From assembly GCA_949317995.1 (NCBI GenBank), contig OX439040.1, positions 76,543,972 to 76,607,971 on the forward strand: 64,000 nt of DNA, in the 5' to 3' direction. Positions within the stretch are counted from its first letter, which is position 1. The number at the start of each line of letters is the position of its first letter. Shown here piece after piece: positions 1 to 64,000 of the stretch. Source of the DNA: Acholoe squamosa (Eukaryota > Annelida > Polychaeta > Phyllodocida > Polynoidae). The notes beneath the pieces are model-generated. The model was not told where the DNA came from and made no database searches. It saw only the letters and a program-made list of their open reading frames with translations. A program made the translations under genes and the position numbers.

Positions 1-55
1 AGAAAGTATGCAGCACAACTCCAATTTTATGAAAAATTCCAGCAGGCGATTTGAG

Positions 56-59
<4 letters not shown>

Positions 60-133
<74 letters not shown>
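60..133. repeat. (TA)n microsatellite
   Basis: Uninterrupted TA dinucleotides. Confidence 0.98.
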
Positions 134-135
<2 letters not shown>

Positions 136-174
136 TTGGTAGTAATAGAAAGCATATATGAAGCAATAACTTAC

Positions 175-258
175 TTGACTTTGAGATCCGCTGTGTAGAC
201 ATAGATACGTAAAGGTGCCACTGACGTTACCAGACAGAAGATCTCCAGGTCAAATTTC
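175..258 (-). CDS. TTLL-A exon 6 (TTL core, KFDLE motif)
   Basis: The minus strand reads a TTL-family core starting at KFDLEIFCLVTSVAPLRIY, between an AG acceptor (GTACAG) and a GTAAG donor. The exon is 84 bp (phase 1/2), the same as TTLL-B exon 6, and the two peptides differ at only one visible residue (Val for Leu). In TTL ligases this segment follows the PLL element and helps bind ATP and the tubulin tail. The usual Arg after KFDL is Glu here. It is the last exon of the leftward gene inside the window, which continues off the left edge. Confidence 0.85.
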
Positions 259-2053
259 CTGTACAACAAACCATTTATTTTAAGCTTACCAAAATATAGG
301 CATATTATGACAAAAAAAAGAGGCCAAAACGACCACTAATTGCAACAGAATTTCTTTTGCTACCACATGGCTTAAACATGTCTGAGGAATGACAAAAAGA
401 TATTCCCTGCAAATTGGAGTGACGGAACACCACCAATAATGGGAAAAAAGATGGATGCCAAATAAGTAGAAATTTAGCCATTGTCATATTAAAATGGTTA
501 TTTGAATGATTTTGATCATTGCTACCCCCCCCCCACCCCAAATTGACCCCAACATATGTGTTGTTATTTTATCCATACTACAATGCGAATGGTGCCCAAA
601 GGGAACACCACTTAGGGGTTTACCCCCTAATGGAAATAATCATCGCACATGATACTAAGACCCATCAATAGAAAGCTTGATATTTTTGGTAGACAATGCA
701 GCAACCCCCATGCCACTATCTTTTTCTAGTTTTCGAAATATTAAGAGAAATGTGAGGGAAGGTCAGGCATTTTCTGTGAAAAGTACCCCATACAAACTGC
801 AGGTAGAAAGTGGTCATGGTCTGTGCACACACTACCACTCCACCACCCCCATCATACAGGGCTATACAGGAGGGTGTTGCTCCTATTGTAAAAAGAGTTG
901 TCAGTATGTGCCCTCTTTTCTAAACAAGTTATGCACTGCTTCACTATTCAACTTGCACTCACCACATTAGTCTGAAATGTCACCTGCCTTGTTTAAAATA
1001 GAGAGAGCTGCACTACCAGGTACCTACTCATGTCACACACTCTATAGTTTATTATACTGCCTGACTTCTCCCAACTAGGTACCTACTCAAATCCCCCTTT
1101 TTTTAAGCACTGTACTTGAATGACCACTTGTGAGCAACAAAAGGGACAAGTTATAGCGACATGAAAAGACAGGACTGGAAATGAGGGCATTTTTAGCCAG
1201 CTCTTCCTTTTACTATAGGAGCAACACCCTCCTGAGGTCTCAGCAGTGTAGGAGAGCAGCCTAGATGCTGCACTTTATTAATTCATTATGCCTTTAATAT
1301 GCGTGGTAACTTTGAAAATTCTAAAGTGTTTGAAGGCTAATGCATCACTCAATAGCATCACCAGTCCATTTTGTTATTCCTATTCATTGTATTTAATAAT
1401 TTAGCCCAGGTATCCTAAAAGTCACTTGTTGAGGCTTAGGTATGCCCCCCTTATAACTGGCCCTTTACATGTCAGGAATGTCTTAAGGCTATCCAAAAAA
1501 ATCTTTATCTAAAACTCCCTAATCCAAAATTAGTTTGAGTGCTACATAGCAAAGCAACGCACCGTTTTTGTCATCAATAATCGCAATGCAAATTAGGGAT
1601 GCATTTTAGGGTCAATTGGTCCGAAAAAGCACTTACCTCCAAAAATGGTCATTTTTTTTATCTATTCAATAGAATTTTAAGTTAGATTTCCACTACCATC
1701 CCCAGTATGCCATTGCTTAATTTTGCCACGTCTACATTCCATATAGATTAGATGGAGAAAAAATACCAAAAAGATTTGGGCCATCACCATTGTAAGATTT
1801 AATCCATATTGAGGAAATATAGGGATCTACAACTTTATCACAACTAAAGAGGCATATCTTCCCTATTCAGAACACTTAAATGATACTACTCTAGCCTATT
1901 GGTCCAGTTTTTATGGTTTGTTGAATGAAACTAAACTAGAGTGTGCAACATCCGGAACAGAAATAATTAAGCTATCCTTATATATACAGCAATATATATA
2001 CTAACATTGCTCTGTAGATTTATTCTTGGAAAGGATTTAAACCTTTTTCTCAC
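259..2053. other. TTLL-A intron 5
   Basis: Apart from the MITE at 867-1234 I see only AT-rich unique-looking sequence; short frames at 305-541 and 677-970 have no recognisable content. Confidence 0.5.
867..1234. mobile_element. MITE with CAGGAGGGTGTTGCTCC ends
   Basis: Perfect 20-bp inverted ends CAGGAGGGTGTTGCTCCTAT. A second copy of most of it is at 17266-17586. In the TTLL-A intron 5. Confidence 0.85.
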
Positions 2054-2135
2054 CTATTATTAATCAGCAGGGGATGGGCCAAGTATTCCTGAACCAAATA
2101 TCTGTGTTCCGTTGTATTTTCAATAGCCAGTAGTT
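2054..2135 (-). CDS. TTLL-A exon 5 (YLVQEYLAHPLLINNR)
   Basis: The minus strand encodes a peptide ending YLVQEYLAHPLLINNR, the TTL-family strand just before KFDL. It is flanked by a TTTCACAG acceptor and a GTGAGA donor. At 82 bp it is one codon longer than the 79-bp TTLL-B exon 5, and the phases match its neighbours. Its N-terminal half has diverged strongly from TTLL-B while exon 6 is almost unchanged. Confidence 0.85.
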
Positions 2136-2701
2136 CTGTGAAAGAGATGAAGCAATTTTATAAAGTGATAATTTCTTAACATCAGAGGGAAAGCTGAGAG
2201 AAGGGCAAAAATAGTATGTGATTTTGAAGAGTAGGTTCTCCCCTGTTTTTCAGTTATAAGGTAGCGCCATCATATATAGGGCACGGCTTGGGTTCGAAGA
2301 TTTATTTCATGTAAATTACAATGCCCCATCGAGATAACATTGAAGGGCAGTATGCCACACCCCCAGTGGCGTAACATGTCTCGCTCCTCACTGTGGGTGT
2401 AGGGTTAATTGCGTAACCCCATTGATTTAATAATGGGTAACACAGGTTGCTGTCTTGTCGGTCATATATTAACTCGTTAACTTGATGGTCAGTGGTGTGG
2501 TGTGACTGTGGTTGGCAGCTCACCACATGTACATCAGCTCAGCCCTATTTCTGTCCTGTGTCTGTTGATGGGTCTGCTGACTGCTGCCACGGGCACCCCA
2601 AGGCCTCCAGGGGCTGAACATGTAGTTCAGCAATCAACAGAGCCATCTCTCCACCAAGCATAAAAAATGCGGGACCATCATGGCGGCAAGGTGGGGAACA
2701 C

Positions 2702-5127
2702 GCAGGATACCGATGACAGCGGTTTAGCTAGTCCTGAGGGCTACAGCGCCTGCCGCGTCCACGCTGACCTAAATACACAGACTCTATGTGGAGCCTCCTG
2801 CGGTGAGCGTAGGTGCGCGGGCATAGTGGTAGTCCTCAGGACTACTGCTAATAATGTGATTCTTAAGTCTAATACTAGCTAGTAAGGCCATCCTGAGTCC
2901 TGGGGACTAGATATGGCGATGGTCTAGCCACACAGCTAAACTGTACCTGTACCTGGGACTAGATTGTAGACCTAGGGACTACATTTATAGTTCCGAGGTC
3001 TAAAATTGTACTAGCTTAGTCCTCAAGACTGAAATGTAGTCCCAAGGAATACACCTCTAGTCCCTAGGACTAAAGCCTTTAGTGAAGGTGTAATGCTTCT
3101 GACTAGAATGATAGTCCTAGGGACTAACACTAGTCCTTAAGATTAGATCCTAAGTCCTGGGGACTACATCTTAATAGTCTTTACAAAATTAGATACCAAT
3201 GAATTAATTCATAGTCCTATGGACCACATATGAGTCCCCAGGATGAATGATCTAGTCTTGAGGACTAATATCTAATCCCTAGGACTATCATCCCACAAGG
3301 GGAGGGGGAGGTCGGCCTTGGTGACAATAGTTCTGGTCCAGCACTAGTAGGTGGTCCTCAGAAATATAAATTCATTCATTGATGTCTAATGTAGTTCAAA
3401 GCATGGATGTAGTCCCCAGGACTTCGGATCTAGTCCTCAGGACAGGTTTTTAGTCCCTGGGACTACACCTTTAGTCTTTGGGACTGGACATATAGTCCTG
3501 GGGATTACATTTTAGTCTTGAGGACAAGGCAAGTATATTTTTATTGTTCAGGACTACCATTATTAAAACAGATAATCCCTGTGATTATATGAACCTTGAA
3601 CTAGGGTATAAATATGAAAGGGGCCGTCTGATTGATTTCTAGCCCGAGGACTATAGTTTTAGTCCCTAGGACTAAAGATGTATTTCCCCAGGAGTAATGT
3701 CTAGTCATTATGGATATGTCTCTAGTCCCTGGCACTAAATGGGTAGTCTTCAGGACTAAAATCTAGTCCTCAGGTCTATAATCTTTAGTCCCTAAGACAA
3801 AGGGTGTAGTCCTCAGGTCAGAGGAATGATCCTGAGGGCTATCTATAGTGGAATAATCCTGAGGGCTAGAAAACAAGGCAGACTATACATATTTATACCA
3901 TAAATGCCTAGATTTCTCATCCCAGGGACTATGTGTTAGTCCTGAGGACTTGACAAATATGTTTTAAGTCTTCAGGACTAACACCTTCTCCCTGGGACTA
4001 TGAATCTAGCACTGTAGGGTACTAAATATTTATAGGCTGCCTTGTTTTCTATCCTGAGGACTAAACCAGTACGTTTTTAGTCCTCAGGACTAAACAGGTA
4101 GTCTCTAGGACTAGGATCGGTCCCGAGGAAACCATAACTTGTTCTTCAGTTTGGGGACTAAAATGTAATACTGTAGTCCTGAAGTGTACTGAGTAGTCCT
4201 AAGGACTGAAATATATTCCTCAGGACTGAGTTTGTAGTCCCAGGGACTAAGAAACCCTGGGTGTTTCTGGCACCCCGGGCAATACCCACTGACTATATAC
4301 TATACAAATATATTGACTAGAGTATAGAGAGGTGCTCCTGGGACTGAGTGCCTTAGTCCCAAGGACTAAAGGTACAGTCCTTAGTTAAGACTGGACAGAT
4401 GCGCCTAGTTCTGGGGACTAAAACATAGTCCTTGAAGCTAGAGATGTGGCCCTGGGGACTACAGGCCCTCGTTCACACGATCACTTGTCTAGTTCTGCTT
4501 TAGTCCTAGGGACTTGAAACTAGTCCTCAGAGAATAGATCTGTAGTCCTGGGGGCTACCTGTTAGGTCATGAGGACTAAACATGTAATAGCGTATTTGCC
4601 TAGTCCTCAGGACTAATAGTTGGTCCTAAGGAATATGAATTCATTCATTTATGTCTAATATAGTTGGGACTATGATTGTAGTCCCCAGGATTAAGGTCTT
4701 GTCCTGAGAACTACATGTTAGTCCCTAGGACTACTATCCTTCAAGTATAACTACACCCTTAGTCCTAGGTACTAGAGGTATAGCCCTGGGGGCTACTATT
4801 TAGTCCTTAGGACTAGGCAGGTTTTTAGCCCCCCCCCAAAAAAAGAAAGCAACAAAAACCTGTAGGAAAGTACCACTTCCTAATAATTCAATCTGGGAAT
4901 ATTTTTGGAAGTTCTTTCACCATTGGAAAGCCATTGTCATAGTACCACATTGTACCATATGGCAGACATCGCACATCGTGCTAGTCCTGAGGACTAGGCC
5001 CCAAACCCTCGCACCTACCACTCACCGCGGCAGTCCCCGCGTAGCCTGCGTGTATTCTAGGTCAGCAAGGACGCGGCAGGCGCTCTAGCCCTGAGGACTT
5101 GTTAAACCCCTGTCATCGGTATCCTGT
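2702..5127. mobile_element. Palindrome-array DNA transposon 1 (9-bp TSD)
   Basis: A 2426-bp element. Its target-site duplication GGGGAACAC lies at 2693-2701 and 5128-5136. The TIRs start GCAGGATACCGATGACAG and are similar for about 170-200 bp, with a CGCCTGCCGCGTCC block inside. The whole interior is a lattice of odd palindromes of the form AGTCC-NNN-GGACT, one roughly every 20-35 bp. No ORF of note. A segment near 3345-3440 recurs near 4615-4710, so the interior grew partly by duplication. The 9-bp TSD suggests a MuDR/Rehavkus-type transposase (inference). Confidence 0.85.
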
Positions 5128-5136
5128 GGGGAACAC

Positions 5137-6900
5137 CCATAACAGCTAAGTCCCCACCCAGCCCTGTATGGTGGCACCCCCTTCCACTCAACCCCTGTAA
5201 GGTGGCTCCCTCTATGACTATACTACATGGGCCATACACCACTGCAGCCTCATTTTGGATGCAGGAAAACATTCAGAACATTCAGTTCAGTTCAGAATAT
5301 GAGAAAACATACTGCCTAAGTCTGCCTTGTCTCACTCCCCTATCCCTTCTCTTGAGAAAATTTGGGAGGGAGTGATCACTTCAGTACCAAAAAAAGGGGG
5401 TGTACTTAAAAGGGTATACATGTGCGCTGAATAAATCAAATACTGTATACATAGTACTGTTATATATGGAAATCTTTTATCTTTATATATTGATAACTCT
5501 ATACATATTCCTATTACTATAGATTGTATATCATAGTACTATGTGTACACTGTACACACACCTCCCCCTTAGTTACACATACTGCTGATAGGGGTCGCCT
5601 CCATCGCGACCATACCTACCTGCTGATTCCCTCATAGATCTTTGTTTATTTTTGAAATATTGCTACTCTAAAGATATTGCTCTATCAACAATCTAACTGG
5701 AGTTGTAAGAATTACAGCACATGCTACACACCTTCAGTATGAATAAAAGACGTTACATACATACATTACATACAGCAAAAACTAAGCATATAGGGGTGAG
5801 GAAGGGGGAGGGGTCTTGAGGCTAGGGGATTGAGAAAATCGGAAATTTAAATACACGCGAAAATGCGTTTTATTGCAAATTCGCGAAAATTTATACACTC
5901 GAAAATATCTACATTACACTAGTATCATTAAGACTCTGTACAATATGCTGGAATAAATACAACTACATTATAAACTGATACAAGGTCTTGCCTTTTAGTC
6001 ATGTACACTTGATAGCATTTATAGCACATCAAGATATGACAGTACATACAGTAAGATAGTATAATAAATAAACTGTTGCTAGGGCTGTTGCTCAACTATG
6101 TTCTGAAGTTTCTTAGATACAAATTTATATGATGAAGGTTGACACATTTTGTAGTCTTGGCCAGACTATAACGATGAGATGTGGATATATTCATAATATT
6201 TATAATTATAAATTCCTAATAACCTGCCTTATATTTGCGTACTGTGAGGTTTTGGAGATGTGATTTTTCAAACAACTAATCTAGGATTACTTTGTTGTGA
6301 TTCACTGTTAGTGAGGTAACTGTTGTCATCCATTTTTGGATCCCTATGGTATGGTAGTTGTGAGTGAATCACCAATATGCGGACTAAAAACTTGATTTAG
6401 TGTAAATAATTTCTTGAGCTCAAATCAGTGTTTACTTCTTTAATTTTGTTATCTCTATCTTGGTATTTTTCCCTTTTCGTCCATGTGTGTCCTGCCATGT
6501 TATGTCTATGTCATGTCCTGTGTAGTCATAATTCATCATCATAATGTATGTGAAGCATTTTTACTCATTATCTAATTGGGAATCATAAGCCTGTGATTCA
6601 AACTCTATAGTAACAAAAACTTGAGACACTGTAATAGTGCATTATATTGAGCTTGCTTGGAAACAATATGTGTTACAATTGAACTTGATTTAATAACTGT
6701 ATGTCAATTTTCCACTTATTTCATTTGTGAGACGTACAATAAACTTCTTTTCAACCTAAAAAAAACAAAAAAACAATATGAGTATGACTTAAGAAAAGCC
6801 CTTTATGTATAGGATGCTCGCATCTAAAATCATCTTTCATCATGTATCTCTACATTGCGTGCATTATATACAATAGTAAGGAATGAATAAAGGTTAGTAC
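5137..6900. other. AT-rich intronic sequence of TTLL-A
   Basis: No gene or clear repeat seen. Ends in a possible old retroposed tail (TTTTCAACCTAAAAAAAACA near 6748). Confidence 0.4.
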
Positions 6901-6988
6901 CGTTGGTGAATCTAATGTGAATGCCACCATGTGTGAATTTCTTTCTGATCCAGTAAAGTTCTTTCTGAGACTTTTTTCTCTCCATTGC
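6901..6988 (-). CDS. TTLL-A exon 4 (WIRKKFTHGGIHIR)
   Basis: The minus strand encodes a peptide containing WIRKKFTHGGIHIR, matching the TTL nucleotide-binding segment normally written W-[IV]-x-K-x4-HRG-I. It is bounded by a GGCGCAG acceptor and a GTACTA donor. At 88 bp it equals TTLL-B exon 4 exactly, with the same phase (0 in, 1 out). The conserved HRG is HGG in both paralogues, so the change predates the duplication. Confidence 0.85.
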
Positions 6989-7607
6989 CTGCGCCAAGAT
7001 AAAAAAAGAAAGGAAATTCAGAGTATTGAAGTTAAGACATTAAATGATTGGTAATCCAAAATCAATCTTCATGACGATGTGAAAGGATGCTGATGAATGG
7101 AAATCTTTCTTTGCTTTGCAATTTTGAACTGACTTTCATTTCTTCTAATTTCCCCCCTCTTAGATTTGACTCCAAGGTGCACAAGATATATGCATTGACT
7201 CACACCCATTAGAAATGAAACATGGCTCTTGCTGGATACAATTACTACCTATGACTTGGGCCCTTGCTGCTTTAGACAACATTTTGAATATTGCTGAACC
7301 ATACAATAAGATATTTTCACACTTGGTAGATCAAACTTAAGTAAAATTTAGACAGTCAGAATTTTGGATGTAGACTAACTTAAACTAGGTGTAACCTAAC
7401 TATCAATGATGCTTAGTCTACACAGTGCATATAATGATCACACTTTGATACCATTACCTTTGTAAAAAAATATTTTAAGCATTTTCAATTCCTATACAAA
7501 TCCTATATAATGGGTGTCAACTATAGTTGACGCTAGGCCTACCATGGTGTCGACTAGTAGTTGATGCTCCCTCAACGGTATTATCAAAGGGTTAAGAGGA
7601 AGCTCAG

Positions 7608-7730
7608 ATGTTTGAAGAATGCGCCCCGTTGTGTTGGTAGTATGAAGACAGGTGGGATGACAGAGATGTTTCCTACAGTCAGCAGTTCACTTTTTACATG
7701 TAGCACTCTAGTGGCCTCCATTTGGTTTAT
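7608..7730 (-). CDS. TTLL-A exon 3 with damaged splice donor
   Basis: The minus strand encodes a 41-codon exon (contains VKSELLTVGNISVIPPVFIL) equal in length to TTLL-B exon 3. The acceptor CCCATCAG is good. At the donor, TTLL-B has GTGAGT but here the sequence is CTGAGC, so the +1 G is lost. Read-through meets a stop nine codons on. The exon is a whole number of codons, so skipping it would keep frame but delete part of the TTL fold. The gene may be a pseudogene or use an unusual site. Confidence 0.8.
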
Positions 7731-7905
7731 CTGATGGGAAATACACAAGACATGGCTTCCACCAAATAACAAAACTAACGACCTAAAAAAGGTTAGAAAA
7801 TCATTGAACTAGGGCAGCTATTCTGGGCTTCTAGGCCTATAACATTTTTAACTTATGGGATCAGCTTGAGTGAGGGTTCCACCATATACGTGAGGTACCC
7901 TGATA

Positions 7906-8037
7906 AAGGGGTGCGTCCACTGCCGACGGATGGACCATCTGTCGGTTTCATCTGTATCATTTATCATTGATTTCTATGGAGAAAAATACGGATGAAGGGA
8001 GACGGATGGTCCATCCGTCGCAGTGGATGCACCCCTT
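7906..8037. mobile_element. MITE, AAGGGGTGC ends
   Basis: 132-bp foldback with arms AAGGGGTGCGTCCACTGC and GACGGATGG(A/T)CCATC at both sides, in TTLL-A intron 2. Confidence 0.8.
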
Positions 8038-8321
8038 AACAGAGTTGCCTGTATATTGGGGACATGATACAGGCAAACCATGTCTAAGAAGTTACGAGTC
8101 AAATCACCCCCTGTTTCCACCCTTACCCTATCACACTATTGGTTTACCTATCTCTTCTGTACAGATGTTTGAAATAAAAACCGTGATTGGAGATCTCATA
8201 CTCCCATCTAGTGAAGTTTAACTAAACTATTCTCCAGGATCTGGGGGGAAATGTCATCAGACGTGGCATGCGCCCTTAATAACTGTAGGGTACGACTGAA
8301 GTAACAGAGATAGTAACATAC

Positions 8322-8474
8322 CGTCCTTGCTTTGACCTTCAGGCCAGGTGGTGGGTCTTCATCTTTTCTTAGGTGCAAGAAGTCGACCGTGTCTACAGCA
8401 TCAGTGTAGTTAAGGATCTTGTATCCCAGACTGGTGAGTGCCTCACACTTAGTCAAAGCAGCTGCCTTATACTT
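8322..8474 (-). CDS. TTLL-A exon 2 (CEALTSLGYKILNYTD)
   Basis: A 51-codon minus-strand exon encodes TKCEALTSLGYKILNYTD and continues through VDTVDFLHLRKDEDPPPGL. The acceptor is CATAG and the donor GTATGT. It matches TTLL-B exon 2 in length, phase (0/0) and most residues. In TTL-like proteins this region precedes the segment that in TTLs reads NHFPG; that motif is not kept in either copy. Confidence 0.85.
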
Positions 8475-8774
8475 CTATGAATGAAAACATAAATGAATTA
8501 ATAAATGAAAGAGAGACATAGTTGTAACCGTCGGGTTCAACTACCCTAAAAGCTCTATCAGAAGGCGACCAAAATTTTTAATTCAAAGCCCATTTCAGCT
8601 TATAGATTCTTCATAAGTTAAGGGGTTTGCTTCGGAGGAAGGTTTTTAACGAAGTATATTACCGTTTATCTCACGATTCTGGCCTCTACAGTGCTTTTTT
8701 GGTCATAACCCCGTGCCGTTATCGGGGTATAACCGCACTCTCAGAGTCCATTTTTTTTTCTAAGACGATCTTGG

Positions 8775-8925
8775 TTAGAACCTGAGCAGGTTAATAAATT
8801 GGAGAAGGATATGAAGCCACCCTCGCCATAGTTTTCCAGTTAAAACCGTTAAGGTTCAACGGGGAATCGATCCCCGGCCGCTGGGGCAGGAGGCGAGCTC
8901 GCTGTCCACTATACCAAGCCGACCG
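8775..8925 (-). mobile_element. tRNA-derived SINE
   Basis: The minus strand has a box A (TTGGTATAGTGGACAGCG) and box B (GGGATCGATTCCC) at tRNA spacing, then a non-tRNA tail, with a GGTTCTA-like word at both sides. Lies in the TTLL-A intron 1, not a working tRNA. Confidence 0.6.
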
Positions 8926-8975
8926 GTGGTAGAACCAAATACACATGGAAGATATGAAAAATTTTTCCCACATAC

Positions 8976-9057
8976 CTGATGTTTGCAGACCTCGTTACCA
9001 TAGATTTCAATGGGGCCTGGTGGAGTTATTAACACAGAACCATCCTTAGATATCCTA
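8976..9057 (-). CDS. TTLL-A exon 1 or 2, 5' boundary uncertain
   Basis: The minus strand reads SKDGSVLITPPGPIEIYGNE followed by VCKHQ, then a GTATGTG donor in phase 0. This is where TTLL-B has PVINFTPNAALTLPHTAMVN. A plausible acceptor (CATCTAG) gives the stated upper limit. Alternatively the exon opens farther upstream in the foldback at 9083-9302. No membrane anchor like that of TTLL-B is visible, so the true start is unknown. Confidence 0.6.
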
Positions 9058-9082
9058 GATGAACATGCCATGCCAAATTCCC

Positions 9083-9302
9083 CCATTTTCTTCGAAATAA
9101 ATAAGAATCCATTGATTTTCCACATCGATACGAGTCGGGACCCGCTCCGTCCGGCCATTCCTTGCTCGACGCGTGGCTGACCTAGTTTTTACATCCGGGC
9201 ACCTACCCGCTCTGTCAACAAGAAGCAATGGCCGTGTACCGGGCCATGTGCGTTGGATCGTTATGGAAAATCATTGGATTCTTATTTATTTCGAAGAAAA
9301 TG
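9083..9302. repeat. Long foldback next to TTLL-A exon 1
   Basis: Arms 9083-9129 and 9257-9302 (TTTTCTTCGAAATAAATAAG and its complement) with a partly matching GC-rich loop (CGGCCATT at both ends). Confidence 0.85.
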
Positions 9303-9556
9303 GAGACAAAATGAAGGCGAACACCAACTAGAGATCGTATATTTGGCGGTGTTAGAAGTACAGGACTTGACATTATTGGATTATACCCAAAAAATGAGTG
9401 TAAAGGTGGAGGTATGTCGGGCAGAGTGACAACATGGCCATGACGGCTTGGCAAAGCGAGCGGATCGCATGCACTTACAAAATGTCTTCTCATGGAGTAA
9501 CTCTGGGGTTTTAAGGTAAGAAATTAATACAAAATGGAGGAATAAGTGCGATAAAC

Positions 9557-9681
9557 GCATTAATGCATTGATATTCTAGGACTCGGTGAGGTTAGCTGGA
9601 AATAATCGCCCTCCCGCTGCGCGGTCGGGCGATTATTTCCAGCAAACCTCACCTCGTCCTAGAATATCAATACATTAATAG
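9557..9681. repeat. Hairpin element, about 54-bp arms
   Basis: Nearly perfect inverted repeat (GCATTAATGCATTGATATTC...GGGCGATTATTTCC) around a short GC loop; a stand-alone foldback. Confidence 0.9.
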
Positions 9682-9730
9682 CTTATTAACCACATCTAAA
9701 TAGTCCATAATTCGGGTTATAGGTTTTCCC

Positions 9731-9966
9731 TAACTTACCCAGCAAATTGTCATGAGTCCTCGTCAACCTGCGTGAAGTGGCTCACACATGTCACTAGATG
9801 GAACACGACGTCCTTATAGCACAAGATCACCAGGAATAGCAATTGCTATGCCACGTGAGTCTAACACACAATGGCGAGAGATGACGGAATGAGTTATCAC
9901 TCAAAAAGGAGTCACCATTGATGACCAATCATGGCGACAGATGACGACAATTTGCTGGGTAGGGGA
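9731..9966. mobile_element. MITE, CCTAACTTACCCAGCAAATTG ends
   Basis: Inverted ends of about 22 bp (right end CAATTTGCTGGGTAGGGG); repeated AGATGACG words inside. Confidence 0.7.
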
Positions 9967-10164
9967 TGGCTTCTGAGGGAGACTTTAAGGTACTTCTTTT
10001 ATTGGCCTATGGGTTTTGGTCAGTAATTACCCCTGAAACACCTCAAAGTATATTTCAGGGAATGTTTGCTGATCCGATTATTTTTAATATTGCAAAAGTA
10101 TAGAAAAAATCGGTCTGATTAGTGGAAATCCACCTGACCAATGGCAGTAGAGTAGATCTAACTG

Positions 10165-10305
10165 CTTAAAGCACTGGTTCCACAGACATAAATCGGTCGG
10201 ATTAGCACTAATCCGACCGATTTTTTTCTATACTTTTGATATATTATAAATCGTCGGATTAGGGTTATTCCGACCGATTGTATGGCTGTGGAACCAACGC
10301 TTAAG
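10165..10305. mobile_element. MITE, CTTAAAGCACTGGTTCCACAG ends
   Basis: Inverted ends (right GGAACCAACGCTTAAG) with internal AATCGGTCGGATTAG repeats. A diverged copy is at 32702-32826. Confidence 0.75.
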
Positions 10306-10673
10306 AAACATCAAGTGGGGACTTACCCCTATACAGCTAACTATGGCTGTGTATGGCAGCATTACCGGTGTATCTTGTGTGATCCTGTCGATCGTGCAGT
10401 CCTAACATTGGATGCCATGTGTAGTAAAAAGCCTTGATACACACATATTGCTGTTATCACTGCAATGATGATAATGGACATTTTATGGCGCCTCCATATG
10501 CGCCAGGGTTGGATCATCCTTCCACACGTGTATTGCTACAATTACAACAGAAATCCATAAGCAAAAAAGGCAACCATTACTACTTACTCTTTCGATCCAC
10601 AATTGACATGAAACACACTCTTGCTATTGTAGGGGCTCGTGGAGCGTCTTATGTGGTTTTAGCTCCCTATTCG

Positions 10674-10931
10674 TGTTAGTGTGGAAGCCATTTTGTGGAG
10701 GATAATTTGGGCATTTACTTCTTCAAATTAAAGGATTAATCAAGAAACACTTCTTCAATTTGGATTCTCTGACTCCTCGTGGCCCACGCTGAAGGTCCGG
10801 AAGTACTACATTTTATTAAGTTGTCTCCAGTTAAAACAACAAAGTTAGTTCCATTCTCTCACCACAGAGGGTGGCACAGTAGCGCTGTTCCCGCGCTCAT
10901 TTACCGAGGATCGTGGGTTTACACCCTAACA
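10674..10931 (-). repeat. 3' LTR of the Copia element
   Basis: A 258-bp LTR preceded (element orientation) by the polypurine tract AAGTGGGGG at 10932-10940 and followed by the ATTCG duplication. Confidence 0.95.
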
Positions 10932-11054
10932 CCCCCACTTAAACTTACGATCGATACATTACTTATGTATACAATTTTGAATAACATATATCAGATATGA
11001 TCAATACAATATTTATGATAACACATCAGGTTATCAATACATGATGATTTAGAT

Positions 11055-14000
11055 TTATGTACCCATTAGTACACTCAGGAACTTCACAAGCCTGGGTTTT
11101 GCAACCGGCTTTGTGAAAACATCGGCAATGTTTTCTGCTGTGGGTACATACTCTAGCTTGAGAGAATTATTCTGCACTTCATTTCTCACAAAATGATATC
11201 TGATATCAATATGCTTAGACCTTTGATGATGTACAGGATTTTTAGCTAGTGCCAATGCACCTTGGTTGTCCCCATACAAAACAACACTCTCTGTTTGTTT
11301 AATACCGGTCATGTCAGTAAAAAGTTGATTAAGGAACTTTACCTCTTGGGTAGCAGCTGACAGAGCCATATATTCAGCTTCACAAGTGGAAAGTGCAACT
11401 GTCTGTTGTTTTCTACTTTTGTACGAAATGAGTGAACCATTGTTGGTCAACCTGAATGCATAACCAGTTATGCTCTTTCTGTCATCAGATGCATCCCAAT
11501 CGGCATCACAAAAGCCACTGAGTTCTAACTCAGCATCAGATTTTTGAAATCTTAGTCCATAATCAAGTGTACCTCTGATATACCGTAGTACCTGCTTGGC
11601 TCTACCAAGATCAGCTTTGGTGGGATTCACCATATGTTGAGATAGTTTTGTTACAACATAACACAGATCAGGTCTTGTGATTGACATACAATAGATGAGG
11701 CTTCCCACTATTTCTCGGTACTGCTTAGCGTCAGCTAGCTCTTCGGAATCCTCATCCTTTGTAGTATTGGACCCTACATCACAAGGAGTCGATCTGGGTT
11801 TACAATCTTCCATTTTGAACCTTTTCAACAACTTCTCGACATATTTGGTTTGGTTCATTTCAATAGATCCATCTTCACATTTGAACTCAATACCTAGGAA
11901 CCATGATAACTTACCAAGATCCTTCATTTTGAATCTGGTGGACAGAGACTGTTTGACTGTGTTGAGTGTCTTCTCATCGCTTGCTGCAATTATAATATGA
12001 TCAACCCAAACTACAACAACAGTCTTGGAATTTTGTTCAAACTTAGTATATACACATGAATCAGTCTCAGACTGTTGGAAACCTTCCTCCTCAAGGTAAG
12101 TGTCCAACATGTTGTTCCAGTTCCTACCACTTTGCTTTAAACCATACAGAGATTTATTAAGCTTGCAATACAATTTCTCACCATTTTTACCTTTCACCTC
12201 ATAGCCTTCTGGTTGTTCGATATAAAGTTCACAGTCTATCGGCGCATTCAGATAGGCTGTCTTAACATCCATCTGGTGAACAACCATGTCCTCTTGGACG
12301 GCCAACTGCATAAGCATGCGAATCGATGTGATACGGGCAGTGGGTGAAAAAGTCTCATGATAGTCAATATTTGGGACCTGAGAATATCCTTTGGCAACAA
12401 ACTGTGCCTTGTACTGTTCATCAACGTTTTGTCCCATTTTCATTGCATACACCCATCTACCCCCCACTGCAGATCTACCCTCAGGTAGTGTGGTGAGTTC
12501 AAAAGTATCATTGTCAATTAACGCATCCATTTCTACATCCATGGCGTTCTGCCATTTTTGCGCATTGTCCGAGTTCATAGCATCGGTATATGAGTTCGGG
12601 ATGTGTGACATACGATAACAATAGTCCACAGTGGTGGTTACATAGTCCTGCAAATAGCCAGGCGGGTTACGTCCTCTGCGGGGATACCTAGCATTGTCCC
12701 TATTACCCTGCAGGTTTAGATAGGGTTCACCACCAACCCCATTCTGAGGAGCATCATCAGCTACATCCGGAGCTGGGTAAAGTTCAGGTTCTACCTGAGG
12801 TGTGGTATACACCGGTTCATCACAACTGTCTGTTACCTCCTCAAACTTATCAAAGAACTTCACACATCTTACTCTACGCACAATGTTACGCTCGGGAATA
12901 TACACAAGATATGCTGGGCTACACTTATCATAACCTACAAAGATACCCTTCTCGCCGCGATCATCCAGCTTCTTCTTTTCCTGTACATAGGCATAACACA
13001 CAGTACCGAATACATGCATACCGCTCAAGTCTGGTTTCTTACCTGTGAGCGCTTCGAATGGTGTCATATTGACCCTGTCATTGAAACATCTGTTTCTGAT
13101 GTATACACTACACATAACAGCATAAGTATACATTTCTTTAGGTAATTTGGCTTCTAATAACAGACATCTTGCCATATCAAATATTGTGCGCCACGATCTT
13201 TCTACTGTACCATTTTGGTGAGGTGAATAGGGAGCTGTTTTCTCATGTTTAATCTGATTTTTGACCAACAGAGCTTCGAAACTTGCACTAGTAAATTCGC
13301 CCCCATTGTCTGAACGAATACACTTCACCTTACCATATGGTGCACAATCAGCAAGGAACTTCTCTGTAGCTGTTACAGTGTCGCTCTTCTGCTTCAGAAA
13401 ATAAACCATGTTTACCCCTGAATAGTCATCTACAAAAGATAAGGCATACCTGAAACCGTCTCTTGCTGTAGGATCAATTGGGCCTGCGAGATCACAATAA
13501 ACAACATCAAGTGGGGCCTCTGCCCGTTTATCTGGATCATGATTTCTGAACTGCGACATTTTACCTTTTACACAGGTATCACAATCAAAACTGTTCTTAT
13601 CGCTGACTTTCATACCATCAACAACTGACTCGAGTTTCATGCAATCTCTTACATTACAGTGACCAAGAATTTTATGCCACTCTTCCACTGGGTGGGATCG
13701 AACACTAGATTTACCAGTTTTGTTGAGAAAATATAATCTACCATATTTCTCTATTTCAAAGCGAGTACCATCTGGCGCATTTAATTCGGCTGAGTCGGGA
13801 CTGAACTTAACACTGGCGCCTTTTTCAGTTGCCGCTTGCACTGAAAATATATCCTGCTTATAGGATGGGACATAGAGGGCATTCTCTAAAAGAATGTTGT
13901 GTGGCCTACCTGTACTGTCCTGAATTTGTACACTGGCTGTACCTTTACCTGCCACAACACCGTTTGTACGGCTGCCATCCGCCAACTCTATGTAGTGTTT

Positions 14001-14972
14001 CTCTGGAACAAAACTTTCATCAAATTTGACAAATTTGGATTTTTCGGTAACAATATGAGTAGTTGCACCACAATCAACCAATAAACTATACAGGCTAGTT
14101 GTATTACAAACATCCGCATAATCAACGCTAACCTTGAACGCAAATGCATGACCCGGTTTCGAACTATCGTCGCTGGCTACTTTAGCCGAGTCCTTCTTCC
14201 TACACTGATTTGTATAGTGAGTTTTGGTTTTACAGTTATTGCACCACTTGTTACCCTGCTTTTTATTTTTACACTCAAAAGATCTGTGTCCTGGTTTTCC
14301 GCAAGCATAACATGTATAACTCGGTTTGCTGGGGTTGTCACTCTTCCCGGCATCGGACACAGTTTTCATCACATTCTCCTGTCTCGAGTTGAACTCAGCG
14401 TCACTCGACCGGCACTTTTCCGTCTCCTCAAAATTTCTAAGTGCCACTTTAAAGTCACTGAACCTATGGTCATCCTTTTGGGTGGTAACAGTTCCAAAAG
14501 TATTATATTCAGCTGGAAGACCTTTCAGAACCATAGCAACAAGTAAACTGTCACTCACTTCTTCCCCTGCCTCTTTCAGCGCATTTGAAGCGGTCTCCGC
14601 ACGGATGACGTAGTCGGTGATACACTCATCAGTACCTTTTCTCAATGATGTCAGTTCAGTGTAAAGGGAAATAACCCTGGGCTTACTTTTGCCTTTGTAA
14701 TGGTCTCTGAGAATTTTAAGAGCCTGTCTGCCATCATCCTTAGCATCTCTCATGATAAGGGATAAGCTCCTATCATCCAAATACTGTACAATTTCTGCAT
14801 ATGCCTCTGCCTTCTTATCTGCAGCTGCAATACCATTCCCAGCAATTGTATCCAGTAACTTCATTTGCCTCATGTGGCCTAAAAATCTACATTCCCAGAG
14901 TTCATACTTGCCCTCATCTCCATCAAACATCAACCTGTGCCTGGGACCATGACCTGTTAGTGTGGAAGCCAT
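11055..14972 (-). CDS. Copia Gag-Pol polyprotein, RT catalytic residue changed
   Basis: An unbroken 1305-residue ORF. The order is Gag with two CCHC knuckles (CYACGKPGHRSFEC and CNNCKTKTHYTNQC, about 220-260), protease (VDCGATTHI, about 300), integrase with an HHCC zinc site and DDE blocks (YCDLAGP, SDNGGEF, PHQNGTVERS), RT (about 835-1085) and RNase H (DADWD, CEAEYMALS, GDNQGALAL). Integrase before RT is the Copia order. The normally invariant Asp pair of the RT active site reads WVDHIII: the second Asp is His (codon at 11999-11997). RT activity should be lost. The first six codons lie inside the 5' LTR. Confidence 0.95.
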   Translation of the reverse strand: MASTLTGHGPRHRLMFDGDEGKYELWECRFLGHMRQMKLLDTIAGNGIAAADKKAEAYAEIVQYLDDRSLSLIMRDAKDDGRQALKILRDHYKGKSKPRVISLYTELTSLRKGTDECITDYVIRAETASNALKEAGEEVSDSLLVAMVLKGLPAEYNTFGTVTTQKDDHRFSDFKVALRNFEETEKCRSSDAEFNSRQENVMKTVSDAGKSDNPSKPSYTCYACGKPGHRSFECKNKKQGNKWCNNCKTKTHYTNQCRKKDSAKVASDDSSKPGHAFAFKVSVDYADVCNTTSLYSLLVDCGATTHIVTEKSKFVKFDESFVPEKHYIELADGSRTNGVVAGKGTASVQIQDSTGRPHNILLENALYVPSYKQDIFSVQAATEKGASVKFSPDSAELNAPDGTRFEIEKYGRLYFLNKTGKSSVRSHPVEEWHKILGHCNVRDCMKLESVVDGMKVSDKNSFDCDTCVKGKMSQFRNHDPDKRAEAPLDVVYCDLAGPIDPTARDGFRYALSFVDDYSGVNMVYFLKQKSDTVTATEKFLADCAPYGKVKCIRSDNGGEFTSASFEALLVKNQIKHEKTAPYSPHQNGTVERSWRTIFDMARCLLLEAKLPKEMYTYAVMCSVYIRNRCFNDRVNMTPFEALTGKKPDLSGMHVFGTVCYAYVQEKKKLDDRGEKGIFVGYDKCSPAYLVYIPERNIVRRVRCVKFFDKFEEVTDSCDEPVYTTPQVEPELYPAPDVADDAPQNGVGGEPYLNLQGNRDNARYPRRGRNPPGYLQDYVTTTVDYCYRMSHIPNSYTDAMNSDNAQKWQNAMDVEMDALIDNDTFELTTLPEGRSAVGGRWVYAMKMGQNVDEQYKAQFVAKGYSQVPNIDYHETFSPTARITSIRMLMQLAVQEDMVVHQMDVKTAYLNAPIDCELYIEQPEGYEVKGKNGEKLYCKLNKSLYGLKQSGRNWNNMLDTYLEEEGFQQSETDSCVYTKFEQNSKTVVVVWVDHIIIAASDEKTLNTVKQSLSTRFKMKDLGKLSWFLGIEFKCEDGSIEMNQTKYVEKLLKRFKMEDCKPRSTPCDVGSNTTKDEDSEELADAKQYREIVGSLIYCMSITRPDLCYVVTKLSQHMVNPTKADLGRAKQVLRYIRGTLDYGLRFQKSDAELELSGFCDADWDASDDRKSITGYAFRLTNNGSLISYKSRKQQTVALSTCEAEYMALSAATQEVKFLNQLFTDMTGIKQTESVVLYGDNQGALALAKNPVHHQRSKHIDIRYHFVRNEVQNNSLKLEYVPTAENIADVFTKPVAKPRLVKFLSVLMGT
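14937..14954 (-). promoter_or_regulatory. Primer-binding site, half-tRNA-iMet type
   Basis: Directly after the 5' LTR the minus strand reads GGTCATGGTCCCAGGCAC. It resembles the internal, anticodon-side primer site used by Copia-type elements (GGTTATGGGCCCAG), with two mismatches. It is also coding (Gag codons 7-12). Confidence 0.65.
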
Positions 14973-15212
14973 TTTGTGGAGGATAATTTGGGCATTTACT
15001 TCTTCAAATTAAAGGATTAATCAAGAAACACTTCTTCAATTTGGATTCTCTGACTCCTCGTGGCCCACGCTGAAGGTCCGGAAGTACTACATTTTATTAA
15101 GTTGTCTCCAGTTAAAACAACAAAGTTAGTTCCATTCTCTCACCACAGAGGGTGGCACAGTAGCGCTGTTCCCGCGCTCATTTACCGAGGATCGTGGGTT
15201 TACACCCTAACA
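14955..15212 (-). repeat. 5' LTR of the Copia element
   Basis: A 258-bp LTR (5' in element orientation), identical by eye to 10674-10931. The Gag-Pol ATG lies 18 bases inside its end. Confidence 0.95.
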
Positions 15213-15424
15213 ATTCGACAGTCTCAGACCCGACTCTATCAAATAGTAGAATCTGAGCAGAAGTCTATTTGTGGTTTGTGACGACCCTGCTGCCCTCTAG
15301 TGGCATATCTTATTCACTTTGCATGGGTACATGGCAATTCTTTTTAGTTGATTGTATGTTTCCCATTTTTCTATCACATCTGTTTCGATGGGTGCTGTGT
15401 TTTACATACATGTATATAGACAAA

Positions 15425-15515
15425 GGTTCACAAGTAGTGGGAATGACTGAGGGTTATCTCACGAGGCGAAGCCAAGTGAGATAACCTCAATCATTCCTAC
15501 TACTCGTGAATCTTA
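15425..15515. repeat. Hairpin element with GAGGCGAAGCC loop
   Basis: GTAGTGGGAATGACTGAGGG pairs with CTCAATCATTCCTACTAC; GGTTATCTCAC pairs with GTGAGATAACC. Confidence 0.85.
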
Positions 15516-15831
15516 GTATTTATTTCATGTTATCTGAGCCAGAAATGTTGGGCGCTATGAGGTGTAGGCAGCACTGGTCATCACTGCTCCAGTCCCTACC
15601 TGGGACCGCATAGGGAGTTCAGTCGACTTCTGGTTACGGCCAGAGCAACACCTGTTGAGCATCGACCTATCCTAAAAACACCACTTTGAACTCATGTGAC
15701 TCATGAATAAACATGTGCCAGTTGCACTAACCCAAGCTAACTTGTCTGGTTTTGCTTGATATTAACATATCTCGAACCCAACTGAAGTTACATAAGAACT
15801 CGAACCATTACACTTTGTTAATGTAATCAAA

Positions 15832-16052
15832 CACTGTAAAAAAATGTCGTTGAAATAATGGTGCAATTCTCATCCCAAAGTTGCCAGAGATCTGTCGTTA
15901 TTTTCACAGAGATTCCTTGTACATTTGTGTGCCACCATATTGACCCATGGGGTTTCTTGTAAAAACTACACTGGTTCAATGCTATGCAATTACAGTGGAC
16001 CACTCTTTAGTTTTATGAGGATACCTGGTAGATTCAACAGTTATTTTTTACA
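15832..16052. mobile_element. MITE of the CACTGTAAAAA family (copy 1)
   Basis: About 70 percent similar by eye to 34205-34429, which has full inverted ends. The right end here is degraded. Confidence 0.7.
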
Positions 16053-16447
16053 AAACATGGTTAGAAATATATTGTGAGCAGCAGAAGTGTTAAGATCATT
16101 CTAGGTGGTATATCCATTTTTGTCACATTTCAAGATATGTGTTTAGACATCTGAATTTGCCTATTGATAGGAAATTTCATATTTAGGAATTGGCTCGAGA
16201 ATGAATTAATTTGTCACTTCGTGAATACTGATAGCCTATACACCAGGGCCTAGATTACCAAACTTGACCTTGAAATGGGAAGAAATCACCAGAGTAGAAT
16301 ATATGACTACATTTCAACTACTGCTATGATGCAGAAATTAGATATTTGGTCCATTTTACGAATCATATACTAAGAACACATCAGTACCTTAGTAGTTGAA
16401 TATTTTTGAATACCGTTGGCATGGTTACCATAGAATGATGATGATGA

Positions 16448-16488
<41 letters not shown>

Positions 16489-16492
<4 letters not shown>

Positions 16493-16744
16493 GAGTTTGG
16501 TTCCAAAACGCAATAAACGGCATTTTGAAAAAAAGAGGCCAATATTTCAAATGCGTACATATTAAAGATGGTTAATTGTTATGAGGAAAACATTTTCTTT
16601 GAAAAATATATTTTTCAGCTATCCAGAGTTTAATCATTAAAGATTTTATAATGATAGGACTAAAATTCACTTCAGGGGAGCACTACAAACATGGGTAGAT
16701 GCTGAAAATCTGGAATGGATTTATTGCGTTTTGGAACCAAACTC

Positions 16745-16748
<4 letters not shown>
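16489..16748. mobile_element. MITE inserted in a TA microsatellite
   Basis: Ends TGAAGAGTTTGGTTCCAAAA and its inverse, about 29 bp, flanked on both sides by long (TA)n, consistent with TA target duplication (Tc1/mariner style). Confidence 0.8.
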
Positions 16749-16795
<47 letters not shown>

Positions 16796-16895
16796 TTTAC
16801 CCCTATATGTCCGTGAGCTGAGCTGCAAGCACGACACCTGCTTCACCCTTTTTTACCAAAACTAATATCAAAACATCCCAATATCCTTCTATCTG

Positions 16896-17932
16896 GAGGA
16901 TGTTTCACCACATAGCTATATATATACACTAATACGGCCATAAGATACGGCCCTTATGTGGAAAAAGAAAATATTATTTAAAAAAGTGTTTCAGATAGGT
17001 GGCCGTGTCCTGTCCGTATGTTATAATGGAATTTCTGTATCTTGAAATCCACATATGGATTTTTTTGTTGTCTTAAAGGTAAACATGGGCAAATTCCAGT
17101 CAAATTCCAGGAAACCCCCTGGGAATTCCCTATATGATGTTACACATGCGGGGTCATGTGATCTATGTGGAAATAATCTTAAAAAAGTGCCGTATGTTGG
17201 TAGAAAGAGTGAAGGGGGGGGAGGGTAAGTGTATATATAGGCACAAGTGGGAGTGCAAAGACATTCAGGAGGGTGTTGCTCCTATTATAAAAAGAGCTGT
17301 GAGTATGTGCCCTCTTTTCTAAACAAGTCGTGCACTGCTTCACCTAAGTACTTGCACTCACCACATTAGTGTGAAAAGTCACCTGGCTTGTTTAAAATAG
17401 AGAGAGCTGCACTACCAGGTACCTTCTCATGCCACACGCTCTATAGTTTATTATACTGACTGACTTCTCCCAACTAGGTACCTACTCAAATCCCCCTTTT
17501 TCAGCACCGTACTTGATTGACCACTTGTGAGCAACAAAAGGGACAAGCTATAGCTACATGAAAAGAAAGGACTGGAAATGAGGGCATGTAAATCATCCCA
17601 ACCCCCCCCCCTTCATTCCCAATATACCTTGTATTTCTGACATGTGGGCATAAAATATCTCCACATAGCTGATTTTCCCCCATATACGACATACAGGGTA
17701 TCCCCTTACCCCTCCACATTCAGAAGGATATATGTGGCCTCTATGTGGAATTTTCAATTTCCGTATCTTGAACAGAAACAGGTAAAAGTCCGTATCCACA
17801 TGTGGAAGGCCGTATCCATGATTCTAGGATGTGGAAATTTGAACAGAAACAGATGAAGGGCCATATGTGACATATGGGGGCCGTATATGACATATGGGGG
17901 CTGTATGTTATGTGGTGAAACACCCTCCTGGC
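16896..17932. mobile_element. 1-kb element with GGAGGRTGTTTCACCACATA ends
   Basis: Inverted ends at 16896-16917 and 17912-17932. Interior has repeated CCATATGTGG/CCGTAT words and, at 17266-17586, a copy of the 867-1234 MITE body. Possibly the same family, nested. Confidence 0.6.
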
Positions 17933-18140
17933 GTGTGCAGTGGTGGTACTGAGCAAAGGTAGGGTCAACAATCTCCTAAATAGATTATATGTCTACTTAC
18001 ATACAACTGATAAATTGGTTTTATACTTCAGTGAATTCTTCTTTAAAGCGGGATTGTTAAAACAAACCTCAATTCATTAAAAGATTATTTACAGATGTTT
18101 TCTAAAGAGAAACCAATAGGAGTATCAATTTCAACTTTGT

Positions 18141-18264
<124 letters not shown>

Positions 18265-18420
18265 ATGTAGGCATTTTGGATCTGGTATACAAGGCAATTG
18301 TGCTATGTGTACATTTTTTGGCACATATATGTATTTAAGTACGGACTATAAGGCCCCCTGGTCAAAGGCAATCCTTGCCATAAGTATAGATCAAACCAAC
18401 CTTTACCGTGGTTCCTTTCG

Positions 18421-18490
18421 TCTCACTCGTTAGTATAGTGGACAGCATGCTGGCATTTAGATTCAACCTCCGCAGGTTCAGCCAAGACTA
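18421..18490 (+). pseudogene. tRNA-Asp-like relic
   Basis: CTCGTTAGTATAGTGGACAG resembles the tRNA-Asp box A, then GGTTCAGCC as a weak box B. Stems do not pair well. Confidence 0.4.
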
Positions 18491-19260
18491 TACATGTACC
18501 TTTCTCGTGGGTTTAAATGTATGAAATGAATACAAAGAAATTCAAGTCTCATGGATTTTTACTTCAGAGAAAAAAATATATCATAAAAAAAGTACTCAAA
18601 CTCCATAATCGTGCATTAGTATGTATACTTAATGATGCACGCTGGATATCCTCACAGAGGGTCAAAACGGCAGTAAATGGTGAAATCGTGTTATATAACA
18701 ATGTACCATCACCGCATAGTCAGAATCCCTATCTGTAAACTTGACATGCACACACTGAAAACCCATCATTATTGGAGGGTCGTCATAGATGAAGGGTTAA
18801 GGTCGTCAGTCATCATTCTGACCACACTGTATGGTCCAGTAGTATGTATATATCCCATAAGAGGGATCCACTATTCATTTCCACAATATGTATGATCTAC
18901 TCCAGGATATGTATTGCCTAGTATCTGCATTGAATTCATTGATTTGCCAAATGGAAAATAATACTATATGAAGACTCACCTAGAAAGTAGAAATATTATT
19001 AGAACATTGTCTGATATGTTAGAGACGAAGACCTTTCTCTGCCAACACTCCCCCTGTGGAGTGGGGACCTTCATGTGAGGGCATGGAGGAGCAGAATAAC
19101 TTCATTGGGAGTCTACGAAGGAGGAATTCTCCTTCCATTCTACCAGTGGGCATACCAGATTCATAAAAGGCGACAAACTTGAGGATCCTTGTGATATGAG
19201 GTGAGCTTGTGGGCAGCTGGTGTCTATATGCATGGGCCCGAGCCTACATGCTTGCCTTTT

Positions 19261-21870
19261 TTCATGAAGTTTTTGAAGTTTGAAGTTTCAACACTGTTTA
19301 TTGGCTTCTCTAAACACTTAGACATAAATTATTACAACAAGTCGCCAAATGGGATAATTGATACATTAGTTATACACAGGTTCAATTGAGTCATAATTGA
19401 AGTTCAGGTAGTTTCCATGAAACTATCATATGAAATTACACTAATCAAGACATAAAATTCCTATAAATCAGACATTGCCCAAGGTATTTAAGACCTCTCC
19501 TTTTAAACATGCTTTAAAGTTGTTTAGAGTATCCTTCTGTTGTATATCACTCGTCAAAGTTTCCCAAAGACGGTTACCTCTATATAGCGGACTAACCCTG
19601 TATGATTCGTAGACTGGCCTATTCACCTTTATCTTCTTCTTTTCATGTCCTCTTAATAACCTAGGAGGTACCAGTATATGATCAATGTCTTGTGCATATT
19701 TATACATCAGGCATGTCAAGGACTTTCTTCTCCTTATGTCTAGGGTGTCCACCTTACACTGCTGTAGTAAATCAGCTACATGCATATCTTGGGCATTTCT
19801 TACTTTTAAACAGGCCCTAAGGCAGTGATTTTGGATTACATCAATATGGTCTACAATTGTCTTAGGTCCACTATCTAGTATATAACTGCAATATTCTAAA
19901 GTTGGTACAATCATTTGTTTGTAGATATGCAGGGAATTTTCTCTATCAGTATACTTCACTATAATTCTCAATTGTTTCAGCTTAGTTGTACCCATCTTAT
20001 CTACTTTTTTACAGTGTGATTTAAAAGTTAAACCACTATCTATTAAGACACCAAGGTATGAAAAACTCTGTACAACAGCTAATTTAGTACCCTGCATAAA
20101 GATATCCATAGGGTTAATACGCTGTCTTGGTGAATGACACCATAATAATTTGGTCTTCCTGACATTAACTGTAAGTATGTTTGTCTTACACCATTCACCA
20201 ATTCTATTGACATCAGACTGTAATAGACTTGACATATTTCAACATCATTCCCATTTACCACCAATGCTACATCATCAGCATACAGAAAATATTGACAGTG
20301 TTTAATAACTGACACTATAGAATTTAAATACAAGTTAAACATCAATGGTCCCAGTACTGTGCCCTGAGCTACTCCACAATCCATAACCTTTGTGTCAGAA
20401 GACTTGTTATTAACTCTTGTTGATTGGAGTCTATTACATAGAAAACCTTCAAACCATTTCAGACACATATCATCACAATTTATATATTTCAATTTCTTTA
20501 ACATTATATTTAGATTTACAGTATTAAATGCCTTTTTTAGATCCAAAAACAAAATAACTGAATATTCATTCCGATTTCTAGCTTCAAACAAGTATTGAAT
20601 TAGTCCAAAAGTTGCATCAACAGTAGATTTACCAGGGATGAAACCATATTGATTTCCACTTATTATATTATTTTCTGTGATGAAATTCATTAACTGTCGA
20701 TGTACACATTTCTCAATAAGTTAGAGAAAACATTAGTCATAGTGATCGGTCTCCAATTAGATACATCACTTAGTAACCCATCCTTGGGTAATGGTACCAC
20801 ATAACCTATTTTCAACAAGTCTGGAAATTTAGCATCAGCAATGGATCTATTTATAAAGTTTTCAAGTAACTCAGGTTTCATTAAAAGACATTCCTTTACC
20901 ATATTACAAGGTATATTTGTAATGCATGAGTTCTTACTCCCATCAATGGATTTTAATATGTCAATACATATATCAATAGTACAGTTTCTCAGTGTCATAA
21001 TATTCTCACACTGAGGTACTAGATCAGGATAGGGCTTGATAGTAAATGCCCTAGCAAGATCTCTACCAATATTAATATAAAAATCATTTGCATAGTTTGC
21101 AAGTTGAACCATTAATACCACATTGCCATCTTTATCCATTAAGTTCATTGTCGGGGTCGTTGCCTTGCCTTGCCATACCAGCTTTAATATTTTCCAAAAT
21201 CTTTTTGGGTCATTTCTGTATTTATTAAGTAATTGTAGCATAACAGTACGCTTCTTATATACCAGGCGTTGGTTAATAGCCTTTTTTAGTACCTTTACCC
21301 TGTCCAACAGCTCATTTCTATGACCGGTAATACAGCGTTTTGCCCTTCTAAAAAGTCTTTTTTTTTTTAGAAATCATTCTACCAACTCTTTCATCAAAAA
21401 ATATGTCATTCTCTCGTACTTTAAATTTTATTACAGGGTGATATTCATCTAGGTACGACCTAATACAATTGACTACTTTTTCATATATATTAACTGAGTT
21501 TGTATCATTCACAATGCAATCTGTCCAGTCTCTACTGGATATGAACCTACAGAAGTTTTCTTTATTAAGAGACTTCATGTTCCTAGTACTGATAATTTTG
21601 ACTGGATTTTTAACAGGTTTCACTAATTTTCTAATTAAGTAAACAGGTACATGGTCTCCACAGATGTCATTTAGTAGGCCTACCTCCATTACACAGTCAC
21701 AATTGGTATAATAATGATCTAAGGTCGATTTCCCATAAGTATGGTAGTATGTCTGGGCAGTTCTATAATATTTGAGACCAGTATCCTTCAAAAATGTAGA
21801 CATTCTTTTAAATTTTATACAATATCGACTGCGACTATTCACATTCATATCACCCATGATCCATAACTCT
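19261..21870 (-). mobile_element. 5'-truncated non-LTR retrotransposon (CR1/Jockey-like LINE)
   Basis: Minus-strand remains of a LINE. An endonuclease tail (GDMN and DHVPV motifs) is followed by reverse transcriptase and a C-terminal domain. It begins abruptly at the GDMN motif near 21870, so it is 5' truncated. It ends near 19261 with short direct repeats of the ACTTCAAA type (19264-19295), the kind of terminus seen in CR1/L2-like elements. Family assignment is from motifs only. Confidence 0.85.
19468..21857 (-). pseudogene. LINE ORF2 remnant: EN tail, RT, C-terminal domain
   Basis: Four open segments in order: 21857-21348 (endonuclease C-terminus), 21307-20690 (start of RT, KDGNVVLMVQLANYANDF), 20690-20079 (RT core: FLDLKKAFNTV and catalytic YADDVALVV), 20235-19468 (RT thumb and C-terminal region, QMIVPTLEYCSYIL). 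Breaks are frameshifts: one in an A-rich run near 21357-21370, a one-base loss near 20718, and one near 20225-20235. The product cannot be made as one protein. Confidence 0.9.
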
Positions 21871-21912
21871 CAGATGTGGTTCACTGAGGGCTTCCCCCTC
21901 AGTGAACCACAT

Positions 21913-23373
21913 GGGGCTGTGTACAAATGACGTCATGCAGGAGGGGAGGAGGGGGGGTCCCACTGCCCATGACCAAGCATGACAAGGGGGGGAAGGGGGG
22001 TCATGGGCTGTATGACATCATGTCATCAAAAAATCACAAGTTTTAACAAGAAAAAAAGATTTGTAAAGGTAGGGAAGTCTAATGCATTCATCTGATATGA
22101 AATACCAATACAGGCATGCTTTCCTCAGACATCCCACTCAAAGAGTATCACTCCCATCAATGTCAGTGTTGGTTGACTAGGCCTACTCTATCCTACCTCT
22201 AACCTAGGCCCCGTAACACTTTGAAATACCCTTTTAGTTGGACACGTTTTACCATACATAGGACCCCATGTATAGGTTGATCCCTGCAGGTAGGAAGCTC
22301 CCTGACCATGAGAATTTGGTAGAAAGCTTCAAAATGACCCAAATTCTATTCTATATGATATATTTCACAATTCAAAAACCCATTGGTAACTTAAGGATTT
22401 CTCATTACTTATCAACGGGCCATTCTGTCCTGCAGACATTAATGTTCTGCAGGCTCGGACTGATTTTGGCAGTACTGGATTCCTCAAGAACACAAGGTCT
22501 TGAGATTACAGTCAGTCATTTGGTCCCACAGTCTGGTCATTTCTGCAGGCCCGGCAGCAATTTTCACAGCAATGGCCTTGGTCCCACATGTTTTATGGAC
22601 TGCGAGGGGTGCAGTAGATTTCCATGCAGAGGTGCAGAAAATTTTCTGACCCCTTCCCTTTGGACAGGTTGCAATTTCCCTGGTCACCCCCCTTGTTCTA
22701 CAATAATTCACAGGCTTTCCTGCTGAAAAGGCATAACATCTTTTTGACCCCTCCCCCACCTTGAGGTGTCAAAATCATTTCTCCCTTGGAAACAAACAAC
22801 CTTACTTTCCTTTGTCTGAATGAGACTCTAGGGGCTATGCCTTATATGCAGGTTCTTCAGTAAAAACTGACTGCTTTGTATGTCTGATTGCAATTGATGG
22901 TCTTCTGACAATTTGATCCTTTTCTTTTATCATGTATTAGACTATTGATCTAGACAGGATTTTTTTTCAGGATATTTTGTGACAGGAAATACTTGTGTAT
23001 GATCAATACCATAGGCATAGTACTCTGTGTATGAGGCACAGAAATTCAATCCACATATAGGGACTCATAAGCTGATGCTGACAGTGTTCGGCATGTTTTT
23101 CTGTTCATTAATTTTGTTGATCAGTGCTAGTTCATCTGTTTTATGTTGCATGTATCCTTGATTGCCAATTCACACCCATTATGTCCCTTTGAACCATTTC
23201 AATTTGTTTATCTAGGCTGTACACTATTCATGCACTTTGGGCAGGGGGGGGGGTATCTCTGCATGACGTCATGTTAAGGGGGGGTCAAGTGTTGTATGAC
23301 GAAACATGACAAGGGGGGGAGGGGGGGTCAAAAATGGTCAAAAAAAGCATGACGTCATTTGTACACAGCCCCC
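21913..23373. mobile_element. 1.46-kb TIR element with CRE-containing ends
   Basis: Ends GGGGCTGTGTACAAATGACG (left) and its inverse (right, one extra C). Each has a perfect TGACGTCA palindrome, with AT duplicated on both sides (21911-21912, 23374-23375). Subterminal G-rich blocks (GCATGACAAGGGGGGG) are repeated. Interior without credible coding. The AT duplication and G-start recall ISL2EU-type elements (tentative). Confidence 0.75.
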
Positions 23374-24076
23374 ATCTGAGTGATCAAAGCCATGGTTTGT
23401 CTGGCCCTGCCTATGGGATCAGGCAAACAAAAGAACACTTGCTATCCTTTAAAAAAGATTAGGGGAATGATGTCCCGGTAGCAGTTTTCCCCCTCACCTC
23501 TCCTCATAGATTCAGTCAACCATAGATGTGGTCACCGCTGTGATGGACAAGCAGTGTATAAATACCTGTCTAGCTCTATGGACAAGCAGCTTTTAAATAC
23601 CCGTCCAAAACTGGGAAAGATAGGACTTAATGTCTGTAAACTAATCAGGAAGTCCCATGAGGTGTAAGAACCTTAGGACATTAAACAAATCTATCAATCA
23701 ATCTATCTCTCCCAACACTACACTCAGATTGGACTCAGGTAGGCCGGATTCTGCTGCTTCACACTCTTGCCTGGTCACATGACACCATTTCTAGCAATCT
23801 CATTGGCCATAGCAAATCAACAGGTCAGTGTTGTTTGCTAAAGAGATGCAAAATTTATCCCAGATTATTACAGATTTAAATTTAAGCCAACTTTTTTTCC
23901 CACGCTAACTCAGTATTTTAAGTTTTTTTTTGAATATCGGTTTTCAAAACCCGACTGAGTTAAACCTTTTTAAAAGGGCAAGGAAATTAGAATCTTTCAT
24001 TAGAACATTGTCATTTTAAATTGAGATACCTATTTGGTGCTTTGATATACTGAGTACAGTCGGTAATGCATGGGGT

Positions 24077-24150
24077 GGGGAGTTAGCTCAGTGGAAGAGC
24101 GTTGGACTTGGGCCCTGGGTTCGAAACTCTACATGGCGCAGTGCTAGACT
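24077..24150 (+). mobile_element. tRNA-derived SINE head
   Basis: GGGGAGTTAGCTCAGTGGAA (box A) and GGTTCGAAACTC (box B) at tRNA spacing, no matched acceptor stem. A SINE-like body follows to about 24330. Confidence 0.55.
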
Positions 24151-24616
24151 GAATGACTCTCCATCCCGGTCATGGCAAAAAGAAAATGACTTAAAACAGG
24201 CCTGTCCATCTATCACTATGCCTATATAGTATTGAATGAGCCATTGCCTCAGTAAAGGTGTAGGTGTGTGCTTTTGACCTTCTCATAGATTCGGTCAGCA
24301 TCCCAGGACCTATCACCATACGAGTGGCACGAGTTGAGATAAAAATTCAGACTGACTTGGTAATGTGCATGTACTGATGAGAGGGTAACGGCAAATCTGA
24401 TATATAATGCAGGGTTGAAATAAATAGCCTTATAAAGATTGGGCGGAAAGATGGATCCAAACGTATTTTCAGTAATAAAGGTCATAGATGAACACCCACT
24501 GAAGACCTAAGGCTGTAGATTTAGGTATTGTCAATCTGAGGAGGTAAAGTCGTCAGTACTGACAAGTTTCTGATCCTCAGAGATTATCAGTGCATGGATA
24601 GATGTTGATATAGAAT

Positions 24617-24850
24617 TTTAAGGGCCTCTGATGCACTAATGCATCATGCCCATTGGTCGTCATGATGCATGAAAGCAGCCTTGGCGAGTAAGTCTTCAGG
24701 GCTACCTTCAAGCATCATGCCGACCCTACGGGGTTTATACACCCCTGGAAGCTCGGCATGATACCCCGATGAGCTGGCCAGGATTTCATTTGTGCATCAT
24801 GACAACCAATGGGCATGATGCACTCCTGCATCAGCGGGCTTTAAAGGGTT
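24617..24850. mobile_element. TTAA MITE family, copy with long arms
   Basis: Arms TTAAGGGCCTCTGATGCACT and GCATCATGCCCATTGGT opposite ACCAATGGGCATGATGC; right end AAAGGGTTA. Confidence 0.75.
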
Positions 24851-25456
24851 AGTACCCCTAGCTAAGATGGCAGATGGTATCTATATTGTGAGCCTAATGG
24901 AGATTCACCCTTTATGAATAAAGTCACAGACAGGCAGCTTTCAGAATTCTTAATGACTAATGGATTTGGAAACATTACCTTCAATATAAAAAAAATGCTG
25001 TTCAATTTTATGAGGATGCTGGTTGCTTGTTGTGGCCAAATAGCTAATGGAGCAATTTGCGGCAATTTCAACAGAACATGTATCAAATGCCCTAAAATAG
25101 TTGGGGCACATCATTTCAGCAAAGTTCAATCCATTTTTGCATCCGTATCCAATATCATCCAAAACCAACATGGTAGGCACCTGCCAGTCCAAGAGGCATA
25201 CTTATTCAATCAAGCTATATTATTTCCATCAAAATGAGGCCACTTTAACCAAATCTAACCACATCAGGGGGTATAATCTTTGGACTGCAAAAGAAATTTG
25301 ATCGGATTCCTAAACTTTGATGGCAAAATTTGTCAAAGTCTAAAGAGAATCTTTAGAAAATCTTTGACAAACAACCAGAAGTAAGACTTTTAATTGACAA
25401 AAAGAAGACTACCTGGGTAACACCAGATGATTCCAACTTTGCCACAAACAAAATCT

Positions 25457-25778
25457 TGAGGCGTCTGTGACAAAAAAAAAAAAAACCATATGAGGAATGG
25501 TACTCAAAAAGCTACACTGCAGGTCCAGAGTCTACCAATGCTTGTCAGAATTGATGAGCAGGCTGTGTTGGTTGATATGACATGTAAGAAAAGAAAATGT
25601 ATACTTAAATAAATTAGCAACATTGTAACATCTAGGGACAATTTGACCAATGGCTAAGATCTTGATACCAACTTCAACCACTTGTAAGTTCTTTATGTGG
25701 CATGTATTAGAGACATTATATCACTATTATTTAAAGAGTTATTCTGACCTAAGAGTTATTGTCACAGACGCCTCAAGG
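25457..25778. repeat. Inverted pair CTTGAGGCGTCTGTGAC
   Basis: 17-bp inverted copies at 25457-25473 and 25761-25777; AT-rich between, possible MITE. Confidence 0.55.
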
Positions 25779-26344
25779 AGTGAAATTCCACACACGAGTG
25801 ACCATAGTGAAAAATTTTCAATCAACATCCACCTAAACTGACATAGATAGTGTTGGCCTAACATATGCCTAATACCACAGGCAATTTTGGATTGGTTTTC
25901 AGTCTTTGAATTTGCAAAATGACCTAAACCATAAAAAAACAGGATTTTTAGTGATTTTCGGACTTTGGGACACCTTAACCGAAAGAAATTTTACCCGTTA
26001 GACACAAATTGATATTTTCCTGAGAGGCTAGAATGTCTTCTATAAGACATTCTAGCCTCTGGACATCGACTGTAATTTAGGCGCTTTGGCCTATATTTGT
26101 TTTTTCTTACAAATCTGACTATTATTCAGGTTTTTACAGCCTAAATCAAAAGCGGTTGCCTTTATTTAAAATTTGAGTTAATTCATTAAAATAGTGAGTT
26201 AATTCTCATTTTTCATTATTCATTTCTTGACAATAATAAACTTGAGGGATTTGGTTTTGCCAAAGTCAATCCGGGCCTGTGGAATGATGAAATCTGCAGT
26301 GCCGAATGGCCTGCCAGGGGACAATGAGCCATGGACTGTAAGTA

Positions 26345-26410
26345 GTGTATAGGGGTAAACTCAGCGCATAGGAACAGCTACTCCTATGCGCTGAGTTTAC
26401 CCCTATATAC
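26345..26410. repeat. Near-perfect hairpin
   Basis: TATAGGGGTAAACTCAGCGC pairs with GCGCTGAGTTTACCCCTATA. A second short hairpin (AGAGGCTAGAATGTC) is at 26021-26058. Confidence 0.85.
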
Positions 26411-26468
26411 TACTACTGTAGGCCCGTACTGTGACAGTAAACCCCTGTGTATGAGCCACATCTGGGTC

Positions 26469-26735
26469 TAAGGGAGTGGTCAATATTTATCAAGGGGGGG
26501 GGGGGCTGTGATGGGTTTGAGGAAGGGGGAGCATACAATATTCAGACCCCTCCTGAGGGGAAGGGTGTAAAGAATTTTGACCCCTCTTGAGAGGGTGGCG
26601 TAAAATATTACCCTACTAAAGGTCAAGGAGGGGCGCAAAACATTTTGACTGCCATCGAGGAGGGGGGGGCATAAAAAATTTCTGCACGAAAGCCCACCAC
26701 ACACAACCCTGTTGATAAATAATGACCATTCCCTA
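26469..26735. mobile_element. MITE, TAAGGGAGTGGTCA ends with G-rich arms
   Basis: Inverted ends; interior rows of GGGGGG and CCCCTC units. Related pieces at about 27590-27832 and 29707-29914. Confidence 0.7.
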
Positions 26736-27220
26736 AGCTGCAAGAGGAGTGCATGGCTTTAACATATTAAACATGGGGTTGAAAAGGTCCCTATACCTTA
26801 TACAGTATATATTTTATACATAAGACCCTTCATAATCCACACGCAGAGATCATGGGGAGCCTATAAGATGCAGTAGTGCTGTAAGGTGGGGAATATAACT
26901 CTGAGCCTAAGATTAATCTATTTTTTTTACACTTTTGTGAAAAGTAAAATGTTCTTATTAAAAAGGAAGTCTATTAGCTTTTTAATAGCATTTCAAAATG
27001 TGTCAGGGTGGTTTAAAGGAAAGGACTTACAGTTAATTTGTCAGTAATATCAAACAACGTGTTATGTCTGTAGCTCGAGTCAATATGCTTACTAAAATAA
27101 TAGCAGAAAGATATGAGTTACTAATTTTCTATAATAGATTGACTAATGTTATATACTATATATTAGAGACATTTTCTTTCTCTGGATTAAAATAGAACTC
27201 AAGTCAGGGCCTGTTTTGTA

Positions 27221-29421
27221 GCAGGATACAACTTGTTACATCGGACTATGCCCTAGGGGCATACTGATTGCCGCGTGGGAGTGACGCGAAAATTACGCAG
27301 ACAGCAGCAGCTGAGGCGTGCGCTTTCCCACACTTCCCATGGCAAGTCTGGGAAAATGCCCCCAGGGCATCCATGGTAGGGTAGGAGGGGGTAAGAGGCC
27401 CTTTGGGGTAAAAGGCCCTTTAGCCCTCACAACCAAGGTACTAGTTGTATGCAGCCATTTAGCACTTGGAAGTAAGGATAACTTCAAGGAGATCTCTTTT
27501 GTAGGTTTTCATTATGATTGGATGAGAAAAAGTTAACTTATCAGACATTCAAAATTTTATAACTGTTAAGATCATCATGCTCAATTTGAGATAATTAGAA
27601 AAAAATTTAGACCCCTCTTGAGGGGGGGCTAAAAAAATTCACCCTCTTTTTAGCAAAAAAGCCTGCGCGCTACTATAGATCAAAGAGGGGCGCAAAAACT
27701 CTCCGCACCTCCGGCGCGGGGGGGCACAAAAAATTTTGACTGCCGTCGAGGGGGGGGCGTAAAAATTTTTCGTGCGTCTGCGCGAAAACCCACCACCCCC
27801 CCCTGTTGATAAATAATGACCACTCCCTTAGATAAAGGGGTGAAGGGTAGGGTTTTTTACCTTACACTTTGTTCCAACCTACATGGGCTTTTGAGATGAA
27901 CCTTCTCTTATCATCAGATCCATGGGCCTTTTGCCCCATCCCTTTGGGCCTTTGGGCCTTTCAACCTACGGGGCAAAATGCCCCACTTTTTGTCAAACAT
28001 TCTATTGCAATATTCCATAATGCTAGGCTGACAACCTATTTCACAAGTATGATACATTGTTCCATCTCTTGATTGGTGTGAAAAATATGCATTAATTAGG
28101 GATTATTCTCTTAGAACTAGCTCAGTTACGTGCTATTAGGGTATTTTAGCTTATCTTACCCTATCGACCCTTGGACTTCGATATTATTATCGAAAATGCT
28201 ACTTTAGGTGATTTAGGATGTCCAAATCTCAGCAGTAGTACAAGAATATTAACTTTAGCTTCTTTTTTAATGACCAGAATCTAAATGGAGCTTTTATTCC
28301 AATTATGATCCTCTTTATTGTGCATGTGGGCCTTTTATCCCAAAGGTTGTGGGCCTTTTACCCCAGCTGTGGGCCTTTTACCCCAGCATCCACCTTTTTT
28401 ATACATGATTTACTGTAACAATCTATGGGGCATAGCTGACAAGCTTTTGTGAATGAAGATAATATCATTCCATCCTTTGATTAATGAAAAAAGTATTCTG
28501 GAAGAAGCCATGAATTTCTTATAAATGACACATTTGAAAATTAAGGGTGTCTTACCCCACCCTACCCTAAGGATGGTGCTCCCAGGACATGTAGGCCTAT
28601 ATAGGGTATTGGACTATGCCCCGGGGGCATCGTTTAGTACATGGATGCCCCGAGGGCATCATCAATTTTTTTTATGCATGTACGATTATCTAAGCTTACT
28701 ATGAATGCCCTGGGGGCATTGTCCCCCATTGTTCTCTGTACCATGCCCCTGGGGCATCCATAATATGGATGATGGGTGATGATGCCCCCAGGGAATGCAC
28801 TGATAGTCATATGAGTCGAAGGTTGGAGAGTGCCCCAGCATAGTAGGCTCCTAATTCCCCCCTGATTAGCTTAAAGTCCAATATTCCCTGAGGGCATGCA
28901 TGGATGTCCCAAGGGCATACCCTTGTTTAATACCGCTTCATTTATCATCAACTTTATGCCCTGAGGAGTAACATTTGTAGACTGTAGAAGGAACCCGGTT
29001 CCGGGTTATATGCCCTGGGGGGTATGCATACTTAGGGCCTTCTTGTAGCTAGCCTACAACTTGTGGAATTGTACTACATGCCTGGAGGGCATGCTTTGGT
29101 CAATCATGCTTTAAAGAAGCAAGAAATATGCCCTGAGGGTATGTTGCCCTGAGGGCATGTGCATGTTTTTCTGGTCAATGCCAGAACGTCTAGATCTAGA
29201 TGTCAGGAATGGTCCTGTGTATGCCTATGCCCTGAGGGCCGATACATGATGCCCTGAGGGCATAGACTAGCATGGGTAAATTGCTGATTTCTGGAAGGCC
29301 AGCAATATGCCCTCAGGGCATGCATAATTCTGCGCGGCAGTCCCGAAAATATACGCGTCACCACAGGGGGCGGCACTGAATGCCCCCAGGGCATAGACCG
29401 ATGTAACAAGTTGTATCCTGC
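27221..29421. mobile_element. Palindrome-array DNA transposon 2 (9-bp TSD)
   Basis: A 2201-bp element. Its target-site duplication TGTTTTGTA lies at 27212-27220 and 29422-29430. The TIRs begin GCAGGATACAACTTGTTACA and include a TGCCGCGT-like block, as in element 1. Palindromes of the form ATGCCC-NNN-GGGCAT lie in both TIRs and through 28.6-29.4 kb (about 17 recognisable copies). The centre carries other repeats (GGGCCTTTTACCCCAG around 28.3 kb) and a piece of a G-rich MITE (27.6-27.8 kb). No coding capacity is seen. Confidence 0.85.
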
Positions 29422-29706
29422 TGTTTTGTACATGACCCTAGTTCACCTCTTTCTCAATAGGTAGAGACAAATCTCTATTCAACTCCTCTCATTGACACCA
29501 GGTGGCAGCCTGGTGTGGCTGCCTGTGACCTACTGACATGGATAAGGACTGGAGGGGTGTCATTCTACCCTCCTCATACTGGAGTGGTATGTATGGTTAG
29601 TGACTGAGCAGCATATACACCATTTTGTATCAAATAACTAAATGGTAAGGTGGTCAGCTACTCAGCGGTACGTACTATGATCAGTTGTATCAGAAAGTTT
29701 AGATAA

Positions 29707-29914
29707 GAGAGTGATCATTTTTTTTTATCAACAGGGGATGGGGCTGGGGGAGGGGGGGGTCAGAAATCTTTTGACCCATTGACCATTCATCCGTTCTCAG
29801 AGAAAAAGCCCACCTGTTACTGTAGGTGAAAAGGGGACACCCTATTTTTGTCACCTGGTGGTGGGGGGGGGGGATAAAAAAATGCCCTGCATTTAAAAAA
29901 ATGATTACTCCCTA
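29707..29914. mobile_element. Diverged copy of the TAAGGGAGTGGTCA MITE
   Basis: GAGTGATCATTTTTTTTTAT opposite AAAAAAATGATTACTCCC, G-rich interior. Confidence 0.65.
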
Positions 29915-29915
29915 A

Positions 29916-31239
29916 CTTAAATGCCATAGATAAGATAGTGAACTTGGCCTCAGGACCCTTCCCTCTATACAGCACCTGGTCCTTGATTGGATGTAGGTAT
30001 TGCACCACTCTATGGTGTCAGGTACATATACACCATTCCCACCATTGCTTAACATGGTGAGCCACAGTCTAGGGGGACTAAACCGATCCATGGTCCTTGT
30101 TGGCCATACCTATGAACCTTGTCTACACCTCGTGTCCGCGCAATCTCAGCATAGCAGTCCTGTCGGGGGATTCTGTGTTGATGTATAGTGTTGGTTGACC
30201 AAGGCCCCGAAGACAGAATTGACACTCACTGTAACTTTTACATAAATATTTTCCTCCACAGTTTCAAGCTTTATTCTCCTTGTATTTAGATGCACCCCTA
30301 ACACCAGCAAATCCTCTAGCGTGCTTTTGACACATTGATTGGACCAATTTCAACCATTTATTTGATGTAAAATTTCCATGCAAACTTCTGTTGACCCTAT
30401 AACGTAGACAAGGGATCCATCTATGCAAAAATGGATAAGGCATGACCAATCCCACTAAGCAGAAAAAACGGTTTTTAATGTTGAAAAACTTTTTTATTTG
30501 GTTCCTAATTATAAGTTTGCCAAACATTTTTTTCAACGCAACAAAAAAAAAAAACATGCGTCAAAACGTACTGAATAAAACGTTTTTTTTTTAATGTTCT
30601 TATAAAAATGCTTTAATTTAGGTTAAAAACGTTTTTCTTTTGTATAAACAATGCAGAATCTATGGGGACCGCATTTGCACTTCTGCTCCCAACTGGACAC
30701 TACCACTGAATGCTTTATGACAAGGAACTCATCTGTTGTTATACCATGGCAACACTCTGGTTCTGACCAATCAGAAGACAAAGCCTCGATCTGATTTGGG
30801 GATTCCCACTTCCTGTCAACAATCTCACAGCATAATTTTAGCATATTGTCAAGTTGTCTCCAAAATGTTTTTTTTTTTTTGATTTTGGTGGGATTACCCT
30901 CTTGAGTAGCAGATCCATTGTAGATAGTGAGGGCCAGTACCAGATCCAAGACTAGTGAGTGGGTCACTGGATACATGATAAAGTGGTTTCAAGCTAAACG
31001 TTTCATCAGATGTGAATTTCAGCATTTGTGAGTTTGTGTGTAGGCACCTTATCCAATGCTTCTTTACATAAATCTTAGAGGAAAACAGTTCAGAATTAGT
31101 TAGGTAAATCTTTACTGGAAATGGGATTAATTTTCAGAGAGAAGCCTGATTAAAAGGTGAGAAAAGTAATTTTCATGTCTTGTAGGTGTGTTGAGTGAAG
31201 TACCAACAGGGAATAGGGGTTCCTCTCAAAACAGAAAGT
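29916..31239. other. Intergenic stretch without recognised features
   Basis: Two minus-strand frames (30264-30557, 30623-30976) have low-complexity Lys/Phe runs and no family pattern. Confidence 0.4.
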
Positions 31240-31580
31240 AACCTTTGAATGCTTTTCAGGGGCATTTATCTTATTGGCCTCCCAAGGCCTGTGGTGCCCA
31301 GTATGTTGGCCAGTCCATGAACCGTGTCCTAGATAGTTTCCAAGGACATAAAGGAGACATTGAAAATCAAGTGGACACCAGTGTGTCCCGCCACTTCAAC
31401 TCATGTCCCCAGCCTCCACTTAGACCCTCCCTCTAGTCGGGCTTCACAATCACCATTCTGAGCTTCATCAAGAATTCCCCAAACAGCCCTGAAGCTACAT
31501 TAGAGAGGGACCTGGAGGAAAGGCGGTGGATGCAAAGACTCTCTAGCATCACACCAAAAGCCTTAAATCTACTAGATTAA
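31240..31580 (+). pseudogene. Penelope-like element fragment: GIY-YIG endonuclease end
   Basis: Translation gives CGAQYVGQSMNRVLDSF, HKGDIENQVDTSVSRHFN, then in another frame TITILSFIKNSPNSPEATLE and RRWMQRLSSITPKALNLLD with a stop. That is the order of a Penelope GIY-YIG domain C-terminus (QYVGQT, VSRHF, EA-x-L, W-x-x-x-L, P-x-x-LN-x-D). One frameshift near 31436. Only this tail survives. Confidence 0.7.
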
Positions 31581-32701
31581 TCTAAGCCAGTCAATGTCCA
31601 TAGATAGCCCGTTCAAACCAAAACCAATGCAGAAACTAATGTATTTTGACAATCGTGACGTCATCAGACGCATGAGATATAGACAACGGTTCACGAGTTG
31701 TGGGTCTGACTGAGAGTCAGGCCCACTAAGAGTGAACCTTTGTATTTTTTCATTGTGTTATTGAAATTCGAAGAATCTTTGCAAATGTATATTTAATTAC
31801 CCCGAAAAAAGTTATATTTACACAGTTAAATGAGCATTTTGGATGCTAATAAAGGCCAGGATAAGGGACAGGGTTTTTCAACAGGGGGTGTGGAATACAG
31901 AGCTCTAAGGTTGAACATATGTGACTGCCGTATTTCACTGTTTCCAACGTAACATGAAAACCGGGTGCTCTCATTAGTGGCAGATATTTCAATAGTCATT
32001 GATATCACCGGAGATTTAGGATATGATATAAGAATTAAGCTAGGGAAAACCCTATATCAGGCTGCAATATTGTTTAGTACATAACAAGGGGTGAATTGAC
32101 TGATAATCCAAACTTGTAATTAGCTTAAACTAGAGCAATCCACTCATTACTGTTCATGTAACGTAAACTCCAGTATCGGGGCAAAACACCAGTTTCTTAA
32201 AAACATTGATATCACAGTTTTAACTCTGATATCAGTATTTCTATCTGATGTTATCATGGGAGTCAAAGGGTGGATGAAACCCTGGTTGTCATTGCTTTTC
32301 AGTACTATGGATTGGTCATTGTTTTACCTTACATTGATAATGGTTATTGGAGCTGGTAAACCTATCATATATCATCACCTCAGTGCAACGGAATTGTAAC
32401 GGCATTAAGTTTTGCTGGAGAGGCAAAAGAAGTGGTACAATTACTATAGCACACAGTTGACACAACCTTCTTGCATTAGTGGTTATTAGTAAATATGGGC
32501 CTTTTTCAATTTAGTTGAAATATTTAATGTCTGATGTATGGTCTATGGGTGATTATCAGTGAGAAATGCACCCATAACAGAAAGTCACCAAAATTGCTCA
32601 CCCTTATAGAGGTGCATATTTCACTAAGCATGCCAAAACCTTGGTTATTAGCAGAAAGACTATCAAAATACATCAACATGAAAATAGGGTGGTCTTTTCT
32701 T

Positions 32702-32826
32702 TTAAGCGCTGGTTCCGATCCTGCCGGTCAGGCAAATTCTTACCAATCCGACCAATTCTTTTAACACTTTTGAAATATCATATATTGTTAGATTAGCAAA
32801 AGCCAGTGGGAACCAGCACCTTTTAG
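32702..32826. mobile_element. Second copy of the GCACTGGTTCC MITE
   Basis: Ends TTAAGCGCTGGTTCC and GGGAACCAGCACC, with AATCCGACCAATT inside. Confidence 0.65.
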
Positions 32827-33121
32827 GCTTAACTTTATCAATACAGTTGGTGCTCAAGGGTTTATGTGCTATGACTGCCGCTACTTCTCAGCTAATTCCA
32901 CAGATGCCAGCTGTAACAATGTTTCAAAGTTGAAGCAGGTAACCACCAAGAACTGCACTCTATCTTTTTGTGAATAGGAATACCATTTATATCCAATGCA
33001 TCTCTCAGAGATCTGAATATGAATTTCTCCCTTCTGAGGTTGTCTTAGAGAGTGAATTGATTTGTAAATGCATGGCCATGGTGGGGGAATAGTTACACAC
33101 TCTGTCTGACTTCAACTGTCA

Positions 33122-33310
33122 AACATGATTAACCCGTTCTGGGCAGTATTGAACTGCTGATGATCCAGAACTTTGAAAATGAGATAACGCATCATGCCAA
33201 CTCTATGGGGTTGATACACAGATGAGTGGTTGGCATGACGCTCCAAGGCAATGCTGGCGAGTAGACATGTATGTACTGCATGGGTGCATCATGAATACAG
33301 AGCCCTCTAA
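33122..33310. mobile_element. Degenerate TTAA MITE family copy
   Basis: Shares GCATCATGCCAACTCTATGG-type words and CTGCATGGGTGCATCATG; ends eroded. Confidence 0.5.
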
Positions 33311-33315
33311 TTAGA

Positions 33316-33416
33316 GAATAGACAACAATCTTCTTCACATTGAGACTGTCTGTTGCATTTGTGCATTATAGGACAATAGACAGTCAAGATGTGAAGAAGG
33401 AGTTGTCTATTGTCTT
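33316..33416. repeat. Hairpin repeat
   Basis: ATAGACAACAATCTTCTTCA pairs with TGAAGAAGGAGTTGTCTAT. Confidence 0.8.
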
Positions 33417-34204
33417 TATAAAACGTTTTACATTTCATTCCAATCAATCAAGTACCCAATCAATGTATATCTAGAGGAATTAAGGGTATCTGACTGGTTT
33501 ACAGCTATGGTGACCTTGCTCAGCCGTGCACTGTACTCATATAATGCACTCAAGGTCACTTCTGTCATGCAGCAGAGCACTGCCAGCCATTTTATAATGC
33601 TCTTTAAAGGGTTAGGCATAACCGTAACAGGAAGAGTTCTGCTCTGATCAAAAGGATTTGTCAGTTAATTGGCCATGATTCTTTAATTTCATGGTCAGGT
33701 CTTGTGATTATATAAAGCAGGATAGTGAGAGTTAATAGAAACTAAAGTATTAGTCATTCTTTCTAGATCAGACGGTATAGTGTACTTTATTGGATGTAAA
33801 TACACATGAAGAGCTATACCTAGCCAAAGAGACTCTTCCAGGCAATATCTACCTATATATAGAACAGGACAGACCAGTGGAGGTATACAGAGGTGCAAAT
33901 ACTGTCAGCTGCAAAAGTAGCAAATTCTCCTTACGCTGACAGTTATATAGTATACAAGCAATTCAACAGAGTTACGTAACCAATACACCAGGCGGCACAA
34001 CCAACAGAAATCGTACATTTTTGCTTTTACATTTCCACAGGAATTTTCATTGATATGACTGTAAATATCTCAATATTGATCATATTCGGTAATCAAGCAC
34101 ATCAATGGATTCTTATTGATGATCCCTATCAATTGGAAATAAAATGTGTTTTATGGTAAATGTAGGTATACATACATTCAGTATTACTGCAATGGTAAAG
34201 AATG

Positions 34205-34429
34205 CACTGTAAAAAGAATTTGTTGAAATAACGAAGGATTCCTTGTCCCAGAGATTCGCAGTTATTTTCACAGAGATGTCTTTATTTTCACAGAGCTTCC
34301 TTTGTACCACCATGCTGCCACCTGGGGGTTCTTGTAAAAACTACACTGCCCCCTGCTATATAATAAAAGTGGTTCACTGTTCAGATTTACAAGGATCCCT
34401 GGTAGATTCAACGGTTATTTTTTACAGTG
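34205..34429. mobile_element. MITE of the CACTGTAAAAA family (copy 2)
   Basis: Inverted ends CACTGTAAAAAG and ATTTTTTACAGTG; internal TTATTTTCACAGAG and CTTGTAAAAACTACACTG. Confidence 0.8.
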
Positions 34430-34531
34430 TGGGCAAATAGCCGCTCGTGAAACCTGTATATTGGGGTTGATGCATGATCAAATAATGTGTACTAGCCTGG
34501 TAGGAGAAGTGTATATAACTAACAATGTTAA

Positions 34532-34681
34532 CCCTTTAAGGCTGCTGCTACAGGAGTGCATCATGCCCGTTGGTCATGATGCACCAATGAAGTGCTGGTG
34601 AGGCTGCTTGCCAGTACTTCATTGGAGCATCATGCCGAACCTATGGGGTTGATACATATATTCCCAGAGGCCCTTAAAGGG
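34532..34681. mobile_element. TTAA-flanked MITE (piggyBac-like)
   Basis: 150 bp, flanked by TTAA (34528-34531 and 34682-34685), inverted ends CCCTTTAAGG. Contains GCATCATGCC words shared with five other sites here. Confidence 0.8.
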
Positions 34682-34844
34682 TTAACAATTCTTTGGACAT
34701 GCTTCACAGGAATTAACATTCAGAGGTATACTGCCAGTAAATAGCTAGGCTACTTTAAATAATGGTTTAGATTTATCCACATGGAGCCACATAGATTATA
34801 AATATAGCCATATAGGATTCTGGATTAAGTTTAATACAGTGGTG

Positions 34845-34848
<4 letters not shown>

Positions 34849-34924
<76 letters not shown>

Positions 34925-34942
34925 ACACACACACACACACAT
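34849..34942. repeat. (CA)n microsatellite
   Basis: About 45 CA units with one CTCA break. Confidence 0.98.
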
Positions 34943-35341
34943 CCACGCCCCCTCCCCACACACACTCAAACTGCTAAGGACGGCTACTGTAAAACCAGGG
35001 CTATACGTCAATTTTCTATTTGCATTATTTTTCATATAAGTCAATATTTTCCCAAAGAGAGGTGTCGACTTATAGGCAGAGTTTGCATATACATGTATAG
35101 TTAATAGTTCTCAAGCACTTTTTCTATGGGTCAAGTTTGTTTCCCAAAAAGGGGGGTCGACTCATAGGCAGGGTCGACTTATAGTTAGGGTCGACTTATT
35201 GGTGAGGTTTACGGTATGTTATACCTTTTCACTGAGCATACATCAGCTTGGAGCTGTTTCAGATACCAAATGATAATAAGGTCAGCCCATAGGACTGAGC
35301 AGTCTGGTGCATTCAGGCATGAAGTATTAATCACTCGGGCG

Positions 35342-35591
35342 GATGCCTTTGAACATAACTGTTCTAGTCACAGCTTTCTAGCAGTGTAAGGATGGCCTTT
35401 GAACATAACTGTTCTAGTCACAGCTTTCTAGGAGTGTAAGGATGACCTTTGAACATAACTGTTCTAGTCACAGCTTTCTAGGAGTGTAAGGATGACCTTT
35501 GAACATAACTGTTCTAGTCACAGCTTTCTAGGAGTGTAAGGATGACCTTTGAACATAACTGTTCTAGTCACAGCTTTCTAGGAGTGTAAGG
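35342..35591 (+). repeat. 50-bp tandem repeat, 5 units, ending at the TTLL-B start codon
   Basis: Five near-identical 50-bp units (GAACATAACT recurs at 35351, 35401, 35451, 35501, 35551). ATGs recur at 35342, 35392, 35442, 35492 and 35542, and the sixth (35592) is the TTLL-B start. The four units from 35392 each hold an ORF of 15 codons ending in TAA, two bases before the next ATG (TAAGGATG). It may act as 5' leader if transcription starts upstream. Confidence 0.9.
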
Positions 35592-35822
35592 ATGGCTAGG
35601 CTCTGCCGAACATGGAGATACTATAAGGAGCACATTATCATCATTATGGTGGTTACAGCTATATGTATGTATAAAGGCTTTCTACAACATATCAGATCTA
35701 TTAATGTGAGGACTGTGCAGCTCACAGGCTTACAACTTGCTAAGCAAAATAAGCCTGTAATTAACTTTACACCAAATGCAGCACTAACCCTGCCACACAC
35801 AGCGATGGTTAACTGCGAAGGG
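35592..35822 (+). CDS. TTLL-B exon 1: start codon and membrane anchor
   Basis: The ATG is in good context (A at -3, G at +4) and opens a 77-codon exon ending in GTGAGT, phase 0. Residues about 14-28 (HIIIIMVVTAICMY region) form one hydrophobic span after a basic N-terminus, which fits a type II signal anchor. The rest (PVINFTPNAAL) aligns with TTLL-A exon 1. The ATG is the last in a ladder of ATGs spaced exactly 50 bp apart in the tandem repeat directly upstream, so the start rests on the anchor and frame and not on homology alone. Confidence 0.7.
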
Positions 35823-36181
35823 GTGAGTCCATATTTCATTTAATAATATTGTTATAAAAGTCTTGATTCCATCAAAGCCTACAGAAAAAAATGGCCAATT
35901 TGATTTAATTTGTAGCCAAAGGTATGTTATGAAATTCATTGGAAATACAAACTGGCCAATTTCAAATGATTTGAGGTAAAAGAATTGATTGTGTTCAGTG
36001 CTTCAATATTACTCCTAATGATAATTGAGGTGAACTCCTCAAAACTGCATAACACAAATCAGTCCCACAGGGTCATCCTGCTACATTAAAGCATTATTAC
36101 TTTTCAAAGGGTTCAACGGTTTCCCTGCAAAATGAACAAAGGGTTTCCCTCAACCAAATATCTATTTTTTTCTGAACATAG

Positions 36182-36334
36182 GACTTCATGAAAGCTGGAT
36201 GTAGTAAGTGTGAGGCACTCACCAGTCTGGGGTACAAGATTGTTAACTACACTGACCCTGTAGACACAGTCGACTTCCTGTACCTGAAAAAGGCTGAATA
36301 TTTACCACCTGGCTTCAACATCAAAGCAAACATG
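36182..36334 (+). CDS. TTLL-B exon 2 (CEALTSLGYKIVNYTD)
   Basis: A 51-codon exon, acceptor ACATAG, donor GTATGC, phase 0/0. It encodes SKCEALTSLGYKIVNYTD, then VDTVDFLYLKKAEYLPPGF. It is the counterpart of TTLL-A 8322-8474. The following intron is about 12.6 kb because it holds the PolB/TIR element and the 46-48.5 kb motif region. Confidence 0.9.
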
Positions 36335-37494
36335 GTATGCCTGATATTAATAATTGAAATTAGTGATCTCAAAGAAAGTCATACTGTCATGGGCCGCTTA
36401 AGTCCACCAGGTAGATATAGATTTCAATAATTTATTAACCCCAACGTTATTTGAGACAGACACTTATTTGAATCCTGTTTTAGTGGTTAAGATCGATTTC
36501 AGTACCTATTTACCCCTGTGTCTATTTGCAAGTAGAGCAGGCCAATATACAATTTCTAAAACCCTATTGAATTCTGTTCCGCATCTCCTTGCTTCATCCT
36601 ATAATTGGGATTGCTTAAAATTAGACGATCTTTTGGGCGGTAACATCAATATGAAGGTATTATTTGTCTATGGGACCTATCCATGGTCTTTATACAAGAG
36701 CATGGGCTGCTTTGATACCTTATAAGTGGGGCGGGGGATGTTTCTGAAGTTTTGCCCAAAGACACACCCACTAATGTACAGTCCATAAGGGGGAGGCTCC
36801 AAAATGCCCAAAGGTCTTTGAATTTTGAAAATCCATTTCTGATAACCAAAGTTATGTTATTTGTAATCTCTACATAGTTTGGGTGTGCCTTAAATGCAGG
36901 GACTTACAGCCATTCAGAGGGACACCATCACAGTGTTTGGCTAACTTTGTGTGCAGACCCCTGACGCTTTCCAAAGACCCTGTAGGTGGTCAATGGTCAA
37001 AGAGGGATTACAAATATTAGGTCAAAGGCAACACATTCCCTGCTGGACTAGTTCATAGTAGTAGTATAGTATGTATCAGAACGGGACTATAGCTAACCTA
37101 AGGATATTACTCACTGGGCATGCAGCCAATCAGAGGCCTCCCTTTTGGTGGGAAATTCAAAAATGGTCACGTGACCCAAACCCCCTGTGGTGTGCCGCCC
37201 TCTGATTGGCTGGCTGTTTAGGTAACGTGACCTCTATTATGCAAATAAGGTCATGTGACCCTAATTTGAATGGACCAATCAGAGGTTGTCATTTTGGTGG
37301 GAAATTTGAAAAATTCGGTGATGTCACTTTATTTTTTTTTATTTTTTTGCAAAAAAAAAAAAAAATGAAAAAAAAATGGAGACCTCTGATTGGTTGCTGA
37401 CCGGCTGGCTGGCTGTCCACACATCATACCGTCAGTCAGCTGTATGCAGCAAGCAAGCAAGTAAGCAAGTAGTTGCGTGACCTTATTAGCACAA

Positions 37495-37755
37495 AGAGGT
37501 GTGGTTTATTATGTAGATAAGGGTGCGAGTATAGTGAGATATTTTGTATATAAATAAAAAAAAGCAAGTTGAAAGCTTGCCAAGAAAAAAGAAAGAAAAA
37601 CAAAAACAAAAAGGGGAAATATTTGGGGAGGGGAGGGGGGCCCTTGGGGTGGGGAGGCCTTTTGGGAGAACCATTGGGTTGGGGGGGGGCCTTTGGGGTG
37701 GGTGGGGCCCCTTTTTTTTTTAGTAAACCCGCCCCTTGGCTAGGGGCGGGCTGGT
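37495..37755 (+). repeat. Left TIR of the PolB element
   Basis: Inverted copy of 45832-46036. Shared order: AGAGGTGTGGTTTATTATG, TATAGTGAGATATT, a G-rich run with GGGCCCTTGGG, then GGGGCGGG and TAGTAAAA. Confidence 0.85.
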
Positions 37756-37830
37756 TTAGTAAAATTAAAACTTAACAAACAACTTTTTTTCATTTTTTTA
37801 TTTTGATAAATAATATTTACACTTTATTAT

Positions 37831-38067
37831 TTACAAGTTGCTAAATGCAAATTCACACTCTCTACATAATATAGACGAATATTGGAGAGAAACATGACAC
37901 CATTCACACATTGAGATGTACACATTCGACTTGCGTTTGTCATTATTCAGACTGTACATGGTGTAATCTTGGTGTACAACTTTGGAGCAAGTACCCTCTT
38001 GAAATGAAGGATAGGTGTAAGCCATATTTCCCATCCACATCTCATCGATATCACAAGTGAAATCCAC
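37831..38067 (-). CDS. Small Cys-containing ORF at the end of the PolB element
   Basis: A 78-residue frame (MDFTCDIDEMWMGNMAYTYP...) ending in CEWCHVSLQYSSILCRECEF, which has C-x2-C...C-x2-C spacing like a zinc ribbon. It lies 12 bp beyond the preceding ORF and could be its frameshifted extension. Confidence 0.4.
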   Translation of the reverse strand: MDFTCDIDEMWMGNMAYTYPSFQEGTCSKVVHQDYTMYSLNNDKRKSNVYISMCEWCHVSLQYSSILCRECEFAFSNL

Positions 38068-38079
38068 TGAAGCGCTATA

Positions 38080-38559
38080 CTAAGTACTCCATTCAGTTTG
38101 TCTGGACATGATACTTCTCAGTTGAGCAGCTGGTACACCGGGGTAAGGAGCTTTGCTACACAACATTCGGTCGACACACTTTTGACAAAAAGAGTCAAAT
38201 GGTCCCTTTGAACAATGACACATTTTTCTCCAGAAGTCTGAGCTCTCTTGCAAAAGAGAAAGTAACATGTTGATCGATTCTATCGTATATCGCCTTTTGA
38301 CGAAAGCACATGTGTTCTCGTCATGGAATTGATATACTCCTATAACTCTATCTGTGATGCTACCAACCATTCTTTGAAACGCATCTTTGAAACACACACT
38401 CAAAGAATCAAATACATCATTAGAAACTAACATTTTATGAACACCTTGGTTTAACAACGGAGCCTTAAAGAACAAAACATCTGATCCATCTATTATTTCC
38501 CAAGTGAAAATGGGATCGCAGGCACACATTGGCTTGTTTTTTTGTTTTTTTTTCAACAC
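38080..38559 (-). CDS. Unknown ORF downstream of PolB
   Basis: A 159-residue open frame starting MLKKKQKNKPMCAC, with Cys pairs near the end (CHCSKGPFDSFCQKCVDRML). It lies about 120 bp after the PolB stop in the same direction, inside the TIR element. I do not recognise it. The C-x-C...C-x2-C set could bind metal. A small late gene of the element is the simplest guess. Confidence 0.45.
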   Translation of the reverse strand: MLKKKQKNKPMCACDPIFTWEIIDGSDVLFFKAPLLNQGVHKMLVSNDVFDSLSVCFKDAFQRMVGSITDRVIGVYQFHDENTCAFVKRRYTIESINMLLSLLQESSDFWRKMCHCSKGPFDSFCQKCVDRMLCSKAPYPGVPAAQLRSIMSRQTEWST

Positions 38560-38680
38560 TGATACACGAGGTAAGTCGGTGGACGAAGTAGATGAAGTTA
38601 ATACACGAACAAAGGGTATTATCTCACCGGCATCTACATCTACATTTTTTTTTTTATATTATATTTTTTTTTTATTATTT

Positions 38681-41600
38681 TCATAACTCTAAAGCACTCG
38701 TCGTCACCCCGTCAGAATGTATGCGACGCTTCACATATAAGTAAGTCAGTCCCTTTTTCTCTATCATGTAAGTGTGCATTTTGTTTTCTATTACTTTAAA
38801 ATTTGTATTAACAGCGCGGATAGTTTTTTGTTTCAAAAGAACATCCAAGAAGTCTTTGGGTTCTTGAACATTTTGTTTTTTTATGACACCCTTTGCACTC
38901 CATTTCTTTGATTTTCTTTCACCTGTCGAGTCTTTATCATAGCAAATGTAAGTCTTGGAGTTGAGACTTAGAATTCCATTGCCCTCCCACTCGGATTTGA
39001 AAAGACCCGGAGTTCTCTGATCGTGAATGTAGCATTTCTGACAACAAGCGAAGGGGATCCATTCTTTGACGCCTTGGGATTTTATCTTTACGAAAAGCTC
39101 TAAGTGGTCATCGCACACCGCTGTTGGAATCCAGTTTCTTTTCTCTCTGAAGTACGATTCTCTCAGGTCGGGTTTCACAAGTTGGTCCAATGATTCACCG
39201 CTGAGAGCCATGTAAAGACTGTCAGTGTCCATTTAACAAAGAGCGTAATCGCGGCGATCAATGAATTTATCCAAAAATGTGAACTCTAACATTTTTTTTA
39301 ACTTGGCGTACTGGTACACCATGAATCCTATTTGAATAGGAATATTGTTCCTGACTATTTTTGGTTGCAGTTCGACTTCAAAGAGATCTGTGCTCAACTC
39401 TGTACCCTTTTTGAACCGCCACAAATAGGTCAATAATTTGAACGTTCGACCTCTAGTGTATTTCACAGTGGTATGTTTTTCTTTGTTGCAAATTCTTTTA
39501 CCATACATGGTGTTTCCCATCAACTTGTAACAGTCTGATAGAATTTTCTCGTTCGCGTTTACATCACCACGTCTTAGCACCACGGTTACTTCGTCTGCGA
39601 AACCGGCGAAGGGACTTCTAGGAAAATATTCTATGAACAGGTGCACTTCGGTGACTGTTAAACAACTGGTAAATACCACTTAAGAAGAAGCGTTCCCGAG
39701 AGAATCTTTTTCCATGGTAACTACCTATCAAGGATCTTTGAGGGGCGTTCATCACGTTTTCGTTGTTCGCAAAGTCTGTCATGTGAGGTCCTATGTCGGA
39801 TTTCGAAATGGTCACGTTCTTGAAAACAGGAGTCATTTCTTTGAAGTATTCACATAGGTGAGGAGGATTAGGCATGTCCACCTGAATCAAACCGAACATT
39901 TTCCGGTCTTTCACAGAGGATATGATATCGCTCTCTGTCATGGGTTGTGCGGACGCAATAACCTACGGATCCTGGTTTTTCATCGTTCTCCATTCACACT
40001 CCCATACGATGATCAACTTGTAACCTAGAGCTTTTAAGTAAATGCTTACTCTAGCTGTTCTGTCACGTTTCTCGTCCCTGTCTGAAGCACACGGATATCT
40101 GTGCAGCGATATGCACTCGTGAGCGTGGAACCAACAACCATGAAATTGGGAAACGGTGTTAGAGGACAGGTGAAAATGGTCTACGTGAATTTTTCGACTA
40201 CCTAGAGATACCTCCCCCCCTTGAAAGTGTGGCGAAGTTTCACGCTGTGGGCGTGCTCCATGTAGCGCAACCACTTTAAAGCGCTCTTAGAGTGTCTTTG
40301 CCTGATTTTCGGTTTGAACTCGATCTCGGGTCGTCTCACCAGGTAATAACCTTTGCAGTGTACTTCGCTCATGCAGCGCAAGTACAGAGAGTTAACATCT
40401 ACACCTAGGATGTGCTCGCACGTTCTCGCTCCTTCGCCGTACTTGCGTTCCCTTATCAGGGTGGTACCCTTCTCGTGAAATCTATGGAAGATTATGGAAC
40501 GACCCCTGACCAGATTTTTTTTTTATTAAAGAGTGGAGGTGGGAGTCGAACTGGTGGAAGGTCACGAATGGGGTCTCCGTGGTTTGAAAAAGGAACCGTA
40601 AAGTCAAATCCGGAAGGGAGATGCCATCTTTGAACATGTCAATGTTCTGCTCCCTGAAAAATTTAGCGTGCCTCTATGAAGGGTTTGACGCCTTTGTTGT
40701 TGTAGTGGATCAAGTAATCTCTGAAAGTTTGCATGTTCTGTTCGGACCAAACTTTTTCAAATTCGGCGTAGTCAGTTTCAGACATCTTGGTACCAGTCAG
40801 TTTGCTGTCGAATGCAGATCTTGGTGGTAGTGTTCTGTTTTCCAGTTTCCTTGTAGATGTCATCCATTATTAAGGAAAGTGTCCTTTGTGCTGATTTCTG
40901 GTGAAAGCTAGTAGATAATACGCGTAGTTATAACCAGGTGCCAAATAGTTTACTACATCCAAGAAAGCAATGTGTCGAGTGTAAATCGACAAGTATTGGT
41001 TACTTCTCTTTATGATGCTGAATTCTTCGTTCTCTCGCTCTTTGGAGGAGAAGAACAAGTGAAGCTGTACTTTGATCAGATTTAAGTCATAGCACCCCGA
41101 GTTGAAACCTACGACCAGAACTTGGCGGAGATATCTCAGAAGTTCAACTAAAGGGTGTCTTGTTCGAGTTCCATTGAAGTCAACACCAGGAGGACTGAAC
41201 ACCTCCTCTAGGTGGAGCGCTTCAGCTATCCTCTCATCTAACTTCGCTAACATCGGTTGGTAAAGTTCTAGCACTGCTTCCCCGATGATTTTTGGGGTGT
41301 CGTTTATGTAATTCAAAACTTTATCCAACAAGAGGTCTGAATCTGTGTCGGATTGTCTCATGAAGCAGACCGGACCTGGAAAGTCGTATGCGATGCTAGC
41401 CGACAGAGGGACGTGTTCCCACAGGACTGACACGTGTTCGGTCGACAGCTCTTTGGGCGGTCTGAAGAAAGCTTCAAAATCGAAGGTAATTTTATAACGG
41501 TACATTTTTAAATTTCCGTCGGGAGGAAAAATGGAAAAATATGCTAGTGCTTCGAAAACCGTTTTCGAGATTTGGTAGATTCCACCTACGTATTTCAAGG

Positions 41601-42031
41601 CGACTTGTCTGCAAGGGGAAAGTTGGTTCCTGTGTCTTTTCAGTAAGAACTTAGTCGTGAACACCGACTTATACTTGGGATATTCGTAGATGCCAGCGTA
41701 TTCATTGAAATCCGTAACGATGGACACATGCAAACCGTGTGTCGTGGACAGGTGTAGGTTGACTTTACCTCGGGCGGCCGATGTTTTGGAAGGCGGCCTG
41801 ATCAGGGTAACTCGGTTTTTTAGGTTCTGACCCCTCACTTTACGGGTGGTGTAAACTGCTATTTCTATATCCAACAAGTTCTCTAACGCGGGTAAGTCGC
41901 TGATGACCAAACCTGGAAAGAATTGAACAGACGCAATTGAACAATTTTGAAGCATGTTTGCCAGTCTTGTATAAGTGAAAGTATATGCAGCGAAAGACGC
42001 ATAACTTGTCCCTGTTGGGAAAATCTAACAC
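38681..42031 (-). pseudogene. Protein-primed family-B DNA polymerase remnant
   Basis: Ordered minus-strand pieces of one viral/transposon-type PolB. The N-terminus and 3'-5' exonuclease (41955-40870) have FDFEA and FNSGCYDLNLIK. A linker region follows (40863-40663, 40274-39963, with HGCWFHAHEC). The polymerase core (39941-39233) has LIGSYHGK and NTMYGK. The catalytic MDTDSLY block and C-terminus are at 39232-38681 (RTPGLFKSEWEGNGILSLNS). Breaks include an in-frame TAA directly before MDTDS, a stop near 39960 and a frameshift near 39660. Described as an old, inactive copy; polymerases of this type replicate linear element DNA. Confidence 0.85.
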
Positions 42032-42447
42032 ACCTCTCTTTTTAAGTCGACCCTATTGGGAATTCTCTGGGTCCTATGTAAATGCAAACATTCAAATTGT
42101 TGGGAAAAAGAACTTTCCACTTGGTGTCAGAGTCGCAAAGTTTCTGTACTTCTTCGGAAGTGATAGTGTTTTCCATGAGGGAGAGAAGCTCTTCCAAAGT
42201 TTCTGAATTAGTTATGGTGGGGAGGGGTTGTAAAAGAGGCGCGTTGTTTTGGGAGGCATGAAAGTAGCATAGCTTGTTTCTGTTTTCTCTGTTTTCTCTA
42301 TCTATTTATCTACACAAAGTTTATGCATCTACATTCACGTCATATAAAGCATATGTCAGCACTAGCTCACACACGTTTCAATCAAAATTTATCAAGAAAT
42401 TGAAGAATAATCTCTTTTTTTGTGACCCAGTTCTTTCAGTCCCTTGG

Positions 42448-42650
42448 TCAAAAGCGCCACACTGTCCTGTGTCGGAGTTTTCTTGGGTCCTTCGTACCTG
42501 CGCACGTGGATGACGTTCTTACCCTTGTAATAGCTGACAGCAACATACAGCGAGCTTTCCGGATCCAGAACGACGAAGCATGTGTTGTAATTGGGTAGTC
42601 CTTGGGAAACTGTTCTGTCGCGTATCCGTACCTCCTCTTAGATGTCATTG
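42448..42650 (-). pseudogene. PC4-like domain fragment (possible)
   Basis: In one minus frame around 42540-42420 the sequence reads YYKGKNVIHVRRYEGPKK followed by TPTQDSVALLTKGLKEL. That is the pattern of a PC4/p15-type ssDNA-binding domain (K-G-K...I-R-x-Y...G...L-x-x-L). It is out of frame with the ORF above (42638-43264), so the gene is frameshifted. Family call by pattern only. Confidence 0.4.
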
Positions 42651-43731
42651 ACGGTCGCTATTAGCTTGAGGAGTGCGTCAGTGGTGAAGTTTACTTTTCT
42701 GGTGGGCGTCGAGGTGCACTTTACGGCACTGTAGCATTCCTTGGAGATCCTAACCCCGTCGAGCCAGATCTCTAGCTTCAAACTGGCGATGAAGAACTCC
42801 AATCTGGGGACTGTGGAAGGTGTAGGTGGTTCACATTTCACTACCGCTTTTCTCTTCTTGGACGCCTGGTCACCACTCTTGGTAAAATGCCTCTTGATAC
42901 CCGTAAAGGGTTTCAAAGTAAGAAGAGAAGTACCATCAGTGTGAGCTGAATCAACAGCAGAACCAGCAACAGGAGCAACGCTCGCGTCGGTATCTCGCGA
43001 CTTTTGAGAAGATGATAGCCACACCCAGCCGTTCGTGTTTGTGGAGGGTGAGTAAGTCGGAGAGGTAAGATAAAGCTTGCTCCGACTCTGCTCAACGTCG
43101 GTCTCCCCTGGTGGATAGCAGAAGCCGGTGGTTTTTAAAGAGTTCAAGATAGTGTAGGTGAGTAGATCGGGTGATTTTTGAGCAACCACTGCTCCTCCTC
43201 CTTTTCCTCCTCTTCCTCTGTTTCTACCAAGTGGTGGGTCTTCAAATAATGCGTATGAGTGCAATCGTGTGTGTCTACGTCAGCTGTAGTTACACCAGCA
43301 CAGACTTCTCCAGCGTTAGCATCAGCATCAGCATCAGCAGCAGCAGTAGCAGCAACAGGGGTATAAAACATCGGTGTCCAGTAAGAAGGTGTATAAGACC
43401 CACCGTCAACAGCAGCTCCGACGTTATCAGCAACAGTACCAGCAGCAGTAGCAGCAGCAGTAGCACCAGCAGCAGTAGTAGCAGCAGCAGTAGTAGCAGT
43501 AGTAGTAGCAGCACCAGCAGTAGTAGCAGCAGCAGCAGCACCACCACCACCAGCAGCAGCACCACCACCACCAGCAACAGCAGCAATAACACCACCACCA
43601 CCCATTACACCACATGGGTTGTAAGCAGGAACTGCAGTAGTACAATCTTCAGCAGCAGGAGAAGACAATGAAGTCTTGTTGGTCCTTCTCATCTTCCTTG
43701 AGAGCTGTAGCTTAGACAGTCTTCTACTCAT
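42638..43731 (-). CDS. Element protein with Ala/Thr/Gly triplet-repeat tract, frameshifted
   Basis: It opens with ATG at 43731 (MSRRLSKLQLSRKMRRTNKT), shortly downstream of a TATA box. It runs into a long Ala/Thr/Gly tract built from GCA/ACC/AGT-type triplet repeats (43420-43600), then passes into the frame of 43264-42638 (KSPDLLTYTILNSL; KRHFTKSGDQASKKRKAV). The junction near 43200 is a repeat-rich region prone to slippage. The basic C-terminal region may bind nucleic acid. Function unknown. Confidence 0.45.
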
Positions 43732-43780
43732 GGTGAGGGTTGCAAGGAGAGTGTGAGTGAATGAAATTTTGCTCCCTCCC

Positions 43781-43788
43781 TTATATAC
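43781..43788 (-). promoter_or_regulatory. TATA box of the minus-strand element genes
   Basis: The minus strand reads GTATATAA about 50 bp before the ATG at 43731, with a TCACTCAC initiator-like word at about 43755. Confidence 0.6.
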
Positions 43789-44583
43789 GCCTCTGGAGAT
43801 AAGTCGCTTAGTGCAGTTTGAATAGATGAAAGGTGGCTTTGACGTCTCTTCTTAGAAAAGAGGATTAATCCTGTAGTCACAACAGAAGAGGTCCTAACTC
43901 GGTAGGGGGCCTATAAATCCAATATTTTACCTGCCCTCCACAGGGGAAATAAACAATAGGAGAATCCAGATAAAAACTTCACTCTATTCTTAGATCATCA
44001 AAGGTTAGGTGAAAAAAAAAGAAAGTTCTAGCAAGATCAAAGTCAGCCTTTGATATCTTTCTAGAAAAGAGCTCTAATCCTATGATCACAGAGATCCCCA
44101 CTCGGTAGGGTGTCTATAAATCTAATTTCACCTGCCCTCCACAGGTAAACCAAACCGTAGGAGGATCCTGATGAACGTTCGTCTAAATAGGATTAGAAAA
44201 CTTCAAAGAGTAGTCATAGCAATTACACACCCCTGTTAACAAAAGGAGAAGTAAAAATTAAGAAATCTCATAATACCTTAACGAGCGAGCCTCCCTCACA
44301 CCTGTAAATTGAATTAAGCTAATTATCACAGTTTAATTCCATTTAATCCCGCCAAAATACAGTTATCACAATACCTTTCCACCTGTTTTATGTCAACAGA
44401 TCTAAAAGATAAGTCTTTACACAGAATGAAAGCAATCACCTTAATTTTCACCAAATACACTTGTCACAACGTCTTTTCCCCTGTTTGATGTTAACAAATT
44501 CAAAAGACTCATGCTGATAAGCCGCTACACAGAAAGGAAAAGGTGGTGGTAAGTATCCAGCTGGAAATAGGCTTAGATCATCC

Positions 44584-44590
44584 TATATAA
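44584..44590 (+). promoter_or_regulatory. TATA box of a divergent plus-strand gene
   Basis: CTATATAAAG lies 24 bp before an ATG at 44608. With 43781-43788 it makes a divergent promoter region of about 800 bp that contains two diverged direct repeats (about 43845-43975 and 44050-44175), each with CTATAAAT. Confidence 0.5.
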
Positions 44591-44607
44591 AGCACCCCAA
44601 TTTCTCT

Positions 44608-44835
44608 TTGGAAGGATATATCACTGCTGACCACTACGACTACCGCACCTACCGCCACTACCTTTACCATCACCAGCACCACCTACCCGCCGGCTCCCTG
44701 CCTACCTGCTTGCCTACCGACCTTCATCAAGTGATTTCTGAAGTTTTTGCAGGCAAGATGAGTCTTGAAAATAATCCATCCCTATCTGACTCTGGAAAAA
44801 ATGAAGCTTCAAAATCTTTGTTATTACCAATATGA
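44608..44835 (+). CDS. Short ORF after the divergent TATA box
   Basis: A 75-residue frame (MEGYITADHYDYRTYRHYLY...) just below the TATA box. Tyr/His-rich at first, acidic/Ser later. I do not recognise it. It may be the first exon of a gene whose later part is at 45297-45574, but no convincing donor is seen. Confidence 0.3.
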   Translation: MEGYITADHYDYRTYRHYLYHHQHHLPAGSLPTCLPTDLHQVISEVFAGKMSLENNPSLSDSGKNEASKSLLLPI

Positions 44836-44934
44836 AGGGCCCTATCATCCCCTACTTTGGTGAAAAAATTGTGTGTCTACCAGCAATTGTCTCCATATGA
44901 GAGCAGCTTATGTGAAATAATTCTGATAAAAGTA

Positions 44935-44998
44935 CCAGACTTTACGTAACGTCTGGTATAAAAGTACCGGACTTTACGTAATGTCCGGTACTTTTATC
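44935..44998. repeat. Tandem hairpins of TAAAAGTACCGGACTTTACG type
   Basis: AAAAGTACCAGACTTTACGT, ACGTCTGGTA, AAAAGTACCGGACTTTACGT and ATGTCCGGTACTTTTAT give two nested palindromes inside the PolB element. Confidence 0.8.
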
Positions 44999-45296
44999 AT
45001 CATGTAGGAGGCAGTCTACTGTGCATGCATAACTCAAATTTTGTTCCATTCTGTAATTGAAGTCAATAATAGGCATATTGGCCTTGTTATTTCATGTGTT
45101 TGTTATGCATAATGGGACATTTTTATATTACTGAGAGCAACTTCAATTACCTCCATATTTCATTATTTTGGTACCGGATGTTACATGACACAAAACAAGC
45201 AATAAAAATGGAGCCGGATGGCCTAGATCGGTATTTTTTGGTCTTCTGAGCTGATTTTGTTAAGGTTATATAAAGTAATTAGAAAATTAGTTTTTC

Positions 45297-45574
45297 AGGG
45301 CCTTCAAGGACAAAATCTTACACTTTCTGACGACCTGACCCATATGTGTATGGAAATGTTCCAAACCTGGTGGTCTAAAACTACGGATTATGCCAGATGG
45401 GGAGAACTCCACCATGCCTTCATGAGTGTTCATCGACAAGATCTGTTACTTCAGTCACAGAGCTTTTTCAAGACGCACAAATTGGATTATAACAATCCCG
45501 ACCAGTTTTTAATGGAGAGGTACTTTGTTGAAATTGAACTCTCTGGACTACGAGTTGCAGCTTTTCAGAAATAA
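45297..45574 (+). CDS. Possible death-fold-like segment in the PolB element
   Basis: Following TTAGTTTTTCAG (a good acceptor) the frame reads LTLSDDLTHMCMEMFQTWWS, then DYARWGELHHAFMSVHRQDL and on to a stop at 45574. The M-x-x-W-W...W-x-x-L-x-x-A-x-x-x-x-x-R-x-D-L pattern is that of a death-domain helix pair. No other support; it could be captured host sequence or chance. Confidence 0.3.
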
Positions 45575-45831
45575 GAGTCAAGGACACAGTAGATAAATGA
45601 GAAACAACATATATACACCAGACACCACGGACAACATATATGAACTGACCAAAGACCATCCACAATGAATCGCGATTCATGTATAGATAAGACACCGAGA
45701 TAGTTTGTATGTAAAAAAAAAAATGAAAATGAGATTACGACAAATAAAAAGTGGAATGAGCACTACTCCATATGTGGGTTCTACTGTATTTCTATTTGAT
45801 ATTTAACTACCTTATGTAAATTTTACTTTTA

Positions 45832-46036
45832 CTAAACCCGCCCCTAGCCAAGGGGCCCCACCAACCCCAAAGGCCCCCCCAACCCAATGGTTCCCCCAAA
45901 GGCCTCCCCAACCCAAGGGCCCCCTCCCCTCCCCTCCCCTCCCCTCCCCAAATATTTTCCTTTTATTTTTTTTTTATTTATATAAATAATATCTCACTAT
46001 ACTTGCACCCTCATCTACATAATAAACCACACCTCT
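45832..46036 (-). repeat. Right TIR of the PolB element
   Basis: Reverse complement of the left TIR with scattered differences, including repeats of the CCCCT unit at about 45920-45950. Confidence 0.85.
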
Positions 46037-46227
46037 TATAATATGGGGTGATTCAGTGAAGGATGTTAACCAGCCTGAGAACCAATGAAATCACAAACTC
46101 AATATTATTTAACAACACTTTATTTTATTGAAAGCCCTATATTTTGGCTTGTTAGGAAGGTTGATCTAAGTCACCAACTCCTAATGCGTCAGTTTTTATA
46201 GCCTGTGGTGTAAAACCATAATTCTTT

Positions 46228-48300
46228 ACCCTCACATACGTAACGTTTTTAAACAAACAGTCATAAAAGCTATTAAATATCCTCCTATGTACATCAGATT
46301 TCATGTCCAAAATATTACAATACATGCCTTAAGGTGTAGCAAAAATGAAATCCCTGCACCAAGAACTTTTAATTACACCTCATCGCTAAATATGGAGATC
46401 AGTGAAAGTTTTGAATATGTAGCCTAGCATTTTTAACTTTTCCCTCATACATTTAAAAATAACTAGATCTTTATTTAAAATACTCTCTATTATCTAGACA
46501 GTTGAGGTAGGGACATGGCCAAACGTTACGTATGTGAGGATTTGGATAGAGCAATACTTTTAAACATCACAGATCATCTGCATCACTATTTCTTGTACAG
46601 GACTTGTTAAATTAGTAGTACAAAGGCATATCTTAACACATAAGACTATATTATGGGTCATTTCCATCTCACTCTGAGTGCATGCCATCCTCATTTGGCA
46701 GCCTGTCCTCCTCAGAAACTTGCAGACTGCTAAAGATTGAATGCAATTGTTGAACAACTAAGGTGAGTAATATCAAGTAATTACGCTCTAATATTTACAG
46801 TTTATCAATCGGGGATGAGAAGTAAGTAGGACCAAAAAATTGCGTATGGATAGAACCCCATAAATATCATAACTGACCGGCAGTGCAGCCTTACCCTAGA
46901 AAATAGCAACCATACAAAAACTTTGAAAAAGAATTTGCAGGATTGCTACATTCACTACTATTTTAGTTTGGGAAACCATATGCGCATGTAATGGTGAATT
47001 ATGTATAGGCTTGGTGGGTCTGAAGTACACAATGTAACCAAAATGAACAAAACCTCACATACGTAACGTTTTCAAATTTGTGGGAAACTTGCAGAAATTT
47101 AAATGGTAAGTGCCTTAATTATATCCAGGATATTAGATAGGGACACTATTATAAGATTATCAACCAATTTATTTGAAAAATGCTGTTTGGAGGTGTGTGG
47201 TGCAACACATATAGTAAACACCTCACATACATAACGAAATGCCGAGGAGGGTGGGGGCAAAAGGAATACTGCTGGCAAAGTACATACCAAAAGAGAGGTT
47301 ATATATACTGAAATGATTGATTGTAGGTCTAGGAGTAAATAAAGAATTGTAAGAGTAGGTAATCTTGCAAAAAAATGCACTTTTAGGATGTGGGAGGTGA
47401 AAATTTCGAAAAATAATCAACACTCCTCACCCCAGACAGGCTGGGATGTCATTTTAAAATATCCAAACTAGACCTAATGAACCCTAGCAGTAAAGGTAGG
47501 CCCTAATTTCAACAAATAACAATGGTTTGGGAATAAATATACAGCAGGAGTAGCTCAGGAAGGGCAATTTCCATTCCCCAGTGAAAACGTTACGTATGTG
47601 AGTCAAGCCTTAAAGAGTATGGGGCTTCCTGGCCAAACTAAATGGTATTACCAAGCTGCTATGGCCAGTCTTTCAATCAGAGGGAAATATAACCTAAAAT
47701 ACATCATTTCCATGCAATCTAAGACAATTGCAGACCCTCACATATATAACACACACTATTTCATGAGAATTTGATTGAAATTCCTTACCTTTTTGAGAAA
47801 TTTCAGTATAAATGGAGCTGCAAAATCACAGTAGACTGTGCAATTAGCTAATTTGAGATCCTCTGAGTGACTTCTAGTAGTTGGTCATTTCTGCTAGGGC
47901 AACTAAAAACATTTCCTTTCTCCTCCACATATTTTCGTTATGTATGTGAGGATGTCCACACCGATACCAAAAGACCCACTCTGTGGCCTTACTATGCAGA
48001 CCTGAGCCATGATATTTGTTTTAATCATTCAATTCATACTACACTAGAATAGACTAGAAATAAAGAATTACTTATTTAGCCTACAGCCTTATAAAAGTGT
48101 ACCTCACATACGTAACGTTTTTTGGAGTTGAATTTTGGTTTATGAGACCTAGCTCGTATCTGCAGCAAACCAGCACTTTCATTAATTTACCATCCAAACC
48201 CCCCTCGGGACCCTGCTCAACACAGGTAATAAGAACAGTGAGGATACTTTTTTAGCATGGAAGTTTAAGGCGTAAAAAATATGTTATGTATGTGAGGATG
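46228..48300. repeat. Nine dispersed copies of a CCTCACATACGTAACG motif
   Basis: Consensus CCTCACATACGTAACGTTTT occurs at about 46228, 46521(-), 47053, 47221, 47584(-), 47735, 47934(-), 48102 and 48281(-). Five are near-perfect; the others carry CG-to-TG/CA changes. No ORF covers them. They fill the space between the inner and outer right-hand inverted repeats. Confidence 0.8.
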
Positions 48301-48361
48301 CTCACCGTTCGATATTATAACACATGTGTGAAAGACAGTTGAGGTAGGGACATGGCCAAAG
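46497..48361 (+). repeat. 28-bp direct repeat flanking the motif region
   Basis: AGTTGAGGTAGGGACATGGC plus adjoining bases occurs at 46497-46523 and 48333-48360, spaced about 1.84 kb. Confidence 0.7.
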
Positions 48362-48907
48362 TATTTTTAATAGATAGCTATGACCTCTCACCAAAGGCAA
48401 AATAGGTTTATCACACTCTAATACTGCACCACAGCACCGGGGGTCTAGGTCACGTGACCCCACTTTTGAATTTCCAGCAAAAAGGTAGGTCTCTGGCTGC
48501 ATGCCCAGTGAGTAATATCCTTAGATATAGTCCCGTTCCGATACATACTATACTACTTATAATGTTTTATATAAAGAACATACTGGGGGGAGGGCACTGA
48601 ATTTTGGAGGCTAGGTAGTTGAGTAATTTGAATTATTTCTTGCTTAAGAAAAGACATATTGGGCTCACAACTCAAATTGCTTGATCATAGGTTATTTTTA
48701 TAGGTTAAGTTTTTCTTGTCAAGCTGGTTCTTGTATCAGATTTGTCAAGTAAATTGAGTCCCTCTGGTGTGATAGAATTCAATTTAAGCATCAACCTTCG
48801 TTCAGGACTGAACAAACAGTATATTGGCCTCAACAAATCATGTGGAAAGCCACTGCATTTATAAATGTGAATTTGATGGACAGCAAATCCTATGAATTAA
48901 CCTTCAG

Positions 48908-49030
48908 ATAAATCAAATGGAGGCTACTTCAGTATTACTGGTGAAAAGTGAACTGCTGACTGTAGGTAACATCTCTGTCATCCCACCCGTCTTTATACTA
49001 CCGACACAACAAGAGGCATTCCTGAAATAT
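48908..49030 (+). CDS. TTLL-B exon 3 (VKSELLTVGNISVIPPVFIL)
   Basis: A 41-codon exon between CCTTCAG and GTGAGT, phase 0/0. It encodes ATSVLLVKSELLTVGN, then ISVIPPVFILPTQQEAFLKY. This matches the TTL segment that normally reads K-x-x-L, then IP-x-x-F-x-LP and an acidic FL-x-Y helix. Its donor is canonical, unlike the paralogous exon in TTLL-A. The next intron holds a TIR element and the Ngaro element. Confidence 0.9.
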
Positions 49031-49269
49031 GTGAGTACTGGGTAGTCATGGTACTGACTCCATTATTGATGTTTCATAGTGTAGACCTGTGCATATTTTT
49101 TATTATGTTATATACCTATGTATACATATGAATTAGATTCTACCATTTGCCTGTGGGACTGAGATCTCTGGGTGTGGTATTGAGATCCTGGGGAAGGTGG
49201 CAGCGCCTTCCTCGGGCCTTTACAGGAGGCCCACACTTGGTTTGTCACACATCATTGGTTGGCCTGACC

Positions 49270-51522
49270 CAGGTAGCAAAAATGGTGTGGCCCGAGTCTG
49301 GGCCAGAGCGGGCTCCTGATGTGGGCCACACTGGGTTAACACAGTGGGCGCCCGATGGGTTTTGTCCTCAGCAAAGGGTCTGGGCCACACTGGGCTAACC
49401 GATTCGGGCACAGATCTGTTTGAAATTGGGCTCACCAATTTGGGCTCAAAGTGAATTTAACATGGGTTTTTGGTGTGGCCTAAAGTGGGCTGCCCGATTT
49501 GATGAAAAATTAGTGGTGACATGTTAAAAATTCTTTTCGAGAAATTTATCTAAAATCTTTTCTTTTTTTTAAAAGTCAATAAGCAACAAATCCTTGAGCT
49601 AATCTAACCCCCCCCCATATCACCAAAGCAGTAAATGCAATATCTACCCAAGTGGAAAGGCAGAGCAGTACCATTCATTTGAATCAAACTCAGTCAGCCA
49701 ACACAAGGCACTTTGATTCATTAAAGTGACATTCTGGCCTCAATCTTCCCCCACTAATTCCCTATGTAGGAGTAGAAAAGAGAGCCTTCAAGTTCATAAT
49801 GACTGTACCTCTGCATATCTGCTCTTGTTCCAAGTTCAGTGCAATAGAAATGGTGTTGCCATTCCACTACTACTCAGATTACCTTGATTTGCACTTTTGA
49901 CTAGAAACATCTAAGTATTTCCAGACTATGAGAAAGTCTGCACATTATTACTTCATATCTGATTTAGTAGTCTATTCCAGTTGTCCTATGTCTAAAAGAA
50001 ATAAGTTTGGTATGGGTAGTAGAATTCTGCCTGGAGTGCTGTGAAACCACTTTGTAGTGAGTCTGCCATGGACTGGCCTACAGAGGCAGGGGATATTTTT
50101 GGTTTCTCAATTGCCTCTATATATAGTCCTCTTATACCTGGCCAAGTGTGGGACCTGTTTGCCCCCACACCACAAATACACCTTGCAAGCCTACTAGTAC
50201 AAAGAAAGACATGAAGCTGTTCTTTCCAGGACTAGTATATCTGGATCCCTACTATGAACCTACCTGTATATTAATGGTATAGGGAAAGTGTCCTACAGCA
50301 GTGGTGGAGGGAAGGGAGGGGGGAGGGCAGGGCAGGGTGAGAGGAGGGCAGGGCAGGGTGAGAAGAGGGCAAGGCAGGGTGAGATGAGGGCAGGGCAGGG
50401 CAGGGTGAGAGCAGGGCAGGGCATGTGAGCAAAGGAGATGCCAGGGCAGTGCAGGGTGAGAGTAGGACAGGGCAGGGTGAGAGGGCAGGGCAGGGTGAGA
50501 GCAGGGCAGGGTAAGAGCAGGGCAGGGTGAGAGCAGGGCAGGGCAGGGCATGTGAGCGAAGGAGATGCCAGGGCAGTGCAGGATGAGAGTAGGGCATGAC
50601 AGGGTGAGAGCTGGGCATGGCAGGGCGAGAGCAGGTCAGGGCAGGGTGAGAGCAGGGCAGGGCAAGGGTGAGAGCAGGGCAGGGCAGGGTGAGAGGAGGG
50701 CAGGGCAGGATGAGAGTAGGGCAGGGCAGGGCGAGTGCAGGGCAGGGTGAGGGCAGGGCAGGGCAGGGTGAGAGCAGGGCAGGGCAAGGCAGGGTGAGGG
50801 CTGGGAGTGAGAGTGAGTGAGTAATAGATGTTTAATGCCATTTTGACAGCTAAGGTCATATTCATGGCGAGATCCTCATTACACAAATTCACAGAGGAAT
50901 GTGTCAGTGCCTGCGCATATGTGCACCACACACATCCTGAGGGGATAGGAAAGAGGAGAAATAGACCCTTTTAAGTGGGCTAGGGAGGCCCAGGGAGGGC
51001 AGGGTGACAGAAGGGCAGGGCAGAGCGGGGTGAGAGGGGGAAAGGGCAGGGCAGGTTGAGTGGAATGAGGAGGAGATGGAAGGGGTAGGGAATGGATAGG
51101 GGAGGGACGAACAAAAAAGAGAGAGGGAGGGGGAACACTCATCACAGAGTTTAGAACAGTTCAGAAGATGAGGCTGCCCTGTCCAAACCCACTCTCACCC
51201 CAGACTGGGAAGACTTTATGCAGCTAAGTACCCATCTTGGGATGCCCATTTTGAAACCATCCTGGGCCCAATGTGATTGCCCATTTTAAAGCTGACCAGT
51301 GCCCGAATCGGGCGGCCCAATGTGGCCCAGACCGTATGCTGAGGACAAAACCCGTTGGGAGCCCAACGGGCTCAAGTGGGTTTGCCCGATTTGGGCTGCC
51401 CTGTGTGGCCCTGACTGGAAACCCAGCATCTGCCGAACCTAAAACCCATGTACTGAATACTGCCCGCTTTGAACCACCTTATCCGGGTAAAACCAATTTG
51501 GCCCCAAGCGGGCTTGCTACAT
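49270..51522. mobile_element. TIR element with G-rich minisatellite core
   Basis: About 230-bp arms at 49270-49500 and 51270-51522 are inverted copies (shared GTTTTGTCCTCAGCA, GGTCTGGGCCACA, CCGATTCGGGCAC). Ends are near GTAGCAA. The core carries GGGCAGGGCAGGGTGAGAGC repeats (50280-50810, again 50985-51070). No clear target duplication found. It lies in TTLL-B intron 3. No real gene: the Pro/Leu-rich frames are repeat artefacts. Confidence 0.7.
50281..50806 (+). repeat. GGGCA-type minisatellite
   Basis: Roughly 20-25 bp units of GGGCAGGGCAGGGTGAGAGC with variation; four closely spaced G-runs recur throughout the plus strand, compatible with G-quadruplexes. Confidence 0.85.
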
Positions 51523-51904
51523 GGGGAGTTCCTTAAAGACAAATGTTACCCGGTAGACTGAAGCCCCTGGTGGCAGAAATCAGAACTCATCAGTTATACT
51601 AATTTAAAGAATTTTCTCACCCTAACCTTAGTCAGCCTATAGCATTTGTCTTTGATGGTACAAGTGGTTTACCCCTTGCTTGCAATCTAGACTTTCCATA
51701 AGTCTTATGATCTAACTGCCAACTTGTAGTCATGAGAGGCCATTTATATGAATTATCTTGAAAACCTGAAAAACACCCAATTGGCAGTTTTGGATCATTT
51801 GAAAAGGTTACTCTAAATTAAATTTTGTAGAAAAAAAGGTTTTTATGTTGAAAAATATATTTAAATGTTTTTTTGGTCACAACACAAATTGAAAAGTAAA
51901 TTGT

Positions 51905-52218
51905 GTCACCAAGTATCAGGCTTGGGAAATGCTGCTAATAAGACAACACAGGGGATAATGCAACCACCAGCATTTAAGCTGGTGATAAGCCTGCACCGGC
52001 AAATCAGCCCAAACTGGGTAATGATCTTGAAGGTTTGAATAGTAGGAATGTTCACAAACATGTATATCAATGCACAAATTACAAACAAGATTTTTTTTGT
52101 AGCTTTACTGTTATGATATCACCAGGATATTTGCCGATGCAGACTTATCACCCCAGGCAATCACCTGCTAAAATGCCAGTGGTTGCATCACCCACTGTGT
52201 TGTCCTATTTCCTGCATT
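51905..52218. mobile_element. Foldback MITE interrupted by the Ngaro element
   Basis: Arms at about 51905-52010 and 52115-52218 are inverted copies (for example GCACCGGCAAAT against ATTTGCCGATGC). The second arm is cut by Ngaro at GCATT and resumes at 57535 (TCCTAGCCTGAGTA), where the intact arm reads TTCCCAAGCCTGATA. Confidence 0.8.
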
Positions 52219-52290
52219 GGTTCGAGGAGGGACAGAGTGTGAACAGACGAGTTTATGGACTCGGGCACGCTGTCCTAAGACACGGCCTAT
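52219..52290 (-). repeat. Ngaro repeat B2 (3' terminus)
   Basis: Direct repeat of B1 (52507-52575), starting GGTTCGAGGAGGGACAGAG and holding GGACTCGGGCACGCTGTCC. With A2 between the two B copies this is the split-direct-repeat signature. Confidence 0.85.
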
Positions 52291-52309
52291 TTATTAGAAA
52301 CAAACAGAA

Positions 52310-52575
52310 AAAAAAGAAAATAAATGTCCAGCCAACAGCAAACAGCCCAACTGCTTACAGTTTATCTGTAACATGTGTGTATGACATAACAACATGTGAC
52401 CTGAGGTATACAAGTAGTACACCAGGTGTAGTGCTAGTGCCAAGCCCATATGTCCCACAGACTCACCAATACACCATTCAACCAATGTTGGTTAAATGAT
52501 AACATTGGTTCGAGGAGGGACAGAGTGTGAATAGATGAGTATATGGACTCGGGCACGCTGTCCTAAGACGTGGCA
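52310..52575 (-). repeat. Ngaro repeats B1 (52507-52575) and A2 (52310-52506)
   Basis: Internal repeat pair downstream of the recombinase. The A2/B1 junction AACATT|GGTTCG shows the sequence expected at the joined ends of the circular intermediate. Confidence 0.8.
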
Positions 52576-52685
52576 ACTTCCAAGAAACAATGTATTAACT
52601 GTTGATTTTTTCTTTTTGAACAATGTAACCTAGATATAACATAATAACCAAAATGATATAACAATGCGGACAATGAGATGAATTA

Positions 52686-53655
52686 CTAAACTACTAGAGC
52701 ATGTGAAAGACAGCGTAAAACAATCAAGTCAGTGTCAATCCTAAGGGAGAAAGGTTTGGTGAGATAAACTAAAGCAGCCATGCTCTGCCAGTCTCCTGCC
52801 TGGCGAATGTCCTCGATACTAAGACCTATGCTGTACATATATAATGCGCCTGCCCGTCTCAGTGAGTGCATACCAGCTCGATCTGGATTGAGTTTGGCCT
52901 TGGTCATCAGATCTTTGATGAAGGACAACACCATGCTGTATGTCAATGGTACAACTTTCCCCTTCTTACACATGAGGAACATAGGTGCCGTTGGGTTGCT
53001 CGTAGGAAAATCTTGAAAGTGCAATTGTAATAAAGAAGTCGCATACAATGGTGAGTTGGGGGTCATAGTAATAGGGACTTTGTGAACCCAGATAGAATTG
53101 GATAGTTTTCAAACTGGGTATGTGAAGTTCCATCCCCCAACTAGTGAAATTAACTGAAGCTCTTCTCATGAAATGACCTTCCGACTGGTTAATCCTGTCC
53201 GGCACCACATTGCTTTTCCTCAACAGGCCACGAAAGCACAGAGTTGGACAAGCCCACATTGATCTCTGGTTGGGATCTGCCCAGTCTACCATATGATTCA
53301 TGCTCAGTAAATTTTCCAGGGTCAATGAAGGACGAACCGGTGTTGGGTCTCCCGGAGTCCTCCTGATGCCTGCCAGTGTACTGATAAATTCAAAGTCTGA
53401 TCTAATGTAATTCACACCGTGACCGAAATACTTGTTTAACGACAGGACACCGCTTACATAGTTCTGAATAGTTGTATACCGGAGTGACTCGGCCAAATGC
53501 ACTATATATCTGCACATTAGTTTGGTGTCCGATGCAAGTGCAGCACATCTATGTTTAGCACAGAATTTAATATACTGCCTCCACTGTGATGTCTTCATTT
53601 TCCAGGTCCCAGGGGACCAGTCTTGTGCCCTCAGCTCTGCCGCTCTCAAATCCAA
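52686..53655 (-). pseudogene. Ngaro tyrosine recombinase, frameshifted
   Basis: The N-terminal part (53655-52966) includes the Arg-box region CFRGLLRKSN. The C-terminal part (53066-52686) has HSLRRAGALYMYSIGLSIED and then QAGDWQSMAALVYLTKP, giving the H-x-x-R, Trp and Tyr of the R-H-R-Y recombinase set. The two are in different frames, joined near 53050. The enzyme would integrate circular element DNA. Confidence 0.9.
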
Positions 53656-53749
53656 AAGTCTTCTCTCATGAGCTGGGCCTACAACACAAGAACAAAGGGA
53701 CTTGAGAATGACAATCCAATCTAGATAAAGTGTCTGCGATTACATTTAA

Positions 53750-55251
53750 TTTACCCAGTATATGGACTAAATGACAGTTGAACTCGACTGTGTGTCAAAA
53801 AACTTCTTGGAATATAGCCATAGAAGTCTCGTTGTTGGATTTTCCGGCATTGATCGCAGCTACCACCTGCGTATTATCTGAAATGTATTCCACCTAGTGG
53901 TCATGCCATACAGGGCACCATCTTTTAACAGCATCCAATATAGGAAACAACTCTCTGACGTTAATGTTCTCAAGAATAAAACATGATGGTGCCGGAATAC
54001 AGTGATCAAGCATGTCAACATTCATAAGCATTTCAGAGTCCCATCTCCCACAAAACCATTCATTGTTGGAGAAGGCTCCAAAGCCCGTATTTGAAGCATC
54101 AGTGTACAAGGTTGCATCTTCTATCGGTGGCTGAATAATGCGCGCTTCCCTGTTAAACCAGTCTGAACTGTTTGAGTAAGGCAATCACCCTGTGTGAGAA
54201 GGTCTGACCGCCGCGGACCATGGTGGCGCCGTGGCCCAGTATACCACACAGGTGTTGTAATTGCTTCTTTGTCGACCAATGCTGACCAGTGAAAAAAGCT
54301 AACCCATTGTGCGATTTCCTGATTTTCTCAATGGGTAGTCTCAATTTCATTTGTATCAAGTCAATCTCATTGCCAAGGTAGGTCTGAATTCTCGCTGGCG
54401 AGCGCACTTGTTGTAGGCAATATGGAAGCCGAGGGATCTGAGAACCTTGTGTAAATCCATTTGGTCTTCTACACACTTGTCATATGAAGAGGCTTTCACG
54501 AGTATATCATCAAGATAATTAACACAGAAATAACCCTTTGCTATCATAAATCTTGCCACTGCATCAGTTAGTCTATTGAAAAAAAAGGGGCTGCTCATGT
54601 ACCAAATGACAAGAAATTGTCCTGTATGAAAATATTCTCATCATTGACTGACCAGGCTAAACCCTGAAGTGTTCTGTCGCAGGGCCTGATCAAAACTGAA
54701 TGATAGGCACTTGTTAGGTCAGTCACTGCCATGTAGTCATTGGGGTTCAATGACTCAGATACGTCAATGCATTTATAACTAAATGATGAAAATGTCTTCT
54801 GCATATAACTATTGACTGACAGACCTTCCGGCCTGCTCGCATCCGTAATAGGTGTGAAACCCCCTGTAGCCTTGGGTACTGTGCCCAGGGAGTGAACACA
54901 TTTTGGAACCTGATTAACAGCTGACAATTTATCATTACATAACTCTTTACATATCAACTTATTGATTTCTGTTTTCACAGTGATAGTAGCAGATTTATAA
55001 TTCGAACCAAAATATGACTCAATTTGAGCGTCTGGGTCAACTAGGTTGAAGCCATGACATATCCCATCGAGTGTGAAATGGGAATTGGCATCCCACTTTT
55101 CCGAGCCGAATACCATATCCAGACTGCCACTAAGCATTTCTCGCCAACTGTTAGGGGAAAGCTGGGCCCTCACACTGCATACCCAATGAGAGATGCCACC
55201 ACTCGACCAAAGAGGAGCATAACTTGCAAGAGTGTCTAGTAAACCGCTCAA
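53750..55251 (-). pseudogene. Ngaro reverse transcriptase-RNase H, multiply broken
   Basis: RT motifs VTDLTSAYHSVLI (about 54.7 kb) and the catalytic NYLDDILV (about 54.5 kb) are followed by RNase H with LYTDASNTGFGAF (about 54.1 kb) and ADTLSRLDW (about 53.75 kb). Frameshifts lie near 54597, 54390 and 54165, and two in-frame stops lie downstream of 53894. Domain order is typical of DIRS/Ngaro. Confidence 0.85.
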
Positions 55252-55473
55252 ACTTGGAGAACAAGTAATATCTTGATAAGAGTCAGGAAAGATATCTTCA
55301 AGATTACTATTGTAAGTATTGTCACTGAAAGACAGAAATTCTGTATTGATTGGAAGTTCACGAAGTCAGGCTTGGGGATTTTGACTTGGACTCTGTGTAC
55401 CTGTTTGATTCTAATCAAGTTTACACTCTTTCCCTTTATGGGATCTCTGACAGTGGTAACAAATATGAGTCCA

Positions 55474-57310
55474 TCAACAGTCAGTGTAGTCACACAGAGT
55501 AAAATTCCATTTTCTGCAAATATGATCCTCTTTTGGATCACGGTTTTTATTGGATCGGTAACCGCCACCTTGTCTACGACCTTTTTTTGAGTTACCCTGC
55601 TGATTGAAATTTTTTATTATTCTGAGATTTTTGGTTTGCAAGAAGGTTTTCAACATACCATATATGCTCTGCACTAAGGTGAGCTTCTACAGAAGCCGGA
55701 TCAGCTGCTACAAAAGTAGGAATTTTCCTTTCAATAACCCTAGTTATGTGATCATACCGAGCAAGCACCTTAGCACTGAAAGCCTGTTTGGCCTTTAAGG
55801 GATACAAAGGACATATGCGCTTCATAATCAAGAACATTGATTTCTGGAATATTAGCCTGCCTAATTTTATCTCTGACACAGTTCATGCCATACATCAACT
55901 CTCGGAAAGTCATATCTTCATACTTTTTGTCAGTCTCTATGTGATGATCAGGACGTAACCAGTTATTAGATTGCTTTTTCTTACTCACGTCGGACAATAT
56001 CTCAATTCTGAAATGAGATCGGCTTCCTGTAACATACCCTGGACCTCAAAGAGACTACCAAATTTCCCTTTTAGACCCACTGATCCTGCTGTGACACCTG
56101 CTGAGTTGAGTGTATAGGAACCCAACTCCAATTTCTAATGGAGTAGTTAGAGATGAGGGAAGTTGGAAACTAGAAGAGCCGCCCTGTTAGAGGGCAGACC
56201 ACTGCTGTTGAAGAGCGCGTTGTTGCTGTTGCAATGGGTCCCATTGTTGCTGCAAATGCAGATGAATAAGTGGAACCAGTGGGAACACTCCCCCCAAGGG
56301 CTGCAGCTCTCGCAGCACTGCCCGTTGGACGAAAACCCACTTGATATCCAGTTGACAACCCTGGAGGTGCACTGACAATACTGGAACCGATGTTTGTAGG
56401 CCCTGCTACCTCCCCCAGTGGTTGACTTAATTGCTGCAAACCAGTAGATAAACCTGGAGGTGCAGTGACACTAACAGATTTGACTTTTAATAGTAGGTCC
56501 TGCTACTTCCCCCAGGTTTAAATTATTGATAGCTGACAGTACCGGGAGATGATCGTGGGTGAATGGTTGATTTTCACGGTTGAGCGACTTATATTCCAGG
56601 GTATTAAGGCACCCAGGATGAGAACCAGCACTCATAACTTTCGAATCTATGTTACCTGAAACTGTCATAAGCTGTTGGGGTCCAGTAGAGGCCTGTGGGT
56701 GCCCTATTTGGCCTTGATTCATCATTGTGAAAGCCCCGGAGCCCCCAATCAGAAGACCTGGTCCGCCATCTTGTCTGTTTATGTTAGGTGTGTTCGGGAC
56801 CCCACCTTGGTAAGTTACTGTATTTAAGTCTGATTGTGTCAGGCCTTGACTCACAGTAGTAAGATTTAGACTGGGTATTGAACACTGACATGGCACCATG
56901 CCAAGCCCGAACTCCATCGTCCAATTGTTTTAACGATCGGTTGTTATCAGCTCTTAGGTTTGCTAATTCTAACTCTAACTCCTTCTCTTAGACAATTGCT
57001 CAAAATCAGTCTTTCTGGCCCTCTCCCCAGTTCAATTTTCCTCAGTAAATCACCATTTGGGCCCAAATAGTCACCTTTACCCCCAGTGTCATTGTTGTCC
57101 GATGGGAGGCTGCCATGCAAGTCGTCCTCCCTGGGCATCCTGTCTTCAGTCCCGGTGGCTCCATCCGAGGCCCGGGCTGTGTCCGAGGCCCTATGTGAGT
57201 CACGGATGGCTGACTCGCCATTCACCAGTGCAGTGTGACCGACCATTTGGTCGCCCACTTTCCAACATGGATTGGGACAGGTACACTCCGGGCATGCTCT
57301 CTTACTTATG
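55474..57310 (-). pseudogene. Ngaro Gag region remnant
   Basis: Open pieces 56917-56471, 56439-56170, 55997-55770 and 55879-55474, plus an upstream stretch from about 57310. The later part (KYEDMTFRELMYGMNCVRDK, VEAHLSAEHIWYVENLL) followed by a Cys-rich ICRKWNFTLCDYTDC fits the DIRS/Ngaro Gag, which ends in an unusual zinc-knuckle. Several frameshifts. Confidence 0.6.
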
Positions 57311-57354
57311 ACCACAAGTGTCACATGTAACTGCCATAATTCACGAGATAACTC

Positions 57355-57534
57355 ATGAAAAAGAAAATAAAAGTCCAGCCAACAGCAAACTGCCCAACTG
57401 CTCACAGCATACCTGTAACATGTATATACGACATCACAGCATGTGACCTGAGGTGCCCAAGTAGTACACCAGGTGTAGTGCCAGTGCCGAGCCCATAACT
57501 CACCAATACAACTATTGGTTGAATGGTAACATTT
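57355..57534 (-). repeat. Ngaro repeat A1
   Basis: Repeats 52310-52506 (A2) with moderate divergence; shared words include GTAGTACACCAGGTGTAGTG and CATGTGACCTGAGGT. It is the 5' terminus of the minus-strand element. Confidence 0.85.
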
Positions 57535-57640
57535 TCCTAGCCTGAGTAAATAAAAATCTGCTATGGAGCCTGGGGAAGCCAGTCCTAGTGTCCACACACA
57601 AGTAATATACTTATGTTTATTTTTATCTTTAAATACAAAG

Positions 57641-57728
57641 GCAATGGGTAGGAAAAGAACTAACAGAGAGCCTTTGTGGATCAGAAAGAGATTTACCCAT
57701 GGCGGCATTCACATCAGAAACACTGCTG
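57641..57728 (+). CDS. TTLL-B exon 4 (WIRKRFTHGGIHIR)
   Basis: An 88-bp exon (phase 0 in, 1 out) encoding PLWIRKRFTHGGIHIRNTA. The acceptor is a weak AAATACAAAG and the donor is GTACTG. Length and phase are identical to TTLL-A 6901-6988. It carries the TTL ATP-binding Lys and the HGG variant of HRG. It begins only about 100 bp past the Ngaro element, so that insertion may have affected the polypyrimidine tract. Confidence 0.85.
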
Positions 57729-58111
57729 GTACTGACCTTTATATTAATACCTTACTATTACATATAAATTTCACTTCTATTCAATTAGTCCCCACCTATT
57801 CAGCAAAAATACGTATTTCCAATACTAGAAAGTATTTTGAAAGGCTTAGGTGAAAAAGATCCTTTTTTTCCCAATTCAAGTTAAATAATGTTGGAAAAAG
57901 TCTTGGATATCTATAACATCTATAACATATCACAAACATTTTAAAATTGTTATTAGTCATGCGTTTATGTTGGAATTATGTTTTTTTTAACCTAGTAACA
58001 AATCATTATAGAAATCATTTTAGAAAGTCACAAACATTGAAACCCTCTTTTTTTAGTTAAAGAAATGATCACTTCATAAGCATACTTTATCAAAAAACCT
58101 ATCTTTCACAG

Positions 58112-58190
58112 ATATGCTGTCATTTGGTAGTAGAGAAAAGAGGTATTTGGTTCAGGAATTCTTGGCTAATCCCCTTCTAATAAACAATAG
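58112..58190 (+). CDS. TTLL-B exon 5 (YLVQEFLANPLLINNR)
   Basis: A 79-bp exon between CTTTCACAG and GTGAGC encoding MLSFGSREKRYLVQEFLANP and then LLINNR. This is the TTL strand equivalent to the Q-x-x-I/L-x-x-PLL element. Phase 1 in, 2 out; it joins exon 6 to complete an Arg codon. Confidence 0.9.
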
Positions 58191-58488
58191 GTGAGCAAAA
58201 GGTTCAAATCGTTTGCAATGAAGAATCTACAGAACATTAATTGACATATTTATAGAAAGCCTTATCATGCAGTGCATGAATTCAGACCAAACTATTTACC
58301 CATTGGGACTATGAAGAGATCTTATGACTAATATATAAAAAGAGGTATTGGTTTCTATGCAGCACCTAAAAGATCGACTAATTTTCACTGGCATTTTTGT
58401 TGCCTTTTGGCAACATAAGGTCATACTTAGTATTCCCTTGGAGGAAATACCAACAAAAATACATCAATCCAACATATGTGTTGTACAG

Positions 58489-58572
58489 GAAATTTGACCT
58501 CGAGATCTTCTGCCTGGTAACGTCAGTTGCACCTTTACGTATCTACCTCTACACAGCAGATCTCAAAGTCAA
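58489..58572 (+). CDS. TTLL-B exon 6 (KFDLEIFCLVTSVAPLRIYL)
   Basis: An 84-bp exon, acceptor TTGTACAG, donor GTAAGC. It encodes KFDLEIFCLVTSVAPLRIYL, the most recognisable TTL-family block. The Arg usually following KFDL is Glu. It is nearly identical in DNA to TTLL-A 175-258, much closer than the adjacent exon 5 pair. Confidence 0.95.
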
Positions 58573-59013
58573 GTAAGCTAAAATCTCTTAACCAATTTCC
58601 TACTACCACTGAAATACCTTGCATATAAGGTGCGGCTTGTACATGAGCATGGTGCCTTGTTTTACTACATTAAATGCACTGATATGATATTATATAACAG
58701 TACTATTCACCAAAAAAATTACTTCAGGTCCGCACTTTCTTATAAGATGAATTTTTGTGCCTTAACCATGAGGCATGTCTCATTTGTAAGGTACTACATT
58801 GGACCAGAAGTAAATCATGCATTGCATGAAAACTGTTTAGAAATGCTGGAAATGCAAACAGATAGTTTGTAGCTGTCTTTCTAATGTTTTACATGCTATA
58901 CGCACCATAAGGAAAATAATTACACCTCTCATTTCACCTGATGAAATTGTGAAAGTCATGCTACACACTTTCAAATATGCTTAAATTTAAGTATGCTCTT
59001 TTTACTGAATTAG

Positions 59014-59098
59014 ATTCTGCACAGTTGACTACCTGCCATTTGATCCAGATATTGAATTAAAGTTCAAGCAAGGTCATCATTTCATCAGATTAGATAAG
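59014..59098 (+). CDS. TTLL-B exon 7 (FCTVDYLPFDPDIEL)
   Basis: The acceptor TGAATTAG keeps frame with exon 6, whereas the AG eleven bases on (CTGCACAG) would give a stop. That decides the boundary. It encodes FCTVDYLPFDPDIELKFKQG and then HHFIRLDK, ending at GTGAGT in phase 0. Confidence 0.8.
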
Positions 59099-59367
59099 GT
59101 GAGTGCCGGGGGTGAGTGATAATCCTAGGTTTGATGCAGCAATTCTCAATCCCGCAAACCAATAACTCAATAAAATGACACTGATATTGGTGTACTTTAA
59201 CCGATTTATTTTTGACTAAATTCATGTAGCCACATTTTCTTAAAGGTAGATCACATTTACTCCAGAGAACATAAAAACCCCACTATGATAGATATGCAGA
59301 AATTATTTATTTCATAAATCTGTATTTTGAAAACTTGAAAAAAAAGCATTGTCAAAATTTGTCACAG

Positions 59368-59449
59368 ATACCAGCCCTCAGGAGTATAGCCGAAAAAACA
59401 GGGTCAAAAATTGAAAAGGAAATCATTTTTGAATATCTTGAAAAACAAG
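59368..59449 (+). CDS. TTLL-B exon 8
   Basis: An 82-bp exon (GTCACAG acceptor, GTAAGG donor) encoding IPALRSIAEKTGSKIEKEII and FEYLEKQ. It is a charged helical insert of the kind found between the KFD block and the C-terminal metal-binding block of TTL proteins. Phases agree with exons 7 and 9. Confidence 0.8.
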
Positions 59450-59731
59450 GTAAGGATAACTATGGGATTAACTTTGGGTTTATGCGATGAAAGTTCTACT
59501 ATTGAATCTAGTATCCAGTCATTTCTTTTTGTTAAAATCATACACAATGAATACATGGCCTCAAACTATGAGGAACACACTTGGAAACCTTTGTTGGTGT
59601 CTTGACAGTTTTTGGATCAAGAAAGTTCAGAAATAAACAATAAAACATATGTAATTAAACATGATTTACAGGTTTCAGAATACAACATATTTATCAGTAC
59701 AGCTTCACAAGCTTGTCTTTTCTGGTTGCAG

Positions 59732-59849
59732 GATACAGTAGTGCCAAACTTGAAAGTGACATTCTGGCTGCTGTTACTGAGGTGGGATGTAAGACTGACA
59801 AGAAAATGGCCGACCTCACACCAGAAAATGAACAGGTTCCGCCTTTACA
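59732..59849 (+). CDS. TTLL-B exon 9
   Basis: A 118-bp exon (GGTTGCAG acceptor, GTGAGT donor), phase 1 in, 2 out. It encodes SAKLESDILAAVTEVGCKTD followed by an acidic stretch. In TTL proteins the D-I-x-x-x-V-x-x helix lies just before the Asp-containing metal strand, which is where the next exon begins. Confidence 0.8.
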
Positions 59850-60698
59850 GTGAGTAGATATTTTTCCTTTTGCATAGCCTAAATGGCTATGTTGTTTCAG
59901 AATACATTTGTTGCTGTAAGTTGACTTGTCCCTAGATACATAATTTGAAAAAGAAATAAGAGAAACAATAGAAGTGAGATTTCAAATGTCACCAATTCAT
60001 ATCAATTATAAAAATATTGATTTTGAGTATAGCACTGGCAAATATACTAAACCTCTGAAGAAGCCAGACCAATCTTTGGGATTTGAAGCCTAATTAATCT
60101 TCTACCATTTTACAAATGAGAGGTTGGCTATTGAAACTAAATTAAATTATAGTTTAATGATTACTGAAAGGTGCCAAATCTGCACACAAGGGTTCACAAT
60201 AATAGGTCTGACTTAGGGAAAACCTTTGTATTTATCTCTTGTTATTTCTGGTTCATGTTCTACTATGTATTTGTCGTGAAAAGATCATGTACTTATATGG
60301 CGATTTAAAATGTTTTAATAATACATGTAGGATATATGGGGCAGGGCTGTCATATGGGGCTATATAAACACCGGAGTGCGCATATATATGTGACACGATC
60401 TGCAAAAATGGGGCTTAGTGCAGGGGGTTCTAAGACCCCTTCTCGTAGTACATGCCAGATATTCAAAATCAGGTGATTTCCATGCCCCCTATTCAAGACT
60501 ATCACTTATTTTATTGTACCCTATTTAATTTTCAAAATTTCAGTACCCTTGTTTCCCCCGGCAATTATTCAAGACCAGCACTTATTCAAAGAGCAGGCCA
60601 TTATAATGTTATGTGGGGCTCCTTAGTTTAATCTTTCTGGCTGTAGTATTCAATTTGACATGAATAACCTCTCTTTAAGTACCATTTTGACACTTCAG

Positions 60699-60765
60699 AC
60701 GTAGATTTGAGCTGATGAGGGTGGATGTATCATTACAAGAGGATTTGTCGCTGTCCATCATTGAG
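60699..60765 (+). CDS. TTLL-B exon 10 (metal-site Asp and Glu)
   Basis: A 67-bp exon, acceptor CACTTCAG, donor GTACTG, encoding RRFELMRVDVSLQEDLSLSI and IE. It matches the TTL pattern FEL-x-x-x-D...(W/I)-x-x-E-x-N. The Asp in RVDV and the Glu of the E-x-N motif are present, so the metal site looks intact. Confidence 0.85.
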
Positions 60766-61266
60766 GTACTGCTTTAGCTCTTTGATTCTAACTATAAGCT
60801 TTCTATGAGGCCTCTCGGGTCATGTTATTTTGCTGTCATAATGTACCACAATGTTTCACATATGTTCTATAGAGCAAACATGTGCGAAAAAAAATGATGC
60901 TGAAACCCCAGGAAAAAAGTGATTCTAATAATCAAACACCCTCAACCCTAAAAATGTGTGTGTTTACGCCAATAATTTTAGTAGTTTATATTTAGGCCTC
61001 TAAATGAGTTTTTTTTTTTATCAGCTCATGGTGTCTGTAAGAATGAATATGGTATACCACATAACAAGCATAAAGGATCATCTTAGATTTATAATGCCTA
61101 TAAACTGATAAAAAAACTTCTATGTAGTGGTGCACTCATGTATAAACTCTGCCTAATACACAGGGTAGTACTGATAATTTGCTCACAAGTGCTTGTAATG
61201 TAGAACTTTTGATATCAGAATGGGTTAATTTTAGTGTTTATTTATTTCTAATTGTTTCATTTTTAG

Positions 61267-61349
61267 ATCAATCGATACCCAAGAACATACTCCTCGGAGA
61301 TGTATGCTAGTGTCTTGATACTTGCTGGCCTGATAAATGCCTCATGGAC
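61267..61349 (+). CDS. TTLL-B exon 11 (E-x-N completed: INRYP)
   Basis: An 83-bp exon (TTTTTAG acceptor, GTGAGT donor) encoding INRYPRTYSSEMYASVLILA and GLINASW. The first residues complete the IE-INRYP form of the TTL E-x-N-x-x-P motif, and an apolar helix follows. Phase 0 in, 2 out. Confidence 0.85.
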
Positions 61350-61635
61350 GTGAGTTTACTCAACTGCATCAATTCAATGAATGACCCTATTTTTTCCCGT
61401 TTTTTTCTTAGAAGTGTCTTAAGTAAGCAGATGTAAATATTTCAGCGTATATCATTTCCTATAAGAATAATGATTTTGATAATGATAGGGGTTCACTATT
61501 CCTCCAAACTGAAAATTGCAGTTGTAGTTCAATGCGATGTGCATTTGAATTCTGGTCCTCACTCCTATCTATAATTTCAACAAAATACCCAAGGGCTTTG
61601 GCAGCTCTTAATTCAAATCTACATCCATTCCACAG

Positions 61636-61747
61636 AGAGTATCAATTGGCAAAAATGACTGACATAGAAACCATCACAGACAAAGAGGTCATTGTGGACC
61701 ATGAAGAATGTACTAAATGTGGTGCACACATGTGTAATATAACTTGG
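61636..61747 (+). CDS. TTLL-B exon 12 (Cys-rich C-terminal segment, part 1)
   Basis: A 112-bp exon (CATTCCACAG acceptor, GTAGGT donor) encoding EYQLAKMTDIETITDKEVIV and then HEECTKCGAHMCNITW. The C-x2-C...C spacing, continued in exon 13, suggests a small zinc-binding or disulphide knuckle like the Cys-rich tail of ttll-15-type proteins (inference). Confidence 0.85.
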
Positions 61748-62079
61748 GTAGGTATTGGTCCTAATTCTTAATGATACACATACTGCTGTAAAGGGTTAAC
61801 ATCTACACTTGCCTTGTGATAAGTGTCAAATACCATTGACTAGGCTACAGTGGGATGTTTTATCACAGGGGCAGGTAAACAATCCATTTTCAAAGTAAAT
61901 TTTGGTTATGGCAAAATTAAAATTGTCTTTAATAATCCGTTTCAGTCAAACAGTTGAATGTAGTCTTAGAAACACCTGCTTTGATATGAGTACCTCTCCT
62001 GAAAATAGATGATGCAATCAATGTAGATCAACTAATAATGTGAGGAGAATCTGCAGGCTTTAACCCTCTAACTCTTTAA

Positions 62080-62214
62080 AGGCCGCTAATGCATTCATGC
62101 ATCATGCCCATTGGCCCTGGCAAGCAACTCACCAGGGCTGCATTCATGCATCATGCTGACCCTGCAGGATGAACACAAACTCACAGAGGGTCAGCTCTTC
62201 AAGGGTTAAGGGAA
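62080..62214. mobile_element. TTAA MITE family copy
   Basis: CTTTAAAGGCCGCTAATGCA at left, CTCTTCAAGGGTTAA at right, GCATCATGCCCATTGG inside. In TTLL-B intron 12. Confidence 0.7.
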
Positions 62215-63094
62215 GCTGATGCATCAATTCATCATGCCCATTAGTTGTCATGGTGCAGGATGCCCATTAGTTGTCATGGTGCAGGATGCCCATTAGTTGT
62301 CATGGTGCATCATGCCCATTAGTTGTCATGATGCAGGATGCCTATTAGTTGTCATGATGCAGGACGCCCATTAGTTGTCATGGTTCAGGATGCCCATTAG
62401 TTGTATGATGCATCATGCCCATTAGTTGTCATGATGCATCATGCCCATTAGTTGTCATGATGCAGGATGCCCATTAGTTGTCATGGTGCAGGATGCCCAT
62501 TAGTTGTCATGGTGCAGGATGCCCATTAGTTGTCATGATGCAGGATGCCCATTAGTTGTCATGGTGCAGGATGCCCATTAATTGTCATGATGCAGGATGC
62601 CCATTAATTGTCATGGTGCAAGATGCCCATTAGTTGTCATGATGCAGGATGCCCATTAGTTGTCATGGTGCAGGATGCCCATTAGTTGTCATGATACAGG
62701 ATGCCCATTAGTTGTCATGATACAGGATGCCCATTAGTTGTCATGATGCAGGATGCCCATTAGTTGTCATGATACAGGATGCCCATTAGTTGTCATGATG
62801 CAGGATGCCCATTAGTTGTCATGATGCAGGATGCCCATTAGTTGTCATGATGCAGGATGCCCATTAGTTGTCATGATGCAGGATGCCCATTAGTTGTCAT
62901 GGTGCAGGATTACAGCTAGGCTTAGTAAGTCAGCTGGAATACATTCATGCATCACACTGACCTTATGGGGTCGACATACACCCGGACAGTCAGCATGATG
63001 CTCCAATGAAGTTCAGGCGGCAAGCTTTATTGATGTATCATCACGAACAATTGATATATGATGAATTCCTGCATTAGCGGCCCTTAAAGAGTTA
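62215..63094. mobile_element. TTAA MITE family copy swollen by a tandem array
   Basis: Begins TTAAGGGAAGCTGATGCATC and ends GCGGCCCTTAAAGAGTTAA; in between the ATGCCCATTAGTTGTCATGA unit of the arm is repeated (62232-62911). Confidence 0.75.
62232..62911 (+). repeat. 26-bp tandem repeat, about 26 units
   Basis: Unit AGGATGCCCATTAGTTGTCA + TGATGC, nearly uniform, with TGATGC/TGGTGC/TGATAC variants. Confidence 0.95.
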
Positions 63095-63484
63095 AACCTT
63101 CAAACGGCCAAATATTTTTTCTTATTTCTAGAATAAACGCAGGCTAAAAAACAAATTCAAAAAGCAACATATATAATTTCAAAAGCCAACTTTTTAGAAA
63201 GTTTATTTTGGGTAGGACTGTCTGATTGCATTACATCACAATGAATTTGAGAAATTACATGTGTTGAAAGCAATATCTTTTACATTCATCAATTGCTTTT
63301 GTGTAATCTTCAGGCAAGGAGCTACCATATTTGTAAAAGCATTGTGATTTGATGAAAAGTTGTCATCTTTATTTCATATAATTGATTTTAGCAGTTGTTG
63401 ATTAACAGACAGGATTAACCAGTTAACAGCCTGTTTCTAAACCATAGATAAATCTACAATATTTGTCCATTTTGTTTACAATAG

Positions 63485-63604
63485 ACGTGCGCTATCTGCT
63501 CTGTTTGCCTGACAACCAGTGAAATGATGCACTTCAAGGAGGCTGTTCTGGAACATCGACGTAAAGATAACTCCTGGACCAGAGCTGTGCCTCAACCTTT
63601 TAAG
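63485..63604 (+). CDS. TTLL-B exon 13 (Cys-rich segment, part 2; gene continues)
   Basis: A 40-codon exon after an ACAATAG acceptor, ending at GTATAT in phase 0. It encodes TCAICSVCLTTSEMMHFKEA and VLEHRRKDNSWTRAVPQPFK. The C-x2-C-x2-C cluster continues exon 12. No stop is reached, so at least one more exon lies beyond the window. The protein reaches about 475 residues by this point. Confidence 0.85.
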
Positions 63605-63711
63605 GTATATTCATTATCATTGTGATAATTATCAAACCTTTAAGGATGGAATAACGCCTAAATATTCATGACTCTTTGTCTTTATAGTACAAAATGGTAA
63701 GAAACAAAGGG

Positions 63712-63840
63712 TTTAGGGCATTAACTCTGCTGATGCAGGAGTGCATCATGCCACATGGTCACCATGATGCCCCAGTGAGATGCTTCCTTCTACCAGTTTA
63801 TTAGTGGAGCCCTGGGATGCATCAGCAGTCCTGAAAGTGT
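63712..63840. mobile_element. Degenerate TTAA MITE family copy
   Basis: GCATTAACTCTGCTGATGCA at left, GCATCAGCAGTCCTGAAAG at right, GCATCATGCCACATGG inside. Confidence 0.6.
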
Positions 63841-64000
63841 AAACTTGCTTGAAACAACATGCAGATATAGAAGGGAAGGATTAAACACTGTTCAACTCTT
63901 ACTGTGCTGTTCTGTCATATTCCATTTTTTTTCAAAGTCAACATGTATGAAATAGGTTTGAAAATAAAATAAAAATCCAACACACCAGAGTATGTCATAA

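Follow-up and report, generated by a model that had tools for sequence, protein, structure and literature searches.

Our analysis of the window, the whole 64-kb stretch of the Acholoe squamosa genome studied here, points to a non-autonomous DNA transposon of the cut-and-paste kind with 9-bp target-site duplications, probably of the MULE type, whose interior is an array of predicted homodimer-binding sites with the half-site TAGTCCY. We assign this reading a probability of roughly 55%. The element belongs to a non-coding family with more than 100 copies in one 1.48-Gb genome.

The element in the window and its relatives

The transposon spans positions 2702-5127 of the window and is flanked on both sides by exact copies of the 9-bp target duplication GGGGAACAC (2693-2701 on the left, 5128-5136 on the right), which, together with inverted ends of 142 bp at 81% identity, confirms the transposon of about 2.4 kb proposed by the first-pass annotation. 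The terminal inverted repeats lie at 2702-2844 (plus strand, starting GCAGGATACCGATGACAG) and 4982-5127 (minus strand), and each 142-bp end contains two lattice sites, at 2730 and 2831 on the left and at 4983 and 5087 on the right. The final base of this copy is atypical, with GCAGG... at one end and ...CCTGT at the other, where most copies have ...CCTGC. The longest stop-to-stop frame measures 94 codons here and 60-123 codons in 18 further copies. The main part of the palindromic lattice, at 2896-4814, carries the motif TAGTCC-Y-N-R-GGACTA and includes larger repeated blocks: an 88-nt block at 2988-3075 (plus strand) with an inverted partner at 3469-3556 (minus strand, 76% identity), an 83-nt block at 3339-3421 with a direct partner at 4608-4690 (both plus strand, 82%), and a large imperfect inverted repeat at 3864-4054, whose arms match at 91% (3864-3895/4023-4054) and 75% (3896-3958/3959-4021).

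The exact 18-base end of the family occurred 276 times in the genome, while its reversed control did not occur, and a query with the left end gave at least 40 matches at 92-100% identity, with 40 of 970 first-look candidates scored. Among 100 ends listed of the 276, 72 formed 36 convergent pairs separated by 1.0-5.4 kb (median about 1.6 kb) and 28 were single; no neighbours within 20 kb in this list lay in any other orientation. We fetched 20 neighbourhoods plus two resembling the window copy (W) and delimited 21 copies, namely 19 including W, together with L018 and L039. Three further copies stayed outside this set, since L023 had no left end, the second copy at L024 had none at the threshold, and L038 had no right end in its stretch. 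The 9-bp duplication was exact in 16 of the 21 copies (14 of the 19, plus L018 and L039), retained 8 of 9 letters in two and 7 of 9 in three; the terminal inverted repeats of the 19 copies aligned over 76-145 bp at 81-97% identity. All 21 copies contained the lattice, and 344 of the 361 exact sites at the 19 fetched loci fell within delimited copies, the other 17 lying in the undelimited second copy at L024. The suggestion that the element moved as a unit is therefore upheld by the duplications, relatives included, and copies lacking the palindromes or the inverted ends, which had been named as evidence to the contrary, numbered none of 21. The hAT superfamily makes 8-bp target-site duplications; membership in it was rejected because the duplication matched over 9 bp in those 16 copies.

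The subfamilies share their ends and differ in the middle. A representative of subfamily A (L019, 1604 bp) and one of subfamily B (L028, 1993 bp) show 98.5% identity in the leading 618 bp and 96.4% in the final 110 bp, and carry different lattices in between. W resembles A at 92.9% over the first 154 bp and 86.5% over the last 104 bp, with patchy likeness in the interior, and relatives of W at four other places matched 100-526 bp of a 561-bp probe at 82-91%. Lattice blocks have been swapped among copies, duplicated in both orientations, and lost. In three B copies (L012, L027, and L028) one end is doubled, the extra end copy lying about 109 bp inside the first, and the outer end was used to delimit them. 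The 6.6-kb copy L018 was considered as an autonomous member and rejected, because its additional DNA carries a frame that is Ty3/gypsy-like by eye; it was left out of the rate counts. Among the listed end pairs, the longest (5.4 kb, contig C4) showed neither a 60-codon frame nor a lattice site in 1.3 kb read from its middle.

The window also contains other repeats. A Copia-type LTR element at 10674-15212, with two 258-bp repeats that are 100% identical and an open frame of 1317 codons, looks very recent. An interrupted series of minus-strand frames at 38080-42024 is DNA-polymerase-B-like by eye and perhaps derives from a Maverick-type element, and frames at 52686-53739 are tyrosine-recombinase-like by eye. 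Two young tandem arrays were observed, at 35341-35594 (50 bp x 5.1, 98%) and at 62234-62910 (26 bp x 26, 94%).

The palindromic lattice and its half-sites

The exact 13-letter core AGTCCNNNGGACT occurred 18 times in the window, always inside the element, and when up to two mismatches were allowed, 55 of 72 sites in the window were in the element, compared with a mean of 20.3 in whole-window shuffles. When matches to TAGTCCNNNGGACTA were scored on its 12 fixed letters, the element held 12, 33, 50, 62, and 67 sites at up to 0, 1, 2, 3, and 4 mismatches, respectively, against shuffled-sequence means of 0, 0, 0.2, 2.1, and 11.0, and the 61,450 bases of the window outside it held 0, 0, 0, and 19 sites at up to 0, 1, 2, and 3 mismatches. 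The palindromic lattice was thus correctly recognised in the first-pass annotation, with 62 sites at up to three mismatches of 12 where shuffles gave about two, and several of its details needed revision. The lattice is dense, but the description of nearly all of the interior as palindromic is an overstatement, because the sites cover approximately 41% of the element and leave the stretches at roughly 2745-2830 and 4815-4981 without sites. Of the spacing given as 20-35 bp, a dominant class of 20-21 bp stands, but the spacing is not even, and 29 and 41 bp are also frequent. The unit, described as AGTCC-NNN-GGACT, often with outer TA, does have TAGTCC and GGACTA arms, but its middle three letters read Y-N-R and are not free. 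Helical phasing of the sites was rejected, as the peaks of all-pair distances near 10.3, 10.5, and 9.9 bp vanished without the 19-22-bp class (p=0.94). A search for the exact double site in viral contigs gave no match.

Motif statistics were taken from 159 non-redundant sites with up to 4 of 12 mismatches (from W, one A copy, and one B copy without its shared part), about 24 of which would be expected by chance from the shuffle null. The consensus is TAGTCC-Y-N-R-GGACTA. Its arms are 79-94% consensus, and of the central letters position 6 is a pyrimidine, position 8 a purine, and position 7 nearly uniform; outside the motif there are weak symmetric preferences for T at position -2 and for A at position +16. 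The contrast between these arms and the near-random spacers and central base makes an array of dimer sites the best reading of the interior. Central CpG was depleted (7 seen where 32 were expected) and TG and CA were overrepresented, so the decay of methylated CpG may explain part of the central Y/R pattern; the ratio of observed to expected CpG was 0.12-0.29 in the interiors and 0.41 in the window.

Decay of the sites and rival explanations

Dense palindromes accompanied by larger inverted blocks could in principle form hairpins or cruciforms whose halves would stay complementary through extrusion and repair or through internal conversion; the first-pass annotation had likewise raised cruciforms and an internal conversion process. 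The substitutions argue against such upkeep: 221 changes of half-sites were one-sided and 13 two-sided, 6 of which were compensatory against 7.0 expected, and at five cut-offs from 2 to 6 mismatches the compensatory pairs (seen/expected: 2/2.6, 3/4.5, 6/7.0, 15/13.1, and 26/21.9) showed no excess. The central Y and R likewise vary independently, forming complementary pairs in 81 sites compared with an expectation of 80.2, and the arms are short. The one sign in favour is the pair formed by the 4th and 12th letters, complementary in 123 sites against 118.4 expected, at p=0.046 uncorrected for seven pairs. We regard upkeep by hairpins as very improbable. Independently mutating halves, which the first-pass annotation had listed as a refutation of its proposal as a whole, count against the cruciform reading and not against protein binding, since a protein dimer fits halves that mutate independently. 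The dimeric protein suggested there is accordingly the best fit to the symmetric motif and its independent halves, although the analysis identified no binding protein.

Inserted copies drift, and their sites and spacers decay almost alike. In 13 A copies the change rate was 0.0099 in sites and 0.0125 in spacers (p=0.11), and in W, L038, and L039 the corresponding rates, taken from aligned blocks in three comparisons that share sequences, were 0.062 and 0.073 (p=0.46), 0.056 and 0.099 (p=0.08), and 0.061 and 0.091 (p=0.18). In each of these four comparisons of recent subfamilies the rate was thus lower for sites than for spacers, none of the differences being significant. When A was aligned against W, arms exceeded spacers in 12 of 12 blocks (76-96% against 51-84%), in overlapping blocks and with an alignment that favours arms; arm conservation is inflated generally, as the arms were the criterion for picking sites and tend to be favoured in alignment. 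Conservation of palindromes above the spacers, named as a check in the first-pass annotation, was seen between A and W but was not significant within recent subfamilies. Over longer times the arms have thus persisted where the spacers have not, and with the near-even decay of inserted copies this leads us to infer that selection works on the transposing lineage.

The same even decay is what a decayed satellite would display, that is, a homogeneous tandem repeat of 20-21 bp captured between inverted ends and now drifting without function. The regular spacing of 20-21 bp fits this origin, as does the loss of blocks between sites, with at least 5 bp of shared sequence at the joint in four of seven deletions identified relative to subfamily A; adjacent units in B are also slightly more alike in their spacers than random units (3.04 against 2.68 of 8 letters, p=0.04). 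However, decay that struck all positions evenly would have scrambled arms and spacers together, whereas the arms keep their consensus beside a central base and spacers that are near random. Moreover, neighbouring units were no more alike than distant ones in W (2.74 against 2.80 shared letters of 8), and the difference in A was small (3.12 against 2.87, p=0.14). A decayed satellite therefore appears unlikely to us. Sites for a host transcription factor, acquired as a means of directing the element to open chromatin of the germline, are less likely still. The TCC-YNR-GGA geometry of the lattice corresponds to that of the AP-2 core site, GCCN3GGC in the available part of the source (PMC4866721), a motif resemblance in which the symmetric half-sites lie the same three bases apart. 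The half-site letters differ, however, with TCC in place of GCC, and the AGT and ACT of the lattice are equally conserved.

Under the preferred reading of an array of dimer sites, a homodimer, most likely a product of the mobilising element, would bind along the entire copy. Such dense binding might aid the assembly of a transposition complex at the ends or keep the copy accessible, so that copies with good arrays would be mobilised more and leave more offspring. The sites could then persist in the lineage through these offspring while each inserted copy decays. The family thus makes it possible to test whether a transposon tags its own DNA so as to be recognised: with a sharp predicted motif, more than 100 copies in subfamilies of varied age, and candidate proteins, both binding and silencing are directly testable.

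MULE loci and known systems

The genome contains 36 matches to the MULE domain, and nine of these loci (L029-L037) were read. L031 encodes PHD, FLYWCH, and MULE domains that all exceed the Pfam cut-offs; at L032 the MULE domain exceeds its cut-off and the PHD and FLYWCH domains fall slightly below theirs; at L036 the MULE domain was found by Pfam and a cysteine-rich PHD-like finger, unreported by Pfam, was recognised by eye. These three of the nine loci are flanked by inverted arrays of short motifs of their own: ATTCGCNCTA at L032, with six copies on each side, GACGATGTGG(CCAA) at L036, with six and five copies, and CCCAGCTTCT at L031, with seven copies on one side and nine, arranged as a 50-bp tandem repeat, on the other. 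This layout recalls Rehavkus, Tm1, and VANDAL elements. L031 is the weakest case, because its array abuts the gene. Flanking arrays were absent at the other six loci, two of which (L029 and L030) could have hidden outer arrays because their stretches measure just 4.0 and 3.5 kb, and six control stretches contained no inverted motif arrays. A candidate 8-bp duplication, TATTTATG, was seen at L036, although exact 8-mers were also shared by 23 of 300 random window pairs. A search with the L032 transposase found no relatives in the protein collection at E<=0.001. Within the PHD-FLYWCH-MULE frame of L031, a 45-bp minisatellite is repeated 24 times in frame (2699-3788 of that locus), and a 59-bp near-perfect palindrome lies beside a short tandem array adjoining the MULE gene (5780-5845).

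Both the family end GCAGGATAC and the lattice were absent from all nine MULE loci, so the link to a mobilising enzyme is one of analogy. An element combining GCAGGATACC ends with a transposase was not found at the nine loci or near the 97 listed ends on contigs C1-C5. A mobiliser of the MuDR/Rehavkus type, as guessed in the first-pass annotation, is plausible by comparison with the PHD-FLYWCH-MULE genes and their flanking arrays in this genome, but the family ends were absent from all nine loci. By analogy only, the partner could be a PHD-FLYWCH-MULE element like these, with a motif array of its own. We consider it somewhat unlikely that the family is instead mobilised by a non-MULE transposase producing 9-bp (or 8-10-bp) duplications. 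In its favour, no MULE gene was found between family ends or near the 97 listed ends on contigs C1-C5, where the 11 MULE matches lay at least 2.0 Mb from listed ends; this absence rests on 100 listed ends of 276 and on one domain, PF10551. Against it, the traits of the family fit MULEs, whose target-site duplications are given as 8-11 bp in the accessible part of the source (PMC6446971), with an exact 9-bp duplication in 16 of 21 copies and long inverted ends, a trait not universal in MULEs.

Subterminal repeats bound by a transposon protein are known in the plant elements Ac/Ds and En/Spm. The resemblance lies in several copies of a binding motif inside the ends; in those elements, however, the repeats are subterminal and far fewer, and no palindromic units extend across the element. 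Rehavkus elements, in the parts of the reports available, combine 9-bp duplications, a PHD finger, a minisatellite, and inverted ends of 26-400 bp (PMC6446971), and the inverted termini of Rehavkus-1_TC contain a satellite of 164 bp (PMC10218199). The lattice family likewise has 9-bp duplications and a minisatellite, an analogy that does not prove membership, and the PHD-finger transposase recurs at two MULE loci of this genome, neither tied to the family. The published minisatellite occupies one part of the element or consists of 164-bp units, unlike the element-wide 20-bp palindromic lattice described here. The Mutator/Foldback element Tm1 of root-knot nematodes, according to the accessible part of its description, has 9-bp duplications, ends made of many copies of 13-15-bp motifs, FLYWCH/MULE relatives, and non-autonomous members (PMC3169594). 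The lattice family likewise has 9-bp duplications and non-autonomous copies. Tm1 differs in that the motif copies compose its inverted repeats, whereas the ends of the lattice family are mostly ordinary sequence with the array of palindromic units between them. Searches of open-licence PMC full texts found no transposon with the lattice motif, the five papers that contain a lattice string having unrelated titles.

Animal transposons are not known to undo silencing through motif arrays. In the plant VANDAL elements, as far as the available parts of the reports describe, repeats of a short motif in non-coding DNA are bound by VANC and silencing is removed; the motif of VANC21 in Arabidopsis is YAGTATTAY, and motif sets vary between related elements (PMC5735166, PMC10398659). 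Motif arrays read by element-encoded proteins thus let plant MULEs undo silencing, and the lattice family shares with them an array of short motifs in non-coding element DNA. It differs in being coding-less with long inverted ends, while the plant system has an identified protein and a short motif that is not described as palindromic in those parts of the reports. What is new here is the palindromic unit, its element-wide extent, and the coding-less carriers. We would suggest, as a tentative analogy that is more doubtful than the array of dimer sites itself, that the family may be an animal counterpart of VANDAL-VANC, in which each MULE labels its non-coding DNA by a private motif array that a private protein reads, the array taking the form of an element-wide lattice of dimer sites by which coding-less copies could be recognised along their whole length.
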